Assembly (NCBI GenBank): GCA_024279425.1
Contig: JAJRRO010000016.1
Location: 1 to 64,000 of the forward strand
DNA: 64,000 nt
Direction of reading: 5' to 3'
Source: Bacteroidota bacterium
Lineage (GTDB): Bacteria > Bacteroidota > Bacteroidia > Flavobacteriales > Flavobacteriaceae
Of this stretch, positions 1-64,000 are shown piece after piece. How positions within the stretch are numbered: position 1 is the first letter of the stretch; the number at the start of each line of letters is the position of its first letter. Both the position numbers and the translations under genes were made by a program. The notes under the pieces are model-generated. The model did no database searches. It worked only from the letters and a program-made list of their open reading frames with translations, and had not been told where the DNA came from.

Positions 1-226
1 TAAAGGAACTGGTTGCAGAACTTTCGTTAGATAATCGAGACTTGAAAAAAAACTTAAATGGGGAAGATTAAAACGAAAGAGATACATGCATTACAGTCAA
101 AGAGAAAAATACGAGATTATTCGTCTGGTAGAACAATCTGACTTAGGCGTCATCAGAACCTTGAAACAACTCAAAGTGAACAAGACCACATTTTACAATT
201 AGTACAAGGCCTACTCTAAAAACGCA
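1..226 (+). mobile_element. Remnant of an IS3-family insertion sequence
   Basis: Two short reading frames in the order expected of IS3 orfA/orfB are visible. Positions 3-71 give the tail of an OrfA-like protein (ends LKKNLNGED-stop). Positions 86-202 give the start of an OrfB-like protein (MHYSQREKYEIIRLVEQ...). The frame is cut by a TAG at 200-202 where IS3 OrfB proteins normally carry Trp (FYxWYKAY). After the stop the same frame still reads YKAYSKN and then loses resemblance around 226. The catalytic DDE region is absent, so this is a dead end fragment. The left part lies outside the window. IS3 assignment is from memory of the family and no terminal repeat was identified. Confidence 0.7.
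86..202 (+). pseudogene. Truncated IS3-type transposase OrfB N-terminus
   Basis: Thirty-eight codons starting at ATG 86 encode the helix-turn-helix-like N-terminus typical of IS3 OrfB (EKYEIIRLVE, LKQLKVNKTTFYN). An in-frame TAG replaces an expected Trp codon and the rest of the integrase is missing. It cannot make an active transposase. Confidence 0.65.
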
Positions 227-248
227 TTTCTTCCTTTATATGAAGTGG

Positions 249-1985
249 TTATTGCACATTGGTTTTACAACTAACAACTTTATAAACCTTGCCGTTACTC
301 TTGGTAATAATGAGCAACTCACCAGAACCATCTACACCAAATCTAAGATCTACCCTTTCGTTATTGACAATTGAAGCCAAACTCATTTTTGCCCCATTCA
401 CTTCGAGACCCATTCTATAAATAGTAGCTTGCTGTTCCTCTAGTAATTCTGATGTCTCTGAGTAGAAAAGCGTTCCACGGGGGATATCCCCAAAAATATA
501 TTTGCCCTTTAATTGTGGGACCCTTTCACCGGCATAGGCATATCCACCGGAAACTGCATTTCCCTCATCATGGTCATATTGAATCACCGGGTAGGTATAA
601 CCGGAATCATCTAAGGGAAGCCCATAGACCAATTCGGCATTGGCTTCCACATCAAATAAAAATGACCCTTCCCGTTCAGGCCAACCATAATTGGCTCCGG
701 CTTTTCCCAAATTGACCTCTTCCACGCTATGCTGTCCGATATTGGAAACAAATATTTTACCAGAACCATTTTCATCCCACGTAATTCGATGCGGATTTCT
801 AAACCCTCTACACCAAATCTCATCTAATTTCACAGTATCATGTACATAAGGGTTATCATTAGGAATTCCATATTTACCATTGTTGCTATTTCTTCCCATT
901 GGATCAATTCGTATGATACTACCCCATATTTTACCATCATTATCACAAAGTGAAGGGTATCCGCTAAGGGCAGCGCCACCATCCCCGATACCAAGATATA
1001 GAAGTCCATACTCAGCATCACCAAATCTTGCCAAAGGGTTAAATGTAAGTTCTTGGAAACCATGGATTCCACTGACCATATCCGCCCTTAATATCTCCCG
1101 GGTATTCCCTTTAAATTTCTTGTCAAATGGGTCATCTACTTTCCATTCGGTCAGTACCCATTGAAGTTTTGTACCAATGCTATCAGGGATTAAAAAATCG
1201 GCTATTGCCGTTCTTGAAGGCTCTGTATGAGTGGTATACAAGAGCCCGTTTTCCTCAAATCCTGGATGAAAGGCAAAGTTACCAAAGCCCGAAGCACGCC
1301 CTGGGTTATCAATGAAATGCTCCATTTCTATTTTCAAATCTAAAAACACATCAGCGATGGTGTCGACCACTTCATACAACTTTCCACGTAAATCTACCAC
1401 AAATAGGCGCTCCTTCTGCTTCATTTTTACCGTTAAGACCTTATTGATTCGAGTTTTTAGAAACGATTCCGAGCTTTGGGGTATAGTAAACATTTCTTCA
1501 ATTACAAGGTCTAGATTCGACTCTTGTATTTTTTTGGATATCGGATTGATCAATCCGCCAGGGCGATTCTTACGGTTCTTCTTTTCACCTTCTGAAAATT
1601 TATGTATAAACCCCAAAAGGTCCTCCATGTCTCTATCCTTGATACTCGGAAAAGGAGGCATATAGAGCTTGTATTTATCGTAGAGCGCCACGGCCCTTTC
1701 ATCTCCATTTTGTATGGTCAGCATAGGATTGTCAATAAAAGTTTTCAACCATTCTTTATCAACCTTAGAAGTGACTCCGCTCAGATCAGGGCCGATTTCG
1801 TTTTGACCAAAATTATGGCAACTGGCACAATGCTGATTAAATAGTTCCAAGCCGTGTTGAATAGAAAGTTCATCACGCAAATAGTTACGCTTTTTTTGAG
1901 ACGTATCGTCCTTTATTTTTTCTTTGTCCGAGAAATTACACCCTATAAGGCAACATAATAACAGTAAATAACTTATTTTATACAT
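249..1985 (-). CDS. Cytochrome c / PQQ-type sugar dehydrogenase lipoprotein
   Basis: A 578-residue protein starting at ATG 1985; an upstream in-frame start would put a charged segment before the signal peptide. The N-terminus is a lipoprotein signal (hydrophobic LLLLCCLIGC, lipidation Cys about residue 16). A class I cytochrome c domain follows, with haem motif CASCH at residues 53-57 and a likely axial Met in LYMPPFP. The C-terminal 400 residues resemble the glucose/sorbosone dehydrogenase beta-propeller (GFGNFAFHPGF, RGFRNPHRITWD, GANYGWPERE). The family oxidises sugars or other alcohols with PQQ. Here electrons could pass directly to the fused haem and on to the respiratory chain at the outer face of a membrane. 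It appears monocistronic. Substrate cannot be read from sequence. Confidence 0.85.
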   Translation of the reverse strand: MYKISYLLLLCCLIGCNFSDKEKIKDDTSQKKRNYLRDELSIQHGLELFNQHCASCHNFGQNEIGPDLSGVTSKVDKEWLKTFIDNPMLTIQNGDERAVALYDKYKLYMPPFPSIKDRDMEDLLGFIHKFSEGEKKNRKNRPGGLINPISKKIQESNLDLVIEEMFTIPQSSESFLKTRINKVLTVKMKQKERLFVVDLRGKLYEVVDTIADVFLDLKIEMEHFIDNPGRASGFGNFAFHPGFEENGLLYTTHTEPSRTAIADFLIPDSIGTKLQWVLTEWKVDDPFDKKFKGNTREILRADMVSGIHGFQELTFNPLARFGDAEYGLLYLGIGDGGAALSGYPSLCDNDGKIWGSIIRIDPMGRNSNNGKYGIPNDNPYVHDTVKLDEIWCRGFRNPHRITWDENGSGKIFVSNIGQHSVEEVNLGKAGANYGWPEREGSFLFDVEANAELVYGLPLDDSGYTYPVIQYDHDEGNAVSGGYAYAGERVPQLKGKYIFGDIPRGTLFYSETSELLEEQQATIYRMGLEVNGAKMSLASIVNNERVDLRFGVDGSGELLIITKSNGKVYKVVSCKTNVQ

Positions 1986-2114
1986 AGTCTTGATAGGGTC
2001 AAAGGGAATGCTTTGCTCTGATAGGGTCACGTGTATTGTATTTTATTTTAAAATGAAAAACAGCTCAAACCGAGAGTTATGGCTCTAAATTTAAGCAAAA
2101 CAATAGGTAATTGA

Positions 2115-2279
2115 AATATTGATGCATTAATAGCACTCATTAGTTGTATCCTGTACAGTGAACAACTCAAAAATCTTAAGGAATATGAAAATAAGAGCGA
2201 ATCTTATGATGGCGCCTCATCTAAAGTATGGGATATGTTGACAATTAAAGATGTTAGTAAAACTGAAAACGGACGCTAG
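2115..2279 (+). pseudogene. Possible vestigial reading frame in the gap before the glycosyltransferase
   Basis: The gap 1986-2383 holds no convincing gene. One open frame from 2115 to the TAG at 2277-2279 has protein-like content (LYSEQLKNLKEYENKSESYD...) but no ATG and a TGA directly upstream. It could be the tail of a decayed gene; it is followed at 2303 by a terminator-like hairpin. I do not recognise it. Confidence 0.2.
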
Positions 2280-2302
2280 TGAATATACATTGGTTAAAGT
2301 AC

Positions 2303-2330
2303 AAACCCCCAACCTAAACGTTGAGGGTTT
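2303..2330 (+). terminator. Hairpin, probable terminator or gene remnant end
   Basis: An inverted repeat with 11-base arms (AAACCCCCAAC / GTTGAGGGTTT, one mismatch) and a 6-base loop lies after the vestigial frame and before the glycosyltransferase start. No long T-run follows, so termination strength is uncertain. Confidence 0.4.
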
Positions 2331-2383
2331 TCAATCATTTAAAAACATAGAACACAACCACAATTTTATCTAACTTACGTGCC

Positions 2384-3391
2384 ATGCAAAATCCATTGGT
2401 AAGCATTCTCATCCCCTTCAAAAATACTGCTGGATTTCTTCCAGAATGTATCGAATCAATAATACGACAGAATTACAAAAACTGGGAAGTTTTGGCAATT
2501 GACGATGGTTCTACAGACGAAAGTTGGACTATTGTAAACCAATTTGCAGCAAGTGATCCCAGAATTAAAGTGATAAAAAATTCGGGAACCGGAATTATCC
2601 ATGGTCTTAGAACAGCTTATGCCCATTCGAGTGGAGAATTAATCACACGAATGGACTCGGACGATATCATGTCCACCCAAAAACTCGGAACTTTGGTGTC
2701 ATCGCTTTTGGCCTTTGGTAAGACCCATATTGCCGTGGGGCAGGTAAAGTATTTTTCACACAGAGGGATAAGCAATGGTTATGAACGCTATGAGCTTTGG
2801 TTAAACGGATTAACTGATAAGGGTACTAATTATTCAGAAATCTATAAGGAATGTGTAATTCCGTCTCCGTGCTGGATGGTCTTTAAAGAAGATTTGGATC
2901 AATGTGGTGCGTTTAAATCTGACCGCTATCCTGAGGATTACGATTTGACTTTCAGGTTCTATGCAAATGGATTAAAATGTATTCCATGCAATGTTGTCCT
3001 TCACCATTGGCGTGACTATGATACGCGAACCTCTCGTACAAGCGAACATTATGCCCAAAATTATTTTTTAGATATAAAACTCCACTATTTCCTAAAACTG
3101 GAGTACAGTTCAAAAAGACCATTAACGGTATGGGGTGCAGGAAATAAGGGCAAGAGCATAGCCGAAAGCCTTGTGAAAAAAAAAATTGATTTTAAATGGT
3201 TCTGTGATAATCCAAAGAAAATAGGTAAAAACATCTATGGTGTGCAATTGGAACATTATTCCATATTAGGTGAAATCCAGAATCCTCAAAGCATAATTAC
3301 CGTAGCCAATGAAGAGGCCCAAATTGCAATAAAAAGTTTCTTTTTTAAATTGGGCCAAAAACCTATGCAAGACTATTTTTTCTTCTGTTAA
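2384..3391 (+). CDS. Family 2 glycosyltransferase with a Rossmann-like C-terminal extension
   Basis: A 335-residue cytosolic enzyme. The first 200 residues are a GT-A fold of family GT2: start VSILIPFKN, nucleotide-sugar motif AIDDGSTD near residue 39, metal-binding DSDD at 91-94, and ED in YPEDYDLTFRF. The family transfers sugars from NDP-donors in cell-surface glycan synthesis. Residues 245-335 are unusual for a plain GT2: RPLTVWGAGNKGKSIAE has a GxGxxG-like loop, followed by DNPKKIGKNIYGVQ. That pattern resembles the nucleotide-binding tail seen in some sugar-modifying proteins. The donor and acceptor are unknown. It is not within a larger glycan cluster here. Confidence 0.85.
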   Translation: MQNPLVSILIPFKNTAGFLPECIESIIRQNYKNWEVLAIDDGSTDESWTIVNQFAASDPRIKVIKNSGTGIIHGLRTAYAHSSGELITRMDSDDIMSTQKLGTLVSSLLAFGKTHIAVGQVKYFSHRGISNGYERYELWLNGLTDKGTNYSEIYKECVIPSPCWMVFKEDLDQCGAFKSDRYPEDYDLTFRFYANGLKCIPCNVVLHHWRDYDTRTSRTSEHYAQNYFLDIKLHYFLKLEYSSKRPLTVWGAGNKGKSIAESLVKKKIDFKWFCDNPKKIGKNIYGVQLEHYSILGEIQNPQSIITVANEEAQIAIKSFFFKLGQKPMQDYFFFC

Positions 3392-3458
3392 GCACTCAAG
3401 TCCAGCCTTAAATGTAGCCAAGAAAAAATTTAGTGAATTTGATTGTATTTCTTGACAC

Positions 3459-3486
3459 TTGTTCTTGATACTTTTAATTATATTTG
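3459..3486 (+). promoter_or_regulatory. Promoter of the BatA-domain gene
   Basis: TTG at 3459-3461, 17-nt spacer, and a perfect -7 element TATATTTG at 3479-3486. This matches the TTG/TAnnTTTG pattern known for Flavobacterium sigma-A promoters. The ATG is at 3504, leaving a very short leader. Confidence 0.6.
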
Positions 3487-3503
3487 CGAAATCAAAATTG
3501 GGA

Positions 3504-5426
3504 ATGCAGTTTAAATATCCAGAACTCCTTTGGGCCTTATTTCTACTACTTATTCCTATTTTCATTCATCTTTTTCAACTTCGAAGATTTAAGAAAACGC
3601 CATTTACCAATGTAAAATTGTTGCAAAAGGTCGTTTCAGAATCGCGCCAAAGCAATAGTTTAAAAAAATGGCTGTTGCTGGCTACAAGGCTATTAGTATT
3701 CACGGCTTTGATCATAGCTTTTGCCCAACCCTTTTTTGCAAAGGAAATCGCATTGCAGGATAAGGAAACGGTCATCTATCTCGACGATTCTTTTAGCATG
3801 CAGGCAAAGACAGATCAACGTACTTTACTTAGCAATGCTGTTCAAGAACTGATAAAATCGGTCCCGGATGATAAAACATTTAGCCTATTCACGAATACGA
3901 CGGAATACAGGAATGTAAGCTTAAAAGATATTCGAAACGATCTATTGACCATAGAGGCCACACCCAAACAACTGGATCTCGAAGAAATATACCTAAAGGC
4001 AAGCGCTTTGTTTTCCAAAGCGGGAAATAGAATAAAAAATCTGGTCCTTATTTCAGATTTTCAGAAAACAATGTCGACCACAGTATCGGATTCTTCGAAT
4101 ACCATTCAAAAGCACCTCGTACAATTGTCGCCCGATGGCTTGGACAATATTTCATTGGATACGGTTTTTATAAGCTCACAAGACTCAGACAATATTGAAC
4201 TTACTGTAGGGCTTACAACCTATTCCAAAATTCAAAACACACCAATCTCCTTATATGACAAAGACAGGTTAATAGCTAAAACATCGGCTATATTTGAAGA
4301 CAATAAAGGAACAGTGATATTCACCTTGCCGGCAAGGGAGGCGATAAATGGAAGGTTTGAAATTTCTGATGTGGGTTTGATTTACGACAATCATCTTCAT
4401 TTTAATATTGATGTAAAGGAAAAGCCAAAGGTGTTGGTCATTGGTGAGGTTGATTCAGATTACCTACGACGTATGTATACAGAGGATGAATTCCTCTTTT
4501 CATCCTTTGGCACTAAAAATCTCAACTATAGGGATATCGATTTACAAAATCTGATCATACTCAATGAATTAGACCATGTTTCCAACGCGTTGATTGCAAG
4601 TTTAACCTCTTTTGTTGTTAATGGCGGTAATTTAGTGGTAATACCCGGGATAGATTCAAATTTGGATTCATACAATCAATTATTGACCAAATTTTCAGTG
4701 GGATCTTATATTGAAAAAGTTGCTGCCGATCGAAACATTACCCAGATTTCCTTCTCGCATCCATTATATAAAAATGTATTTGAAAAAAAAATACAAAACT
4801 TTCAATATCCTAAGGTGTCTCAATTCTTCAGAATCAGTACTAACGGACCTTCTATATTGAGCTATCAAAATGGCGAACCTTTTCTGACGGGAGTGAATGG
4901 AATATATGTATTTACTGCTTCCTTATCTGATCAAAATTCGAATTTCAAACAATCGCCCTTAATCGTACCCACCTTTTACAAAATGGGCGCCAATAGCCTA
5001 AATTTACCTGATTTATATAGTACTATTGGAAGTTTGACTCAAATAGATGTTACCCAAAGATTGTCAAAAGATCATATCCTAAAGGTTTTTAAGGAAGATT
5101 ATGAGTTTATTCCCCAGCAACGTACCCAAGCGAATAAAGTATCCTTGACCTTTAGTGAGAATCCGGCTACGGATGGAATCTTTGGTGTTTCCGAAAATGG
5201 AAACACTTTAATGCACATAAGTTTTAATTATCCGAGAAATGAAAGTGAATTGGATTATCTTGAAATAAATAATTTACAGTTCAATAGCAAGCAAGGTTCT
5301 ATTAGCTCTTTGTTTCAAAATTTACAAAACGACAATAGAGTAACAGAGCTTTGGAAATGGTTTGTTATTTTAGCAGTACTGTTTATTTTAATCGAAGTGC
5401 TCATCATTAAATACTTAAAACAATAG
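3504..5426 (+). CDS. BatA-domain membrane protein
   Basis: A 640-residue inner-membrane protein, started at ATG 3504 because the canonical family N-terminus MQFKYPELLWALFLLLIPI begins there and the promoter lies just upstream. Two hydrophobic helices bracket the basic stretch HLFQLRRFKKTPFTNV (residues 1-75), the signature of the BatA N-terminal domain. A von Willebrand-like periplasmic region follows (ETVIYLDDSFSMQ near residue 90, a degenerate MIDAS DxSxS), and a C-terminal helix (WFVILAVLFILIEVLIIKYL) closes the protein. Family members sit with aerotolerance or MoxR-type systems; the function of this stand-alone type is not established. The dihydroorotase-like gene begins 15 nt downstream, so the two are probably co-transcribed. 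Confidence 0.8.
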   Translation: MQFKYPELLWALFLLLIPIFIHLFQLRRFKKTPFTNVKLLQKVVSESRQSNSLKKWLLLATRLLVFTALIIAFAQPFFAKEIALQDKETVIYLDDSFSMQAKTDQRTLLSNAVQELIKSVPDDKTFSLFTNTTEYRNVSLKDIRNDLLTIEATPKQLDLEEIYLKASALFSKAGNRIKNLVLISDFQKTMSTTVSDSSNTIQKHLVQLSPDGLDNISLDTVFISSQDSDNIELTVGLTTYSKIQNTPISLYDKDRLIAKTSAIFEDNKGTVIFTLPAREAINGRFEISDVGLIYDNHLHFNIDVKEKPKVLVIGEVDSDYLRRMYTEDEFLFSSFGTKNLNYRDIDLQNLIILNELDHVSNALIASLTSFVVNGGNLVVIPGIDSNLDSYNQLLTKFSVGSYIEKVAADRNITQISFSHPLYKNVFEKKIQNFQYPKVSQFFRISTNGPSILSYQNGEPFLTGVNGIYVFTASLSDQNSNFKQSPLIVPTFYKMGANSLNLPDLYSTIGSLTQIDVTQRLSKDHILKVFKEDYEFIPQQRTQANKVSLTFSENPATDGIFGVSENGNTLMHISFNYPRNESELDYLEINNLQFNSKQGSISSLFQNLQNDNRVTELWKWFVILAVLFILIEVLIIKYLKQ

Positions 5427-5441
5427 ACAAATAAAGCGGAA

Positions 5442-6698
5442 ATGAATATACTTTTAAAATCTGCCCATATTGTAAATGCCCCAAACAAAGATTTGCACTT
5501 AAAAAAAAGAGACATTCTTATTAAAGATGGGGTTATTGATAAAATCGCTTCAAAAATCACGGCTACTGGTACAACAAAGATCGTTGATCTAAAAAACCTG
5601 CATGTATCCCTTGGTTGGTTCGATAGTAGTGTAAGCTTCGGTGAACCGGGCTTTGAGGAACGCGAGACTATTGCAAACGGACTTACGACCGCAGCTAAAA
5701 GTGGTTTTACCGACATTGTCCTAAATCCGAATACCAATCCTGTTCCCGATAGTAGCTCCGACATCGTTTTCTTAAAAAATGCGTCATGGGGATATGCCAC
5801 AAATCTATACCCTTTAGGATGTATGACCGTGAAGGCTGAGGGAAACGACCTAGCGGAATTATATGATATGGGTAACGCTGGGGCAATTGGTTTCTATGAT
5901 TTTAAGTCGGCAATCAAAAATTCCAACCTTTTGAAAATTGCATTGCAATACGTACAGAATTTTGATGGCCTGATTTATTCGCAACCGCTAGATAACAAGA
6001 TTGCTGGCAAGGGATTGGTCAATGAAGGAACGGTTTCAACTCGATTAGGTTTAAAGGGGATACCTGCACTCGCGGAGGAAATCCAGATTGTTAGAGATTT
6101 GTTTATTCTAGAGTATACAGGGGGTAAATTGCACATTCCCACCATTTCTACGGCAAATGCCGTTACACTCATTTCAGATGCTAAGAAAAAGGGATTGGAT
6201 GTTAGCTGCAGTGTTGCCATTCACAATTTATGTTTTACTGATGAAGTTCTTGACGAATTTGATACTGCATATAAAGTTATGCCACCGCTTCGTACAGAAA
6301 AAGACTGCAAAGCTCTAATTAAGGGGTTAAAAGATGGCATTATAGATTTTGTAACGGCCGATCATATTCCCATGAACATTGAACAAAAACGCGTAGAGTT
6401 TGACAATGCTGCTTATGGTTCAACAGGATTGGAAAGCGCATTCGGCTTGCTAAACCAGCTTTTTGATACGGAGAAGTCAATAGAACTATTGACCAATGGA
6501 AGGAAACGATATAATCTATCATCCCAAGAATTGAAACAAGGGAGCAAAGCGTGCCTTACGCTATTTGACCCTGATGAAGAGTACACTTTTACATTGGACA
6601 ATATCTTATCAACCTCCAAAAACAGTATGACACTGGAAAAGACCTTAAAAGGTAATGTGTATGGCATTGTCAATAATAATCAACTGATTCTTAAATAG
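5442..6698 (+). CDS. Dihydroorotase-like amidohydrolase lacking the zinc-binding HxH (probable pseudoenzyme)
   Basis: A 418-residue amidohydrolase-fold protein with the full dihydroorotase architecture. The first metal motif, normally DxHVHxREPG, reads DSSVSFGEPG at residues 61-70, so both histidines are serine. The HCED-type motif of active enzymes is replaced by YSQP. Later blocks are kept in modified form: VAIHNL with one His, VMPPLRTEKD, and TADHIPMNIEQKRVEFDNAAYG. Loss of two metal ligands argues against normal pyrimidine-ring hydrolysis. Known precedents include the inactive PyrC-prime subunits that support aspartate transcarbamoylase assembly. It sits directly behind the BatA-domain gene and ahead of a small membrane protein and an esterase. 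A true dihydroorotase would be expected elsewhere in the genome. Confidence 0.85.
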   Translation: MNILLKSAHIVNAPNKDLHLKKRDILIKDGVIDKIASKITATGTTKIVDLKNLHVSLGWFDSSVSFGEPGFEERETIANGLTTAAKSGFTDIVLNPNTNPVPDSSSDIVFLKNASWGYATNLYPLGCMTVKAEGNDLAELYDMGNAGAIGFYDFKSAIKNSNLLKIALQYVQNFDGLIYSQPLDNKIAGKGLVNEGTVSTRLGLKGIPALAEEIQIVRDLFILEYTGGKLHIPTISTANAVTLISDAKKKGLDVSCSVAIHNLCFTDEVLDEFDTAYKVMPPLRTEKDCKALIKGLKDGIIDFVTADHIPMNIEQKRVEFDNAAYGSTGLESAFGLLNQLFDTEKSIELLTNGRKRYNLSSQELKQGSKACLTLFDPDEEYTFTLDNILSTSKNSMTLEKTLKGNVYGIVNNNQLILK

Positions 6699-6747
6699 GT
6701 TTAAAACACCACTATCAAACCAAAGTTAAATAAGAGGCCCCGCAATA

Positions 6748-7071
6748 ATGAACACCATTAAAGAAGGAAAAACTACTGCAATCATTGCTTACCTAACGCT
6801 CGTTGGAGCTTTAATAGCCATAACCATGAATATGGAGCCCAAAAATGAGTTTGCTCGTTTTCATACACGCCAAGCTTTTGGACTTCATCTAATGTTTCAC
6901 GCTTTTGCCCTATTCTCAAGCGTTTGGTTTAATGTATATGGGCTTTATGCATTGTATCTCTGTTATATTATTCTATGGGTTTACGGATTTCTAGGAGCTT
7001 TGAACGAGAAGAAGCAAATGGTCCCGATTGTTGGGCCCTATTTTCAAAAGTGGTTTAAATTTATCCAATAA
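6748..7071 (+). CDS. Small DUF4870-like integral membrane protein
   Basis: A 107-residue protein with three hydrophobic segments: AIIAYLTLVGALIAI, LHLMFHAFALFSSVWF and ALYLCYIILWVYGFLGAL. The conserved motif FARFHTRQAFGLHL between the first two is characteristic of the DUF4870/import-component-like family. Its role is unknown. It is separated by 49 nt from the dihydroorotase-like gene and by 2 nt from the following esterase, so it probably belongs to the same transcript. Confidence 0.75.
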   Translation: MNTIKEGKTTAIIAYLTLVGALIAITMNMEPKNEFARFHTRQAFGLHLMFHAFALFSSVWFNVYGLYALYLCYIILWVYGFLGALNEKKQMVPIVGPYFQKWFKFIQ

Positions 7072-7073
7072 TT

Positions 7074-7733
7074 ATGACTACTGCTATACTATCGTTGACA
7101 CACTTGATAAAACCTTCTTCCCTGCAAGAAGGTAAACCGCCTGTTTTGTTCATGTTTCATGGATATGGCAGCAATGAAGAAGACCTGTATTCCTTTGCTC
7201 CCGAACTTCCAGAGCAGCTATGCATAATTTCAGTACGGGCACCCTACCCTATGGAGCCTTTCGGCTATGCTTGGTATGCTATTAATTTTGATGCGGAAAA
7301 AGGGAAATGGAGTGATGATAAACAAGCCATACTTTCGAGGGATAAGATTATGGCGTTTATTGATGAAGCCTGCGAGGCGTACGGATTGGATGAAGACCGA
7401 ATTACATTATTGGGATTCAGTCAAGGAACTATTTTAAGCTATGCCGTTGCACTCTCCTATCCAGAGAAAATAAAAAATATTGTGGCCTTGAGCGGCTATA
7501 TCAATCAAAATATCATTGCCGAGGAATACATGACCAAAAATCATGAAAATCTTAGAATTTATGCCTCACACGGACAAGTGGATCAAGTAATACCACCAGA
7601 GTGGGCCCAAAAAACACCCGAATTCCTAAATGGGTTGGGAATAGAACATGTATACGAAGAATTTCCTGTTGGTCATGGAGTTGCTCCCCAGAATTTCTAT
7701 TCGTTTAAGAAATGGCTAGAAGATAAAATTTAA
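7074..7733 (+). CDS. Phospholipase/carboxylesterase-family alpha/beta hydrolase
   Basis: A 219-residue soluble serine hydrolase. The oxyanion motif FMFHGYGSNEEDL is at residues 27-39, nucleophile elbow GFSQG centres on Ser116, the acid is probably the Asp in GQVDQVIP near residue 170, and the catalytic His is in PVGHGVAPQ near residue 201. The family (bacterial YpfH/Sdr-like esterases, acyl-protein thioesterase relatives) hydrolyses short acyl esters. The ATG follows the upstream stop by 2 nt. The stop overlaps the convergent gene on the other strand by 4 nt. Confidence 0.85.
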   Translation: MTTAILSLTHLIKPSSLQEGKPPVLFMFHGYGSNEEDLYSFAPELPEQLCIISVRAPYPMEPFGYAWYAINFDAEKGKWSDDKQAILSRDKIMAFIDEACEAYGLDEDRITLLGFSQGTILSYAVALSYPEKIKNIVALSGYINQNIIAEEYMTKNHENLRIYASHGQVDQVIPPEWAQKTPEFLNGLGIEHVYEEFPVGHGVAPQNFYSFKKWLEDKI

Positions 7734-8224
7734 TTACTACGCGTATAAAGTAGATAATCCAATAAGACAAAATCTATTCCTAAATCATCCTTTAATTCAT
7801 ACTTGATTAAAACTTCACCCCAAAATTTGCCGTCTGAAAAGTCGGCCACAATCCATTTATGGTTCAATATCTTAATCTTGTTCAGCTTAAAATCACCTTC
7901 CATTCCCTCATAGGGTATTAAGGGGTTGCTTCCCTTCTTTTCATTAGTTTCCAAGAGCTTATCGGCTATATAGCGACTTGAATCTTCGAGTTCTAAGTGA
8001 TCGTAATAGGCCAGGGCATCATCATTGTTCTCCAAAGAGAAGTATTGCATATCCAAAACTTTTAACCGTGAATACTGTAATGAATCCTTTAATGTGGTTA
8101 TATTGGACCGCAAACCTTCAATTTTGTCCCCCAATTTATCTTGCATTTTACCATTGCTGACAAACATAAAAAGGCATATTAATGCCGCAAAAATAAATAA
8201 ATAAATAAATATCCTACTTTTCAT
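7730..8224 (-). CDS. Membrane-anchored protein of unknown function
   Basis: A 164-residue protein from ATG 8224; the extra upstream codons begin with TTG and are less likely. A single N-terminal helix (IFIYLFIFAALICLFMFV) is followed by a short coiled coil (KLGDKIEGLRSNITTLKDSLQ) and a compact soluble domain (HKWIVADFSDGKFWGEVLIKYEL). The Flavobacteriaceae have many such anchored proteins without assigned roles, and I do not recognise the domain. It is the downstream gene of a two-gene unit with the MBL hydrolase (12 nt gap) and ends 4 nt into the convergent esterase. Confidence 0.65.
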   Translation of the reverse strand: MKSRIFIYLFIFAALICLFMFVSNGKMQDKLGDKIEGLRSNITTLKDSLQYSRLKVLDMQYFSLENNDDALAYYDHLELEDSSRYIADKLLETNEKKGSNPLIPYEGMEGDFKLNKIKILNHKWIVADFSDGKFWGEVLIKYELKDDLGIDFVLLDYLLYTRSN

Positions 8225-8236
8225 TCTATCCAAATA

Positions 8237-9001
8237 TTATAGCGTTATTTCAAGGTTATCGTAGGCCAAATGTACATCTTTTGGCAATTTCTTTTCAACA
8301 ACTTCATGAAATCCAAGTAAATGACTTATATGGGTAATATAGGCCTTATGCGGCTTCACTTTTTCAATGAATGCCACGGCTTCCTCTAAATTAAAATGTG
8401 AATGATGGGGTTCTATACGAAGTGCATTGACGACTAACACCTTAGATCCCTTTATCTTTTCAATCTCTTCATTGCTTACCGACTTTACATCGGTTAGATA
8501 TGTAAAGTCATGTATTCGATACCCAAAAACTTGTAACCTATTGTGACTTGCATTTATAGGAATGGCCAAAACATCACCAATTGTAAAAGGTAAGCCCTTT
8601 TCAATAAAATTCACCTCAACAGCCGGTGCCCCAGGATATCGATTCTCACTTGCAAAAATATAATCAAAACGTACTTTCAAGGATTCCACAACCCTCTTAT
8701 GGGCATAAATGGGAATATCACCCTGTCTAAAGAAAAAAGGTCGAATATCATCAATGCCAGCGGTGTGGTCGGCATGCTCATGGGTAAAAAGTATCCCGTC
8801 TAATTTTGAAACGTTATGGGTAAGCATTTGCTGCCTAAAATCAGGGCCACAATCAATGACATAATTGTAGTTGTCCCATGATAAAAGTACCGAAACACGA
8901 AGGCGTTTATCCCTAGGGTCATTACTTAGACAAACCGGATGATTGCTACCAATCACAGGGACTCCCTGTGATGTTCCAGTACCTAAAAATGTAATTTTCA
9001 A
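8237..9001 (-). CDS. PhnP-like metallo-beta-lactamase-fold hydrolase
   Basis: A 254-residue protein with the PhnP/beta-CASP-like MBL fold. It begins with the TTG at 9001 (KITFLGTGTSQGVPVIG directly follows and no in-frame ATG lies upstream before a stop). The metal motif HEHADH is at about residues 95-100, preceded by the family signature CGPDFRQQML. A further ligand is likely in NASHNRLQVFGYRI, and HSHFNLEEA and ITHISH complete the site. PhnP acts as a cyclic phosphodiesterase; the bacteroidotal members are uncharacterised and lack a phn operon here. A -7 promoter element (TAAATTTG, 9020-9027) lies just upstream. Confidence 0.85.
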   Translation of the reverse strand: MKITFLGTGTSQGVPVIGSNHPVCLSNDPRDKRLRVSVLLSWDNYNYVIDCGPDFRQQMLTHNVSKLDGILFTHEHADHTAGIDDIRPFFFRQGDIPIYAHKRVVESLKVRFDYIFASENRYPGAPAVEVNFIEKGLPFTIGDVLAIPINASHNRLQVFGYRIHDFTYLTDVKSVSNEEIEKIKGSKVLVVNALRIEPHHSHFNLEEAVAFIEKVKPHKAYITHISHLLGFHEVVEKKLPKDVHLAYDNLEITL

Positions 9002-9019
9002 CCGCTCAGCTATTTAATT

Positions 9020-9027
9020 CAAATTTA
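9020..9027 (-). promoter_or_regulatory. -7 element of the PhnP-like hydrolase gene
   Basis: On the minus strand the sequence is TAAATTTG, a perfect TAnnTTTG element, 19 nt before the TTG start. A TTG sits 25 nt further upstream, a little far for the usual spacing. Confidence 0.45.
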
Positions 9028-9061
9028 TAACTTATTTATTTAATAGATTATCCAATCTTAT

Positions 9062-9069
9062 TAACTTTG
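9062..9069 (+). promoter_or_regulatory. -7 element of the 486-residue unknown gene
   Basis: TAACTTTG matches TAnnTTTG and lies 19 nt before ATG 9089. No clear upstream TTG is visible at normal spacing. Confidence 0.4.
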
Positions 9070-9088
9070 TACCTATAAAACACACCAT

Positions 9089-10549
9089 ATGTCTTCAGTT
9101 CTTAAAAGAGACACTGCTTTTGAAAATATTCCTTCCATCAAGGCAAAGACCCTGAGGATAAACCTAAATCCAGACATTTACGGAACCTTCGCAGAAATTG
9201 GCGCAGGGCAGGAAACAGCAAGACATTTCTTTAGGTCGGGTGGTGCCTCCGGGACAATTGCAAAGGCTATGAGCGCCTATGACAAGGAATTCAGTGATGC
9301 CATTTACGGGGTTGAAGAAGATGGAAGATATGTTTCCCAGTCTAGGTTAAAAACAATGTTGTCGCATGAAATGCGCCTTATGGAAGAGCGCATTACAAGA
9401 GATAAACACCCGGAGAGGTTGTTCTTTTCGTACGCGAACACTGTTGCCACAATCGATTTTTCTAAACGCTACAAGGGACACGGATGGATTGGTATAAGAT
9501 TTCAATTGGACCCAACCCAAAAAGAACTTGATGAAATAATCTTACATGTTCGCTTTAAGCAGAACGAGGCACGCCTACAACAAGAGGCATTGGGGATAAT
9601 GGGCGTTAATCTTATTTATGGTGCCTTTTACAAGTATCATAAACCCCGAAAACTACTGAAATATTTATACGACCATATAGATAGTGATACGATTGAAATG
9701 GATATGGTGAACTTTTCTGGGCCTAATTTCAAGAGCGTTGACAATAGATTAATGAGCTTGCAGCTGATTCGAAATGGCATGACCGATGCTGTTATGTTCG
9801 GTCCTGATGGTAACAATCTCTTGCCTGCTGTAGAACTCTACAAAAAGAACATATTGGCACTTCGAGGTAGTTTTAGACCTGTGACCAAAGTTAATATGGA
9901 CATGTTTGAGAAATCCTATGATATTTTCATTCGTGATCAAGCAGTTGAAGAGGATAAGGCCTTTGTAATCTTTGAGATTACATTGTCCAACCTAAAAGCT
10001 TCTGGGGAAATTGACGAACGTGATTTTATGGACCGGGCAGAATTATTATGTTCTATGGGCCACACCGTAATGATCTCCAATTTCCAGGAATATTATAAGC
10101 TGGTCGAGTATTTCAACAACTATACCAAGGCCAAAATCGGTCTGACCATGGGAGTGAACAATTTGGTCGATATTTTCGACGAGAAATACTATAGGCATCT
10201 TAGCGGTGGTATTTTAGAGGCCTTTGGAAAGTTGTTCTTTAAAGAGCTTCAGGTATATCTGTACCCAATGAAGAATGTAGAAACTGGTCAAATAATGACG
10301 AGCAACAATGTTAAGGTACATCCTAGAATGAAGGAACTTTACAAGTTCTTCAAATACAATGGTAAAGTGATGGACATTATTGATTACGATCCCGAAATCA
10401 TGCACATTTTCTCTCGGGATATATTCAAAAAAATAGTGAATCATGAAGAGGGCTGGGAAGATGCACTGCCCACAGGTATTGCCGAAATAATAAAGGAAAA
10501 GAACCTTTTTGCTCCAAAGACCAGAGAGAAAAACGAAGAAAAAGTGTAA
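9089..10549 (+). CDS. Conserved 486-residue soluble protein of unknown function
   Basis: A cytoplasmic-looking protein with no signal peptide or membrane helix. Distinct blocks include FAEIGAGQETARHFFRSGGASGTIAKAMSAYD near residue 35, YGVEEDGRYVSQSRL, an acidic/aromatic centre (YLYDHIDSDTIEMDMVNFSGP), and a C-terminus rich in metal-friendly residues (YDPEIMHIFSRDIFKK, NHEEGWEDALP). The glycine-rich GAGQ...GGASGT region could bind a phosphate or nucleotide, but I see no standard Walker or Rossmann motif. It is not a TonB receptor and I will not assign an enzyme. It is monocistronic, with its own promoter, between the MBL gene and bcp. Confidence 0.7.
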   Translation: MSSVLKRDTAFENIPSIKAKTLRINLNPDIYGTFAEIGAGQETARHFFRSGGASGTIAKAMSAYDKEFSDAIYGVEEDGRYVSQSRLKTMLSHEMRLMEERITRDKHPERLFFSYANTVATIDFSKRYKGHGWIGIRFQLDPTQKELDEIILHVRFKQNEARLQQEALGIMGVNLIYGAFYKYHKPRKLLKYLYDHIDSDTIEMDMVNFSGPNFKSVDNRLMSLQLIRNGMTDAVMFGPDGNNLLPAVELYKKNILALRGSFRPVTKVNMDMFEKSYDIFIRDQAVEEDKAFVIFEITLSNLKASGEIDERDFMDRAELLCSMGHTVMISNFQEYYKLVEYFNNYTKAKIGLTMGVNNLVDIFDEKYYRHLSGGILEAFGKLFFKELQVYLYPMKNVETGQIMTSNNVKVHPRMKELYKFFKYNGKVMDIIDYDPEIMHIFSRDIFKKIVNHEEGWEDALPTGIAEIIKEKNLFAPKTREKNEEKV

Positions 10550-10599
10550 ATAAAAAAAACCTGAATGCGGTAACCCTTCTTTTTCTTTAAATATTATAT

Positions 10600-11055
10600 C
10601 TATTCATCGAGTAACTGTGCGGCATGATTTTTGGTTTTCACCTTATCAATGACCTTTATCACAACACCCTCTTCATTCACAACGAATGACTTTCTATGAA
10701 TGCCATCATACTCACGCCCCATAAATTTTTTGCGACCCCAGACACCAAAAGTATTGATTACTGAATGATCCTCATCTGCCAATAAAGGGAATGGGAATTT
10801 ATATTTGTTTCTGAAATTTGTTTGTCTTTTTTCTGAATCTGCACTTACACCCAATAGTTCAAAGCCCTGTGCCTGTAATTCCTTGAAATTGTCCCTAAGG
10901 TTACAGGCTTCTACCGTGCAGCCCGGTGTGCTCGCCTTGGGATAGAAAAATACAATCAATTTCTTTCCGCTATAATCCGCTAATCTTATTACTCTTCCAT
11001 CTTGGTCCCTAGATTCAAATGCTGGAACCTTGTCTCCCACTTTCAATGTATTCAT
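10600..11055 (-). CDS. bcp: Thioredoxin-dependent thiol peroxidase (Bcp/PrxQ)
   Basis: A 151-residue peroxiredoxin started at ATG 11055. The peroxidatic cysteine is Cys46 in STPGCTVEAC and the second cysteine is Cys51, the CxxxxC spacing of atypical two-cysteine Bcp/PrxQ enzymes. The supporting blocks FYPKASTPGCT, LRDN and YGVWGRKKFMGREYDGI are typical, with the arginine that polarises the site in the latter region. It reduces hydrogen and organic peroxides in the cytosol with electrons from thioredoxin. It is divergently transcribed from nth and the two share a 55-bp spacer, which may couple oxidative defence and base-excision repair. Confidence 0.93.
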   Translation of the reverse strand: MNTLKVGDKVPAFESRDQDGRVIRLADYSGKKLIVFFYPKASTPGCTVEACNLRDNFKELQAQGFELLGVSADSEKRQTNFRNKYKFPFPLLADEDHSVINTFGVWGRKKFMGREYDGIHRKSFVVNEEGVVIKVIDKVKTKNHAAQLLDE

Positions 11056-11069
11056 AGTCAATTTTTATA

Positions 11070-11077
11070 TAAATTTG
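11070..11077 (+). promoter_or_regulatory. -7 element of nth
   Basis: TAAATTTG, a perfect TAnnTTTG element, in the spacer between bcp and nth. The nth ATG at 11111 is 33 nt downstream. Confidence 0.45.
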
Positions 11078-11110
11078 CAATACCGCAATTATGGCAAAAT
11101 TAGGCTTAAA

Positions 11111-11776
11111 ATGACAAAAAAAGAAAAAGTTGATTTTACCATAAGAACACTGCAAGAATTATATCCTACGATTCCAGTTCCTTTGAACCACAAGGATCCT
11201 TATAGTTTATTGATTGCCGTATTGTTATCTGCACAGAGTACTGATGTAAGGGTAAATCAAATAACTCCAAAATTGTTTGCAAAAGCCGACAACCCGTATG
11301 ACATGATTAAAATGTCTGTTGAGGAAATACGTGAAATCATAAAACCTGTTGGTCTATCACCCATGAAGTCAAAGGGAATTCATGGTTTGTCGCAAATTTT
11401 AATCGATAAATATGAGGGTGGGGTTCCAAAAGAAATTGAATTGCTTGAAGAATTACCTGCTGTTGGACATAAAACCGCCAGTGTTCTAGTTTCACAGGCC
11501 TTTGGAATACCTGCTTTCCCAGTTGACACCCATATTCATAGACTTATGTACAGATGGGGGTTCTCTAACGGTAAGAACGTGACCCAAACAGAGAAAGATG
11601 CCAAAAGAATATTTCCCGAACGCTTGTGGAATGACCTTCATTTACAGATAATTTGGTATGGAAGGGAGTATTGCCCAGCAAGGGGATGGGATTTGGAAAA
11701 AGACATAATAACCAAGACCATTGGAAGGAAAACAGTTTTAAATGACTATTCTAAAACTAAAAAGACCCGCAAATAG
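11111..11776 (+). CDS. nth: Endonuclease III without the 4Fe-4S cluster
   Basis: A 221-residue DNA glycosylase/AP lyase started at ATG 11111. The helix-hairpin-helix motif ELPAVGHKTASVL carries the catalytic Lys121, and the conserved acid is Asp139 in FPVDTHIHR. The enzyme excises oxidised pyrimidines and cuts at abasic sites. The C-terminal loop that normally holds Cys-x6-Cys-x2-Cys-x5-Cys reads YCPARGWDLEKDIITKTIG here, with only one cysteine (188), so the iron-sulfur cluster is absent. This clusterless form is a real variant, not a truncation, because the reading frame continues with a basic tail. It diverges from bcp; its 3-prime end overlaps the terminator of the leftward sigma cassette. 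Confidence 0.92.
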   Translation: MTKKEKVDFTIRTLQELYPTIPVPLNHKDPYSLLIAVLLSAQSTDVRVNQITPKLFAKADNPYDMIKMSVEEIREIIKPVGLSPMKSKGIHGLSQILIDKYEGGVPKEIELLEELPAVGHKTASVLVSQAFGIPAFPVDTHIHRLMYRWGFSNGKNVTQTEKDAKRIFPERLWNDLHLQIIWYGREYCPARGWDLEKDIITKTIGRKTVLNDYSKTKKTRK

Positions 11777-11782
11777 CAGGTC
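11758..11782 (-). terminator. Terminator of sigma cassette 1
   Basis: On the minus strand the transcript reads GACCTGC-TATTT-GCGGGTC, a 7-bp stem with one G-U pair, followed by a U-run (TTTTTAGTTTT). On the plus strand the same sequence has a C-A mismatch and no T-run, so it works leftward. It overlaps the last codons of nth. Confidence 0.65.
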
Positions 11783-11787
11783 AATTC

Positions 11788-11931
11788 TCAGTTTAAACTA
11801 ATTTCAAACTGTATGTTATTATGTTCAACAAAACGTAATGACTTGGAATAACTAATTAAAAACTGAATTGTTTGTCTGTAGGCAGTAAAAGAGCTACCTT
11901 TTTTTTGACTTTCAAAGTAAATTTTTTCCAT
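11788..11931 (-). CDS. 47-residue protein paired with ECF sigma factor, copy 1
   Basis: Starts at ATG 11931 and ends at TGA 11788-11790. The product begins MEKIYFESQKKGSS and ends NNIQFEISLN, with the core TIQFLISYSKSLR. A paralogue of identical length lies at 12950-13093 after the second sigma gene. The two share MEKIY, TIQFL, YSKSL and the (I)xFE...N ending while the linker has diverged, a pattern that indicates selection on the protein. It has no signal or membrane segment, is basic in the middle and may form a helix-strand fold. It sits 70 nt after the sigma stop. A role in controlling the sigma factor is inference from the conserved pairing. Confidence 0.7.
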   Translation of the reverse strand: MEKIYFESQKKGSSFTAYRQTIQFLISYSKSLRFVEHNNIQFEISLN

Positions 11932-11952
11932 ATTGATTATAGTATTGTTATG

Positions 11953-11967
11953 CTAGAATAACGCGAC
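11953..11967 (-). promoter_or_regulatory. Conserved block before small ORF, copy 1
   Basis: Minus-strand GTCGCGTTATTCTAG, matching 13 of 15 positions of the block at 13115-13129. In both copies exactly 21 nt separate it from the ATG of the 47-residue ORF. It could be a regulatory RNA, a translation signal or an operator; function unknown. Confidence 0.5.
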
Positions 11968-12001
11968 TACTATGGAAATATTGTTTTTACCGATACAAGA
12001 G

Positions 12002-12586
12002 CTAAGAATTTGTCAAAACAATATTGTTTTTATCAATGATCTTTCTAAGGTTTATCAACGCATATCTCATTCTCCCCAAGGCCGTATTAATACTCACCCC
12101 TGTATTTTCGGAGATTTCCTTAAAACTCATATCCTTGTAAATGCGCATTAACAAAACTTCTTTTTGATCATCGGGCAATTCATCTACCAGATACTTTAAA
12201 TCAGAATTTATTTGGTCTTTTATTATTTGTTTTTCAGCATTTAATTTATCATCACCTATTACAGAGAAAATATTAAAATCCTCACTGCCTTCGAACATTG
12301 GCATTCTTTTGTTCTTCCTAAAGTGGTCGATGATGAGATTGTGGGCTATTCGCATCACCCATGGTAAAAATTTACCTTCTTCACTGTATAAACCTTTCTT
12401 TAGGGTCTTGATTACTTTAATAAAGGTATCTTGGAAAATATCTTCAGTAACATCCCTGTCCAATACTTTTGAATAGATAAAGCTGGTTATTCGTTGGTTA
12501 TGCCTATTGATAAGTATCTCAAGAGCTTTTTCATCTCCGCTGATATAATCTCTTACAAGTATTGAATCCTCGATTTGTAGTTTCAT
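12002..12586 (-). CDS. ECF-type sigma-70 family sigma factor, copy 1
   Basis: A 194-residue RNA polymerase sigma factor with both ECF domains. Region 2 contains LINRHNQRITSFIYSKVLDRDVTEDIFQDTFIKV and RIAHNLIIDHFRKNKR (residues 24-95), which contact the -10 region. Region 4 contains ELPDDQKEVLLMRIYKDMSFKEISENTGVSINTALGRMRYAL (about 135-180), the helix-turn-helix for the -35 region. The linker is acidic. A close paralogue is encoded at 13168-13749. There is no transmembrane anti-sigma gene next to it; the only partner is the 47-residue ORF downstream. The promoter region resembles that of the paralogue. Confidence 0.93.
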   Translation of the reverse strand: MKLQIEDSILVRDYISGDEKALEILINRHNQRITSFIYSKVLDRDVTEDIFQDTFIKVIKTLKKGLYSEEGKFLPWVMRIAHNLIIDHFRKNKRMPMFEGSEDFNIFSVIGDDKLNAEKQIIKDQINSDLKYLVDELPDDQKEVLLMRIYKDMSFKEISENTGVSINTALGRMRYALINLRKIIDKNNIVLTNS

Positions 12587-12687
12587 ACAAATTATTTTTT
12601 TAGGTTAAAGCTTTAGGTTAAATTATTCGGTCTTACTTTGGGTTGAACACCGTCTTTTAATCCCGATGCTATTTTTTAATTATGACC

Positions 12688-12695
12688 TAAAACTA
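12688..12695 (-). promoter_or_regulatory. Probable -7 element of sigma cassette 1
   Basis: Minus-strand TAGTTTTA differs from TAnnTTTG at one base. It is preceded by TTTGTC, as is the better element of the second cassette (TTTGTC then TATATTTG), so the two promoters look homologous. The leader to ATG 12586 would be about 95 nt. Confidence 0.4.
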
Positions 12696-12891
12696 GACAA
12701 ATCGTGGTGTGCGAAAAAAACTATGTTGTCAAACCCCTTTTTTTTGATGTGAAACCGTCATTTTTCTTTTTTATCACAATATTTTAGAACTGCTAAAGTT
12801 GCATCGACGGGATTGGACCTAATGTCTTTATGGTAATGTATAAAGCACTGGCACTACCGGATTATTTGATAAATGCTATAATTCAGAGCAT

Positions 12892-12927
12892 AAAAAAAAC
12901 CCTTACTACTACATGTAATAAGGGTTT
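12892..12927 (-). terminator. Terminator of sigma cassette 2
   Basis: Minus-strand AAACCCTTA-13 nt-TAAGGGTTT, a 9-bp perfect stem followed by a run of eight T. It lies 22 nt after the stop of the second 47-residue ORF and isolates cassette 2 from cassette 1. The remaining sequence between it and the sigma-1 start (12587-12891) holds only the promoter region; I see no further gene. Confidence 0.8.
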
Positions 12928-12949
12928 AACATTATTTTTTTAATAGGCT

Positions 12950-13093
12950 TTAGTTCATATTAGTTTCGAACTTTATGCCATCGGCCTCCGTTATTTTTAA
13001 TGATTTTGAATAATTCAATAAAAATTGGATGGTTTCCGGCTTTGCTTTTACAAGCTTACACTTGTTCTTATTTTTAACGTAAATTTTTTCCAT
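12950..13093 (-). CDS. 47-residue protein paired with ECF sigma factor, copy 2
   Basis: Starts at ATG 13093 and ends at TAA 12950-12952, giving MEKIYVKNKNKCKL, a core ETIQFLLNYSKSLK, and the ending GIKFETNMN. It is exactly as long as the copy at 11788-11931 and shares the N-terminal MEKIY, the TIQFL and YSKSL core and the C-terminal FE/N residues. It starts 74 nt after its sigma gene. Length, position and residue conservation in two diverged copies make it a credible gene although it is very short. I know of no assigned function; a small regulator of the sigma factor is an inference. Confidence 0.72.
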   Translation of the reverse strand: MEKIYVKNKNKCKLVKAKPETIQFLLNYSKSLKITEADGIKFETNMN

Positions 13094-13114
13094 ATTCCTT
13101 TCAGTTTTGTTTCA

Positions 13115-13129
13115 CTAGGATAACGCAAC
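13115..13129 (-). promoter_or_regulatory. Conserved block before small ORF, copy 2
   Basis: Minus-strand GTTGCGTTATCCTAG, the counterpart of 11953-11967, again exactly 21 nt before the small-ORF ATG. Surrounding sequence between sigma stop and ORF is otherwise poorly conserved. Confidence 0.5.
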
Positions 13130-13167
13130 GTTGTTAAATATAGTGATTACGTTCGACCTATGGCTCA

Positions 13168-13749
13168 TTAATTCGTTAAAACAATATTATGCTCTTCAAT
13201 GATCTTTCTCAAGTTAATCAAAGCATAGCGCATCCTTCCTAGTGCGGTATTTATGCTCACACCCGTATTCTCTGAAATTTCCCTGAAACTCAAATCCTTA
13301 TAAATACGCATCATTAGAACATCTTTCTGATCCACTGGTAGCTCTTCAATAAGAACCACCAAGTCAGAATCTATCTGATTTTTAATAAGTTGTTTTTCAA
13401 TATTCAATTTTTCATCGCAGATTACCGAAAATATGTCGAAGGTATTGGTGCCTTCAAACAATGGCATTCTTCTGTTCCGTCTAAAATGGTCAATTATAAG
13501 GTTATGTGCAATGCGCATAATCCACGGCAAGAATTTACCCTCTTCATTATATCTGCCTCTTTTAAGTGTTCTAATGACCTTTATAAAGGTATCCTGAAAA
13601 ATATCCTCGGTAATACCTCGATCATTTATTTTGGAATAAATAAAACTACTCAGGCGTTTATTGTGTCTATTTATCAAGGTTTCGAGTGCTCGTTCGTCTC
13701 CATCGACATATTTTTTTATAAGAAGGGAATCTGCAATTTGAAGCTCCAT
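13168..13749 (-). CDS. ECF-type sigma-70 family sigma factor, copy 2
   Basis: A 193-residue sigma factor, started at ATG 13749 so that MELQIADSLL aligns with MKLQIEDSIL of copy 1. Region 2 (LINRHNKRLSSFIYSKINDRGITEDIFQDTFIKV, RIAHNLIIDHFRRNRR) and region 4 (FREISENTGVSINTALGRMRYALINLRKI) are almost the same as in copy 1, whereas the inter-domain linker differs. This indicates an older tandem duplication with kept promoter recognition. The gene is divergent from uvrA. It has its own -7 element and ends with a 47-residue ORF and a terminator, so it forms an independent two-gene unit. Confidence 0.93.
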   Translation of the reverse strand: MELQIADSLLIKKYVDGDERALETLINRHNKRLSSFIYSKINDRGITEDIFQDTFIKVIRTLKRGRYNEEGKFLPWIMRIAHNLIIDHFRRNRRMPLFEGTNTFDIFSVICDEKLNIEKQLIKNQIDSDLVVLIEELPVDQKDVLMMRIYKDLSFREISENTGVSINTALGRMRYALINLRKIIEEHNIVLTN

Positions 13750-13850
13750 ATCAATTACTTTTTTTGGGTTAAAACTAGGGACCAATTCTTAGGAAGAGGT
13801 CTGTAGGTAGTTCACTAATTTTAAAAAAGTAATTGTTTAGCTATAGGCGT

Positions 13851-13867
13851 CTTAACATTTTGTTAAG
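13851..13867. promoter_or_regulatory. Palindrome at the probable transcription start of sigma cassette 2
   Basis: CTTAAC-ATTTT-GTTAAG, a perfect 6-bp inverted repeat 2 nt downstream of the -7 element on the minus strand. Its position would suit an operator. No equivalent is obvious at cassette 1. Confidence 0.3.
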
Positions 13868-13869
13868 TT

Positions 13870-13877
13870 CAAATATA
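13870..13877 (-). promoter_or_regulatory. -7 element of sigma cassette 2
   Basis: Minus-strand TATATTTG is a perfect TAnnTTTG. It is preceded by TTTTGTC as at cassette 1. The leader to ATG 13749 is about 115 nt, long for this genome. Confidence 0.5.
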
Positions 13878-13945
13878 GACAAAATTCTAGGTTATAAAAA
13901 AATAGTATAGTGATTATCACCATTTTAAATGTAAAATATGGAATA

Positions 13946-13977
13946 TTGGTTATTGCATATGACATATTGTATCTTTA
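13946..13977 (+). promoter_or_regulatory. Candidate uvrA promoter
   Basis: TTG at 13946-13948 and TATCTTTA at 13970-13977 (one mismatch to TAnnTTTG) with a 21-nt spacer, 16 nt before the chosen uvrA ATG. Confidence 0.35.
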
Positions 13978-13993
13978 CGGCCTAATTAAGATT

Positions 13994-16771
13994 ATGCTTT
14001 CAATTACAGACGTAAATCCTAAGGAAAATATAATTATCAAGGGTGCAAAGCTGCACAATTTGAAAAATATTGACGTAGTCATACCTAGAAATAAATTGGT
14101 GGTGATTACCGGTCTTTCGGGTTCGGGAAAATCCAGTTTGGCATTCGACACGCTATATGCCGAGGGTCAACGCAGATATGTCGAGAGTCTTTCTTCATAT
14201 GCACGTCAGTTTTTGGGTAAATTGAACAAACCCAAAGTAGATTATATAAAAGGTATTGCTCCTGCAATTGCGATCGAGCAGAAGGTCAATTCTACCAATC
14301 CGCGTTCTACAGTGGGCACAACTACGGAGATTTACGACTATCTTAAATTGTTTTATGCTCGTATTGGTAAAACAATCTCACCAATTTCTGGGGAAGAGGT
14401 GAAAAAGCATACGGTTACCGATGTGGTCCGTTATATACAAACTTTTGATGAAGGTAAAAAACTGCTGCTATTGGCTCCTATTGTCATTAAACAAGACCGT
14501 GACCCCATAAAGTCGCTTCAGCTATTTTCAAAACAGGGTTATGCTAGAATCAAACACAATGGTAGTGTTATTCGTATTGATACGGCCCCAGAGGACATAG
14601 GTCACGAATTCAGCCTAGTCATAGATCGTATAATAACCAAGGATGATGAGGACTTTTACAATAGACTGGCCAATGCCATAGATTCTGCATTTTTTGAGGG
14701 AAAAGGGGAATGTGTCATCGAAGAGCTGGCAACTAATAGGCAGACTGTTTTTAATAATAAGTTTGAAAAGGACGGAATATCTTTCTTAGAGCCCAATGTG
14801 CATCTTTTCAGTTTCAACAACCCCTATGGGGCGTGTCCAAAATGTGAAGGTTATGGTGATGTTATTGGCATAGATGAGGATTTGGTAATTCCGAATACTT
14901 CCTTGTCGGTTTTTGAAAATGCAATATTCTCCTGGCGAGGTGAAAGCATGGGCTGGTACAGAGATGAACTGGTAAATTCTGCTTACAAATTTGATTTTCC
15001 GATACATAAACCCTGGTTTGAGCTCACCGAAAGGCAAAAACTAATGGTATGGGAAGGCAATTCCCATTTTATGGGGCTTAATGACTTTTTCGGAATGCTC
15101 GAGGAGAAAAGCTATAAGATTCAAAATAGGGTTATGCTTTCTCGCTATCGCGGAAAGACCAAATGCAATACCTGTAAAGGCAAGCGATTGCGCAGAGAAA
15201 CGGATTATGTTAAGGTTGATGGAAAGTCGATTTCAGATTTGGTGGAGTTACCCATTAAAAAATTGATCGTCTTTTTTGACCACATTTCTTTAAATGACCA
15301 CGACCTTCAAATTGCATCCCGTTTATTGAAGGAGATAACAACAAGATTGGGCTTTTTACAAAAAGTAGGGCTTGGTTACCTAACGCTCAATCGAAAATCA
15401 AATACCCTCTCAGGAGGCGAGAGCCAGCGTATTAACCTGGCAACTTCTTTGGGTAGTAGTCTTGTTGGTTCTATGTATATATTGGACGAACCAAGTATTG
15501 GTCTGCACCCCAAGGACACCGAAAACTTGATTGATGTTCTTAAATCGCTCCGCGATTTAGGCAATACGGTTATCGTGGTAGAGCATGACGAAGATATCAT
15601 GAAGGCGGCTGATGAGGTCATAGACATTGGCCCAGAAGCTGGTACGCACGGTGGTGAAGTTGTTGCACATGGCACTTTAGACGAAATCCTGAAATCCACT
15701 TCCTTGACTGCTAGTTATTTGAACGGAACCCAAGAAATAAAAGTTCCAAAAGAAAGACGGACTTCCAAAAGCTATATTGAAATAAAAGGTGCCAGAGAAA
15801 ATAATCTGAAAAATATCGATGTTACATTTCCTTTGAATATGCTTACGGTAATCACAGGGGTTTCAGGTAGCGGCAAAAGTACATTGGTTAAAAAATTGCT
15901 TTATCCTACAATACTTAAGGAAGTCGGTGGCTATGGCCAAAAAGCCGGACAATTTACCTCGGTGCATGGTAAATACCAATCTATAAAACATGTAGAGTTC
16001 GTTGATCAAAACCCCATTGGTAGGTCCTCACGTTCAAACCCTGTCACCTATATAAAGGCCTATGATGATATTAGGGCTTTGTTTGCCTCACAGAAATTAA
16101 GTAAAATAAGAGGCTACCAAGCGAAGCACTTTTCGTTTAATGTTGATGGTGGTCGTTGTGAAAAGTGTAAAGGCGAGGGCGAAATTACCGTGGAAATGCA
16201 GTTTATGGCCGATGTGCACTTGGAATGTGATACCTGTGGTGGTAAACGGTTTAAAAAAGAGGTTCTAGAAGTAAAATTTGAGAATGCGAGTATTGATGAT
16301 GTTTTGAATATGACCATTGATGATGCGATAACATTTTTTGAAAAATATGGACAGGCCAAGATTGTTGGCAAACTAAACCCATTACAAGCGGTAGGACTCG
16401 GTTATGTTACTTTGGGGCAATCTTCCTCTACCCTTTCCGGTGGCGAAGCACAGCGGATAAAACTGGCTTCCTTCTTGGTGAAGGGAACAACTAAAGATAA
16501 GGCACTTTTCATTTTTGATGAACCAACTACGGGTTTACATTTCCATGATATTAAAAAGTTACTGAAGTCTTTTGACGAATTAATTGCCCGTGGTCATTCT
16601 GTTATTGTCATTGAACATAACATTGAACTTATTAAATGTGCTGACCACATTATTGACCTAGGTCCGGAAGGCGGGGAAAACGGTGGGCAACTTCTGGCCC
16701 AAGGCACTCCTGAAAGTATCATTCAAAGTAAATCTTCTTTTACCGCTAATTACTTACGGGAGAAATTATAA
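13994..16771 (+). CDS. uvrA: Excinuclease ABC subunit A
   Basis: A 925-residue nucleotide-excision-repair ATPase, started at ATG 13994 because the family N-terminus (IIIKGAKLHNLKNIDV) follows immediately and a promoter lies just upstream. It has two ABC modules. The first has Walker A GLSGSGKSS, a signature with LSGGESQRINLATSLG and Walker B MYILDEPSIGLHP. The second has GVSGSGKST, LSGGEAQRIKLASFL and LFIFDEPTTGLH. Zinc-module cysteines are visible (CPKCEGYGD, CNTCKGKR, CEKCKGEGE, CDTCGGKR). UvrA2 scans DNA for bulky damage and loads UvrB. It lies beside two ECF sigma genes transcribed the other way, so a regulatory tie is possible but unproven. Confidence 0.97.
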   Translation: MLSITDVNPKENIIIKGAKLHNLKNIDVVIPRNKLVVITGLSGSGKSSLAFDTLYAEGQRRYVESLSSYARQFLGKLNKPKVDYIKGIAPAIAIEQKVNSTNPRSTVGTTTEIYDYLKLFYARIGKTISPISGEEVKKHTVTDVVRYIQTFDEGKKLLLLAPIVIKQDRDPIKSLQLFSKQGYARIKHNGSVIRIDTAPEDIGHEFSLVIDRIITKDDEDFYNRLANAIDSAFFEGKGECVIEELATNRQTVFNNKFEKDGISFLEPNVHLFSFNNPYGACPKCEGYGDVIGIDEDLVIPNTSLSVFENAIFSWRGESMGWYRDELVNSAYKFDFPIHKPWFELTERQKLMVWEGNSHFMGLNDFFGMLEEKSYKIQNRVMLSRYRGKTKCNTCKGKRLRRETDYVKVDGKSISDLVELPIKKLIVFFDHISLNDHDLQIASRLLKEITTRLGFLQKVGLGYLTLNRKSNTLSGGESQRINLATSLGSSLVGSMYILDEPSIGLHPKDTENLIDVLKSLRDLGNTVIVVEHDEDIMKAADEVIDIGPEAGTHGGEVVAHGTLDEILKSTSLTASYLNGTQEIKVPKERRTSKSYIEIKGARENNLKNIDVTFPLNMLTVITGVSGSGKSTLVKKLLYPTILKEVGGYGQKAGQFTSVHGKYQSIKHVEFVDQNPIGRSSRSNPVTYIKAYDDIRALFASQKLSKIRGYQAKHFSFNVDGGRCEKCKGEGEITVEMQFMADVHLECDTCGGKRFKKEVLEVKFENASIDDVLNMTIDDAITFFEKYGQAKIVGKLNPLQAVGLGYVTLGQSSSTLSGGEAQRIKLASFLVKGTTKDKALFIFDEPTTGLHFHDIKKLLKSFDELIARGHSVIVIEHNIELIKCADHIIDLGPEGGENGGQLLAQGTPESIIQSKSSFTANYLREKL

Positions 16772-16898
16772 ACTAAATTAAAGTTTTACTAATCTGTATA
16801 TCAATACTTTATATGATTGTTGAAATTTTTGGCACGCTGTTTGGTATATTCTAATCGAATGTGAATAGTTGCATTCAGGAACTTAAAAACCTTATATC

Positions 16899-18146
16899 AT
16901 GAGAAATTTAGTACTCCTATTTACTGCCCTCATATTAGGTACCTCAGGTACTATGGCCAGTACAGTCGAAGATAAGGTTGCAACACGCAATGCTTATAGA
17001 TACAATAACTCATTCATCTTTGTTGAAAATGGCATTACGTTTTCTGTATATCCTGATGGCGAATTTGATTTTCACATGGATGATCGAGTTAGAAACCACC
17101 GCAGGGATATTACATTTAATTCTGGATACGACTATAGCCCGTATACACAATATGATGATTATGGAGCTGTGATCCAAGTAGAGAATGTACCCGTTTATTA
17201 TGACCATTATGGTCGTGTATCACAAATAGGTGATGTAAATATAACGTATAGACATGGTCGTGTTTATCGAATGGGCGGAATGTATGTTTATTACAACCAC
17301 AATGGAATTTATGATTACCATACTGGCTACATCAATATCTATAACAGGCACTATGTATATAGACCTTTCCATAGGTTTTTCATAAGACCTATCATAGGAT
17401 TCGGATTGGTATTCCATAGACCCTATAGAAGATATTACAACCCATATAGATATTCTTACTATAAGCCTTATAGGAATAACCATAGAAGGGCTTACGCTAA
17501 GATAGGAAGAGAACATAGATATAATAAAGTTCGTCATGATAGAGCTACGGTATACCGAAATGATAAGAGGGTAGTTCAACGTGATTATACAACGAGAAGA
17601 AATGATGGTTATCGTAGTAACAGAAGTGTAGCTCGAAAGAGTGATTCATACAGATCATATAGATCCAACACAAGAAGGGGTGAGGTCATAAGAAATTCTG
17701 GTATACGAAATAACCGTTCAAACGGAAAAGTTGCGGGAAGAACTGCAGTTGATCGATCAAAGAACATTGAAAGAAGATCTGTTCGTAAAAACGATGCGAG
17801 ACCATCCGCCAAGAGAACTGTAACCCAGAGATCAACAACGGTAAGATCACCACAACGAAAAGCAGTCAGTAAAAGGACGGTGACCCAAACACCTCGAAGC
17901 AGAACAGTGACTAGAAGTACCACGTATAGAAAACCTGAAAACAGAAACCACAGCAGGTCCGTACAACGAAGCACTTCTAGAACCCAAAAGCAGGTGGTAA
18001 AACGTCCTTCAACAAGGAGTACAAGTAAAAGAACAGTAAGTAAAGCTCCTTCTCGTAGTAGAAGTGTTGCCACAAGAAGCAATAGTAGTAGAAGTAATAG
18101 CTCAAGAGCCACTCAGTCAAGATCAAGAAGCTCTAGAAGACAGTAA
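16899..18146 (+). CDS. Secreted, extremely basic Arg/Ser-rich low-complexity protein
   Basis: A 415-residue protein with a Sec signal peptide (NLVLLFTALILGTSGTMAS). Residues 25-190 form a Tyr/His/Arg-rich region (VENGITFSVYPDGEFDFHMDD, YYDHYGRVSQIGDVNITYRHGRVYRMGG, then FHRPYRRYYNPYRYSYYKPYR). Residues 200-415 are almost entirely Arg, Ser, Thr, Lys and Val in SR/RT-type repeats, for example RTVTQRSTTVRSPQRK, ending SRSRSSRRQ. The net charge is very high. Database hits of such tails to protamine-like proteins would reflect composition only. A role in binding anionic polysaccharide, DNA or the cell surface is plausible. It is monocistronic with a strong terminator at 18174. Confidence 0.8.
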   Translation: MRNLVLLFTALILGTSGTMASTVEDKVATRNAYRYNNSFIFVENGITFSVYPDGEFDFHMDDRVRNHRRDITFNSGYDYSPYTQYDDYGAVIQVENVPVYYDHYGRVSQIGDVNITYRHGRVYRMGGMYVYYNHNGIYDYHTGYINIYNRHYVYRPFHRFFIRPIIGFGLVFHRPYRRYYNPYRYSYYKPYRNNHRRAYAKIGREHRYNKVRHDRATVYRNDKRVVQRDYTTRRNDGYRSNRSVARKSDSYRSYRSNTRRGEVIRNSGIRNNRSNGKVAGRTAVDRSKNIERRSVRKNDARPSAKRTVTQRSTTVRSPQRKAVSKRTVTQTPRSRTVTRSTTYRKPENRNHSRSVQRSTSRTQKQVVKRPSTRSTSKRTVSKAPSRSRSVATRSNSSRSNSSRATQSRSRSSRRQ

Positions 18147-18173
18147 GATAGTTTTTAGGTTGGTTAGTTGTTT

Positions 18174-18217
18174 AAGCCCCATAGCGAATTGGTTGTTCCT
18201 ATGGGGCTTTTCTTTTT
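18174..18217 (+). terminator. Strong terminator after the basic secreted protein
   Basis: AAGCCCCATAG / CTATGGGGCTT, an 11-bp perfect stem with a 14-nt loop, followed by TTTTCTTTTT. The right arm also encodes the last codons and the TAG stop of the convergent flippase gene. Confidence 0.85.
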
Positions 18218-19662
18218 AGATACTTCGAAAACATCGCATAAACATCTTCCGATATTTTAAATCGATAAAGAATCCCCAGAAATAAAAGGCACATCACAGC
18301 ACTTTTGATAATGATATTGGCTATTGGATGAAACGGTAAGTCCACAAAGTAAAATGGAGTGGTCAAAATTAAAAGAATTCCTAAAACCTTTACCGTCTCG
18401 GAGGTAAACGGTATAATTCCAAATTTGGTCTTTACGTAAACCAGTTTAATCGTATTATAAACAGCTATTGCAATGAAGGTTGCCAGAGCCGCTCCATTCA
18501 ATCCATATTTTGGGATAAGCCAAAGATTCAGAAGCACGACGAGGGCTGCCAATAAAACACCCATAACCAATAAAGATCTATAATAATCAGAATTATAAAG
18601 AATGGAATTATTGTTACCTAAAAGGGAGTCATAAACCTTGGCCAAACCTATTAAGAATACAATGTTGAATCCGCCACGGTATTCTTCAGGGAGTATAAGA
18701 AAAAGGTCATTCAAGTTGGTCATAATCAGGGTAAATAATAAGCCTGACGCAATGAAGAGTGTCAAAGAGGATTTTTGGTACAACGATTTTAAAGCTAGTT
18801 TATCATTCTTATTCAATAGTTCTGCCGTAAGTGGATAGGTAATCTGATGCATGGCCCTAGAAGGAACTATTATACTGGTTGCAATATATATAGCCACCCC
18901 ATAATATGCCACATTTTCAATTTCGATATATTGGTTGAGCATTACCTTATCAATCTCCAAAATTATAACCGCTGCAGATCCCCCAAAAATTATCAATGCA
19001 CTATAATTCAATATGAAACGGCTGTTTGCAGGAAAATTAAAATTCAATTTGGGTCTCTTCAATCTGTAGGCATATAATTTCATCATAAGTGTGCGCAAGA
19101 GGTACAATCCCACCAACGCCTTTAAGAAAAAATCAACCGAAATAACATCAAAATACACCAAAAACAACAACACCATTACCCCGACCCTATTGAAAACCTC
19201 TTTCATGAAGTTTCCAAAAACCGATTTCATCTGCACTTTGGCCCAAGCATAAAAGACCTCGAAATAGGCCATGGCCATTCCAATCAAAAATATATGCCAA
19301 ACATAATATTTGACGATTGGATTTTCCTGGGATATAAAACCTGCAATGCCATCATAAAAGAAATGGGACAATACGGCCAACGGTAGAATCAATAGCAAAG
19401 GCAACAATAACATCAAGGTTTGAAAGCCATCCGATTCCTTGGAATCCCGAAAGCTACTATAATATTTCACTAAGGTGTTGGGTACTCCGAAGGCCAATAA
19501 CGGCATTAAAATGGCCGAAGTAGATAAAATTACCGTTACCAGTCCGTAGTACTCGTCGGTTAAAAAGTTGGTATATAGAAATAGTGTATTTATGGCCGCA
19601 AATCCAAAACCCAAATAGGTGATCAGGGTATTGTACAGTGCTTGTTTTTTTACTATTCCCAT
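18199..19662 (-). CDS. Polysaccharide flippase (Wzx/MATE-like)
   Basis: A 487-residue inner-membrane protein with about 12-14 hydrophobic helices spread evenly along its length, no signal peptide and a short basic C-terminus (YLKRKAP). The N-terminal helix pattern (QALYNTLITYLGFGFAAINTLFLYTNFLTDEYYGLVT) and the motif FGVPNTLVKYYSSF are typical of oligosaccharide flippases. These move lipid-linked glycans across the inner membrane. It is the last gene of a leftward unit with the GT4 glycosyltransferase (its start codon abuts that gene's stop) and YfhO. Confidence 0.87.
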   Translation of the reverse strand: MGIVKKQALYNTLITYLGFGFAAINTLFLYTNFLTDEYYGLVTVILSTSAILMPLLAFGVPNTLVKYYSSFRDSKESDGFQTLMLLLPLLLILPLAVLSHFFYDGIAGFISQENPIVKYYVWHIFLIGMAMAYFEVFYAWAKVQMKSVFGNFMKEVFNRVGVMVLLFLVYFDVISVDFFLKALVGLYLLRTLMMKLYAYRLKRPKLNFNFPANSRFILNYSALIIFGGSAAVIILEIDKVMLNQYIEIENVAYYGVAIYIATSIIVPSRAMHQITYPLTAELLNKNDKLALKSLYQKSSLTLFIASGLLFTLIMTNLNDLFLILPEEYRGGFNIVFLIGLAKVYDSLLGNNNSILYNSDYYRSLLVMGVLLAALVVLLNLWLIPKYGLNGAALATFIAIAVYNTIKLVYVKTKFGIIPFTSETVKVLGILLILTTPFYFVDLPFHPIANIIIKSAVMCLLFLGILYRFKISEDVYAMFSKYLKRKAP

Positions 19663-20933
19663 TAAAGCAATTTCGATAATTCCCTGGTAAGTTCCCTCCT
19701 ACTATACTTTTCCAATCCCGTGGAATCAGGGTTAAGGCTATTGTTCTGAAAGGCATCAAACCATTCTAAAATTACATTTTTTAAATGGGTTTCGGAGAAA
19801 TAGTCAAAAAAAGCGCCCGATTTTGTTTCGGCAATAATAGCACTTGCGTCCCAGTCTGATGGACCAACAGCTAGTATTGGTCTCCTGGCTGCCATATATT
19901 CATATAGTTTTCCAGGAAGAATACCTGTGGTTTGCTTTGAATTGATCTCTACCAACAATAATACCTGCGATTCTTGCTGAATCTTAAGCGCTTCTTTATG
20001 TGACACATAGCCAATCAATTCCATATTATCCTTTAATCCAGACGTATATATGCTGTGCAATACATCATCGCTTACAACACCGGCCAGTTGCAATTTGAAA
20101 TTTCGTGCAAATTGTTCGTTTTCGTGAATCAGCTCTGCTAAAACCTTCCAAAGATTCTCAGGGTTTCTTCCAGAAAGTAAGGAACCAATATGGGAAATTG
20201 TAAATTTGGAATCCAAACTTGTACTCCCTTTATGATCCGAGTCATATCCATTAGTAATTACCGAGATTGATTTATCGGTAATACCCTGGAACTCTTTTTT
20301 GGTGGTCTTGCTTGTAACAACAATTTTATCGGCGGTGTTCAAAACCAAATGCTCCAGCCTCTTATGTTTTTGTTGGGATTTAATCGTAAGTTTCAACTTT
20401 GTATGGTACCCTATTGAAGTCCATGGGTCTCTGAAATCGGCAATCCATTGTATACCGATTTGTTGTTTTAAATGATACCCGATCAGATGGACACTATGTG
20501 GCGGCCCTGTTGTTATTATGGTATCAATACTTTCTTTTTCAAGGATTCCCGATACATATTTGACCGACGGTTTGACCCAGTTTTTCCGCGCATCAGGGAC
20601 AAAAAAATTACCCCGAATCCACAGCATTATCTTTTCTGTCAAAGACTGATTTTCAGTTTGGATAATTCCCGAGCTTATACGCTTGGCCTTTTTACGCGAG
20701 AACATCCTTGCCAGGTCGTAAGGTTCGCGAATGGGATGTTTGTAAATGCTAATCTCTTTGGGCACCTCATTTACAAAAGATTCATCAACAATGGGGTAAT
20801 TGGGGTTTTCAGGGATATAAAGTACAGGTGTGATTCCAAAATCCGGCAGGTATTTTACAAATTTCAGCCATCGCTGCACTCCAGGACCGCCTGCTGGGGG
20901 CCAATAGTACGTAATGATTAAAACCTTTTGCAT
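19662..20933 (-). CDS. GT4-type glycosyltransferase
   Basis: A 423-residue enzyme of the GT-B fold. The N-terminus KVLIITYYWPPAGGPGVQRW is the classical glycine-rich acceptor loop of GT4-like enzymes, with IADFRDPW near residue 170. The C-terminal half carries the donor site (FTISHIGSLLSGRNPENLW, then LPGKLYEYMAARRPILAVGPSDWDASAII). It builds surface glycans from nucleotide sugars in the cytosol. Its start codon overlaps the yfhO stop by one nucleotide and its own stop abuts the flippase start, showing translational coupling within a three-gene unit. Confidence 0.87.
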   Translation of the reverse strand: MQKVLIITYYWPPAGGPGVQRWLKFVKYLPDFGITPVLYIPENPNYPIVDESFVNEVPKEISIYKHPIREPYDLARMFSRKKAKRISSGIIQTENQSLTEKIMLWIRGNFFVPDARKNWVKPSVKYVSGILEKESIDTIITTGPPHSVHLIGYHLKQQIGIQWIADFRDPWTSIGYHTKLKLTIKSQQKHKRLEHLVLNTADKIVVTSKTTKKEFQGITDKSISVITNGYDSDHKGSTSLDSKFTISHIGSLLSGRNPENLWKVLAELIHENEQFARNFKLQLAGVVSDDVLHSIYTSGLKDNMELIGYVSHKEALKIQQESQVLLLVEINSKQTTGILPGKLYEYMAARRPILAVGPSDWDASAIIAETKSGAFFDYFSETHLKNVILEWFDAFQNNSLNPDSTGLEKYSRRELTRELSKLL

Positions 20934-23365
20934 TACTCCTCTCTTTTTTTAGGCCTCCAAAGTGTAAAACCAATGCCTCCTAAAATAACCAAGCCCAGAA
21001 TGATGGAACTTGCCAATGTGATACGACTTCCAGTTTCAATCACTTTTGGCTCAAACTTAAATTCGATGGTATGCTGTCCTTCCGGCACCTTCAAAGCACG
21101 AAGTACATAGTTTACCTTGAAGTGATCTTTAAGTTGGCCGTCAATGTATGCATTCCACCCATTTTTATAATACATCTCAGAAAAAACGAGAACACCTGCA
21201 TTCGAATTGGAGGAACTATATGTTAAATGGTTTGGTTCATAATCAGTCAACATTACCGTAGCTAAGGAGTCTTTACGGAAATTAAATCTATTTATCCCCG
21301 AAAAAAGCGATGTATTCACCACAGCTTCATTCTTTACCTCAAGATCTTTCAAAGCACTGATTTCCTCATCGGCACTATGAACTTCAATCAGTTTGTTAAC
21401 AAACCATCCATTCCCATTGGCCTCCGGGTTTACGGCGGGGTAACTTTTACCCTCCTCATCTTGCTGTATAACGTACTTTACGTTCAACATATTAAGCACC
21501 TTCATGTTACCTTGGGCAATATGATAATAGAATAAGTCCTCCATCCCAGCCGGCTTAGCGGCATGATATCCAGAAATGGCTTGATGAAAATAGGATGTAC
21601 CTGCCCCTTCAAAACCTTTTACTTGATCAAACACCCTAAAAATGGCTTTATCCTTAAGAATCTCTTCATGTACCGAAGTCTTTTGAAAGGGCTGTGCCAT
21701 ACGTCTTTTAGCCACAAAATTATCGCTGTTCACATACCTTAGATCTACCCCTACCAGATCCAAAACCATCAATACCCCAAGAATTACAATCACAACATTT
21801 TGTTTGATTTTTTCTTTTAGAAAGAACCAAATCACCAAAGCTGCTAAAAAAGCATAACTCAATGAACGAAATAGATCGCTGTTGTATACGGCCTTACGAT
21901 CTTCTTTAAGAACTTCTGGAAGGCCTTCCAAACCTGTCATTTTCAGACGTTCGTCGCCTGGTGCACTAAAATCAAACATTCCCTTTGCCAGAAATAGCAC
22001 AATCCCTAATCCCAGAACAGTGAAAAATGAAACTTTAAGAGCCTTAAGTTTTTTAGTTTTGGAAACGAAATCATTAAAAATCACATTCAATGCCAATATT
22101 GCCAATATTGGAGTGCAAAGCTCTAGAATTACCTGAATCGAAGATACTGCCCGAAACTTATCATATAAAGGAAAATAATCGATCATAAAATCAGTCAAAA
22201 CGCCAAAGTTCTTACCCCAAGACAGAAGTAATGACATCATTGTGCCTCCTAAAAGCCACCACTTGGCCCTTCCTTTAACCAAAAGCAATCCTAAAATAAA
22301 AAGGAAAAAGATAATCGCACCAATGTAGGCTGGCCCAGATGTGCCCGGTTGGTCACCCCAGTACATCGGTAGCTTTTCAAAATATTTGAGTGCCGTACTT
22401 CTTGGAATATCCTTGTCGATTACATAGGTAAAAGTCTTGGAGTCCTCGCCCATACTTTCCTGACTCCCACCTCCAAAAAGACGTGGTACAAATAGGTTCA
22501 ATGATTCCGTAATGCCATAACTCCATTGTGTGATATACGCTTTACTGAGCCCATTGGTATTTTCTTTGGGCGAGCCGTCATAATTTATGGTGAGTTCAGA
22601 TTTCCCTCTTGTACTCCAATCGGCATATTCTTTAGTGGCCATCAAGCTGGTGGCGTTAGCGGCTATACCCAATATCACAGCAAGGATGAGAATTCCAATG
22701 GAAGTAAAATAATGCTTTAATTTCTTCTTTCGGAAGGCATCTACAAGATAAGCAATACCTAAAATCAAGACCAACAGCATAAAATAGTAGGTCATTTGGT
22801 AATGATTAGCTCCAATTTCCAAAGCCATGGCAAGGGCTGTGAGAACAAAACCCCACATGTATTTTTTTCGAAACACTAAAACAATACCTCCCAAAAGCAC
22901 AGGTAAATAACCTATGGCGTGTGCCTTTGCATTATGCCCAACTCCAAGTATTATTATTAAATAAGTTGAAAAGCCAAAGGCCAAGGCGCCTATTGCCGCC
23001 AATTTGTAATCCACTTTTAGACAGCAAAGCAAAATATAAAAGCCTAAAAAATAGAGAAAAAGATAATCCGCCGGTCTTGGCAAAAACCGAATTAGCCTAT
23101 CCGTTTTTTTAACATAATCGTGGGGGTAGTATGCTCCCAATTGGTATGTTGGCATACCTCCAAAAGCTCCATTGGTCCAATAAGGTTCTTCCCCTGTCTT
23201 TTTTCGAAAGTCATTTTGTTCCTTCGCCATTCCCGTATACTGGCGAATATCAGATTGGTCTATGACCTTACCCTGCAATACAGGGCTAAAATATGCCAGA
23301 GCGGTTATTACAAAAAGAACTAAAACGAAAAAATGGGTGTAAAAAGCTTTTAAAGCTAATTTCAT
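20933..23365 (-). CDS. yfhO: YfhO-family membrane glycosyltransferase-like protein
   Basis: An 810-residue protein with about 12 membrane helices in the first 540 residues, a large extracytoplasmic C-terminal domain (FRVFDQVKGFEGAGTSYFHQAISGYHAAKPAGM) and a final helix (ITLASSIILGLVILGGIGFTLW) before a basic tail. The motif GAFGGMPTYQLGAYYPHDYVK near residue 66 and the GT-C-like layout fit YfhO, which in Bacillus is linked to glycosylation of teichoic acid. In this lineage the acceptor is unknown. It is between a DUF4834 gene (33 nt upstream) and the GT4 gene (1-nt overlap), so the set probably modifies a surface glycan or lipid. Confidence 0.85.
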   Translation of the reverse strand: MKLALKAFYTHFFVLVLFVITALAYFSPVLQGKVIDQSDIRQYTGMAKEQNDFRKKTGEEPYWTNGAFGGMPTYQLGAYYPHDYVKKTDRLIRFLPRPADYLFLYFLGFYILLCCLKVDYKLAAIGALAFGFSTYLIIILGVGHNAKAHAIGYLPVLLGGIVLVFRKKYMWGFVLTALAMALEIGANHYQMTYYFMLLVLILGIAYLVDAFRKKKLKHYFTSIGILILAVILGIAANATSLMATKEYADWSTRGKSELTINYDGSPKENTNGLSKAYITQWSYGITESLNLFVPRLFGGGSQESMGEDSKTFTYVIDKDIPRSTALKYFEKLPMYWGDQPGTSGPAYIGAIIFFLFILGLLLVKGRAKWWLLGGTMMSLLLSWGKNFGVLTDFMIDYFPLYDKFRAVSSIQVILELCTPILAILALNVIFNDFVSKTKKLKALKVSFFTVLGLGIVLFLAKGMFDFSAPGDERLKMTGLEGLPEVLKEDRKAVYNSDLFRSLSYAFLAALVIWFFLKEKIKQNVVIVILGVLMVLDLVGVDLRYVNSDNFVAKRRMAQPFQKTSVHEEILKDKAIFRVFDQVKGFEGAGTSYFHQAISGYHAAKPAGMEDLFYYHIAQGNMKVLNMLNVKYVIQQDEEGKSYPAVNPEANGNGWFVNKLIEVHSADEEISALKDLEVKNEAVVNTSLFSGINRFNFRKDSLATVMLTDYEPNHLTYSSSNSNAGVLVFSEMYYKNGWNAYIDGQLKDHFKVNYVLRALKVPEGQHTIEFKFEPKVIETGSRITLASSIILGLVILGGIGFTLWRPKKREE

Positions 23366-23398
23366 TGGCTTATCTAAGGGTTGGTTCAGCTAAAATAA

Positions 23399-23662
23399 TC
23401 AATCTATTTCCTCAAATTCTATGTATTCACCAACATTTTTTGAAGACGGATTCTTTTTTGTAGAGTCCTTATCAATAATCACATCCCCTACTTTGTGTTC
23501 TTCTTTCATATTCGGGTTAGTAAACCCACCAAAATTTTCACGAAACCTTTCTTCGGTCTTTCGGGCAGCGTAGCTGAATATTCTAGGCGCAAACCATCTT
23601 GCCACAATTTTGAGCAGATAATAGACCAGGAGAATTATTAAAATCGTTTTTAAAAAAGCCAT
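23399..23662 (-). CDS. DUF4834-family small membrane protein
   Basis: An 87-residue protein started at ATG 23662, where the hydrophobic helix AFLKTILIILLVYYLLKIVARWF begins; upstream starts add only a short hydrophilic prefix. The helix is followed by a basic/aromatic patch (APRIFSYAARKTEERFREN) and an acidic tail (EYIEFEEID). This layout is that of DUF4834, found across Flavobacteriia. It is the first gene of the leftward yfhO-GT4-flippase unit; function is unknown. Confidence 0.75.
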   Translation of the reverse strand: MAFLKTILIILLVYYLLKIVARWFAPRIFSYAARKTEERFRENFGGFTNPNMKEEHKVGDVIIDKDSTKKNPSSKNVGEYIEFEEID

Positions 23663-23766
23663 AATAATTTGAATATCATATATCAAAAGTACAATTCTAA
23701 CGTTGTATTAGCAGAGCAAAAGTCTTAAAATAATAATAAAATCAGAGCATGGGTAAATATTTTGAA

Positions 23767-24810
23767 ATGAAAAAAATTAAACAGTTTGCTTATACCCTTT
23801 CGATACTCGTTCCTTTTTTGGGATTTTCACAATATACAGATGTAATCAATTCAAATAGGCCTGGATTAAGTGTTGGCGCCTATGCCATCGGAAAAAATGT
23901 GTTACAAATGGAAGCTGGATTATTGTATGAGCAGCAAGACCATAACTTATTGAACACCCAATCCAATATCTGGGGCACTGATATTTCGCTGAGGTACGGA
24001 CTTTTATTCGAGCAGCTTGAACTTAACTGGGAGGGTACATTTCAAAACCAGAATATCACATTTTCAAATTTTGGAACCAGTGATTCAAGAACTGATTTTC
24101 ATCGCAATAGATTAGGGCTTAAATTCTTGATATACGATCGTTACAAAAGTGCGGAGCGAAACAAACCAAATTTATACAGTTGGAGGGCCAACAACCTTTT
24201 TCAGATGAAAAATTTAATTCCTTCTGTTTCTTTGTACGCCGGAGCCAACTTTGTACTGGGTGATAATCCTTTTTATGTCGGGGAGCCAACTATTTCCCCT
24301 AGAGTAATGGTTGCCACCCAAAGCCGTTTAACACCTAGATTTGTTCTTATTTCCAATCTCGCCTATGATCGTATAGGAACTGATTTTCCTGAAATGAGTT
24401 ATTTGATTTCCCTGTCACATGCGTTCAAAAATCCCAAATGGAGTGTTTTTGTAGAAAACCAAGGGGTTAAAAGTGATCGATATTCTGACATTCTGATTCG
24501 AAGTGGTATTGCACACCTTTTCAATGAAGACCTCCAGGCCGATATTAATCTAGGAGCAAGCTTTAAAAATACCCCCTCTAGAATATTTATAAGCATGGGA
24601 GCTTCCTATCGTTTTGATTTCCATACAGACGAACCCAAGGCCTTTGAGGATCAGAATGCCAATCAAAATGGAGGAGAAATCAAAAAGAACTCCATGAAAA
24701 AGAAAAAAAAGAAAAAAAATAGAGGTTTTGGAGCAGAGGATATCGACTTAGGCCCATCTAAAAAACAATTGCGCAAGCTTAAGAAAGCCCGAAAAAGGAA
24801 CAAAGGGTAA
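23767..24810 (+). CDS. Outer-membrane beta-barrel protein with a Lys-rich tail
   Basis: A 347-residue protein started at ATG 23767 so that the signal peptide (KKIKQFAYTLSILVPFLGFSQ) is at the N-terminus. The body (residues 25-290) has alternating strands with aromatic girdles typical of a 12-stranded barrel and the phrase TDVINSNRPGLSVGAYAIGKNVLQMEAGLLYEQ, which is the signature of the transporter/phenol-degradation MetA-like family (PF13557). The last 60 residues are unusual: a Lys run (MKKKKKKKNRG), then a basic amphipathic segment (KKQLRKLKKARKRNKG). The tail would be periplasmic and may bind peptidoglycan or nucleic acid. Substrate unknown. Confidence 0.7.
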   Translation: MKKIKQFAYTLSILVPFLGFSQYTDVINSNRPGLSVGAYAIGKNVLQMEAGLLYEQQDHNLLNTQSNIWGTDISLRYGLLFEQLELNWEGTFQNQNITFSNFGTSDSRTDFHRNRLGLKFLIYDRYKSAERNKPNLYSWRANNLFQMKNLIPSVSLYAGANFVLGDNPFYVGEPTISPRVMVATQSRLTPRFVLISNLAYDRIGTDFPEMSYLISLSHAFKNPKWSVFVENQGVKSDRYSDILIRSGIAHLFNEDLQADINLGASFKNTPSRIFISMGASYRFDFHTDEPKAFEDQNANQNGGEIKKNSMKKKKKKKNRGFGAEDIDLGPSKKQLRKLKKARKRNKG

Positions 24811-24919
24811 ATAGAGTTTTCATCCTTTTAAGAATAGTTGACAATTCCTTAAAAATGGGGTTGTATTTTTTTTCTGTATTTGATTAATATTCCTAATATT
24901 GACCTTACAAAACATTCGT

Positions 24920-26041
24920 ATGGTCACGCTAAAAGAAGCTTCTTCAAAAGCCGATTTAAAAAAATTCGTCAAGTTTCCTTTTACCCTTTATAAAGGGTCT
25001 CCCTATTGGGTGCCACCTATTATCAATGATGAGTTGGAATCATTTGACAAAACTAAGAACCCCGCTTTTGAAAGTGCCGAAGCCCGTTTTTTCCTTGCCT
25101 ATAAGGGAGGGGAAATCGTTGGAAGAATTGCCGCCATCATCAACTGGATTGAAATAAAACAGCAGAATGTCAATAAAATGCGTTTTGGTTGGTTCGATTT
25201 TATCGATGACACCGAAGTTTCGGAAACTCTTTTGGATAAGGTGGCAGAAATAGGCAGAAGTCAAAATCTTGAGTTTATGGAAGGCCCGGTAGGTTTTTCG
25301 AACTTGGACAAAGTTGGTGTTCTTACTGAAGGGTTTAAGCACATTGGCACCATGATTACCTGGTATAATCATGCTTATTACAAAAAGCATTACGAACGTC
25401 TTGGGTTTGCAAAAGAGAAAGGGTATTTGGAAAATAAATTCCCAGCGAAAAATGCAGATCCCATATTTTACTCCAAGGCCCAAAGTCTAATAAAACGGCG
25501 CTATGGACTTAGGGAGGTTAATTTTACCAAGACCAAGGATGTGCTTGCCATGACCGATAAAATGTTTGATCTCTTTAATGAAACTTATGCTTCGTTGTCT
25601 TCTTTTGTTCCGATAACCGAGGTTCAAAAGGCTTACTTTAAGAAAAAGTACATCAGTTTTATAAATCCAGAATACATTAAGTTTATTGTAGATAAAGAAG
25701 ATAAACTCATCGCATTCGCCATTGTTATGCCCTCTTTTTCAAAAGCGTTACAAAAGGCCAATGGTAAATTATTCCCGTTTGGCATATTTCATTTATTGAA
25801 GGCAAAAAGATTCAATAAGGACGTCATCTTTTATTTAATCGGGATACATCCAGAATATCAGAATAAAGGGGTTACGGCCATTATTTTTAATCAATACCAT
25901 AAAACATTTACGGAGAAAAAAGTCGAGATGTGCTACCGTACCCCAGAATTGGAAGAAAACATTGCAATACAACAAATGTGGAAGCATTTTGACCCTAAAA
26001 TCTATCAAAGACGATGTACCTTCCGGAAAGAGTTGGGCTGA
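24920..26041 (+). CDS. GNAT-like acetyltransferase-fold protein
   Basis: A 373-residue soluble protein started at ATG 24920. The first half has a GNAT-like acceptor region (FPFTLYKGSPYWVPPIINDELESFDKTKNPAFESAEARFF, then GRIAAIINW). The second half has an acetyl-CoA-type loop region in HPEYQNKGVTAIIFNQYHKTF, the QxxGx(G/A)-like motif of GNAT enzymes, near residue 320. Two linked GNAT-like halves are known in this lineage, often mislabelled in databases. Substrate is unknown. It appears to be a single-gene unit. Confidence 0.7.
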   Translation: MVTLKEASSKADLKKFVKFPFTLYKGSPYWVPPIINDELESFDKTKNPAFESAEARFFLAYKGGEIVGRIAAIINWIEIKQQNVNKMRFGWFDFIDDTEVSETLLDKVAEIGRSQNLEFMEGPVGFSNLDKVGVLTEGFKHIGTMITWYNHAYYKKHYERLGFAKEKGYLENKFPAKNADPIFYSKAQSLIKRRYGLREVNFTKTKDVLAMTDKMFDLFNETYASLSSFVPITEVQKAYFKKKYISFINPEYIKFIVDKEDKLIAFAIVMPSFSKALQKANGKLFPFGIFHLLKAKRFNKDVIFYLIGIHPEYQNKGVTAIIFNQYHKTFTEKKVEMCYRTPELEENIAIQQMWKHFDPKIYQRRCTFRKELG

Positions 26042-26086
26042 TTAAAAAATTCCAAACTCCAATTGTATTTTTGAAATTTGGAATTT
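26041..26086 (-). terminator. Terminator-like hairpin after the acyltransferase
   Basis: A 10-bp perfect inverted repeat (AAATTCCAAA / TTTGGAATTT) with a 20-nt loop. On the minus strand it is followed by TTTTT, so it can end the leftward transcript of the serine-palmitoyltransferase-like gene. Confidence 0.5.
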
Positions 26087-26120
26087 CAGTATTGTGATAT
26101 GCAAAATCAAATGATTTTGT

Positions 26121-27380
26121 CTATTCTCCCATTGCAGCAGCTACAGCCGCTGATAATCTTTTGTAGGTTCCATTTTCCAAACGCGCTCTAATGGCTGAAA
26201 ATGCTACCAATGTTTCCTCGATATCTGTCAAAGTATGCGTAGCAGTAGGTATCAGTCTCAACAAAATAAGGCCTTTCGGGATTACAGGATATACTACAAT
26301 AGAACAGAAGATTTCGTAATTCTCACGTAAATCCTTTACCAAAGCCATAGCCTCAGGAATACTACCGTTCAAATACACCGGGGTAACACAGCTGGTAGTA
26401 GTCCCAATATCGAAACCTCTTTCCTTAAGTCCGTTTTGAAGTGCATTTACGTTTTCCCAAAGCTTTGCCCTTAATTCTGGCATGGTACGTAGCATATCCA
26501 AACGCTTTAAAGCCCCCTTTACATAAATCATTGGTAGCGACTTTGCGAACATTTGAGAACGTAAATTGTATTTCAAATAATCGATTATTCCTTTATCAGC
26601 AGCTAAGAAAGCTCCAATACCTGCCATAGATTTAGCAAAAGTTGCAAAATAAACATCTATGTCATCTTGAACCCCTTGCTCTTCTCCAGCACCTGCCCCT
26701 GTCTTTCCTAAAGTTCCAAAACCGTGGGCATCATCTACAAATAATCTGAAATTGTATTTTTTCTTAAGCTCAATTATTTCCTTAAGCTTGCCTTGTTCGC
26801 CACGCATACCGAAAACGCCTTCGGAAATGACCAAAATTCCACCGCCAGTCTGATTCGCCATCTTTTTAGCGCGTTCCAAGTTTTTCTCAAGACTTTCAAT
26901 ATCGTTATGCTTAAAGGTAAAGCGCTTACCCATATGCAAACGAACACCATCAATGATACAGGCATGAGAATCAACATCATATACAATAATATCGTCTTTT
27001 GATACCAAGGCATCAATGGCCGAAACCATTCCTTGGTAACCAAAATTCAATAAATATGCAGATTCTTTTCGTACGAATGCAGCCAATTCTTGCTCCAATT
27101 GTTCATGATATTCGGTATGGCCGCTCATCATTCTTGCACCCATAGGGTATGCTGAACCATATTCAGCAGCAGCCTCAGCATCAACCCTCTTAACTTCTGG
27201 TGAATTAGCAAGTCCCAAGTAATCATTAATACTCCAAGTGATTACTTCCTTGCCCTGGAACTTCATCCTATTGGAAATAGGCCCTTCTAATTTTGGAAAA
27301 ACAAAATATCCTTCTGCTTGAGAAGCCCATTTTCCCAACGGACCTTTATTCTCAATTATTCTTTCAAACAAGTCTCTCAT
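26121..27380 (-). CDS. Alpha-oxoamine synthase (serine palmitoyltransferase- or cysteate acyltransferase-like)
   Basis: A 419-residue PLP enzyme. The PLP-lysine is in YFATFAKSMAGIGAF, with DDAHGFGTLG (PLP Asp and His) and the substrate loop SAYPMGARMMSGHTEYHEQLE. The family condenses an amino acid with an acyl-CoA, releasing CO2. In Bacteroidota this type makes sphingoid bases from serine or, with cysteate, the sulfonolipid base capnine. The preceding gene encodes a cysteine-synthase-like enzyme, which favours the cysteate route. I chose ATG 27380 because a -7 promoter element lies at 27402-27409, inside the longer reading frame that starts at 27431. Substrate choice (serine or cysteate) needs an assay. 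Confidence 0.85.
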   Translation of the reverse strand: MRDLFERIIENKGPLGKWASQAEGYFVFPKLEGPISNRMKFQGKEVITWSINDYLGLANSPEVKRVDAEAAAEYGSAYPMGARMMSGHTEYHEQLEQELAAFVRKESAYLLNFGYQGMVSAIDALVSKDDIIVYDVDSHACIIDGVRLHMGKRFTFKHNDIESLEKNLERAKKMANQTGGGILVISEGVFGMRGEQGKLKEIIELKKKYNFRLFVDDAHGFGTLGKTGAGAGEEQGVQDDIDVYFATFAKSMAGIGAFLAADKGIIDYLKYNLRSQMFAKSLPMIYVKGALKRLDMLRTMPELRAKLWENVNALQNGLKERGFDIGTTTSCVTPVYLNGSIPEAMALVKDLRENYEIFCSIVVYPVIPKGLILLRLIPTATHTLTDIEETLVAFSAIRARLENGTYKRLSAAVAAAMGE

Positions 27381-27401
27381 TACACCTAGTTGGTTTGACT
27401 G

Positions 27402-27409
27402 CAAAAGTA
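27402..27409 (-). promoter_or_regulatory. Internal promoter element of the acyltransferase gene
   Basis: Minus-strand TACTTTTG matches TAnnTTTG. It lies downstream of the terminator at 27448-27479 and 21 nt before ATG 27380, so the gene likely has its own transcript and the shorter start. Confidence 0.45.
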
Positions 27410-27447
27410 TAGATTTTTCATTAGCATTCATAACTTATTTTAGAACC

Positions 27448-27479
27448 AAAAAAAGCAATGACTGTGTCGTCATTGCTTT
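27448..27479 (-). terminator. Strong terminator between the cysteine-synthase-like and acyltransferase genes
   Basis: Perfect 11-bp stem (AAAGCAATGAC / GTCATTGCTTT), 6-nt loop, then seven T on the minus strand. It lies between two genes of the same direction, so it either separates or attenuates them. Confidence 0.85.
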
Positions 27480-27503
27480 CTATATCGTTAAATAAATCGA
27501 GTG

Positions 27504-28544
27504 TTATTTTACAAATTGTATTTTTTGCGTTTCTTCTTCTACATTGGCATTCAAGAACCCTTGGTCTTCCATCCATTTGTCGCTATAGATTTTACTCATA
27601 TAACGCGAACCATGATCAGGAAATATCACCACTACATTACTGTCTTTATCAAAAGTCCCCAATTCGTCCAACTGTTTTAAGGCTTGCATAACCGCACCAC
27701 TGGTATAGCCAGCAAAAATACCTTCGGTCTTTGCCAATTCCCTAGCAGCATGGGCACTTTCCTCATCACTTACTTTTATGAACTTGTCAATAACATCAAA
27801 ATCTGTTGCTGAAGGAATTAAGTTTTTACCTAACCCCTCAATACGATAAGGGTATATTTCATTGGTATCAAATTCCCCTGTTTCATGATATTTTTGCAAT
27901 ACTGATCCAAAAGCGTCCACGCCAATTACTTGAACAGCAGAATTTTTTTCCTTCAAATATTTTGCTATCCCTGATATCGTACCACCTGTACCACTACAGG
28001 CTACCAAATGCGTAATGTTCCCATTGGTCTGTTCCCAAATCTCTGGTCCTGTCGAAGCGTAGTGAGCATCAATATTCAATTTATTGAAATATTGATTTAT
28101 ATATACCGAACCTTTGATTTCTTCATGTAGTCGTTTAGCTACTTGATAATATGATCTAGGATCATCGGCACTGACATGGGCCGGACATACATATACCTTG
28201 GCTCCCAAAGACCTTAACATATCTATCTTGTCTTTTGAGGACTTGGAACTAACCGCTAAGACGCACTCATAGCCTTTGATTATACTAACCATTGCAATAC
28301 TGAAACCAGTATTGCCCGAGGTGGTCTCTATAATTGTACTGCCTTTGGTCAATATTCCTTTTTTTTCGGCTTGGTCAATGATATAGGAAGCTATCCTATC
28401 TTTTGAGGAATGACCTGGGTTAAAAGCCTCTACTTTGGCATAAAAATTACCCGATAGTTTGGCTGTTGTTTTATTTAATCTGATAAGTGGAGTATTCCCT
28501 ATTAAATCAAGGATACTGTGGTAGGCATTTATCTTTTGTTCCAT
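27504..28544 (-). CDS. PLP-dependent cysteine synthase-family enzyme, candidate cysteate synthase
   Basis: A 346-residue fold-type II PLP enzyme. The PLP-lysine is in [11 protein letters not shown] (Lys49), the substrate loop is [13 protein letters not shown] (residues 74-86), the phosphate loop is [11 protein letters not shown], and [12 protein letters not shown] follows the family. Cysteine synthases replace the O-acetyl of serine with sulfide. In the capnine pathway described in Bacteroidota (CapA), a related enzyme uses sulfite to make cysteate. Position next to an alpha-oxoamine synthase suggests the second role. A plain cysteine synthase remains possible. The gene ends with the terminator at 27448. 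Confidence 0.85.
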
Positions 28545-28622
28545 AAAGGCTGTCTAGGTTATGCAACTTCAACAATTGAAAAATTGTTAAAATTCAATCA
28601 CAAATTTAGTATTTTTTTTGAA

Positions 28623-30761
28623 TTATTGGATTTTTCTCTCTAAATCCAATATAAATGCATATTCTTTGGCTACTTCTTTCAGGGACTCAAAACGGCCTGA
28701 AGCACCACCATGACCAACATCCATATTAATATCCAATAACAACAAATTTTCATCCGTTTTAACTTCCCGTAATTTGGCAACCCATTTGGCAGGTTCAAAA
28801 TACTGTACCTGCGAATCATGTAATCCGGTTGTTACCAATACATTGGGATATTCTTGGGCCGTAACATTGTCATAGGGAGAATAGGATTTCATGTAGTCAT
28901 AATATTTTTTCTCATTTGGGTTTCCCCATTCATCATACTCTCCCGTAGTCAACGGAATGGAGTCATCTAACATCGTCGTCACTACATCTACAAAAGGTAC
29001 CGCTGCGATTACACCGCAATACAATTCTGGAGCCATATTGATTACCGCTCCCATTAACAGACCGCCTGCAGAACCTCCCATGGCATATAAATGATCTGCA
29101 CTGGTATAATTATTTTCAATCAGATACTTTGAACAGTCAATGAAATCGGTAAAGGTGTTCTTCTTTTTTAATAGCTTACCATCTTCATACCACTGCCTTC
29201 CTAAATATTGACCACCCCGGATATGAGTTAGCACATACACAAAACCACGATCCAACAGACTTAATCGCACTGTCGAAAAATAAGGGTCGATAGTGGAGCC
29301 GTAAGAACCATAAGCATATTGCAAAATAGGCGTATTACTATTTATTTTAGTGTCTTTATGATATACAATGGACATCGGGACCTTGACACCGTCTCTAGCA
29401 GTTGTCCAAATTCTTTCTGACCTGTAATTCTCTTTTTTGAACTTTCCACCAAGGACTTCCTGTTCTTTTTTTATTTCCTTCTCCTTAGTTCGCATGTTAA
29501 AGTCAATTACCGAGCTTGGAGTAGTCAGTGAATTGTAGGCGTATCTCAAGGTATCTGAATCAAATTCAGGGTTTCTACCCACGTAAGCGGTATAGGTTTC
29601 GCTATTAAAAGGTAAATAGTAACTGTCTTTTTTATCCCAACGGGCTATTTTCAGTTTGTTCAAACCATGCTCACGTTCAGATAATACATAATAGTCCTTA
29701 AAAATATCAATGTCTTCCAACAAAACATTTTCCCTGTGCTTAATGAATTCCTGCCAATTATCAGCTGAGGTGTCTTCCTCTTTGACCTTCATTAGTTTAA
29801 AGTTCTTTGCAGCATCCTTGTTTGTTAAAACATAAAAGGAATCATCATAATGGGTAATTGAATACTCCAGACCCCTTTTTCGTTTGGAAAATACCTGAAA
29901 CTCCCCATCGGGAGTATCTGCGCTAAGTGTTTGAAATTCAGAAGTAAGTGTACTGTAACATCCTATTACAATATATTTTTTTGATTTGGTTTTATAGACA
30001 TAAGTACCAAAGGTCTCATCTTTTTCATGGAACACCATTTTATCATCCTTGGCCGACATACCGAATTTATGTCTGTAGATTTTGTCAGATCTAAGGGTAA
30101 CAGTATCCTTTTTGCTATAAAACAAAGTTTTATTGTCGTTGGCCCAAACTGAACCACCTGTGGTGTTTTCTATTTTATCGGCATAAATTTCCCCAGTTTC
30201 CAAATTTTTGATTTGAATAGTATATTGCCTTCGAGAGACTGTATCAACCCCAAACGAAGCCAATTTATTATCGGGGCTTATGGCTATTCCTCCCAAATTG
30301 AAAAACTCGTGGCCTTCAGCCATTTCATTTCCATTGAACATTATTTCCTCAGTAGCATCCAGAGTCCCCTTGTGCCTACTATAAATAGGGTATTCCTTTC
30401 CTGTCTCATACCTTGTTACATACCAGTAGCCATTTTGCTTATAAGGAACCGAAGAATCATCTTCCTTAATTCTAGACTTCATTTCTTCAAAAAGAGTTCC
30501 CTGAAAATCTTTGGTATGATCTGTAAGTGTATTGTAATAGGCTTTTTCTTTTTCTAAATGGGCAACAACCTCTTCATTTTCCCGGTCATTGAGCCAATAA
30601 TAATCATCAATTCTTATATCATCATGTATAATTAGCTCTTTCGGATTTTTTTTTGCTACAGGAGCTTGAGTTTTGGTCATAGTATTCTTTTCATTCTGGC
30701 AAGAAGCAGCAAAAGTAAGACTTACAATAAAAAATAACGTTCTTTTTCCCAGATGTATCAT
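28623..30761 (-). CDS. S9-family peptidase, oligopeptidase B type
   Basis: A 712-residue serine protease with an N-terminal lipoprotein signal (FFIVSLTFAASC, Cys at 21). Residues 40-430 form the beta-propeller lid (DDYYWLNDRENEEVVAHL at the start). The C-terminal hydrolase domain carries Ser in GGSAGGLLM (near residue 560), Asp in GLHDSQV (near 648) and His in GHGGASGRF (near 685). The family cleaves short peptides after basic or other residues. Lipidation places it in the periplasm or outer membrane rather than the cytosol. An internal Met at residue 28 would give a cytosolic form but is less likely. Confidence 0.9.
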   Translation of the reverse strand: MIHLGKRTLFFIVSLTFAASCQNEKNTMTKTQAPVAKKNPKELIIHDDIRIDDYYWLNDRENEEVVAHLEKEKAYYNTLTDHTKDFQGTLFEEMKSRIKEDDSSVPYKQNGYWYVTRYETGKEYPIYSRHKGTLDATEEIMFNGNEMAEGHEFFNLGGIAISPDNKLASFGVDTVSRRQYTIQIKNLETGEIYADKIENTTGGSVWANDNKTLFYSKKDTVTLRSDKIYRHKFGMSAKDDKMVFHEKDETFGTYVYKTKSKKYIVIGCYSTLTSEFQTLSADTPDGEFQVFSKRKRGLEYSITHYDDSFYVLTNKDAAKNFKLMKVKEEDTSADNWQEFIKHRENVLLEDIDIFKDYYVLSEREHGLNKLKIARWDKKDSYYLPFNSETYTAYVGRNPEFDSDTLRYAYNSLTTPSSVIDFNMRTKEKEIKKEQEVLGGKFKKENYRSERIWTTARDGVKVPMSIVYHKDTKINSNTPILQYAYGSYGSTIDPYFSTVRLSLLDRGFVYVLTHIRGGQYLGRQWYEDGKLLKKKNTFTDFIDCSKYLIENNYTSADHLYAMGGSAGGLLMGAVINMAPELYCGVIAAVPFVDVVTTMLDDSIPLTTGEYDEWGNPNEKKYYDYMKSYSPYDNVTAQEYPNVLVTTGLHDSQVQYFEPAKWVAKLREVKTDENLLLLDINMDVGHGGASGRFESLKEVAKEYAFILDLERKIQ

Positions 30762-30788
30762 AAATATTTATTTATTCCGGCAATTGAG

Positions 30789-30796
30789 TAATTTTG
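30789..30796 (+). promoter_or_regulatory. -7 element of the YbaB gene
   Basis: TAATTTTG fits TAnnTTTG and lies 25 nt before ATG 30822, in the spacer shared with the divergent S9 peptidase. Confidence 0.4.
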
Positions 30797-30821
30797 GACG
30801 TACCAATTTATATAAGAAATT

Positions 30822-31148
30822 ATGTTTGGAGATATGATGGGAATGATGGGGAAACTCAAAGAGGCCCAAGAAAAAATTGAAGCTACCAAGAAAAGATTGA
30901 ATACCATCAGTCTTCAAGAAACCTCATCCGATGGCTTACTAACAGTTTCGATTACCGGGAATAGAGCTATTAAGGAAATCAACATAGATGATAGTTTATT
31001 GACCGATAAGGAACAGCTCGAGGACTATTTGGTCTTGACTATCAACAAAGCGATCGATGCGGCCACTAGGGTCAATGAAGCAGAACTTTCGGCCGCTGCA
31101 AAGGATGGCATGCCCAACATTCCAGGAATGGATTCTTTGTTCAAATAA
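30822..31148 (+). CDS. ybaB: YbaB/EbfC-family nucleoid-associated protein
   Basis: A 108-residue DNA-binding protein. The Met/Gly-rich start [20 protein letters not shown], a central strand region ([24 protein letters not shown]) and the C-terminal motif [17 protein letters not shown] are diagnostic. YbaB forms tweezer-like dimers that bind and compact DNA. In many genomes it sits with dnaX/recR; here it stands alone, opposite the S9 peptidase. The following region 31149-31360 contains a repeat copy and no gene. Confidence 0.9.
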
Positions 31149-31197
31149 GCCTATGTTACTGGTCTATCCACATCGGGTTATGATTCAGCTAAAACTA

Positions 31198-31287
31198 AAA
31201 GTTGAGGTTGATTTTAGCCTAACAAATAAGGTAAGTCAGATTCCCCCCAAAATATAGTTGTTCGTTTTCATTATATTTAAGTAGAAA
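31198..31287 (+). repeat. Direct repeat, copy 1
   Basis: A 90-bp element whose first 49 bp are identical to the copy at 33072-33160; the rest matches at most positions (both end TATATTTAAGTAGAAA). A weaker resemblance runs on into the next 30 bp. Both copies stand before a gene start on the plus strand (31361 and 33231) and bracket 1.9 kb. Confidence 0.85.
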
Positions 31288-31360
31288 TCACAGCACTACG
31301 TTTAGCCCTTTAGTTATGTGTAATTGGAATAGTGAAAAGTAATAATCAATCTATAAAATC

Positions 31361-32248
31361 ATGAATGTAGGAAAAATAGAATCTCTTTGGCGATTCCCCG
31401 TGAAATCCTTTCAGGGTGAAAAACTCGATTATGTAGAATTTGATAGCCAAGGTGTTGTTGGTGATCGAGCATATGCCCTAATTGATAATGAGACAGGCAA
31501 AGTTGTAAGTGCTAAAAGTGTAAAATTGTTCCCTAAACTGCTAATGTGTAGTGCATCCTATTTAAAAAAACCACAACAGGGCCAAGAGTTACCTCCGGTA
31601 CAAATCACTTTAGCTGATGGAAAATCGATAGATAGTGATTCCAAGGATATTGATCAAATCTTATCTGATTTTTTCGGGAGAGATCTTACACTTGCCCGAG
31701 TAGCCCCAGAAGACTATACTATTGACCAATTCCATCCAGATTTGGAAAACCTCGACCCTGCAGGAAATCGAAACATTTCAACTGAACAAAAACTTGGATC
31801 AGCTTTATTCAAAGCTATGGGTGTTGACTCTCCACTGCCACCGGGATCGTTTATGGATGTTTTTCCAGTTTCATTGATGACGACTTCAACACTTAACTAT
31901 ATGCAAGAACTTAGACCAGAAACAAATTTTAATGAAAGAAGATTTCGAATGAATGTAGTTGTGAAAACTACTGACCCTGGCTTTGTTGAAAATACTTGGG
32001 TTGGAAAAACACTCACAATAGGAAATAATGTTCCACTCATGATAACAATGCCAGATCCAAGATGTGTGATGACCACACTCCCACAGAATGGCATCCCTAA
32101 GGATAATTATGTTCTTAAAACGCTTGTAAATCATAATCGACTCGATATTATGGGGTCAGGAAAGTTCCCTTGTGCCGGAGTTTATGCTGTTGTTGGAAGT
32201 GCTGGATTGGTTAGCGTTAATGACGATGTGGAATTAAGTAAAATTTAA
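31361..32248 (+). CDS. MOSC-domain protein
   Basis: A 295-residue soluble protein. The N-terminal MOSC beta-barrel (VGKIESLWRFPVKSFQGEKLDYVEFDSQGVVGDRAYALID) is followed by the MOSC domain with NERRFRMNVVVKT, and TMPDPRCVMTTLPQ with the conserved Cys near residue 230. The family binds molybdenum cofactor or carries sulfane sulfur and reduces N-hydroxylated compounds. No other Moco gene is nearby, and the gene sits alone between repeat copies and hairpins, which suggests acquisition. Function here is not proven. Confidence 0.85.
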   Translation: MNVGKIESLWRFPVKSFQGEKLDYVEFDSQGVVGDRAYALIDNETGKVVSAKSVKLFPKLLMCSASYLKKPQQGQELPPVQITLADGKSIDSDSKDIDQILSDFFGRDLTLARVAPEDYTIDQFHPDLENLDPAGNRNISTEQKLGSALFKAMGVDSPLPPGSFMDVFPVSLMTTSTLNYMQELRPETNFNERRFRMNVVVKTTDPGFVENTWVGKTLTIGNNVPLMITMPDPRCVMTTLPQNGIPKDNYVLKTLVNHNRLDIMGSGKFPCAGVYAVVGSAGLVSVNDDVELSKI

Positions 32249-32299
32249 TTATTTACAATTGCCAAAGGGATAAAAGGACAATAACAAACAACATCACCT

Positions 32300-32347
32300 A
32301 TCGGTAATTTTGTGCAAAGACAGCACGCAATCTAAAAAACCACCGAT
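32300..32347. repeat. Bulged hairpin between the MOSC gene and the next membrane gene
   Basis: ATCGGT (32300-32305) pairs with ACCGAT (32342-32347) and an inner stem GTGC/GCAC (32312-32315/32323-32326) forms around a 7-nt loop with bulges. It is in the 132-nt gap between two plus-strand genes. Resembles a cassette-boundary or regulatory structure. Confidence 0.35.
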
Positions 32348-32380
32348 TACATAACCGTTGTGCTTAATTAAAATAAAAAA

Positions 32381-32860
32381 ATGAATTTCGATTACTCAAC
32401 ATATATAGGCCTTGCTTCCATTGCTGGAATATTCCTTGGTTTTGCCGCATTAATTACTGCCTCAGATGATCACGATAGCCCTGTTCTAATTAAGGGTATT
32501 GTGAATATTGGAATGTTAACCTTAGCTGGTTCACTTGTTCCCATTCTTTTAGCTAAATACGGCATAGGCGAACATCTTTTGTATCGTTTGTCTAGTGGAA
32601 TATTTATTTTATTAATATGGTTTAGTCTTTTACACCCTACCACAAGAAAATTTTTGATAATTCAATTTCAAATGGATTTAAAGGCTGCTTTATTTTTTTG
32701 GATATTTATAGAAATCCCAATTCAATTGCCTCTAATATTTGCAATATTAGGTGTTTATCCATCATTACATAATGCATTATATATTACCAGTATTATTCTA
32801 AATTTGATTCAATCTGGATATTTACTTGTCCAGTTCGTTCATGCATCAAGGAAGGATTAA
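32381..32860 (+). CDS. Hypothetical integral membrane protein
   Basis: A 159-residue protein with five hydrophobic helices (YIGLASIAGIFLGFAALITA, IVNIGMLTLAGSLVPILL, LSSGIFILLIWFSLL, AALFFWIFIEIPIQLPLIFAIL, LYITSIILNLIQSGYLLVQF) and no other domain. The amphipathic, loop-poor design is like small membrane accessory proteins. I do not recognise it. It stands alone between repeat-rich gaps in the variable pocket, and its more AT-rich sequence than neighbours suggests transfer. Confidence 0.6.
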   Translation: MNFDYSTYIGLASIAGIFLGFAALITASDDHDSPVLIKGIVNIGMLTLAGSLVPILLAKYGIGEHLLYRLSSGIFILLIWFSLLHPTTRKFLIIQFQMDLKAALFFWIFIEIPIQLPLIFAILGVYPSLHNALYITSIILNLIQSGYLLVQFVHASRKD

Positions 32861-32886
32861 TGAATTGGTAAATAACTATGCACAAC

Positions 32887-32944
32887 GTGTATAAATCAAA
32901 GTGGCTAAACGCCTCCACATTTCATATACTAAGCGTTATTACAC
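32887..32944. repeat. Long imperfect palindrome with bulged bases
   Basis: GTGTATAA (32887-32894) pairs with TTATTACAC (32936-32944, one bulge) and AAAGTGG (32898-32904) with CCACATTT (32915-32922, one bulge). The extrahelical single bases are a trait of integron attC sites, but the core GTTRRRY was not found. The surrounding gap 32861-33230 holds no gene and ends with repeat copy 2. Confidence 0.4.
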
Positions 32945-33071
32945 ATTCTACAAGAAATATTTATTCCAATAATTTGTATCCCATTAGGATTACTATATGA
33001 GTGATACAATACCATAAATTATTAGTTACCTATTTGAACTAACCTCATCAGTCTTTAGTCCAGTTAATCTG

Positions 33072-33160
33072 AAAGTTGAGGTTGATTTTAGCCTAACAAA
33101 TAAGGTAAGTCAGATTCCCCAAAAACATAGTTATTGGTTTTAACTATATTTAAGTAGAAA
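33072..33160 (+). repeat. Direct repeat, copy 2
   Basis: Counterpart of 31198-31287; 49 identical leading bases (AAAGTTGAGGTTGATTTTAG onward), then diverged but alignable sequence. It precedes the DUF6090-like gene by 70 nt. Confidence 0.85.
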
Positions 33161-33230
33161 AAAACGGATCTGCATTTAGCATTGTAGTTAGCCTTCATCC
33201 CGATAGCTATAGGGACCAACCAACAAACCA

Positions 33231-34002
33231 ATGATAAAATTCTTTAGAAAAATTAGGCAAAGATTGTTGACTGAAAACAAATTCAATAAATACCTACTTT
33301 ATGCGATTGGTGAAATTGTACTTGTAATGATAGGTATTTTGATTGCTCTATCAATTAATAACTGGAACGAGAATCGAAAAAACATGATTCAAGAAAACAA
33401 TATACTTACATCGCTTTTAATTGAAATTAATTCTCAAAGACAAAAATTAGAAAGAACAATTAGTAAAGACTCGATTAATTATTTCTCTGCTGATACTCTT
33501 ATGACTATTTCCGGGCCTATTAATTTCAAAATGATTAATTCGAGAAGGTTTATAGACCTTCTATTTAGAGTAAATGATCGTACCACTTTCAATCCACAAC
33601 ATGGAACAGTCGAAGCGCTTCTTAGTTCTGTTGAACTGAAATTAGTTAAGAATCAAGAATTGAGAATACAGATAGCTGGCCTCTCAGGTAGGCTTGAAGA
33701 TTATAGTGAAGAAGACAGAACGATTGAGAGTTTTTTAGAAAATGAGCTAAATCCATATATTACGGAAGAAGATTCCGATGTATGATCAAGACTCTATAAT
33801 CAGTTATAGAAATTTTAGAAAAGGCAACTATCTAATATCGCAAGAACAAATCTCGAATCTTCTATCAAATCTATATTTCAATAACTTATTAGGTTATGGA
33901 AGATTTAGGTATCGTGTGAGGGCACATGAAGGAAAGGATCTTCTAAATTATTATTCCAACCTTTCTGAATTAGTAGAGAATGAAACAAAAAAAGGTGATT
34001 AA
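33231..34002 (+). pseudogene. DUF6090-like membrane protein split by a frameshift
   Basis: The 5-prime frame (33231-33785, 184 residues) has the DUF6090 start (FFRKIRQRLLTENKFNKYLLYAIGEIVLVMIGILIALSINNWNE), a membrane anchor, and a helical region. It stops at TGA 33783-33785. A second frame beginning ATG 33778 continues the same family C-terminus (ISYRNFRKGNYLISQEQ, YFNNLLGYGRFRYRVRAHEGK) to 34002. The two overlap by 8 nt in different frames, so a one-base change seems to have broken the gene around 33770-33785. Translational coupling through the ATGTATGA overlap is the alternative. DUF6090 proteins are common and often multicopy in Flavobacteriaceae; function unknown. Confidence 0.65.
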
Positions 34003-34008
34003 TCATTA

Positions 34009-34039
34009 TGTAGCCTTCCCGAAAAATGAGAAGGCTACA
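34009..34039 (+). terminator. Hairpin after the DUF6090 locus
   Basis: TGTAGCCTTC / GAAGGCTACA, a 10-bp perfect stem with an 11-nt loop, 7 nt after the stop. No T-run follows, so it may be a processing or partial terminator hairpin. Confidence 0.5.
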
Positions 34040-34136
34040 AATGCGAAACAATCTAAACTATTTGGTTCAAGGCCCAGTGGTTTTGAGGTGTTTAAATTCA
34101 AAAAAATTAATACCTTTAAGCACCTACAATCGTGGT

Positions 34137-34460
34137 ATGATAGAGATTAAAAAAGAAGGTAAGCACACTTATAAATTCGAACTTAAATCCCAAGGGGGAC
34201 ATACCTTGCTGAAAAGTGTGGAATTCCCGAGCAAGGATGAAGTAAAAGAAACTGTAAAGTATCTCAGTTCCTTGAATGAATCCCAAGCCATTTTTGAGCG
34301 AAGGACCAATCATGATGGTAAATTTCTTTTTAATCTAAAAAGCCCTGCTGGCTTACTCATAGGCCAAAGTTTACTCTACGACTCTGAAGCGGGCATGGAG
34401 AATGGAATCAAGAACTTAAAAAACAGAATCACCTTCCTTAATGATTTGGAAAAATTATAG
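34137..34460 (+). CDS. DUF1508 (YegP-like) protein with two tandem repeats
   Basis: A 107-residue soluble protein made of two YegP/DUF1508 units of about 50 residues. The first is MIEIKKEGKHTYKFELKSQGGHTLLKS and the second FERRTNHDGKFLFNLKSPAGLLIGQS. The start at ATG 34137 is chosen because the family begins MIEI(K) and a promoter-like TACCTTTA lies at 34111-34118; the frame is open further upstream but lacks family features there. The role of DUF1508 proteins is unknown. Its 3-prime end overlaps the convergent threonine aldolase by 6 nt. Confidence 0.8.
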   Translation: MIEIKKEGKHTYKFELKSQGGHTLLKSVEFPSKDEVKETVKYLSSLNESQAIFERRTNHDGKFLFNLKSPAGLLIGQSLLYDSEAGMENGIKNLKNRITFLNDLEKL

Positions 34461-35477
34461 GTCTTTTAAGATACTTAAAAATGAATCATGCATTGCATTG
34501 GTATAATCCATATGGGTTACGATTCTTAATTTTCCTTGGCCCATTCCAATAATTGAAATACCCTTTTCTTCCAATTTTTGAACAAATTGATCTTCTGTCA
34601 GGTATTGATCATCAATTTCAAAGATGATGATGTTGGTTTCAATAGGTTCCACTCTTTTGATAAAATCGAGCTTTTGCAATACAGAACCGATTTCTTTTGC
34701 CTTTTTATGATCATTCGCCAGCCGGTCAATGTTGTTATCCAAGGCATACACGGCAGCAGCGGCCAAATATCCCGCCTGTCGCATTCCCCCACCTAATATC
34801 TTACGAATACGTAAAGCTTTGTAAATCAAATCATTACTACTCACCAAAACAGATCCAACCGGGCATCCAAGGCCTTTACTAAAACATACACTAATGGTAT
34901 CGAACAATTGCCCGTATTGCGTTGGAGTTTCGTTTTTTGAAACCAAAGCGTTCCATAATCTAGCCCCATCAAGGTGATAGGCAAGGTTATGCGCTTTACA
35001 AACCTTCTCTATTTTTTTTAGTTCTTCAAAGTCCCAACAAGCTCCTCCTCCCTTATTAGTGGTATTTTCAATACATACCAGCGTCGTTAATGGGCTATGG
35101 TAAAAATCAGGAGGGTTAATTGAGACTTCAACCTGTTCGGAGGTCATCATGCCCCGATTTCCATCAACCAATTTACAGGAAACCCCGCTGTTGAAGCTAG
35201 CTCCCCCACCTTCATAATTATAGACATGGGCATATGTATCGCAAATTAATTGCTCTCCTGGTTGCGTATGTAACTTTATGGCTGTCTGATTGGCCATACT
35301 TCCACTAGGAAAGAACAAAGCGGCTTCCTTGCCGAACAACTCTGCAGTCTTTTTTTCTAAAAGATTAACTGTAGGATCCGCTTTGAAAACATCATCACCA
35401 ACATCAGCGGACATCATGGCCCGTAACATGGCCTCCGTAGGTTTGGTTACAGTATCACTTATTAAATTGATTTTCAT
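34455..35477 (-). CDS. ltaE: Low-specificity L-threonine aldolase
   Basis: A 340-residue PLP enzyme of the beta-eliminating-lyase family. MKINLISDTVTKPTEAM and DVGDDVFKADPTVNLLEKKTAELFGKEAALFFPSGSMANQ are the family N-terminus. The PLP-lysine is in VCFSKGLGCPVGSVLV near residue 200, and HLDGARLWNALV carries the Asp and Arg that bind cofactor and substrate. It cleaves threonine and allo-threonine to glycine and acetaldehyde in the cytosol. It lies 21 nt downstream of the zinc metalloprotease gene in the same direction. Confidence 0.95.
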   Translation of the reverse strand: MKINLISDTVTKPTEAMLRAMMSADVGDDVFKADPTVNLLEKKTAELFGKEAALFFPSGSMANQTAIKLHTQPGEQLICDTYAHVYNYEGGGASFNSGVSCKLVDGNRGMMTSEQVEVSINPPDFYHSPLTTLVCIENTTNKGGGACWDFEELKKIEKVCKAHNLAYHLDGARLWNALVSKNETPTQYGQLFDTISVCFSKGLGCPVGSVLVSSNDLIYKALRIRKILGGGMRQAGYLAAAAVYALDNNIDRLANDHKKAKEIGSVLQKLDFIKRVEPIETNIIIFEIDDQYLTEDQFVQKLEEKGISIIGMGQGKLRIVTHMDYTNAMHDSFLSILKDL

Positions 35478-35498
35478 TAAGGTTTTTGATTTATGGGT

Positions 35499-37898
35499 TT
35501 AATTCATGCAGTCCATGCCTATCGGAGAGCCATCCGGGATTTTTGGTGCTTGCATTATTTCGAATTTATCCGGGAACTTTACAAACCTGTCAATCCTACG
35601 AATCATCTCATGCGAGTTAAGATCTTTTCTAGATATTAAATGTGATTTAAGCACAATCAATTTCGCGTTGGCAATGGCATTTACTTGAGGATGCACTTTA
35701 TGATGAGCTGCAAGGTTCATTATATGATAAAGTACTCTAAAATTAATGTTTTGTTGTACCTCGGAAATATAATCGTTTTTATGCTGTTTATTGATAGTAC
35801 TATTTATTACCGCCTCTAGAACATCATCAAGACTCAAATTATTAGGTTGTAGTGCTTTTTGTTGTATTAGTCGAGATGCACGCTCAGAATGTAATAAAAG
35901 CCCAAGGGTCATATCTGCTGCTGTCTCAGGTACAGACAACGCATCAAATGAAACGCCTGTTTTTCCTTTAAGGGATTCTCTTGTTTTACCATATCCAAAT
36001 GCTCTAGGTGGGAAAAGAGACAATTTTTCCTTGGGAATGGCAATTTCATTTGCGTCCAAGGTTTTCAATATACTGGTCAATGCCTGTTGCTGGATCTTCT
36101 TGGCAACAATTTCAACGGTTTGTTGCCCATCACCTTTTACAGCATAATTATATTCCAATCCCCCAATAATCTTTGCCACAGCCTCAGTTTGGTATCTATG
36201 GAAGAAATAGAGAGGCACAAACACGTCTTCAAGTACTGCATTCGGTTCACCAGTTCTGATATTATCGATAGAAAAGTTATCTATGGCCTTAGAACGCAGC
36301 TTTAGCATATCATTCAACTCATCGCTAACATTTAGCCCATTGTCCCAAAGGTGGGCCTTAATATGGGCACCGCCCAATGGTCGAGCATCCTGATCAGTAA
36401 TGTATCGCAACCCTATATCTATAGACGTGCTCAATATTTTGTTCAGACCTTCTTTCTCATTGATTCCTTCAGGGAAATCGGAATAAGAATAAGCTACGGC
36501 AACCTTGTCCCACTCCCCAATACCACTAGCATATGCATTTGAAAAATCAACCTCGCCATTTTTCAGCGAAAATTGAGGGTGTGGATAGTCCATTACAGAA
36601 GACCTGTCATTTGTTGAAGCCGCAAAATTATGTGCAAAACCCAAAGTATGGCCTATTTCATGTGCTGATAATTGTCTAATTCGGGCCAATGCAAGATTCA
36701 ACATTGGTTGATAATTGTCATCTCTTTCTGCATATGGCCTATTCATCAATGCCTGTGCTATCAAGAAATCTTGACGAATTCGTAAACTCCCCAAACTAAC
36801 ATGACCTTTTATAATCTCACCTGTCCTTGGGTCAGTGATACTACTACCGTAACTCCAACCTCTTGTTGATCTGTGCACCCATTGTATCACATTATAACGT
36901 GCATCCAATGGATCGGCATCATCTGGTAACATAGTCAATTGAAAAGCATTTTTATACCCTGCTGCTTCAAATGCCTGATCCCACCATCGGCCTCCGTCCA
37001 ATAATGCGGACCGTATAGGCTCCGGGGTACCATTATCCAAATAATAAACAATGGGCTCAACAGCTTCGCTAACTGCTGCCTTTGGGTTTTTCTTTTCTAG
37101 TCTATGGCGCGTAATGAATCTTTTTAATATGGGTTCCTGCACAGGGGTTGAATAATCATAATATAAAGTGGGATACGACCCTGAACGTGGGTCAAACTCT
37201 CTTTTTTGATATTTGTCATCAGGCAATTCAATAAAAGAATGATGTTGGGCTACCGTAACCAAATTGGCATTTGGAGTAACTGACCTAATATGGCTTCCCT
37301 TGGCATCGCCTTTAAAAGTTAATGTCACATCAAACTCAATGTTCTTTGGAAAAGCCTTTGTACGACCCATTGCAAATGCACTTTTTGTCGTATCAAGACT
37401 ATATGAACCCTGCTCGGACTGCTTTAATCTTGCAGCAACACCATGAACATCCTGCATCAAGAATTCTGTGATATCAATAACATATTTCCCTTCTTTTTCT
37501 TCCTCGATCTTAAAGCCGAAAAGAATGGATTTTGCAAATGCCTGCTCAACGGATTTCCGCTCCAATTCATTATCTGTCAATGCCCTGAACTTTAAATTGG
37601 GCTGCACTAATAGCAACTTTCCCCCGGCTTTTCTAAAAAAAACGACTTGTTCATTTCCAAGCTGGCCTCTATCAAGACCTATATCATTACTTCCTATTCC
37701 GCTACTTAAAGAATATACATAGAGAAAATCCTTGTCCAGATTTTCGACCTCCAGATACATCTTATCATTCTTATCATCGTAATAAAAATCAAAAAGGCCT
37801 TCGAACTTCTGAAAACCCTTGCTCTTTTCAGTAAATTGTGCTTCGCTCTTTGCTAGTCCTATAAACAAGAGCAAAAGAAAAAAATAAATGTGTTTCAT
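35499..37898 (-). CDS. Secreted zinc-dependent metalloprotease (DUF5117/DUF5118 type)
   Basis: A 799-residue protein with a Sec signal (IYFFLLLLFIGLAKSEAQ). The N-terminal region (residues 25-130) matches the DUF5118/5117 pattern (FQKFEGLFDFYYDDKNDKMYLEV). The catalytic metzincin motif HEIGHTLGFAH is near residue 411, followed by the expected SVMDYPHP Met-turn about 20 residues later. The remaining 350 residues are helical. This family is abundant in marine Bacteroidota and probably digests extracellular or periplasmic protein. It is the upstream gene of a pair with threonine aldolase. Confidence 0.9.
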   Translation of the reverse strand: MKHIYFFLLLLFIGLAKSEAQFTEKSKGFQKFEGLFDFYYDDKNDKMYLEVENLDKDFLYVYSLSSGIGSNDIGLDRGQLGNEQVVFFRKAGGKLLLVQPNLKFRALTDNELERKSVEQAFAKSILFGFKIEEEKEGKYVIDITEFLMQDVHGVAARLKQSEQGSYSLDTTKSAFAMGRTKAFPKNIEFDVTLTFKGDAKGSHIRSVTPNANLVTVAQHHSFIELPDDKYQKREFDPRSGSYPTLYYDYSTPVQEPILKRFITRHRLEKKNPKAAVSEAVEPIVYYLDNGTPEPIRSALLDGGRWWDQAFEAAGYKNAFQLTMLPDDADPLDARYNVIQWVHRSTRGWSYGSSITDPRTGEIIKGHVSLGSLRIRQDFLIAQALMNRPYAERDDNYQPMLNLALARIRQLSAHEIGHTLGFAHNFAASTNDRSSVMDYPHPQFSLKNGEVDFSNAYASGIGEWDKVAVAYSYSDFPEGINEKEGLNKILSTSIDIGLRYITDQDARPLGGAHIKAHLWDNGLNVSDELNDMLKLRSKAIDNFSIDNIRTGEPNAVLEDVFVPLYFFHRYQTEAVAKIIGGLEYNYAVKGDGQQTVEIVAKKIQQQALTSILKTLDANEIAIPKEKLSLFPPRAFGYGKTRESLKGKTGVSFDALSVPETAADMTLGLLLHSERASRLIQQKALQPNNLSLDDVLEAVINSTINKQHKNDYISEVQQNINFRVLYHIMNLAAHHKVHPQVNAIANAKLIVLKSHLISRKDLNSHEMIRRIDRFVKFPDKFEIMQAPKIPDGSPIGMDCMN

Positions 37899-37946
37899 AA
37901 TGGTTTTTGGCTAGGATTAGTCAGGATTAAATTTATACAAAATAGA

Positions 37947-37976
37947 TTGCACAACCATAGTTAAATCCTATTTTTG
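37947..37976 (+). promoter_or_regulatory. prfB promoter
   Basis: TTG at 37947-37949, 19-nt spacer and TATTTTTG at 37969-37976, a good match to TTG/TAnnTTTG. The leader to ATG 37993 is about 10 nt. Confidence 0.6.
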
Positions 37977-37992
37977 CTAAAAATATTCAACA

Positions 37993-39091
37993 ATGATTAC
38001 AGTAGATCAGTCCAAAGGTCTTATTGAGCGCCTTGGTGCGTTAAGGAGGTATCTTTGACATAGATGCCAAGCGTATTGAAATAGAAAACGAAGAGGAAAA
38101 AACATTAGCTCCAGATTTTTGGGATGACCCCAAAAAGGCCCAAGAACATATGAGATTTATCCAATCCAAAAAACATTGGGTTGATGACTACAATACTGCT
38201 CAAAATTTAGTGGGAGACTTAGAGGTGTTGATGGAATTTCAAAAAGATGGTGAAGTTTCAGAGGATGAAGTTGCCGACCAATACAAAGAAGTCACGGACC
38301 TGATAGAAAAACTCGAGTTCAAAAATATGCTCTCCCAAGAGGGCGATGAACTTACCGCTGTTTTGCAGATAACCGCTGGGGCTGGCGGTACAGAAAGTTG
38401 TGATTGGGCGGCTATGCTCATGCGAATGTACATGATGTGGAGCGAAAAAAACGGCTACAAAGTCAAAGAACTTAACTACCAAGAAGGAGATGTCGTTGGC
38501 ATAAAAACAGTTACCTTGGAAATTGACGGAGAATTTTCCTTTGGGTGGCTCAAGGGAGAAAACGGAGTGCACCGTTTGGTGCGCATATCCCCTTTTGACA
38601 GTAATGCAAAGCGACATACTTCATTCGCGTCGGTCTATGTCTATCCATTAGTTGACGACAGTATAGAGATTGAGGTAAACCCAGCCGATATAGAAATAAC
38701 CACTGCTAGGTCAAGTGGTGCTGGAGGACAAAATGTGAATAAGGTAGAAACCAAAGTACAACTGGTTCATAAGCCCTCAGGTATTCAAATTTCATGTTCC
38801 GATTCCCGTTCACAACATGACAATAGGGCTACAGCGTTGAAAATGCTTAAATCCCAATTGTATGAGATCGAGCTTAGAAAGAAAATGGAGGCCCGTAAAG
38901 AAATAGAATCCTCGAAAATGAAAATAGAATGGGGGTCTCAAATCAGGAATTATGTGATGCATCCTTATAAATTGGTAAAAGATGTTAGGACTGCTGAAGA
39001 GACAGGAAATGTGGATGCCGTAATGGATGGTAACATAGACCAATTCCTAAAGGCTTTTCTAATGATGATGGGCCAGAAGGAAGAGCAGTAA
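37993..39091 (+). CDS. prfB: Peptide chain release factor 2, made by programmed +1 frameshift
   Basis: Translation starts at ATG 37993 and reads 21 codons ([21 protein letters not shown]) to an in-frame TGA at 38056-38058. A +1 shift on CTT-TGA-C then gives [15 protein letters not shown], and the frame continues to 39091, for a total of 365 residues. RF2 features are [15 protein letters not shown] (SPF motif for UGA/UAA) and [15 protein letters not shown] (GGQ peptidyl-hydrolysis loop). It releases finished proteins at UGA and UAA. RF2 controls its own level because low RF2 favours the shift. The 3-prime frame alone would lack the first domain residues. Confidence 0.95.
38044..38059 (+). promoter_or_regulatory. 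prfB programmed frameshift signal
   Basis: AGGAGGT (38044-38050), then ATCTTTGAC: an internal Shine-Dalgarno sequence 3 nt before the CTT-TGA slippery site. The element is canonical for RF2 autoregulation. Confidence 0.95.
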
Positions 39092-39162
39092 ATAGTATAC
39101 AGTTGGCAGTTGGTTAAACAACCTTTTTAATCCTAATTCACTAAACAGTAAATGTAGTAAAC

Positions 39163-39507
39163 ATGCTAAAAATATATCACAATCCCAGATGTACAAAGTC
39201 TCGACAAAGTTTGGATATTCTAGAAAAATCAGGTGAGGAATTCGAGGTCATTAAATATTTGCAAGATGTACCCACAAAAGATGAACTACGAAAGGTTTTG
39301 GAATACTTAAACATGCCCGCGGAGCAATTGGTGCGAAAAAACGAGACCATTTGGAAAGAGAATTTCAAGGGCCGAGTTTTGACCGAAGAGGAAATTTTAG
39401 ATGCCATGATTACATATCCTAAATTGATAGAAAGGCCAATAATAGTCAAAGGTAGTACAGCGATTATAGGGAGACCAACGGAAAGGATATATGACCTATT
39501 GGATTAA
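39163..39507 (+). CDS. ArsC-family (Spx/arsenate reductase-like) protein
   Basis: A 114-residue thioredoxin-fold protein. It begins LKIYHNPRCTKSRQSLDIL with the active Cys10 in CTKSR, then EFEVIKYLQDVPTKDEL, and ends with RPIIVKGSTAIIGRPTERI, the arginine-rich substrate region of ArsC. The glutaredoxin-linked arsenate reductase of Proteobacteria has this sequence pattern. No ars operon (ArsR, ArsB or Acr3) is adjacent, so a general thiol-oxidoreductase role is equally possible. It is 71 nt after prfB. Confidence 0.85.
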   Translation: MLKIYHNPRCTKSRQSLDILEKSGEEFEVIKYLQDVPTKDELRKVLEYLNMPAEQLVRKNETIWKENFKGRVLTEEEILDAMITYPKLIERPIIVKGSTAIIGRPTERIYDLLD

Positions 39508-39659
39508 TTTTATCCTACTCATCTACTCTTTGGATGATTCTCGCCAAATCATGAAATAAAAAATTAGTGTCTGACATTTTTTTTGACCATCAACTATACT
39601 TACTTTAGAGAATACCTCATTTTAACAAATTTTTAACCTTACACGGTTAAACCTTAAAT

Positions 39660-39667
39660 TATTTTTG
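39660..39667 (+). promoter_or_regulatory. -7 element of the Gly/Lys-rich gene
   Basis: TATTTTTG fits TAnnTTTG, 23 nt before ATG 39691; upstream element not clear. Confidence 0.4.
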
Positions 39668-39690
39668 AAATCTAATTAATCAGCAACACA

Positions 39691-40209
39691 ATGAAAACAA
39701 ACGTAAAATACTTGGTAGCCCTCTTTACGATATTGATTGCAGGAGCCGAATTACAGGCACAATACGGATATGGAAGAGGTTATGGAAGAGGTTATGGAAG
39801 AGGTTATGGAAGTGGGTACGGTCGGGGACGCACTGGAATACCACGGACTCAGGAAACAAGAAAAGAGCCTGAACCTTTAACAGCCGAAGAGATGGTGGAC
39901 AATGAAATGCCAGCGATCGCTGAAGCCTTGGAATTGAACGAGTTCGAAATTGCTGTTTTGAGCAGTACTCTCAAAAAATACGTTCAAGAACGCATAGAAA
40001 TGCAAATATTGAAATTAACTCCCGAGAAAATGCGGGAGAGGATGGAGAAAATTACAGAACGACAGGATGCCGACCTTAAAGCTGGATTGCCATTAGATAA
40101 ATACGAGGCCTTTGTTGAGCTTCAAAAAAACGGAGTAGCCAAAACCAATAAGGAAAAAAAGAAAAAAGAAAAGAAAAAAAAGAGAAAGAAAAAAACCGAT
40201 AAAGGTTAA
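39691..40209 (+). CDS. Secreted Gly/Tyr/Arg-repeat protein with Lys-rich tail
   Basis: A 172-residue protein with a signal peptide (VKYLVALFTILIAGAELQAQ). A repeat section YGYGRGYGRGYGRGYGSGYG follows at residues 25-45. The middle (residues 60-145) is helical and polar (LTAEEMVDNEMPAIAEALELNEFEIAVLSSTLKKYVQERIEM), like a small periplasmic helical bundle. The C-terminus is a Lys tract (KEKKKKEKKKKRKKKTDKG). The gene is 14 nt upstream of the TonB-type receptor and probably co-transcribed, so it may act with that receptor. No known domain is recognised. Confidence 0.7.
   Translation: MKTNVKYLVALFTILIAGAELQAQYGYGRGYGRGYGRGYGSGYGRGRTGIPRTQETRKEPEPLTAEEMVDNEMPAIAEALELNEFEIAVLSSTLKKYVQERIEMQILKLTPEKMRERMEKITERQDADLKAGLPLDKYEAFVELQKNGVAKTNKEKKKKEKKKKRKKKTDKG
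39769..39828 (+). repeat. Five tandem 12-bp coding repeats
   Basis: Units of TATGGAAGAGGT: three perfect copies, then TATGGAAGTGGG and TACGGTCGGGGA. They encode the YGRG repeats and could change in number by slippage without a frame change. Confidence 0.85.
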
Positions 40210-40223
40210 CTACTAAAAATTTT

Positions 40224-42734
40224 ATGAAAAAAACACTCTCGTTACTATTTGTGCTTATTACATTTGTTTCGTATTCACAAAGACCTCAAGGGCAGAGACC
40301 CAGCCCTATACATATAACGGGAACAGTGTTAGATCAAGATACAGGTCAACCGTTGGAGTATGCTACATTGATTCTTCAGAGCTTACGAAATCCAGACAGG
40401 GTTACCGGTGGAATTACCGATGCTTCCGGTAAATTCAATGTGCAAACCTTTCCTGGAGGATATAATGTAAGGGTTGAATTTATTTCCTATAAAACCTATG
40501 CATTGGAGGCTCAGACCTTCAGAACTTCTACAGATTTAGGGAGCATTAAACTTGCCATCGATGTTGAACAATTGGAAGGTGTTGAAGTCACAGGAGAACG
40601 CACTACTATAGAATTAAGATTAGATAAAAAAATCTACCATGTCGGTACGGATTTAACTGTTAAGGGTGGATCGGTCACCGATGTTTTAGATAATGTGCCT
40701 TCGGTTTCTGTAGATGTCGAAGGTAATATTAGTCTCAGAGGCAATGAAAGTGTTCGAATATTAATCAATGGCAAGCCCTCGGCTCTATCTGGGCTTAGCA
40801 CAGAGGCCTTGCAACAACTTCCTGCCGAAGCCATAGAAAAAGTTGAGGTAATCACTAATCCTTCCGCTAGGTATGATGCTGAGGGTACCGCAGGGATTCT
40901 CAATATAATACTAAAGCAAAGTAAAACGGCAGGAGTCAATGGGTCAGTTAGCTTAAACGTTGGAGATCCTAAAAGTTATGGTGCCAATGTCAACTTGAAC
41001 TTAAGACGTGAAAAATTCAACTTTTTCACCAATACCTCCTACCGCTATAGAAGTGGTCCTGGAAATGCACTTTTTGAACAGGAGAATTTTAATCGCGACG
41101 GAAGTACCGCCAGTTTTCAAGATGAAATTAGGAGCTATCAACGAACAAGGGATGGATTCAATACTAATATTGGATTTGAACTTTTTATCGATTCTACGAG
41201 CAGTATTACCAATTCGCTTGTATATAGCAAATCGATAGGGGATGATGTTACCGATATTGACTTTTTTAATTTTGATGCTGCCAATAACCCTACGATTGAA
41301 AGAAACCGATATACTACGGAGACCGAAGATGATGAAAACGTTCAATATTCAGTAAACTATAAGAAAAAGTTCGAAACCGATGGGCATGAACTGACCATGG
41401 ACTATCAATATTCCAAAGGTGCAGAATTTGAAAATTCGGTTATTGATGAAATAATTGTTGGTGAAAACACTTTTTTTCCGACCGAACAGACATTGAATGA
41501 TGAGGAACAAGTTAGGCAATTGGTCCAAATGGATTATGTCCTTCCCTTTGGAAAAGATAATACATCCCAATTTGAACTTGGGTATCGGGGGACTTTCAAC
41601 AATTTCAATACTGACTTTGATTTTGGAATTCTTGAAAACGGAATTCTAAATAGTGACCCAAATTTCAGTAATGAGCTCAACTACAAGGAATATGTGAACT
41701 CAGCCTATTCCCAATTGGGGACAAAAATCAACAAGTTCAATATCTTGGGAGGGTTGCGAATGGAAGCTTCTGATATTGGAGTAGCATTGGTAAACACCAA
41801 TGAATTGAACAACAAAAAATATGTAGATTGGTTCCCATCCTTATTTTTGGGATATGAGTTTTCAGAAAAAGAACAATTGACTATAAGCTATAGCAAAAGA
41901 TTACGGAGGCCTCGATCAAGGTTCATAAATCCATTTCCCTCTCGTTCCAGTAATACCAATTTATTTCAAGGTAACCCCAATTTGGACCCTACATATACCA
42001 ATGCCTTTGATCTGGGCTATTTGAAAAGATGGGATAAATTTACCTTCAATACATCAGCATATTATAATCGTTCTTCGGGAGTCTTCCAATTTATCACACA
42101 AGAAAGAGGGGATTTTGTTGAGATTGAGAACCCTGATGACCCTACCAGCCCTATTCTGGTTCCTGTGCAGGTTCGTACCCCTATCAATTTGGCTACTGAA
42201 AGTAGATACGGTATGGAGTTTACCACGTCATATACCCCAAAAAGAAATTGGAGGTTAAGTTGGAACTTAAACCTGTTCCAGCGACAACTTAGAGGTGACC
42301 ATACGTATATTAATTTTCTAGATGAGCAGATTGTTCAAAATTTTGATTCTGATAATTTCACTTGGTTCTCAAGATTCAGTGCCAAGCTCCCACTACCGGG
42401 TGAAATCGATTTTCAATCCAACGTATTTTATATGGGCCCTAGCGAAAGTGCCCAAACAAAAAGAAAGAGTATGATAGGCACCAATTTAGCTTTTAGTAAA
42501 GATGTGGTAATGGATAAGGCCACCCTTTCACTGAATGTAAGAGACCTATTTAATACGTTCAAAAGAAGAAGTACCACTAGAACGGATAATGTCAATACCT
42601 ATAGTGAGTTTCAATGGAGACAGCGCTCTGTTACGCTTTCCTTTTTGTATAAATTCAACCAACCGCAAAATCAAAGAAATAGAAACGGTCAAAGAAACGG
42701 TGGTGGTGGTGAAGAATTCGAATTTGAAGGATAA
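40224..42734 (+). CDS. TonB-dependent receptor-type outer-membrane beta-barrel protein
   Basis: An 836-residue protein with a Sec signal (KKTLSLLFVLITFVSYSQ). Domains in order are a CarboxypepD-reg-like fold (residues 30-110, HITGTVLDQDTGQPLEYATLIL), a plug (120-220, GGSVTDVLDNVPSVSVDVEGNISLRGNESVRILINGKPSAL and the typical KVEVITNPSARYDAEGTAGILNIILK), and a large barrel of the OMP_b-brl_3 class. It probably imports a TonB-energised substrate or acts as a barrel-only receptor. It follows the Gly/Lys-rich gene by 14 nt and ends at a strong terminator. Substrate unknown; no SusD partner is adjacent. Confidence 0.9.
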   Translation: MKKTLSLLFVLITFVSYSQRPQGQRPSPIHITGTVLDQDTGQPLEYATLILQSLRNPDRVTGGITDASGKFNVQTFPGGYNVRVEFISYKTYALEAQTFRTSTDLGSIKLAIDVEQLEGVEVTGERTTIELRLDKKIYHVGTDLTVKGGSVTDVLDNVPSVSVDVEGNISLRGNESVRILINGKPSALSGLSTEALQQLPAEAIEKVEVITNPSARYDAEGTAGILNIILKQSKTAGVNGSVSLNVGDPKSYGANVNLNLRREKFNFFTNTSYRYRSGPGNALFEQENFNRDGSTASFQDEIRSYQRTRDGFNTNIGFELFIDSTSSITNSLVYSKSIGDDVTDIDFFNFDAANNPTIERNRYTTETEDDENVQYSVNYKKKFETDGHELTMDYQYSKGAEFENSVIDEIIVGENTFFPTEQTLNDEEQVRQLVQMDYVLPFGKDNTSQFELGYRGTFNNFNTDFDFGILENGILNSDPNFSNELNYKEYVNSAYSQLGTKINKFNILGGLRMEASDIGVALVNTNELNNKKYVDWFPSLFLGYEFSEKEQLTISYSKRLRRPRSRFINPFPSRSSNTNLFQGNPNLDPTYTNAFDLGYLKRWDKFTFNTSAYYNRSSGVFQFITQERGDFVEIENPDDPTSPILVPVQVRTPINLATESRYGMEFTTSYTPKRNWRLSWNLNLFQRQLRGDHTYINFLDEQIVQNFDSDNFTWFSRFSAKLPLPGEIDFQSNVFYMGPSESAQTKRKSMIGTNLAFSKDVVMDKATLSLNVRDLFNTFKRRSTTRTDNVNTYSEFQWRQRSVTLSFLYKFNQPQNQRNRNGQRNGGGGEEFEFEG

Positions 42735-42757
42735 GGGTTATACAAAACCATTATAAA

Positions 42758-42788
42758 CAAAAAAGAAGCCAAATGGCTTCTTTTTTTA
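42758..42788. terminator. Bidirectional terminator between receptor and small membrane gene
   Basis: AAAAGAAGCC-AAAT-GGCTTCTTTT, a perfect stem with A-rich and T-rich flanks, effective in both directions. The stop codon of the small minus-strand gene lies inside the T-run. Confidence 0.85.
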
Positions 42789-42962
42789 TTCCTCTAAACG
42801 TGCAGCTCTTTTGGCTTTGCGTCTTTCCTTCCAAAGTTCAATTATGTTACCTCCCAGCCAATAAGGCACTACGAACATCAATAAAAATATCATCAACCAA
42901 AACCCTATGGTTATAATGGTCAAAAACGCTAAAAATCCTAAATATTGATCGAACTCGAACAT
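42786..42962 (-). CDS. 58-residue single-helix membrane protein
   Basis: Starts at ATG 42962 and ends at TAA 42786-42788. The product is MFEFDQYLGFLAFL, then a hydrophobic span to VVPYWLGGNII, and a basic tail (WKERRKAKRAARLEE). One or two membrane helices and a charged cytosolic end are clear. Evidence that it is real: it fills the gap between a convergent terminator and the fumC promoter, has a normal start, and its composition matches small membrane proteins. I do not know its function. Confidence 0.7.
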   Translation of the reverse strand: MFEFDQYLGFLAFLTIITIGFWLMIFLLMFVVPYWLGGNIIELWKERRKAKRAARLEE

Positions 42963-43087
42963 CTGTTTCTATTTTTATGGCACAAAGATACTTTGAAAAG
43001 AATTAAACGAGCAAATCAAATGCAAAAAAAAATCATATTTTGTTAAAATTTTGGTTTGGCACAGGGGATAATAATTCATCAATGAAG

Positions 43088-43095
43088 TACCTTTG
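43088..43095 (+). promoter_or_regulatory. -7 element of fumC
   Basis: TACCTTTG, a perfect TAnnTTTG, 22 nt before the chosen ATG 43118. It supports the shorter start over the frame open to 43040. Confidence 0.5.
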
Positions 43096-43117
43096 CAATA
43101 AACCAAAATACCATGTT

Positions 43118-44515
43118 ATGAGTTTTAGAATTGAAAAAGATACGATGGGGGAAGTTAAAGTGCCAGCTGACAAATATTGGGGTGCACAAACAGAACGTTC
43201 CCGGAATAATTTTAAGATAGGCCCGTCTGCATCAATGCCCTTGGATATTGTTTACGGATTTGCATATCTCAAAAAAGCGGCTGCATTTGCCAATCATGAC
43301 CTCGGAGTACTCCACCAAGACAAAAGGGATTTGATTGCCACTGTGTGTGATGAGGTTTTGACAGGAAAGCATGATGATCAATTTCCTTTGGTAATCTGGC
43401 AGACAGGATCTGGCACCCAAAGCAACATGAACGTGAATGAGGTAATCGCCAATAGGGCGCATGAAATAGCTGGAAAAATCATTGGTGAGGGTGAGAAAAC
43501 CATACAACCCAATGATGATGTAAACAAGTCACAATCTTCAAATGATACATTCCCCACAGGAATGCATATTGCTGCTTACAAAAAAATAGTAGAAGTCACA
43601 ATTCCAGGAGTGAAGCAACTTAAGGATACCTTGCTAAAAAAAACCAAGGATTTTAAAGATGTCGTCAAAATTGGGCGCACCCATTTAATGGATGCCACTC
43701 CCCTAACCCTTGGACAAGAATTTTCCGGGTACATATCACAATTGGAACACGGTTTAAAAGCCCTGGACAACACCTTGGATCATCTAAGTGAACTGGCTCT
43801 AGGAGGAACCGCCGTTGGCACCGGACTTAATACTCCAGATGGATATGACGTTCTTGTAGCCAAGTACATTGCCAAATTTACTGGGTTACCCTTTAAGACG
43901 GCAAACAACAAATTTGAGGCTCTTGCAGCTCATGATGCCATAGTTGAAAGTCATGGTGCTTTAAAACAATTGGCCGTATCATTGAATAAAATTGCCAATG
44001 ACATTCGTATGATGGCTTCCGGACCACGTTCAGGTATTGGTGAAATAATTATCCCGGCCAACGAACCTGGTAGTTCAATCATGCCCGGAAAGGTGAACCC
44101 AACACAATGTGAGGCCCTTACCATGGTATGTGCCCAAGTAATGGGCAATGATGTTGCCATTACCATAGGCGGCACCCAAGGCCATTATGAACTCAATGTC
44201 TTTAAACCTCTAATGGCCGCCAATATTTTGCAATCTGCACAATTATTGGGTGATGCCTGCTTAAGCTTTGATGTCAATTGTGCAGCTGGTATAGAACCAA
44301 ACCATGAAGTGATTAAGGAATTGCTGAACAATTCTTTAATGTTGGTTACCGCGCTCAATACCAAAATTGGGTACTACAAAGCGGCTGAAATTGCAAATAC
44401 TGCACATAAAAACGGGACAACACTCAAGGAGGAAGCAATAAACCTAGGCTATGTCACGGATGAGGACTATGATGAATGGGTGAAACCAGAGGATATGGTG
44501 GGCAGTTTAAAATAA
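43118..44515 (+). CDS. fumC: Class II fumarate hydratase
   Basis: A 465-residue tetrameric TCA-cycle enzyme, started at ATG 43118 where the family begins [28 protein letters not shown]. Substrate-binding [35 protein letters not shown], and the catalytic SS-loop [11 protein letters not shown] near residue 315 are intact. It hydrates fumarate to malate in the cytosol and needs no iron-sulfur cluster. A -7 element lies just upstream and a strong bidirectional terminator at 44538-44574 follows. Confidence 0.97.
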
Positions 44516-44537
44516 TGCACTGAAAATATACCCAAAT

Positions 44538-44574
44538 AAAAAAAGGGACAATCGATAAAGATTGTCCCTTTTTT
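44538..44574. terminator. Bidirectional terminator after fumC
   Basis: AAAAAAGGGACAATC-GATAAA-GATTGTCCCTTTTTT, a perfect 15-base inverted repeat with A and T tracts. It serves fumC and the convergent coiled-coil gene. Confidence 0.9.
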
Positions 44575-44594
44575 AAGTTAATGGATAGTGTTTC

Positions 44595-45482
44595 CTATTT
44601 CAAAGTAAACTTAGAAGTTCCCAATAATTTTAATTTATCATCATATACATTCACCATGTAATTTCCCTTTTGGAAATCACCGGATGGCTTGTTGATATAA
44701 TCACAAACATCCAAAGACTTGTTCTCGTAATAAAAGTTGGTTCCTTTACTATACGTTACAGAAGCACCATCATCGTTGGTCTTGGAATAACTCTCGCCAA
44801 GAACATTACCTTGGGGGTCAAGAACTTCCACGAAAAATTCTCTATCACCAGCTTCGGCGATTACATTATCGGCAACCGTAAAACAAACCTTAAACTTGTC
44901 AGTAGATCTGGCTCTTGATGTTGAAACCAATTTTCCACTGCTACGTTCTCTGACTGCATCAACACTGAATTTGGAAAGATTCAAAGCAGAACCTTTTTCA
45001 ACAGCATCTGCCAATTGTGTATTCTGTACAACCAATGAATCATTAAATACAGTTTGTTTTTCCAATTCAACATAGGTGCTATCACGCTGCATGGCGATCA
45101 TAGTATTTGACCTGGTAAGTGAATCTACCTGCTTTAGCAATTGTTCTCTTTCGGCTTTCAATACTCCAACTTGTCTTCTATATCTAGACAAAGAGGAAAT
45201 ATCTGCTTTCATAGTTTTTACAGAATCAATATATCTTGCAATATTGTCCCTAGCCGATACCAATTCCTCATTCGTGGCATTGCTTTCTAGGATTGCTTTG
45301 TCATATTCTGACTTAAGACTGTTCAAATCCTCAACTACCAAATTCTTTTCCTTCGTAAGATCAGTTTCAGTCTTCTTCTTGTCTTGGTAAAGACTAACCG
45401 TGTAAATAATTGTACCTAAAAGCACCACACCTAGCAAACCTGCCAATACTTTTAATCCATTGTTATTTTTTGTCTCAGTCAT
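44595..45482 (-). CDS. Membrane-anchored coiled-coil protein
   Basis: A 295-residue protein. An N-terminal helix (VLAGLLGVVLLGTIIYTVSLY, residues 12-32) anchors it. Residues 35-165 form a coiled coil (LTKEKNLVVEDLNSLKSEYDKAILESNA, VGVLKAEREQLLKQVDSLT). Residues 170-295 form a beta-rich domain (STDKFKVCFTVADNVIAEAGDREFFVEVLDPQGNVLGES). The family is widespread in Flavobacteriia without an assigned role; labels such as chromosome partitioning are not supported here. It is probably an envelope structural or scaffold protein with the C-domain in the periplasm. Confidence 0.75.
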   Translation of the reverse strand: MTETKNNNGLKVLAGLLGVVLLGTIIYTVSLYQDKKKTETDLTKEKNLVVEDLNSLKSEYDKAILESNATNEELVSARDNIARYIDSVKTMKADISSLSRYRRQVGVLKAEREQLLKQVDSLTRSNTMIAMQRDSTYVELEKQTVFNDSLVVQNTQLADAVEKGSALNLSKFSVDAVRERSSGKLVSTSRARSTDKFKVCFTVADNVIAEAGDREFFVEVLDPQGNVLGESYSKTNDDGASVTYSKGTNFYYENKSLDVCDYINKPSGDFQKGNYMVNVYDDKLKLLGTSKFTLK

Positions 45483-45650
45483 AATGTTAAAAATTAATTA
45501 ACCTTTTACTTTTTATTAAGTGTTTGTTCGTGTTCTATATACGGTTCATTTTTATAATTGGATTTTTTGGATTAAAAAAAATTAACATTCTCCCAAATAA
45601 ACCAAATCCAAATCATAACTTTATGAAGAGAATATTGAATATGGATAAGA

Positions 45651-46112
45651 ATGCCGTTGAAAATTATACCTTTTAACCCTTTGTATATCAATAGATTTCG
45701 TGATTTGAACGTAGCATGGCTTCAGAAGTATTTCTATGTGGAACCTAAGGATACCTTGCTTCTGGAAAATTGCAAAAAGTCTATAATCGACCAAGGCGGA
45801 CATATATATCTTGCCGAATATGATGGTCATATAGTAGGTTGTTTCTCTTTTATCAGATTAAATGAAACGACCTATGAACTTGGTAAAATGGCGGTAGATC
45901 CGGAATATCAAGGCTTAAAAATTGGTCAACGATTATTGGAATTCGCAATAGAATTCGCCCAATCCAAAAAATGGAAAAAAATTATCCTATATTCAAGTAC
46001 CAAATTAGATACTGCCATGCACATCTACAGAAAATACGGATTTAAGGGTGTGGCATTGGAAAAGGACCTTCCTTATGTGCGAAGTGATGTGAAAATGGAA
46101 TTAATATTGTAA
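45651..46112 (+). CDS. GNAT-family N-acetyltransferase
   Basis: A 153-residue acetyltransferase. The core is EYDGHIVGCFSFIRLNETTYELGKMAVDPEYQGLKIGQRLLEFAI, with the acetyl-CoA loop QGLKIGQR (Q-x2-x-I-G-x-x) at residues 84-91 and the terminal KYGFKGVALEKDLPY. The substrate is unknown. A TAACTTTA element at 45616-45623 is the only promoter hint. The gene is followed 18 nt later by the MBL lipoprotein gene. Confidence 0.85.
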   Translation: MPLKIIPFNPLYINRFRDLNVAWLQKYFYVEPKDTLLLENCKKSIIDQGGHIYLAEYDGHIVGCFSFIRLNETTYELGKMAVDPEYQGLKIGQRLLEFAIEFAQSKKWKKIILYSSTKLDTAMHIYRKYGFKGVALEKDLPYVRSDVKMELIL

Positions 46113-46130
46113 TCCCTAAAAAAATATGAG

Positions 46131-46961
46131 ATGAAAACAATTATTTATGTTGTATTGGCAAGTTTTTTGGTATTTATGGCCTGTAAGGACCAAAAAAAAG
46201 TAACTCCCTTACTAGATTCAGAGCCCATACCCAAGCTTGAAGTCGGTGAAATACCGCCGCCAACTCAACAAAGCAACATTCAAAGTGAAAGTTCCTTGAA
46301 AATCATTCCAATCGAACATGCTACTGCTATCTTGGAATGGAAAAATGTAACTATATACATCGACCCTGTTGGGGGAGTAAATGCTTTTGAAGGCCAAAAA
46401 CTCCCTGATTTGATTTTGGTTACCGATATTCATGGCGACCATTTTAGTTTGGAGACCATCCAGGGCTTGAATACTTCAAAGGCAAAAATAATGGTCCCTC
46501 AGGCTGTTGCAGATAAAATGCCAGAGGTATTCACGCCACAAATCGATGTCCTGAATAACGGGGAAAGCAAGAAACGCTACGGGATTAATGTTGAAGCCAT
46601 ACCCATGTATAATTTAAGGGAAGAAGCCAAAAAATTTCATGAAAAAGGCCGTGGCAATGGGTATGTACTTAATATTGACAATCAACGACTATATTTCTCT
46701 GGAGATACCGAGGATATACCGGAAATGAGGACTTTGCAGAATATCGATAAGGCATTTGTCTGTATGAACCTACCCTATACCATGACCGTTGAAAGTGCTG
46801 CCGATGCGGTACTTGAATTCAAGCCTAAGCAGGTGTATCCATACCATTATAGGGGAAAGCCTGATGTAAGCGATGTTGCTAAATTCAAAGAATTGATAGA
46901 AACGGATAGCACAGAGATAGAAGTGGTGCAATTGGATTGGTATCCCAAGGACAGTTTTTGA
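46131..46961 (+). CDS. MBL-fold hydrolase lipoprotein
   Basis: A 276-residue protein with a lipoprotein signal (IIYVVLASFLVFMAC). The fold is that of UPF0173-like metallo-hydrolases: ILEWKNVTIYIDPVGG, then VTDIHGDHFSLETIQGL (HxDH, with the first His replaced by the D-I pair), RLYFSGDTEDIPEMR and YPYHYRGKPD. Metal ligands are therefore only partly standard. It would act in the periplasm on an unknown substrate. The acetyltransferase is upstream; convergent ettA follows. Confidence 0.8.
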   Translation: MKTIIYVVLASFLVFMACKDQKKVTPLLDSEPIPKLEVGEIPPPTQQSNIQSESSLKIIPIEHATAILEWKNVTIYIDPVGGVNAFEGQKLPDLILVTDIHGDHFSLETIQGLNTSKAKIMVPQAVADKMPEVFTPQIDVLNNGESKKRYGINVEAIPMYNLREEAKKFHEKGRGNGYVLNIDNQRLYFSGDTEDIPEMRTLQNIDKAFVCMNLPYTMTVESAADAVLEFKPKQVYPYHYRGKPDVSDVAKFKELIETDSTEIEVVQLDWYPKDSF

Positions 46962-46969
46962 TGTACAAA

Positions 46970-46998
46970 GACCTGCTAAGTTTAAAACCTGACAGGTC
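46970..46998. terminator. REP-like palindrome between convergent genes
   Basis: GACCTGCTAAGTTT-A-AAACCTGACAGGTC, a 14-base arm with two mismatches and one wobble. It ends both the MBL lipoprotein and ettA transcripts. The sequence resembles an intergenic palindrome that I recall as frequent in flavobacterial genomes. Confidence 0.55.
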
Positions 46999-47005
46999 AA
47001 GTATC

Positions 47006-48697
47006 CTATCTGATCAGTTTCTTATATTTAATGCGCTTTGGAATCAAATCACCACCCAAACGTTTTTTCTTGTTCTCCTCATAGTCAGAAAAAGACCCTT
47101 CAAAGAAATAGACTTGGGAGTCACCTTCAAAGGCCAGGATGTGGGTACAGACCCTATCTAAAAACCACCGGTCGTGTGAAATAACAACAGCACAACCCGC
47201 AAAATTTTCCAAACCTTCTTCCAATGCCCGTAATGTGTTGACGTCCAGGTCATTTGTAGGCTCATCCAATAGCAAAACATTACCTTCTTCTTTTAAGGTC
47301 ATTGCCAAATGCAAACGGTTTCTTTCTCCACCAGAAAGCATATTTACCTTTTTGTTTTGCTCGCTTCCTGAAAAATTAAATCGACTTAAATAGGCGCGTG
47401 AATTTACTTGTCTACCACCCATCATCACTAATTCCTGTTCGTCACTAAAATTCTGCCAAATTGTTTTCTCTGGGTCTATATTTGAATGACTTTGATCCAC
47501 ATACGCGATTTTCGCCGTCTCTCCCACTTCAAATTCTCCTTTATCGGATGTCTCCTCCCCCATTATCATCCGAAATATTGTGGTCTTACCAGCACCATTT
47601 GGTCCAATAACGCCAACTATACCCGCTTGGGGAAGTTTAAAGTTCAGGTCTTCATACAATAATTTATCCCCATATCCTTTACTTACACCCTTTGCCTCTA
47701 TGACATTGGTTCCTAAACGCGGCCCATTGGGAATATATATTTCCAGCTTCTCCGCGAGCAGTTTTTGGTCCTGATTCATGAGCTTATCATAACTCTTTAA
47801 ACGTGCCTTTTGTTTGGTTTGTCTTCCCTTGGTACCTTGGCGAACCCATTCCAACTCGCGCTCTAAAGTCTTTTGACGCTTTGAGGCAGTCTTGCTTTCT
47901 TGAGCCAATCGCTTGGATTTTTGATCCAACCAACTCGAATAATTACCTTTCCAAGGAATACCCTCGCCGCGGTCCAATTCCAAAATCCATCCTGCCACAT
48001 TATCCAAGAAATAACGGTCATGCGTAACTGCTATGACAGTCCCTTTGTACTGTGCCAAATGGTGTTCTAACCAATGTACTGATTCAGCGTCCAAGTGGTT
48101 GGTGGGTTCATCCAACAACAAAATTTCAGGTTCTTGTAGCAGTAGTCTGCAAAGAGCAACACGTCTTCTTTCCCCACCTGAAAGTACTCCTATTTTCTGA
48201 TTGGGATCTGGGGTCCTTAGGGCATCCATGGCAATTTCAAGTTTGGTATCCAATTCCCAGGCATTCGAGGCATCTATCTTATCTTGGAGCACGGCCTGCT
48301 TGTCCATTAGTTTTTGCATCTTATCTGCATCTTCATAAACCTCGGGCAGACCAAACATATCGTTGATCTTGTTGTATTCATCCAGCACCGCAACGGTTTC
48401 CGCTACCCCTTCTTTTACAATTTCCAATACCGTTTTTTCATTGTCCAGTTTAGGTTCCTGTTCCAAATAACCCACGTTATAACCTGGTGAGAAGACTACA
48501 TCTCCTTGATAGTTTTTATCCTCCCCGGCAATGATTCGCAGCAAAGTGGACTTACCAGAGCCATTGAGTCCCAAAATTCCAATCTTGGCCCCATAAAAAA
48601 AGCTGAGATAAATATTCTTTAATATCGGGGTATTCGCATTTTTATACGTTTTGGTAACCCCAGACATTGAGAAAATGACTTTCTTATCGTCTGACAT
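47006..48697 (-). CDS. ettA: Energy-dependent translational throttle protein EttA
   Basis: A 563-residue ABC-F ATPase with two nucleotide-binding domains and no membrane part. Domain 1 has Walker A GLNGSGKS at residues 43-50, an arm insert (about 95-140), signature LSGGERRRVALCRLL and Walker B LLLDEPTNHLDAESV. Domain 2 has GPNGAGKTT, LSGGERNRLHLAMTL and LLLDEPTNDLDVNTL. The C-terminus is short and basic (IKYKKLIR). EttA binds the ribosomal E site and controls entry into elongation according to the ATP/ADP ratio. It is followed on the same strand by small genes. Confidence 0.93.
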   Translation of the reverse strand: MSDDKKVIFSMSGVTKTYKNANTPILKNIYLSFFYGAKIGILGLNGSGKSTLLRIIAGEDKNYQGDVVFSPGYNVGYLEQEPKLDNEKTVLEIVKEGVAETVAVLDEYNKINDMFGLPEVYEDADKMQKLMDKQAVLQDKIDASNAWELDTKLEIAMDALRTPDPNQKIGVLSGGERRRVALCRLLLQEPEILLLDEPTNHLDAESVHWLEHHLAQYKGTVIAVTHDRYFLDNVAGWILELDRGEGIPWKGNYSSWLDQKSKRLAQESKTASKRQKTLERELEWVRQGTKGRQTKQKARLKSYDKLMNQDQKLLAEKLEIYIPNGPRLGTNVIEAKGVSKGYGDKLLYEDLNFKLPQAGIVGVIGPNGAGKTTIFRMIMGEETSDKGEFEVGETAKIAYVDQSHSNIDPEKTIWQNFSDEQELVMMGGRQVNSRAYLSRFNFSGSEQNKKVNMLSGGERNRLHLAMTLKEEGNVLLLDEPTNDLDVNTLRALEEGLENFAGCAVVISHDRWFLDRVCTHILAFEGDSQVYFFEGSFSDYEENKKKRLGGDLIPKRIKYKKLIR

Positions 48698-48738
48698 AAT
48701 ACTAGAAAAGATTAAATTAAAAAGAAGTGAAACTTAAA

Positions 48739-48921
48739 TCAAACCCGGCCTTTTAAAGCGTTAAAAACCCAGGCAATGGCAAAAAAACCGACACCTACAG
48801 AGGCAAACCCCCATCCGGCAACTTCATCGTATCTAAAAGCACCCAGTGCAATTAATCCCAGTCCTACTATTATCATAATAAAAGTCGCCCATGCGAGCAC
48901 GGTATTTTTATTCATTTCCAT
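48739..48921 (-). CDS. CAL67264-type small membrane protein
   Basis: A 60-residue protein with two helices (VLAWATFIMIIVGLGLIALGAF and VAGWGFASVGVGFFAIAWVFNAL). The pattern resembles a small Flavobacteriaceae family named after Gramella CAL67264. The start can be ATG 48921 or 48915; the upstream one is used. Function is unknown. It is 41 nt upstream of ettA in the same direction and may be co-transcribed. Confidence 0.7.
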   Translation of the reverse strand: MEMNKNTVLAWATFIMIIVGLGLIALGAFRYDEVAGWGFASVGVGFFAIAWVFNALKGRV

Positions 48922-48994
48922 TTTTCTATGGTTTGGTCTTTGGTAATTTCAAATATCGGCATTTTTGAAGAAATCACTCTTCAATCCCTGAACT

Positions 48995-49984
48995 TTATTG
49001 CTCTGTAGGAAAGTTAATTCCATTTTGGGCGCGAATCTCATCAAGCAATTGGGCCAAATCTAAACTGTTTTGATGGCTCCACAGGTCACTTTGTAATTTA
49101 CCTGACCTTATACAAGCATGAACCTCATCTATTTCATGTGTGTACCCTTTACCGTTCGTAGGTAAATCAAAATGCTCTATTTCATTGTCCTTCTCTACCG
49201 AATATCCTTGGGCCTCGTGCCATTTACCAGGAAGATAAATGGAGCCTTTACTTCCCGATATCTCAGCCTTCATCTCAGAGTTTGATGTGAATCCACTATA
49301 AAGAATGGCTTGAGCATTTGCATAGTCAAATATCATTGAAGTCTGTATCTCTGCCCCGGTCTTATAAAACTTGGAGGACGACCCTATTTTTTCCGGTTTG
49401 CCCAATAATAGATAGGACAGAAAAATGGGGTAAATACCAATATCAAGCAATGATCCACCAGCAAGATTCGGATTAAGCACCCTCCCTTCTTCTGGTCTAT
49501 CCAACGCATAAAAGGCAAAATCGGCATGTAAATAACCAATATTACCAATCACACCTTCCTCAATCAACTCTTTGGTCTTTACAATCGCCGGATTAAACCT
49601 GGACCATAGTGCTTCCATCAAAAAGACTTTATTGCTCTTGGCCGCCATAATCATTTCTTCTACCTCTACAACATTGATTCCCATAGGCTTTTCGCAAAGC
49701 ACATGTTTACCATGATTCATTGCCTGTATACTCAATTCCTTATGGAAAGTATGGGGGGTAGCTATATAAATGACATCGACTTCATTACATTTAAACAATT
49801 CATCATAACTGCCAAAGGCGTATTTGGCTTGATACTGGTTTCCAAACTCCTTCGCCTTATCAATATTCCTCGAAGCGACAGCAATTAGCTCCCCATCACC
49901 AACAATATCCAAGTCCGTCGCAAACTTATGTGCAATACCGCCCGGGCCTACAATACCCCATCGTATCTTTTCTTGCATATTCAT
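48995..49984 (-). CDS. Gfo/Idh/MocA-family oxidoreductase
   Basis: A 329-residue NAD(P)-dependent dehydrogenase started at ATG 49984. The Rossmann motif is IRWGIVGPGGIAHKFATDL with GxGGxA near residues 9-17. The middle carries VLCEKPMGINVVEVEEM (EKP motif), and SLLDIGIYPI and HEIDEVHACIRSG are typical of the substrate domain. Members oxidise or epimerise sugars and cyclitols. It diverges from the acyl-CoA carboxylase gene. Substrate unknown. Confidence 0.92.
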   Translation of the reverse strand: MNMQEKIRWGIVGPGGIAHKFATDLDIVGDGELIAVASRNIDKAKEFGNQYQAKYAFGSYDELFKCNEVDVIYIATPHTFHKELSIQAMNHGKHVLCEKPMGINVVEVEEMIMAAKSNKVFLMEALWSRFNPAIVKTKELIEEGVIGNIGYLHADFAFYALDRPEEGRVLNPNLAGGSLLDIGIYPIFLSYLLLGKPEKIGSSSKFYKTGAEIQTSMIFDYANAQAILYSGFTSNSEMKAEISGSKGSIYLPGKWHEAQGYSVEKDNEIEHFDLPTNGKGYTHEIDEVHACIRSGKLQSDLWSHQNSLDLAQLLDEIRAQNGINFPTEQ

Positions 49985-50054
49985 TTTAATTGTTTCCAAA
50001 TGTAATCAATTTTACTCCTTATCTTTAGCCTTGATTCTAGAAAACCAATACAGT

Positions 50055-51683
50055 ATGAACCTAAAGTTCAACAAAAACGAAGATCATAATACGTTGCAAT
50101 TGGCCCAACTCAAAAAAAGGCTTGCCCAGGTAAAATTGGGAGGGGGAAAACCCCGGATTGAAAAACAACATGCACAAGGCAAATTGACGGCCAGGGAGCG
50201 TATAGCCCACCTTTTGGACTCTGATGAAGACAGCATCGAAATCGGAGCCTTGGTTGGCGAGGGCATGTACGAGGAACATGGTGGATGTCCGTCTGGAGGT
50301 GTTGTTGTCAAAATGGGACACGTTAAAGGAAAATTATGCGTAGTCGTAGCCAATGATGCAACGGTTAAGGCGGGTGCTTGGTTTCCCATAACGGCTAAAA
50401 AGAACCTTCGTGCGCAAGAAATTGCCATCGAAAACCGATTGCCCATCATATATTTGGTTGATAGTGCAGGAGTATATCTACCTATGCAAGATGAGATATT
50501 CCCAGATAAAGAACATTTTGGGCGCATATTTAGGAACAATGCAATTATGAGCAGTATGGGAATTACCCAAATTGCAGCAATTATGGGTAGTTGTGTGGCA
50601 GGTGGGGCCTACCTCCCCATAATGAGTGATGAGGCCATAATTGTTGATAAAACAGGAAGCATATTTTTGGCAGGAAGTTATTTGGTCAAAGCTGCCATTG
50701 GGGAGGAAGTTGACAATGAAACCTTGGGAGGCGCTACCACACATAGTGAAATAAGTGGGGTTACGGATTATAAGGCCAAGGATGATAAAGATGCATTGGA
50801 TAAAATAAAAAACATCATTGACAAAATCGGGGATTTTGATACAGCCGGATTCAATCGCGATAAACCGCAAAAACCCAAGGAAAGAATTGCGGATATCTAC
50901 GGAATTCTTCCAGGCTCAAGAACGGAGCAGTATGATATGAGGGAAATCATCAAACGATTAGTGGATGGTTCTGATTTCGAGGAATACAAAAAAGGTTATG
51001 GAAAGACTTTATTAACCGGCTATGCCCGTATCGATGGTTGGGCGGTCGGTATTGTGGCCAATCAACGAAAAGTTGTTAAGACGAAAAAGGGAGAAATGCA
51101 GTTTGGTGGGGTTATTTATTCAGATTCAGCGGATAAGGCTACGCGGTTCATTGCCAATTGTAATCAAAAGAAAATCCCCTTGGTGTTCTTACAGGATGTT
51201 ACAGGTTTCATGGTCGGAAGTAAAAGTGAGCAGGGAGGTATAATCAAAGATGGAGCTAAAATGGTAAATGCGGTTAGTAATTCGGTTGTACCAAAGTTCA
51301 CCATTATAATAGGGAATAGTTATGGGGCCGGGAATTATGCCATGTGCGGAAAGGCCTATGACCCAAGGCTCATTGCTGCATGGCCAAGTGCCGAACTCGC
51401 TGTTATGAGCGGCAATTCGGCCGCCAAGGTCTTATTACAAATAGAAAAAGCCTCGTTGAAAAAGAAAGGTAAAACCATTACCAAAGCCAAGGAAGAAGCA
51501 TTATTCAATAAAATCAAAGAGCGTTACGATGACCAAGTATCTCCTTATTATGCTGCGGCCCGATTATGGACAGATGCCATTATTGACCCTTTGGAAACCC
51601 GTAAATGGATTGCAATGGGCATTGAAGCCGCGAACCATGCACCAATAGATAAACGTTTCAATATGGGGGTACTGCAGGTTTAA
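50055..51683 (+). CDS. Acyl-CoA carboxylase, carboxyltransferase beta subunit
   Basis: A 542-residue carboxyltransferase, started at ATG 50055. The N-half has GKPRIEKQHAQGKLTARERI, then the biotin-site IYLVDSAGVYLPMQDEIFPD and VAGGAYLPIMSDEAII. The C-half has PLVFLQDVTGFMVGSKSEQGGIIKDGAKMV and IGNSYGAGNYAMCGKAYDPR, the acyl-CoA oxyanion glycine motifs. It works with a biotin-carboxylase/BCCP alpha subunit encoded elsewhere. The sequence fits methylcrotonyl- or propionyl-CoA carboxylase; the acyl substrate cannot be told. Its end overlaps the convergent plug-TPR gene by 4 nt. Confidence 0.9.
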   Translation: MNLKFNKNEDHNTLQLAQLKKRLAQVKLGGGKPRIEKQHAQGKLTARERIAHLLDSDEDSIEIGALVGEGMYEEHGGCPSGGVVVKMGHVKGKLCVVVANDATVKAGAWFPITAKKNLRAQEIAIENRLPIIYLVDSAGVYLPMQDEIFPDKEHFGRIFRNNAIMSSMGITQIAAIMGSCVAGGAYLPIMSDEAIIVDKTGSIFLAGSYLVKAAIGEEVDNETLGGATTHSEISGVTDYKAKDDKDALDKIKNIIDKIGDFDTAGFNRDKPQKPKERIADIYGILPGSRTEQYDMREIIKRLVDGSDFEEYKKGYGKTLLTGYARIDGWAVGIVANQRKVVKTKKGEMQFGGVIYSDSADKATRFIANCNQKKIPLVFLQDVTGFMVGSKSEQGGIIKDGAKMVNAVSNSVVPKFTIIIGNSYGAGNYAMCGKAYDPRLIAAWPSAELAVMSGNSAAKVLLQIEKASLKKKGKTITKAKEEALFNKIKERYDDQVSPYYAAARLWTDAIIDPLETRKWIAMGIEAANHAPIDKRFNMGVLQV

Positions 51684-53419
51684 CTTGATATAGATTTTGA
51701 ATCTAAGTCAATAGTCATTAGATGCATATTTAAATTCTCCTTCTGAAACCTGAATACTTTTAACTCTTTTCGTTGCGAAGGTTTACTATAATCAAAATAA
51801 ATGGTAGCCTTCAAGTATGTTGGTTCAAAAGATTTGTTGCCAAAATATTTTAAGTTAAATTGCCATTTACCTCCTAATTCTTTATTCAGAAAGAATTGTT
51901 TACTTGAATAACCTCGTATTTTTTCATCTTCAATACGTTTGGGATTACTTTCAAATGAATGTTTCCAAGTATAATAATTGGGTGGATTCATGCATTGCAA
52001 ATCAAATTCCGCTTCCCCATTGTTCCACTCCAATAGTACACGAATGGGGCTATATCCAAGTACCTGTTCAATATCCTTAACCTTCGAAGACAATTCCATT
52101 TTATTCAATGTCAAAAGATTATGAGATTCAATGTTGATAATAGAATCAATCCCATTTTGTGGAACTTCTATCCTATTTAATATAGATCTCGCATATAACT
52201 TCAATGCCTTTTTATGTTTCCCCAATTCAGAATTGATGTTGGCCAAATCCCTGAAAGACTGTAAATGATTTGGGCGAATTGAGGAGATGGCCTGGTAAAT
52301 CTGCATTGCTGCTGTTAAGTCTTCGTTTTTCTCATACGTATATGCCAAAGCTTTTAAAATCACAGCATTGTTTGAATGCTTCTTCTTAATCGAATTCCAT
52401 ATTTCTTCTGCCTTCTCCCTGTTCTGCCATTCGCTCATAAAATAGTTACCCACTTGGATCGCATCATAAGGAGATTCCATAAATTTCTCTTTCTTCGTTT
52501 CAAAGACCTGAATTGCCTTTTTTTCAGAATCACAATCATATAAATATTTCAAGCTTGTGGGGGTTTCAGAATTCCAATCAATTGTAGAAAATGCTTCCAC
52601 TACCCTTTTCTTACTAAGCTTTATAGAATCTTTGAATTTTTGGGTCAATTTAGGATTAGTATATTTTCCCCGTTTTGTATTTATGACAATGATACCGCCA
52701 TGGCCTCTTCTACCATATCTTCCAGAGGCCCCGATTCCTCGGATGACAGCTATCCTATCTATTTCCTGAACAGCTAGAAATAATGGCGGTGTATCCATTA
52801 TAACACCATCAACATCATATATCGCCGCCTTTTGACCTCCTAATAAAGAAGTTGTCGTTCTAAGATAAATGAACGTCCTTTCTTCATCAAATATGTCACC
52901 TTTATAAGATATGTCTCCCATGAATTTACCCCGCATGGCCTCCAAAAAGGTGGGGGCCGCTTTATTCAATTCTACTCCATCTATTATCGTCATTGATAAT
53001 GCCGACCTACGCTTGTCCAATATTCCGGTGGATGTTAGGATTAAATCCTTATTGTTATCAAACTCCAATTGTCTTTCCAAAGCATTTTTTCGTCTATATT
53101 TCTTGACGACCACTTCATCCAGCTCGTTTACGTTGGGAACCATCCGAATATTTAAAATGCGGGTAACGTCTTCCACAATGACCTTTACCCTCTTCATACC
53201 CAAATGATTGTAAATCAGTTCTTCTTCGGGTTTGGCGTAAATAGTGTATTCTCCATTTTTATTCGTTTGGACACCATTTTGAGTTCCCTTTACAGAGATA
53301 CTTACACCCGATAGTGGACTCTTGGAATTGGTAACAACACCGGTTATCCTTTGAATATTATCCTGGGTATACACATTTATAAAGAAAAGTAAAACAATAA
53401 AGCGAAATAAGGTTTTCAT
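51680..53419 (-). CDS. Plug-TPR fusion: CarboxypepD-reg and TonB-plug domains without a barrel
   Basis: A 579-residue exported protein (signal RFIVLLFFINVYTQ). Residues 20-110 form a CarboxypepD-reg fold (RITGVVTNSKSPLSGVSISVKG). Residues 115-255 match a TonB-dependent receptor plug (IDRIAVIRGIGASGRYGRRGHGGIIVINTKRG). No transmembrane barrel follows. Instead there are about three tetratricopeptide repeats (residues 320-430, for example ALAYTYEKNEDLTAAMQIYQAI, NINSELGKHKKALKLYA) and a DUF2135/YfaP-like beta domain (ILEWNNGEAEFDLQCMNPP) at the end. The domain order is unusual. A periplasmic or surface adaptor role is an inference. It overlaps the carboxylase gene by 4 nt. Confidence 0.8.
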   Translation of the reverse strand: MKTLFRFIVLLFFINVYTQDNIQRITGVVTNSKSPLSGVSISVKGTQNGVQTNKNGEYTIYAKPEEELIYNHLGMKRVKVIVEDVTRILNIRMVPNVNELDEVVVKKYRRKNALERQLEFDNNKDLILTSTGILDKRRSALSMTIIDGVELNKAAPTFLEAMRGKFMGDISYKGDIFDEERTFIYLRTTTSLLGGQKAAIYDVDGVIMDTPPLFLAVQEIDRIAVIRGIGASGRYGRRGHGGIIVINTKRGKYTNPKLTQKFKDSIKLSKKRVVEAFSTIDWNSETPTSLKYLYDCDSEKKAIQVFETKKEKFMESPYDAIQVGNYFMSEWQNREKAEEIWNSIKKKHSNNAVILKALAYTYEKNEDLTAAMQIYQAISSIRPNHLQSFRDLANINSELGKHKKALKLYARSILNRIEVPQNGIDSIINIESHNLLTLNKMELSSKVKDIEQVLGYSPIRVLLEWNNGEAEFDLQCMNPPNYYTWKHSFESNPKRIEDEKIRGYSSKQFFLNKELGGKWQFNLKYFGNKSFEPTYLKATIYFDYSKPSQRKELKVFRFQKENLNMHLMTIDLDSKSISS

Positions 53420-53466
53420 TTAATGGTCGGTTTTTAAGTTTTATCCTATAAAAATAATGCCTAACC

Positions 53467-54813
53467 CTAGTTCCCTTGATGGGATTTCACTCTGGGAATC
53501 AATAACAATTCGGTTTGTCTGCCATTGACATAGCGAAAACCATTTTCAGCGTAAAACCCAGCTTCTTCAAGCATGATACGAATGTCCCTTTTCCATTCTG
53601 GGATAGTTACCATAGTGTTCAACTCTATGGCGTATACCGTATTGGGGTTTAAAGGGTAGTTTTCACCATCATCTTTCATAACCCCTCCTTGGGCATCCCA
53701 CATACCAATTGTTGTACCTGCCGAATGTCCATAAAGTCCTAACGGATGTGTATAAATTGCAGGTCGAAGTCCTTCTTTTTTTGCATCTTGAAGTGCCTTT
53801 GCCAAAATCTCATTACCCGTTCTTCCCGTTATCATATTTGAAGTTAAAAAATCTTGGACCTTATTCCCATCCTTTAAAGCATCAACAAGAAATTTTGGTG
53901 CAGTCTTTTCTTCAGGTTGTAAAACACAGGCCAATTCCTGACAATCCGTATTCAAACGCAAATAGGTAATGCCAAAATCGCAATGCAACAAATCGCCGGG
54001 AAGTATGACCATATCATTCGGGCGTCCAGAAAATGAATACAAATGACCCACTAATTCGTTACTAGTTCGTTGCACATCGACCGTTGGATGAAACCAGGTT
54101 TCCAAACCCAAATCGGTTACCTTTTGGCGCATCCACCATTCCACTTCAGTAGTAGTGGTTATACCCGCTGTGATTACTTTTTCTGAAAATGCCTCGGCTA
54201 TGATATCATGGGTAACATCTACCAATTGATTAAAGATCACCATTTCACGTTCGGTACGAGTCTCGATCCAACCGACAGCCAATTGCTCTGCAGAAACCAC
54301 CTTTTTATGAAGTTTTTTAGGTAGGTTTTTCATGAACTCGTCATAATCTGTCTTGTCGAGTCCGTCTGCAATATTATGGTCCTTGGAGTAATTGAGTCCA
54401 ATTTTGGTTGGGTTTCGCTCCTCAATCAACTGAATTAACCTTGCCCATTGGTTGGGTTCTTCTTCCTTGTTCCATGCCGATTCTATATTATCGCCAACAT
54501 TATATCGTGCAACTGCCAATTTCTCAATCGTGTTCTTTGGCTTGTTCCTGTAGAAAATCAAAATAGTACGTCTTCTAGCGTTAAGCCAGGTTGAGGGCAA
54601 CATGGTTCTTAAGACAGGGTCTTCGTTGTATTCCCGGGAAATAACAACCCACATGTCAATATCCGTTTTATCCATCAAATCGGGCAAAAGGTTATTGAAA
54701 CGGTCTTCCAAAATCTCATCGATAACCCTTGCCCGTTTCCTTTCCGGAAGAATTTGTTGAGAATTGACAGCAAATGTAATCACTGACAATAAAAGGAAAA
54801 AAGATTTTTTCAT
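53467..54813 (-). CDS. Secreted M24-family Xaa-Pro-type peptidase
   Basis: A 448-residue protein with a signal peptide (KKSFFLLLSVITFAVNSQQ). The N-domain (residues 25-180) resembles creatinase/prolidase N-domains. The C-domain has the pita-bread metal site: Asp in LLHCDFGITYLRLNTDCQ, His in YTHPLGLYGHSAGTTIG, and Glu in YAIELNTMV and MLEEAGFY. The family removes N-terminal residues next to proline using two metals. Secretion is unusual for housekeeping aminopeptidase P and points to extracellular peptide use. It lies 55 nt from menE but the two are not clearly co-transcribed. Confidence 0.9.
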   Translation of the reverse strand: MKKSFFLLLSVITFAVNSQQILPERKRARVIDEILEDRFNNLLPDLMDKTDIDMWVVISREYNEDPVLRTMLPSTWLNARRRTILIFYRNKPKNTIEKLAVARYNVGDNIESAWNKEEEPNQWARLIQLIEERNPTKIGLNYSKDHNIADGLDKTDYDEFMKNLPKKLHKKVVSAEQLAVGWIETRTEREMVIFNQLVDVTHDIIAEAFSEKVITAGITTTTEVEWWMRQKVTDLGLETWFHPTVDVQRTSNELVGHLYSFSGRPNDMVILPGDLLHCDFGITYLRLNTDCQELACVLQPEEKTAPKFLVDALKDGNKVQDFLTSNMITGRTGNEILAKALQDAKKEGLRPAIYTHPLGLYGHSAGTTIGMWDAQGGVMKDDGENYPLNPNTVYAIELNTMVTIPEWKRDIRIMLEEAGFYAENGFRYVNGRQTELLLIPRVKSHQGN

Positions 54814-54868
54814 GGGTCTAGTTTAAGTATTTGAAAGTACAAAATATCAAAGTGTTTGAAAAGTCAGA

Positions 54869-55960
54869 TTACCCTAATATTTGTTGAAGTGTGTACTTCC
54901 TTGAAACCTTACCATTTTCAGTCTCAATGAAATCAGAAACACAAACTATTTCCTTGGGAACTTCATACTTCTCAAGCTCCTTCATAGACTTTAGCTTCTT
55001 TAGAAAAGCTACTTTATCAACTTCCCCCTCAACAACGAGTACTATTTTTTGCCCCAGTTTCTCATCGGGCATTCCTGCAATAAAAAAACGATTATTGATA
55101 ACTGATTCTAGCTTTCCTTCAATTCGCTCTGGTATTATTTTCACACCACCAGAGTTTATGATATTGTCATAACGCCCAAGCCATTCAAATTGAGTATCCG
55201 AGATAATCTTTACAATATCATTGGTAACTATGGTTTCGGGATTTACCTCTGGCGCATTTATTATCAAGCAATCTCTTTCGTCCTTTTTTATCGTAATACC
55301 TGGAAGCACTATAAATGAGTTCTCGACTCCGCTCGAACAGACAGTTTGTTCTATCTTTCTCACGGCGATATGGGTAATGGTCTCGGTCATTCCATAGGTT
55401 TCAAAAATCTGTGCTCTTGTTAGTTGAGCTTTTTCCCTTAGTTTTTTTGAAATTGGCGCACCACCGACGATAAGCTTTTTTATTTGGTTTATTTGCTCGA
55501 GAGCAGCTTCAAGTTGTAAGGGTACCATGGCACAAAAATCATAGGTCTTAGTATTACCCAACAATGGGTTCGAAGCGGGTAGGACTAAATCTAACTCCAA
55601 CCCCAAGACCATTGCCCTTGCCAACATCATCTTACCGGCAATATATGCTGCGGAAAGACAAAGCAACGTGGAATCTCCAGGTTTTAAATCAAAGAATTCC
55701 CCAGTGGCCAAGGCAGAATTGACCATTAGCTGCTTTTTTAAAGAGATAAGCTTCGGCCTACCCGTAGATCCAGATGTTCTAACTCGCAATATTGGGCTGT
55801 AATCTATCCAGTCCAATAAAAAATGACCTACAATTTGTTCATGTGGCTCTCCCTCTTTTATAAGGCTATAACCTACTTCATCCAAATCCTTGAACGAAAT
55901 GGGAAACCCATTTAATTTAAATCTTGGGTGTACCTTAAGGTAAGGAGGTCGCATCGGCAT
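54869..55960 (-). CDS. menE: o-Succinylbenzoate-CoA ligase
   Basis: A 363-residue, short member of the AMP-forming acyl-CoA synthetase family. The P-loop is RVRTSGSTGRPKLISLKK near residue 58, the acyl/AMP motif is FETYGMTETITHIAV, and FEWLGRYDNIINSGGVKIIPERIE with terminal NGKVSRKY supplies the catalytic hinge and Lys. It activates o-succinylbenzoate for menaquinone synthesis. Context decides the assignment: menC is two genes upstream and a CPBP protease gene overlaps the start. Shortness relative to about 450-residue relatives is normal for this lineage. The start may be ATG 55960 or 55954. Confidence 0.85.
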   Translation of the reverse strand: MPMRPPYLKVHPRFKLNGFPISFKDLDEVGYSLIKEGEPHEQIVGHFLLDWIDYSPILRVRTSGSTGRPKLISLKKQLMVNSALATGEFFDLKPGDSTLLCLSAAYIAGKMMLARAMVLGLELDLVLPASNPLLGNTKTYDFCAMVPLQLEAALEQINQIKKLIVGGAPISKKLREKAQLTRAQIFETYGMTETITHIAVRKIEQTVCSSGVENSFIVLPGITIKKDERDCLIINAPEVNPETIVTNDIVKIISDTQFEWLGRYDNIINSGGVKIIPERIEGKLESVINNRFFIAGMPDEKLGQKIVLVVEGEVDKVAFLKKLKSMKELEKYEVPKEIVCVSDFIETENGKVSRKYTLQQILG

Positions 55961-56873
55961 TTCGAGCTAAATAGATATCTTTCGTCATTACTTTACCCGT
56001 CAATCGTTCTTTCCAATGGGACCAACCATATTTTTTGGAAAATACCCAAAGTAGTATCGGATAAATAATCAAAACAGGAATGAAAACATCCCATCCCAAG
56101 GTTGGTTCGGACACATCCTTATAAATAGAATTGGTCTGGAACGCTGTCCAATCAGCAGTAACCAACAATGCAGTAATAAGATTATTTGCAGCATGAAAAC
56201 CAAGGGAAAGTTCCAAACCTTCATCCATTAATGTCAAAATCCCCAGAAAGAGACCAGTTCCTATATAAAATACCATAATGCCATAGCCCAACTTACCTAC
56301 TTCCGGGTTTGCCATATGCATCACCCCAAAAAGTACAGATGTCACCAGCAATGGAACCCAGCGATTTCTGGCCAAAATACCAAAACCTTGCATTAAATGC
56401 CCCCTAAAAAGATATTCTTCAAAGCTGGTCTGCAAGGGTATCAAAAAAATGGCCATTACCATTAGAATTAGAAATGGTATTGGTTTGAAATTAAAAACAT
56501 AATCCTCTGGTGACATCATTATATCGAGCCCCATCAAAACGGCGGTTATACCGCCCCAAAGTACAAATGCGAAAACCGTTCGTTTCCAATCAACCTTCTT
56601 TCTAGAGGTGGTCAATGACACAAGAGACTGACCGTGAACGAGATATACCCAACCAAGGATTCCGAAAAAGCCAACTACCAATGGCCCGAGTGCTAGTATA
56701 AAAAATAAGTTAAGCCCTATTGTATCAATCATCTCCTTCATCATAACATCCACATCAACAGGTGAATTAATCGTCATTAGATAATTAACAACCATCAACG
56801 AGGAAAAACACAAAATGGGAATCCAATATTTCCACAAACCTATGTTACCCTTATACCCTTGTTCTATATACAT
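55935..56873 (-). CDS. CPBP-family intramembrane glutamic endopeptidase
   Basis: A 312-residue membrane protein with about eight helices. The catalytic motifs are EEYLFRGHLMQGF (EExxxR) near residue 158, VLFGVMHMANPEVG (FxxxH) and a third motif HAANNLI. The CAAX/Rce1-like family cleaves or modifies membrane peptides. It is embedded between menC and menE with overlaps of 10 and 26 nt, so all three are translated together. Why a protease sits in the menaquinone operon is unknown; it may simply ride along. Confidence 0.87.
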   Translation of the reverse strand: MYIEQGYKGNIGLWKYWIPILCFSSLMVVNYLMTINSPVDVDVMMKEMIDTIGLNLFFILALGPLVVGFFGILGWVYLVHGQSLVSLTTSRKKVDWKRTVFAFVLWGGITAVLMGLDIMMSPEDYVFNFKPIPFLILMVMAIFLIPLQTSFEEYLFRGHLMQGFGILARNRWVPLLVTSVLFGVMHMANPEVGKLGYGIMVFYIGTGLFLGILTLMDEGLELSLGFHAANNLITALLVTADWTAFQTNSIYKDVSEPTLGWDVFIPVLIIYPILLWVFSKKYGWSHWKERLTGKVMTKDIYLARNADATSLP

Positions 56874-57916
56874 AAACTTTCTATTAAATTAGATTTCCAA
56901 GTTTTTTCGTTGTCGCTGTAAATATATCCTTTTTCAACTTTTAACGGGCATTCAATGTTATTTGTAAATAGACCGCCTGTTCCCAGCCCCTGCGGCATTG
57001 CACTTTTTAAAGTGTATGCCCATTGTGCAATTGCGTTAAGCCCTATGTTACTTTCCAGGGCACTAGTAATCCACCAACCTATTCCAAGCCTATTGGCAAT
57101 CGAGATCCATTCCTCACTGCCTTGGAATCCACCCACCAAACTTGGTTTGAGAATGATATATTGTGGTCGGATTGTTCGTAATAATTCCTCCTTACGAGCT
57201 ACTTCCAGAATACCGATTAATTCTTCATCCAAGGCAATGGGTATTGGAGATGTTTCACATAACTCCTTCATTTTTAATAGGTTACCTTGTTTTATGGGTT
57301 GCTCGATAGAGTGGATATCAAAGTTTGATAGGACTTGAAGTTTTCCAGCTGCTTTTCCTGGTTCAAAAGCCCCATTGGCATCTATCCGCAGCTCTATTTC
57401 ATCCTTTGAATATCTATTCCGAATAGATTCCAGGAGTGAAATCTCTGATTGAAAATCAATGGCCCCAATTTTCATTTTAATGCAATTGAAGCCCTCTTTC
57501 AACTTTGTCTGAATCTGATCAAGCATAAAATCTTGATTACCCATCCAAATAAGTCCATTTATAGGAATATGATCTTTACCGTCGGTAAAAGCAGAAGGAA
57601 ACAATACAAACGGGTCCTCTGATGTGACAGATAAAAAAGCCTGTTCTATCCCAAATTGAATACTGGGAAATGATCTAAGCTCATTTAACAATCGCTGTTT
57701 TCCCATTTTGATATTATCACAGACCCAACGTAACTTTTCCTCATATTCAGGAATGTCATCACAACTCAACCCTCTAAATAGTCCACATTCACCAATCCCA
57801 AATTTTCTATCATTTTCAAGGATTAGAAACCATGTTTCCTTTTGGGTGAATATTCCCCTAGAGGTGCCGCTGGGTCGTTTAAAATCAAGAATGTATTTTT
57901 TTACTGTGGCTTTCAT
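56864..57916 (-). CDS. menC: o-Succinylbenzoate synthase
   Basis: A 350-residue enolase-superfamily enzyme. The first catalytic Lys is in CIKMKIG near residue 162, the metal ligands are RIDANGAF, SIEQPI and ALDEEL, and the second Lys is in YIILKPSLVGG. GIGECGLFRGLS is the N-terminal capping signature. It dehydrates SHCHC to o-succinylbenzoate in menaquinone synthesis. It is the first gene of the menC-CPBP-menE operon, with a promoter at 57927-57960, and diverges from an SDR gene. Confidence 0.92.
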   Translation of the reverse strand: MKATVKKYILDFKRPSGTSRGIFTQKETWFLILENDRKFGIGECGLFRGLSCDDIPEYEEKLRWVCDNIKMGKQRLLNELRSFPSIQFGIEQAFLSVTSEDPFVLFPSAFTDGKDHIPINGLIWMGNQDFMLDQIQTKLKEGFNCIKMKIGAIDFQSEISLLESIRNRYSKDEIELRIDANGAFEPGKAAGKLQVLSNFDIHSIEQPIKQGNLLKMKELCETSPIPIALDEELIGILEVARKEELLRTIRPQYIILKPSLVGGFQGSEEWISIANRLGIGWWITSALESNIGLNAIAQWAYTLKSAMPQGLGTGGLFTNNIECPLKVEKGYIYSDNEKTWKSNLIESLCI

Positions 57917-57926
57917 TGGTTACTGC

Positions 57927-57960
57927 CAAATTTAACTATATTTTGCATTTAAAAGCCAAA
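57927..57960 (-). promoter_or_regulatory. Promoter of the menC operon
   Basis: Minus-strand TTTG (57957-57960), 22-nt spacer, then TAAATTTG (57927-57934). The leader to ATG 57916 is about 4-5 nt, so the transcript is nearly leaderless. Confidence 0.55.
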
Positions 57961-57963
57961 GAA

Positions 57964-58758
57964 ATGCAACGTATAAATGGTAAAGTAATTTGGATTACCG
58001 GTGCCTCATCGGGAATTGGCGAAGCACTTACATATGCCCTGGACAAGAAAGATTGTAAACTGATCATATCTGCAAGGGATGAGGCTGCCCTTGAGCGGGT
58101 AAAAAGCAATTGTCAAGATAGCGACACTATTAAAATACTACCAATAGACCTAGCGAATTTTGATGAAATGCCAGGGAAAGTTGAACAAGCACTCTCTCAT
58201 TTTCAAAAAGTGGATATTCTAGTCAATAATGCTGGAATAAGTCAGCGTTCCCTGATTTTGGATACCGACTTTGAGGTATATAAGAGGTTAATGGATATCA
58301 ATTATCTTGGAACAGTGGCATTGACCAAAGCACTTCTGCCCTATTTTGTCAAAAACAATGCAGGACACTATGTCGCTGTTACAAGTTTGATGGGGAAATT
58401 TGGATCGCCCTACCGATCAGGGTATTGTGGGGCCAAGCATGCGTTGCATGGATTTTTTGATGTTTTAAGAATGGAACATGACAAAAATGGAGTTGATGTC
58501 ACCCTTATTTGCCCTGGATTCGTGAGTACCAACTTGGCCAAAAATGCTTTGATAGCAGACGGCAGTCCCCAGAATACAAATGACATAGCCACTAAAAATG
58601 GATTACCCGCAGAAGTCTTTGCACAAAAAATGATACGGGCAATTGAAAGCAAGCGCTATGAGGCCTATATTGGTCGGGGAGAAACAAAAGGGGTTTATTT
58701 GAAACGATTTTTTCCCAAACTCCTCCATAAGGTTGTATTAAAAAGTCAGGTTAGATAG
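57964..58758 (+). CDS. SDR-family oxidoreductase, DHRS7-like
   Basis: A 264-residue short-chain dehydrogenase started at ATG 57964 (the frame open to 57916 begins with TTG and overlaps menC). The cofactor loop is ITGASSGIGEALT, with DILVNNAGISQRS, and the catalytic tetrad includes Ser in AVTSLMGKFGSP and YxxxK in YRSGYCGAKHAL. NAD(P) is required. The C-tail is basic and hydrophobic (KGVYLKRFFPKLLHKVVLKSQVR), suggesting membrane contact. The 3-ketosphinganine/3-ketocapnine reductases of Bacteroidota are also SDRs, so it is a possible third step to the sulfonolipid pair at 26-28 kb, but no linkage supports this. Confidence 0.88.
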   Translation: MQRINGKVIWITGASSGIGEALTYALDKKDCKLIISARDEAALERVKSNCQDSDTIKILPIDLANFDEMPGKVEQALSHFQKVDILVNNAGISQRSLILDTDFEVYKRLMDINYLGTVALTKALLPYFVKNNAGHYVAVTSLMGKFGSPYRSGYCGAKHALHGFFDVLRMEHDKNGVDVTLICPGFVSTNLAKNALIADGSPQNTNDIATKNGLPAEVFAQKMIRAIESKRYEAYIGRGETKGVYLKRFFPKLLHKVVLKSQVR

Positions 58759-59431
58759 TCATAGAAGCACCTATTTCAAGCAAATGCAATTTCTTCCCGG
58801 CTTCATCAAATTTCTTAATAGCCAGGTCATGGTCGATTTCAATATATCCAAAAGTATCGTAATGATATCCCAAAATAGCATTGCAATCGATGAAATCAGC
58901 CGCGACAACGGCATCATCAATTCCCATTGTAAAATTATCGCCAATGGGCAAAATGGCTAAATTTAGTTTAGTGGTCATGGGAATTAATTTCATATCCATG
59001 GTCAAAGCGGTATCTCCTGCGATATAAATGTGCTTCCCTTCAGAAGAAATAACAAACCCTCCTGGCTCACCTCCATAGGTTCCATCGGCAAAAGAAGAGG
59101 TATGAATGGCATTCACGTATTTTAGGTTTCCGAAATTGAATTTCCAATTGCCACCATGGTTCATGGGGTGTGTTTTTAGCTCCTTTCCTTGATAATGGGT
59201 TGCAATTTCATAATTACTTACCACAACAGTACCAGAGTTTTTTGCAATTTCCTCGACATCCAATGTATGGTCTTGGTGTGCATGGGTCACCAAAATATAA
59301 TCGGGGTTTAAATCTTGAATGTTGATTTTACCGGAGGCTTTTTCATTCCCGGAAATAAAGGGATCTACTAAAATCGTAGTGTTTTCGGTTTCAATCAAAA
59401 GAGAAGCGTGACCTAGAAAAGTGATTTTCAT
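58751..59431 (-). CDS. UPF0173-family metal-dependent hydrolase
   Basis: A 226-residue MBL-fold protein. The start MKITFLGHASLLIETENTTILVDPFISGNEKASGK is diagnostic of UPF0173. The metal motif is THAHQDHTLD (HxHxDH) near residues 49-58, with MNHGGNWKF, IAGDTALTMDMKL and GYHYDTFG. It presumably hydrolyses an unknown small ester or lactone in the cytosol. It overlaps the convergent SDR gene by 8 nt. A palindrome at 59433-59455 covers its -7 region. Confidence 0.92.
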   Translation of the reverse strand: MKITFLGHASLLIETENTTILVDPFISGNEKASGKINIQDLNPDYILVTHAHQDHTLDVEEIAKNSGTVVVSNYEIATHYQGKELKTHPMNHGGNWKFNFGNLKYVNAIHTSSFADGTYGGEPGGFVISSEGKHIYIAGDTALTMDMKLIPMTTKLNLAILPIGDNFTMGIDDAVVAADFIDCNAILGYHYDTFGYIEIDHDLAIKKFDEAGKKLHLLEIGASMTI

Positions 59432-59432
59432 T

Positions 59433-59455
59433 TTTGAAGTATTTAGTACTTCAAA
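59433..59455. promoter_or_regulatory. Perfect palindrome over the UPF0173 gene promoter, candidate operator
   Basis: TTTGAAGTA-TTTAG-TACTTCAAA, a 9-bp perfect inverted repeat. On the minus strand it overlaps the start of TAAATTTG (59452-59459), a -7 element that itself touches the histidine kinase stop. A dimeric repressor could bind here. Confidence 0.4.
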
Positions 59456-59456
59456 T

Positions 59457-61424
59457 TTATTTAAAATTGAACCAAAAACGAACCCCTTCAGATATTTTAT
59501 CTACATTTAAATGAGTTTGCAACTGATTGGCCAAACGGTTCATAAGCCGTATCCCCATAGAAGATTGTGCACGCTCATCAGTGTCTTCGGGCAAACCTAT
59601 GCCATTGTCGGTATATTCAAAAAAGCCTTCCTGGTTGTTTTGTTTTCTAATATGAATATAGATCTTGCCGTTTTCTTTCTCATTAGGAAATGCATATTTA
59701 AAGGAATTGGATACCAATTCATTCAAAATCAATCCAAAAGGTATGGCGCGATCAATATCCAACTCAACACCTTCTGCATCTATCGTAATATTTATGTTGT
59801 GTCCACCTTTTTTATATACAGATTGAACGCTGTTGATCAAACTTTCAATGTAACCCTGCATTTCAATTACCGAAAGATCATCGTTCTGATATAATTTTTG
59901 ATGGATCAAGGCCATGGCCTTTACCCTACTCTTACCTTCTTCTAAAGCCTCAATGGCTGCTTTGCTCTTAGTATTCTTGGTCTGGAGGCTTAGTAAGCTA
60001 GAAACCATTTGTAAGTTATTCTTGACCCTATGGTGAATCTCTTTCAAAAGGGAATCCTTTTCTATTAAGGAATTTTCAATAATATGTTTTTGTTCGGCAA
60101 TCAGGCGTTGATTCTTAATACTTTTAAGGTAGGCATAAACCAAACCAGTGAAACCTAAAAGGGTAAACACCAAGGACATATATACAAAATTTATCTTCTC
60201 ATCCTGAGCGGACATTTCCAATCTCTGCTGTTCCAGGTTTCTCTTTTGCTCTTCGTTTTGGGCTTGTTTATTTTCTAAATCCCGACCCATTACGGTCGCT
60301 AATTGCTGCGTTCTCAACTCAGATTTATTGACATCTATCGAGTCCCTTATTCTTGCGTTTCGCTTAAGGTATAGAGCCGTGTTTTTGTAATCACCGGTCT
60401 TGTCGTAAAACGCTGAAAGCAATCGGTTTCTTTTTAAAATATGCTCTGTTTTACTCGTGTTTAAATCAGAACTCAGATATTCTACGGCCTTTTCATAGTT
60501 ATCTATATGAAGGTAACAGTTGGCAATTTCCAAAGTGTTTTCAACAATATCGGAAGAGTACTTGCCCTTACTATTTTTGGCAATTGCCGCTATACTTGAT
60601 TCCAAATAGGGAATCGCCATTTTGTATTGCCCAAGTTTGGTGTAACATTTACCAATATTGCCTTTAATAATCCCCATAAGGTTTTTGGATTGGACCAACT
60701 CTGTTTCCGTTTTGACCAAGGTTATATTATTGAGAAAAACGTCCAAATGTCCCTTGGACTCTTTATATTTATTTAGGGCAACTGCAGGAGAATTGTCCAG
60801 CCTGAGATAATTGCCAATATTGTTATGATATAACGCCAGATTATAATGGTCATCATCAGCAAGTGTTTTTCTCACCTCAATGATATAGTCCGTCATTGCT
60901 TTATTGTGCATTCCTAAATTCGAGTAAATATCATAGAAAGTGATGTTCTCGGTCAGGCCCAATTCTTTCTTCTCATTTCGTATATCAATTTGCTCGGTGT
61001 AAAGGCCCAATTGTGAATATGTACTATCCATCAAACCCAGTATTTTGGACTGGAAGTCTAAATCGAAACTATCTTTTATGTTGTAAAGTTCTTGTGAAAT
61101 AGCTAGGCTTCTATCATAGTCACCCAAATCGTAATACACTTGGGACTGCATGGTCATATAATGATGCATCGCAACCGAATCCTTTAATTTAATGGCTTCA
61201 TTCAAGTATTTGTTTACAGAATCCAACCAATCGTAAGCTGAGTTTTCCCTATATCTATTCAGTGTATTGAAAAAGTGTGAAAACCGATCTAATGATTTAT
61301 CTTTTTTCTGAAAATTAAGATAGACATCATCTACCGGTGGCACCGAATCCTGGGCTTTGATATTCCCTATAATGAGAAAGCAAAAAATGTAATAGACCAA
61401 TGATTTGCCAAGCAGTTTTTTCAT
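59457..61424 (-). CDS. TPR-containing sensor histidine kinase (HisKA_2 type)
   Basis: A 655-residue protein. A signal/anchor segment (LGKSLVYYIFCFLIIGNIKAQ) leads to 5-7 tetratricopeptide repeats (residues 60-360, for example ALYHNNIGNYLRL, GNIGKCYTKLGQYKMAIPYLESSI). A coiled coil and a single helix (INFVYMSLVFTLLGFTGLVYAYL, residues 411-433) follow. The phospho-acceptor box is EIHHRVKNNLQMVSSLLSLQ (residues 462-481), HisKA_2 type, with an HATPase domain (VSNSFKYAF, DNGIGLPED, MGIRLMNRL). The sensor TPRs face the periplasm. The LytTR regulator 670 nt upstream, same strand, is the best candidate partner. Confidence 0.9.
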   Translation of the reverse strand: MKKLLGKSLVYYIFCFLIIGNIKAQDSVPPVDDVYLNFQKKDKSLDRFSHFFNTLNRYRENSAYDWLDSVNKYLNEAIKLKDSVAMHHYMTMQSQVYYDLGDYDRSLAISQELYNIKDSFDLDFQSKILGLMDSTYSQLGLYTEQIDIRNEKKELGLTENITFYDIYSNLGMHNKAMTDYIIEVRKTLADDDHYNLALYHNNIGNYLRLDNSPAVALNKYKESKGHLDVFLNNITLVKTETELVQSKNLMGIIKGNIGKCYTKLGQYKMAIPYLESSIAAIAKNSKGKYSSDIVENTLEIANCYLHIDNYEKAVEYLSSDLNTSKTEHILKRNRLLSAFYDKTGDYKNTALYLKRNARIRDSIDVNKSELRTQQLATVMGRDLENKQAQNEEQKRNLEQQRLEMSAQDEKINFVYMSLVFTLLGFTGLVYAYLKSIKNQRLIAEQKHIIENSLIEKDSLLKEIHHRVKNNLQMVSSLLSLQTKNTKSKAAIEALEEGKSRVKAMALIHQKLYQNDDLSVIEMQGYIESLINSVQSVYKKGGHNINITIDAEGVELDIDRAIPFGLILNELVSNSFKYAFPNEKENGKIYIHIRKQNNQEGFFEYTDNGIGLPEDTDERAQSSMGIRLMNRLANQLQTHLNVDKISEGVRFWFNFK

Positions 61425-62041
61425 ATATGTTTAAAAACAAAACCAAACATACTTGTATTTGATGGTTTTGCTAAATTTTTGTTGTAAACCGAACCCTTGG
61501 ATTCGTTCGCTTTCGATTTCTATTAAAGTACTTTTTAACAATTGTAATTGTTCCCGTACTCTCTTTTTTGCCCTTTTGTCCAAAAACAAATGTGTTTGTC
61601 AAGAGACAATCAAGGGAAAAACCTCCATAACAACATAAAGAAAATAAGGGTAAAAACAACCCGAATAATCAGGAAAGAAGCAGGTAAGCTTTGGGGTAGC
61701 TATTTGCATTTCAAAAGTAACATTTAGGAAAGCAGGTATTACAATATTGTTGTGTAACCCCCATATTTTGTTGTGAAATCAATGTAAACACAATACGCAT
61801 GCATTTCAACGGATTTTTCGTGCATTTCATGGGGTTTTTCAAAAGAGCAAAATTCGATAAATAAAATTCGTTGAGAAAAATCACATTCATTGAAAATGTA
61901 CCTAGCCAATAGATACATTGTTGCACAACAATATTGGTATATCCGGTCACCAATGTCCAGTGAATCAAAAGTTTTTAAAATAGAATGTTGTGAAGCATGT
62001 GAAACCTGTGGTGAGTTATTTGCACTATATTTTTCATTCAT
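61425..62041. other. Long AT-rich gap between the kinase and regulator genes
   Basis: The gap contains no credible gene: the open frames in it have atypical composition and no family features. It holds a perfect 13-bp inverted repeat (CAATATTGTTGTG at 61742-61754 and CACAACAATATTG at 61923-61935), several GTTGTG/CACAAC copies, and a -7 element for the kinase at 61444-61451. It is likely regulatory. Confidence 0.5.
61444..61451 (-). promoter_or_regulatory. -7 element of the histidine kinase gene
   Basis: Minus-strand TATGTTTG matches TAnnTTTG, 19 nt before ATG 61424. It suggests the kinase is transcribed separately from the regulator. Confidence 0.45.
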
Positions 62042-62064
62042 AAAAAAAGGTGCATAAATGCACC
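62042..62064 (-). terminator. Terminator of the LytTR regulator gene
   Basis: Minus-strand GGTGCA-TTTA-TGCACC followed by seven T, 30 nt after the regulator stop. It separates regulator and kinase transcripts. Confidence 0.85.
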
Positions 62065-62094
62065 TCTAATATCGCCTTCCCCAAATCGGGTTTC

Positions 62095-62844
62095 CTATGA
62101 ATTCATTGCGGATATAATAAACTCCTTGAAATCTTTTGAAATGGGAATTAAATTTTTGTTTATCATAACATCCTTTGAATTAATGGCATCAATATGATCC
62201 ACATTCACAATATATGACTTATGTGCCCTATAGAATTTATTTTGGGGCAATTTCTTTAAATAATCCTTTAAAGGTGAACGGACCAAAAACTTCTTGTCAA
62301 CCGTGTTAACCTCCAAATAGACATTATCCGCCTTTATAAATTGAATATCACCAAATTGGATTCTATAGTACAAATGCTGTTTTTTAACAAAAATGGAATC
62401 CTTTAGCACTGAATTGGACATCGGAATATCATCTTGCCTGTTAGACTCTCCTAATTTTGAGACACCATACGTAAAGTTGGAAAGTGCAATTTCGATAGAG
62501 GTATATAAATCTTGTTGTTCAAATGGCTTAACCAGATATCCATTGGGTTTTACCGTTTTGGCATTTTCTACGGTAGCCCTGTCAGAGTTTGAGGTTACAA
62601 AAATAAAGGGGATGTCATAATTCTCCCTGATATGCTTTCCTAGGTCAATGCCTGTTTTGTCCGAGGCTAAAATAATGTCAATCAAAACAAGATCGACCTG
62701 TTCTGATTCCAGAACCTTTACGGCTTGCTCATAAACGATTACATTATCGACAATCTCATAACCAATCTCTTCTAGCATGGATTGCATATCGTCGGCGATA
62801 ATTACATTATCCTCAACAATCAGTATTCTAATAGGTTGTTCCAA
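62095..62844 (-). CDS. LytTR-family response regulator
   Basis: A 249-residue two-domain regulator starting with TTG 62844, since an upstream stop leaves no ATG and the receiver begins at once (IRILIVEDNVIIADDM). The receiver has the acidic pair E11/D12, phospho-Asp D56 in LVLIDIILA and Lys in YLVKPFEQ. The C-terminal LytTR domain (about residues 145-245) reads VKKQHLYYRIQFGDIQFIKADNVYLEV and NKFYRAHKSYIVNVDHI. It binds DNA as a dimer. The partner is probably the HisKA_2 kinase downstream. menA is 33 nt upstream, so the gene could be part of a menA transcript. Confidence 0.92.
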   Translation of the reverse strand: MEQPIRILIVEDNVIIADDMQSMLEEIGYEIVDNVIVYEQAVKVLESEQVDLVLIDIILASDKTGIDLGKHIRENYDIPFIFVTSNSDRATVENAKTVKPNGYLVKPFEQQDLYTSIEIALSNFTYGVSKLGESNRQDDIPMSNSVLKDSIFVKKQHLYYRIQFGDIQFIKADNVYLEVNTVDKKFLVRSPLKDYLKKLPQNKFYRAHKSYIVNVDHIDAINSKDVMINKNLIPISKDFKEFIISAMNS

Positions 62845-62877
62845 GGCGGTCGTAGTTTAGAGAGTTATACATCAAAA

Positions 62878-63786
62878 TTACAAAAAAATATTATTACTGA
62901 TATAAAAGAGCAGGGCCATCATAAAAATACTGATTGCCAATTTTTTAAGTTCTGGATCCAATTCTATCGGATTTTGCACCCTATATACTCTATTTGCATG
63001 AAACAAAATTGGAATAAAGGCCAGTAGTGGTATAAATTGCATCAATGATTTAAAATTCAAAATCATGAATAACAGCATACTGGAAAAACCAATAAAGAGG
63101 AGTCCCATGTGGTATCTTATTCCGCTTGAATATCCAATTTTAACAACCAACGTGTTTTTACCAACATTCTTATCCGATCGGTAATCTCGTAAATTGTTCA
63201 AATTAAGAACTCCTGTACTTAATACGCCTAAAGATATAGCCGGTAAAAGTGCCATTGGGTCTATGCTTTTAGTATAAAGAAACAAGGTGCCTAGAACAGC
63301 CAACAATCCGAAAAAAACAAAAACAAAAGCATCACCCAAACCTCTATAACCATAGGCTGATTCTCCTACGGTATACTTAATGGCCGCCCATATACTTAAA
63401 CCACCCAAAATCATAAAAAGAAATATGTATTCTATACTTTCCATACCAAAAGACAAGCATACCAGGGAGATAACCAAAAGGATATTAATGATTATTGAAA
63501 TGACAATACCCCTTTTTAGTTCCTTCCGGGTGAGCAGACCACTCTGTAAGGCTCTTTGGGGCCCTATTCTCCCATCATTATCCGTACCCTTTACCCCATC
63601 TCCGTAATCGTTGGCAAAATTCGATGTGATCTGAAAACCAATGGCGGTTAATAAGGCCAGTACCAAAATGAGAATATGACTCCTACCATAAAAGTTGGCA
63701 AGTGCAGTACCTACCAAAACACCGGACACCGAAAGTGGAAGTGTCCTTAATCTTGCAGCGTTGATCCAAGCAGATGATTTCGGCAA
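62878..63786 (-). CDS. menA: 1,4-dihydroxy-2-naphthoate prenyltransferase
   Basis: A 302-residue membrane enzyme of the UbiA superfamily with nine helices. The first Asp-rich motif NFANDYGDGVKGTDND is near residue 56, and the second NLRDYRSDKNVGKNTLVV near 196. It attaches a polyprenyl chain to DHNA in the inner membrane to give demethylmenaquinone. The start is TTG 63786 (no in-frame ATG lies before the upstream stop), 2 nt from the stop of the preceding gene. It belongs to the same pathway as menC and menE at 55-58 kb but is not in their operon. Confidence 0.93.
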   Translation of the reverse strand: MPKSSAWINAARLRTLPLSVSGVLVGTALANFYGRSHILILVLALLTAIGFQITSNFANDYGDGVKGTDNDGRIGPQRALQSGLLTRKELKRGIVISIIINILLVISLVCLSFGMESIEYIFLFMILGGLSIWAAIKYTVGESAYGYRGLGDAFVFVFFGLLAVLGTLFLYTKSIDPMALLPAISLGVLSTGVLNLNNLRDYRSDKNVGKNTLVVKIGYSSGIRYHMGLLFIGFSSMLLFMILNFKSLMQFIPLLAFIPILFHANRVYRVQNPIELDPELKKLAISIFMMALLFYISNNIFL

Positions 63787-63787
63787 T

Positions 63788-64000
63788 CTAGTTAGGGTCT
63801 TCTATTTGTAACCGCTTACCTTCCCTATAGGAAGCAACAAAGGCATCGTCGAATCCTAAATCGACCAATTGTTTCCGGAATAATTGGGCCTCTTGTAGAG
63901 TTTCAAAATTTCCTAGGGAATAGGAATAAAAAGGATTTGTCTTTACAAAAAGTGTGTTGGTCAAGGCTTCGGAAGCCAAAGTGACATTGTTATCAACAAA
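63788..64000 (-). CDS. SPOR-domain protein, C-terminal end (partial)
   Basis: The minus-strand frame runs off the right edge; 70 codons are seen, reading FVDNNVTLASEALTN at the edge and ending KRLQIEDPN. The piece FYSYSLGNFETLQEAQLFRKQLVDLGFDDAFVASYREGKRL is a SPOR-type peptidoglycan-binding domain end. The gene is directly upstream of menA (2 nt apart). The main domain lies outside the window; lytic amidase or OmpA-like proteins are common hosts of this tail. Confidence 0.7.
   Translation of the reverse strand, partial: FVDNNVTLASEALTNTLFVKTNPFYSYSLGNFETLQEAQLFRKQLVDLGFDDAFVASYREGKRLQIEDPN

Follow-up and report, generated by a model that had tools for sequence, protein, structure and literature searches.

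Tandem ECF sigma factor cassettes in a Flavobacteriaceae genome carry 47-codon genes related to the fourth helix of an anti-sigma domain

Two leftward cassettes lie in tandem between uvrA and nth in the window, the 64,000-nt stretch of DNA analysed here. In both, a sigma gene is followed by a gap, a 47-codon ORF and a terminator-like hairpin. The gap measures 70 nt between sigma A and ORF a and 74 nt between sigma B and ORF b. A first-pass annotation had described this arrangement, with its equal ORFs and hairpins, and the coordinates and a hairpin scan agree with it. Copies A and B are a tandem duplication. The features, all on the reverse strand, are as follows.

11764..11782 (-), terminator-like hairpin after ORF a (hairpin scan)
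11788..11931 (-), ORF a, 47 residues, anti-sigma relative keeping helix 4 only
11958..11984 (-), promoter of ECF type ahead of ORF a, ACAATAT-N14-CGTTAT (aligned gaps)
12002..12586 (-), gene of ECF sigma factor A, 194 aa, without the GCCUAUAG leader
12676..12754 (-), block conserved upstream of copy A (alignment of 12 genomes)
12897..12927 (-), terminator-like hairpin after ORF b (hairpin scan)
12950..13093 (-), ORF b, 47 residues, anti-sigma relative keeping helix 4 only
13120..13146 (-), promoter of ECF type ahead of ORF b, TCACTAT-N14-CGTTAT (from 75 aligned gaps)
13168..13749 (-), gene of ECF sigma factor B, 193 aa from its ATG
13744..13852 (-), RNA leader element ahead of sigma B, ending at the ATG (CM, covariation, z = -2.69)
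13823-13835 and 13752-13764 (-), 5' and 3' arms of the leader stem (covariation)
13841-13848 (-), GCCTATAG in the sigma B leader (coordinates checked)
13870..13877 (-), TATATTTG, the -7 box (sigma-A type) ahead of sigma B (in the sequence; kept in relatives' copy B)

Terminator-like sites number 4 in a scan of 11700-14000, against 1.3 expected. One flanking gene encodes UvrA (NF001503) and the other endonuclease III (TIGR01083, E 4e-60, 202.8 bits, below the cut-off of 211.7). Inspection of the locus found no larger anti-sigma gene adjoining either sigma, as the annotation had held. That annotation did not include the ORFs' ancestry, the gap promoter or the leader RNA.

Sigma B contains Sigma70_r2 (2.4e-15) and Sigma70_r4_2 (6e-9) in a Pfam scan made from a TTG start. 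The ORF listing begins the gene at this TTG (13785), but a start at the ATG (13749) is more likely, since the conserved leader stem ends there. Sigma orthologues occur in 51 of 60 genomes, its own included (query sigma A, E<=1e-30). The -7 consensus is TAnnTTTG (PMC9723704). The first-pass annotation had placed TTTGTC ahead of the -7 region. The box itself is kept in relatives' copy B; the TTTGTC is not conserved, and most relatives have TTTATC, TTTCTC or TTTTTC there (L010 has TTTGTC). Upstream of copy A, the alignment of 12 genomes shows a block composed of TTTCACATCA..GTTTGACAACA..TTTTTT..CTAGTTTTA.GTCATAATTAA, possibly an activator site with a promoter. Copy A lacks the leader and has this other conserved block; therefore, each cassette probably responds to a signal of its own.

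ORFs a and b are 47% identical over their 47 codons. Substitutions at codon positions 1, 2 and 3 number 275, 236 and 788 for ORF a and 273, 215 and 746 for ORF b. Median dN/dS, far from the value near 1 of unconstrained sequence, is 0.107 for ORF a (36 finite of 45 pairs) and 0.095 for ORF b (25 finite of 36 pairs). Of 63 units in the order, 55 have a family ORF following the orthologous sigma (profile search, E<=1e-3). Counts made with this ORF HMM are partly circular, because they take in 59 seed sequences picked by regular expression. The dN/dS and hhalign results are independent of this HMM. A Pfam scan of the small proteins gave zero matches. ORF length is mostly 44-50 aa in this family, and the last residue is Asn in 72 of 81 ORFs, written with both codons (AAT 40, AAC 32), and in 21/21 aligned ORFs. 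By these comparative measures ORFs a and b are real genes under selection, and the annotation's view of a conserved protein, not of chance ORFs, holds. A functionless, decaying remnant of an anti-sigma gene would account for the graded shortening described below and for the 13 of 14 Chitinophagaceae loci where a recognisable ORF is missing. It is contradicted by the dN/dS of about 0.1 and the third-position bias, and the narrow length range, the conserved promoter and the terminal Asn also speak against it. We consider a pseudogene extremely improbable.

The ORFs belong to a graded series behind orthologous sigmas across the phylum, comprising long, ~77-aa, 62-64-aa and 47-aa forms. The most distant relatives have long anti-sigma-like proteins with a hydrophobic segment. 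Two of these long forms match the NCBIfam anti-sigma model NF052375 (E 9.6e-9 and 3.5e-12), below its cut-off. In Cytophagales, a soluble ~77-aa anti-sigma domain overlaps the sigma gene; some Sphingobacteriaceae have eroded 62-64-aa forms; the window's cassettes keep the fourth-helix region alone. Profile–profile comparison links the long form to the Cytophagales 77-aa form (E 1.5e-11), and the 77-aa to the 47-aa form (hhalign E 7.9e-7; lowest E 0.017 in 100 column-shuffled controls). The second match spans 32 columns only. Compared directly, the 47-aa and long-form profiles gave no significant match (E 0.2). Against PDB chains, the 47-aa profile had no match at E<=10, and the 77-aa profile had chance-like matches only, with no anti-sigmas among them. 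The short alignment and the missing direct match would suit a 47-aa family unrelated to anti-sigmas, a chance or convergent helix at a hot spot for small genes. Against this stand the shuffled controls, the shared position behind the same orthologous sigma and the existence of 60-90-aa intermediates, and we regard an unrelated origin as very unlikely. On profile evidence, the 47-aa ORF is homologous to the anti-sigma domain, in the helix-4 region only. Intact-looking forms also occur within the order (L037, L042, L043). With ORF classes assigned by hand from printed ORFs, the 'mini' label changes 12 times on a quick tree, 3 of these changes being forced by starred branches. This suggests that the ORF may have shrunk in Sphingobacteriaceae independently of the window's order.

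Predicted structures were compared for two lengths of the family. The AlphaFold model of a 78-aa member has four helices (pLDDT 86.5). Foldseek with this model places chains of sigma/anti-sigma entries at ranks 1-11 and in 15 of 24 hits (ChrR, RsiW, RslA and the SigK complex), with individually weak E-values (1.5 and up). For ORF b, AlphaFold predicts one helix, residues 19-31, in the homologous place, from an input alignment that contained 77-aa rows; mean pLDDT is 69.4. A three-helix bundle preceding helix 4 was not found in this 47-aa model. C-terminal to the helix is a tail, absent from the Cytophagales forms and modelled as a low-confidence beta hairpin.

The gap between sigma and ORF carries a promoter. 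A strict two-box ECF-type promoter is found in 48 of 76 gaps, against 0.1 expected; that of ORF b deviates from the strict form in its first base. The same promoter class lies upstream of a PorP/SprF gene (type IX secretion) at 11 of 15 loci, comprising all 11 loci with at least 71.9% identity and 0/4 loci at 47-53%. A relaxed-pattern regulon search gave 9 sites versus 4 in a reversed control. With the strict pattern, 37 genomes yielded 29 sites versus 20 in the reversed control. Going by their coordinates, 17 of these sites fall in the sigma/ORF cassette, which leaves few other targets resolved. Outer-membrane and type IX secretion genes probably belong to the regulon.

Sigma B has a further element in its leader. 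Many relatives share an architecture of GCCUAUAG followed by a stem across the start codon region, before sigma. Compensatory changes keep the start-proximal pairing, as judged against slid controls that share a bias towards a chosen structure, because the stem was first picked out by eye and put to the test afterwards. The sigma B leader scores 64.8 bits against CM R1 (E 2.9e-10 in the window; the sequence is among the 32 training rows). Rfam gave 0 matches at gathering score in the whole window; at E<=5 in 11000-15000 it gave three, far below gathering scores and none on the leader. On a MAFFT alignment, RNAalifold predicted no pair. The leader is present in copy B and absent from copy A. 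Across 209 units, motif and stem occur in 0/21 with the long form, 3/45 with the ~77-90-aa form, 52/82 with the short form (2 unreadable), 18/59 without an ORF (2 unreadable) and 2/2 of unclear ORF state. The leader is therefore neither confined to nor always found with the short ORF.

The leader could instead be merely a transcript-stability or promoter-proximal element, with control of the sigma exerted at transcription, in the manner of PorX and SigP. In P. gingivalis, the promoter region of sigP is bound by PorX (PMC8265659), and by-eye comparison, confounded by phylogeny, finds a PorX-like protein in all 97 sigma-positive genomes of 198 (PorX but not the sigma at cut-off in 58, neither in 43). 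The compensatory changes weigh against such a role, as does initiation in F. johnsoniae, which is partly tuned by structure near the start codon (PMC6847099). We find this alternative unlikely.

We favour, with moderate confidence in the whole, a self-induced minimal anti-sigma peptide that exerts negative feedback on its ECF sigma, together with a leader that also restrains sigma translation. The ORF product would be a class I anti-sigma remnant that lost the three-helix bundle and any membrane part and kept the fourth helix. The adjoining sigma would read the gap promoter, and the peptide helix would lie on sigma region 2 and block binding of core RNA polymerase, closing a negative feedback loop. 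For sigma B, a second brake would act on the mRNA, where the stem, until it is opened, may hide the region of the start codon. Binding and inhibition of the sigma are predictions from homology. Class I anti-sigmas contact sigma2 mainly through helix 4, which supplies 12 of the 14 top contacts (PMC7406223). An anti-sigma or feedback role, among the functions first proposed for the small proteins, is thus favoured by the helix-4 homology and the ECF-type promoter. Besides the missing direct profile match, the lack of a PDB match and the weak Foldseek E-values, further observations count against the feedback peptide. The 47-aa form lacks helix 1, the sigma4 contact, and therefore may bind poorly; pooled pN/pS is about 0.2 for the ORFs versus 0.04 and 0.09 for the sigmas; and seven further ECF-type sigmas in the genome, which match one sigma profile (E<=1e-20), could read the gap promoter.

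Alternatively, the shortened protein may have ceased to inhibit the sigma and may help it instead, as a chaperone, as a cofactor that binds RNA polymerase, or as an adaptor passing it to a protease or PorX. The sigma4-contacting bundle is lost, and the tail missing in Cytophagales forms, with its possible beta hairpin and an Asn kept through both codons, looks like a recognition signal. However, what forms the conserved core is the helix expected to compete with core RNA polymerase in the ancestor, and an ECF promoter of its own suits a feedback inhibitor. A helper is, in our judgement, quite unlikely.

Several known systems resemble the cassettes. Class I anti-sigmas (RseA, ChrR, RsiW, RslA, RskA) are likewise encoded directly behind the ECF sigma; the 78-aa relative has four helices, arranged as in other members of this class, and the PDB folds nearest to it are chains of such complexes. 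The 47-aa form differs in lacking the three-helix bundle, membrane segment and Hx3Cx2C zinc motif. In the class II anti-sigma CnrY, also a short inhibitor, it is the last helix that binds sigma2 (PMC7406223), as is predicted here, but CnrY has two helices, whereas the 47-aa form has one predicted helix and no PDB sequence match. SigP of Porphyromonas gingivalis (PGN_0274, PorX/PorY) is a 193-aa ECF sigma that controls T9SS genes (PMC4800418, PMC7712824). The promoter class of the gaps also stands upstream of a PorP/SprF gene, where sigmas A and B are candidates for reading it. No Porphyromonas locus was among the 80 of 544 relatives compared, and the likeness to SigP is one of description. A further likeness is that SigP is not among the sigmas with a possible downstream anti-sigma in the accessible text of PMC7712824, and neither a micro-ORF nor a leader is mentioned in the accessible portions of the SigP literature (PMC4800418, PMC7712824). 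The SM6 promoters of Flavobacterium psychrophilum are also among the closest known systems, as a candidate for the same motif. The same species has structured 5' elements without Rfam hits, such as Flavo-1 of the Flavobacteriaceae; the six named elements include no sigma gene in the accessible part of that report, though a sigma leader could be among the 64 it lists (PMC9723704).

An adjacent class I anti-sigma is reported for 6% of Bacteroidetes ECF sigmas, in a survey that dropped domains <50 aa (PMC7406223). A 47-aa partner falls below this cut-off, and part of the gap may therefore be an annotation blind spot. A tentative and somewhat unlikely extension, taken as a whole, is a phylum-wide handover in which the anti-sigma was stripped step by step to a self-induced helix or lost and an RNA leader (GCCUAUAG and the stem across the start codon) took over the gate, with a class of one-helix anti-sigmas and unannotated partners for other 'orphan' Bacteroidota ECF sigmas. 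If one helix can hold an ECF sigma, it would define a minimal anti-sigma and provide an inhibitory peptide of natural origin. Both the leader and the ECF promoter offer practical ways to study a sigma with a possible link to type IX secretion.

Two leftward cassettes sit between uvrA and an endonuclease III gene. In each copy an ECF sigma gene is followed, across a 70- or 74-nt gap, by a 47-codon ORF and then by a terminator-like hairpin.

13744-13852 (-), leader RNA of sigma B
13168-13749 (-), sigma B
12950-13093 (-), ORF b; last codon at 12953-12955
12676-12754 (-), conserved block upstream of copy A: TTTCACATCA, GTTTGACAACA, TTTTTT and CTAGTTTTA.GTCATAATTAA, shared by 12 genomes from several genera
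12002-12586 (-), sigma A
11788-11931 (-), ORF a; last codon at 11791-11793

Sigma A and sigma B are ~76% identical, and the ORF a and ORF b proteins 47%. A search with sigma A finds orthologues in 51 of 60 genomes, own included, at E <= 1e-30. Most relatives have one sigma copy; two are found in the window's genus and a few neighbours. We take the window's family and order to be Flavobacteriaceae and Flavobacteriales, and the most distant relatives in the sigma set to be Rhodothermia and Balneolia; relatives' loci are named from their sequence records and NCBI ranks. At L053 1-600, the edge of contig 331 of genome G002, the sigma clusters with Cytophagales on the tree, although the downstream gap and ORF match the window's genus. 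A chimeric contig and a transfer are possible alternatives for this mismatch.

The 47-codon ORFs are genes. Of the sigma units read, 55 of 63 in the order and 81 of 131 in the whole phylum set are followed by an ORF matching the family HMM at E <= 1e-3, 59 of the ORFs being the HMM's own seeds. L042 and L043, order loci lacking a match, encode 88-90-aa relatives too divergent for the HMM. L044 and L046 have the leader, and in the position of the small ORF they carry another ORF of 47-64 aa, of unclear kinship to the family. Three of the eight unmatched order units (L050-L052) have no small ORF behind the sigma gene, and another, in L054, is cut by the contig end. Among members of the genus the median dN/dS is 0.107 for ORF a (36 of 45 pairs finite) and 0.095 for ORF b (25 of 36), non-finite pairs having saturated dS; the set includes two near-copies (L004 and L005) and the ORF a copy from L053, the odd contig. 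Pooled pN/pS is ~0.2 for both ORFs alike, and third codon positions take most substitutions. The C-terminal residue is Asn in 72 of the 81 ORFs, through both Asn codons. This near-invariant Asn and the tail preceding it are a possible degron or docking signal. The tail follows the helix and is conserved in the order's ORFs; it is absent from Cytophagales forms.

The forms behind this sigma make up a graded series. The 21 units of the most distant relatives, L100-L120, carry a gene for a long protein behind this sigma. Eighteen of these were read out by script, each with at least 15 hydrophobic residues in a 19-residue run after residue 70 (scored by residue count). Two long forms match NF052375, an NCBIfam anti-sigma model, without reaching its curated cut-off (E 9.6e-9 and 3.5e-12). 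The Cytophagales form, in all 29 readable loci, is soluble, about 70-82 aa long, and starts inside the sigma gene. Five of 13 Sphingobacteriaceae loci have a form of 62-64 aa whose body is eroded. In Chitinophagaceae no ORF of this kind (ATG-started, at least 36 aa, within about 130 nt) was recognised in 13 of 14 loci; the remaining one, L147, has a 77-aa form. Profile comparison joins the 77-aa and long forms at E 1.5e-11, and the 47-aa and 77-aa forms at E 7.9e-7 across 32 columns (best of 100 column-shuffled controls, 0.017). Compared directly, the 47-aa and long-form profiles give no significant match (E 0.2). A quick tree of the sigmas separates the short forms in the window's order from those in Sphingobacteriaceae and puts the 88-90-aa forms inside the window's order. 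This suggests that the ORF shrank independently in the window's order and in Sphingobacteriaceae, with the same helix spared.

AlphaFold models a 78-aa member as four helices (mean pLDDT 86.5). Against 350,542 PDB chains, Foldseek places chains of sigma/anti-sigma entries at ranks 1-11 and in 15 of all 24 places; the entries matched are ChrR, RsiW, RslA and a SigK complex, though with E from 1.5. The 47-aa form retains the fourth-helix region of the longer forms, and ORF b is modelled as a single helix at that place (residues 19-31; mean pLDDT 69.4). The survey in PMC7406223 puts 12 of its top 14 coevolution contacts between helix 4 of the anti-sigma domain and region 2 of the sigma, on the face used for binding core RNA polymerase, so a helix-4-only peptide, we infer, would be able to compete with core for the sigma factor. 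The same survey, which excluded domains < 50 aa, found a class I anti-sigma next to only 6% of Bacteroidetes ECFs.

The gap is a predicted promoter. Among the units whose gap is 20 nt or longer, 75 of 76 have a CGTT box 13-43 nt ahead of the ORF (permitted range 12-75 nt); in the single miss, L026, the box is present and too near an upstream in-frame ATG. A second box stands at a fixed distance from CGTT, with A at -19 (95%), T at -17 (91%) and A at -16 (96%). The strict form A[CT]A[AC]TA[AT]-N14-CGTT occurs in 48 of the 76 gaps, against a mean of 0.1 and a largest count of 2 in 300 dinucleotide shuffles; the gaps are related sequences, so counts are not independent. The ORF b site departs from the strict form at its first base. 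An F. psychrophilum promoter class, as described in PMC9723704, includes T9SS genes among its targets. In the window's genome a relaxed pattern gives 9 sites vs 4 in the reversed control, and at 5 of the 9 an ORF of at least 47 aa begins with an ATG 26-45 nt downstream. ORF a is one of these. The others are listed here:

L244, L248, L249, L250 (own genome), putative two-box promoter 28-45 nt before the ATG: a PorP/SprF gene and three genes without a Pfam match

The PorP/SprF product matches PF11751 at E 3.3e-40 (first 160 aa). The other three encode a probably secreted 146-aa protein, a probable lipoprotein and a 134-aa protein. The site upstream of the PorP/SprF homologue is retained in 11 of 15 loci, all at 71.9% identity or more, and is absent from the four at 47-53%. 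Run over 37 genomes, the strict pattern finds 29 sites vs 20 in the reversed control, 17 of the 29 belonging to this cassette.

Upstream of sigma B, and of many relatives' sigma genes, lies GCCUAUAG, followed by an arm that pairs with the nucleotides directly preceding or covering the ATG. In 32 leaders, drawn from the window's family and its neighbours, the 13-pair stem has standard pairs in 82.6% of 408 cells (shuffles 72.9%, slid versions 44-58%). Both sides change in 9 of the 13 pairs, and none of 500 shuffles reached the covariation score. In a wider set the motif is found in 85 of 206 leaders by a loose pattern that admits some false matches. The 37 leaders without the common TACTTT arm have a mean stem score of 16.0; 10,000 between-leader re-pairings average 12.5 (sd 0.46, largest 14.4). 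At E <= 0.01 a covariance model hits 30 of 60 genomes, counting the window's own and nine outside the training set, with a single match in each that lies directly upstream of this sigma by coordinates; it finds none in 21 sigma-positive genomes. The window leader has a folding z of -2.69 and no Rfam match, and RNAalifold by itself did not propose the stem. A second GCCTATAG lies at window 10189-10196 (-), where the leader model gives no match; about one such occurrence overall is expected by chance. F. johnsoniae, by the account in PMC6847099, has no Shine-Dalgarno sequences, and structure near the start partly tunes initiation; the leader therefore likely represses sigma B. The element is absent from copy A, where the conserved upstream block is possibly an activator site and promoter.

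P. gingivalis SigP (193 aa) drives T9SS genes with PorX (PMC4800418), and is not among the sigmas given a possible downstream anti-sigma in the relevant part of PMC7712824. Among 198 genomes, all 97 sigma-positive ones have a PorX-like protein, 58 have PorX and no such sigma passing the cut-off, and 43 lack both. A SigP-like role is compatible with these counts, but the PorX co-occurrence follows phylogeny.

A full-text literature search found no paper on unannotated small anti-sigmas in Bacteroidetes or on minimal, truncated or short anti-sigma factors. PMC9723704 tabulates 64 structured 5' regions, and the leader may already be among them. What would be new here is an anti-sigma reduced to one helix, together with an RNA element that we did not find described.
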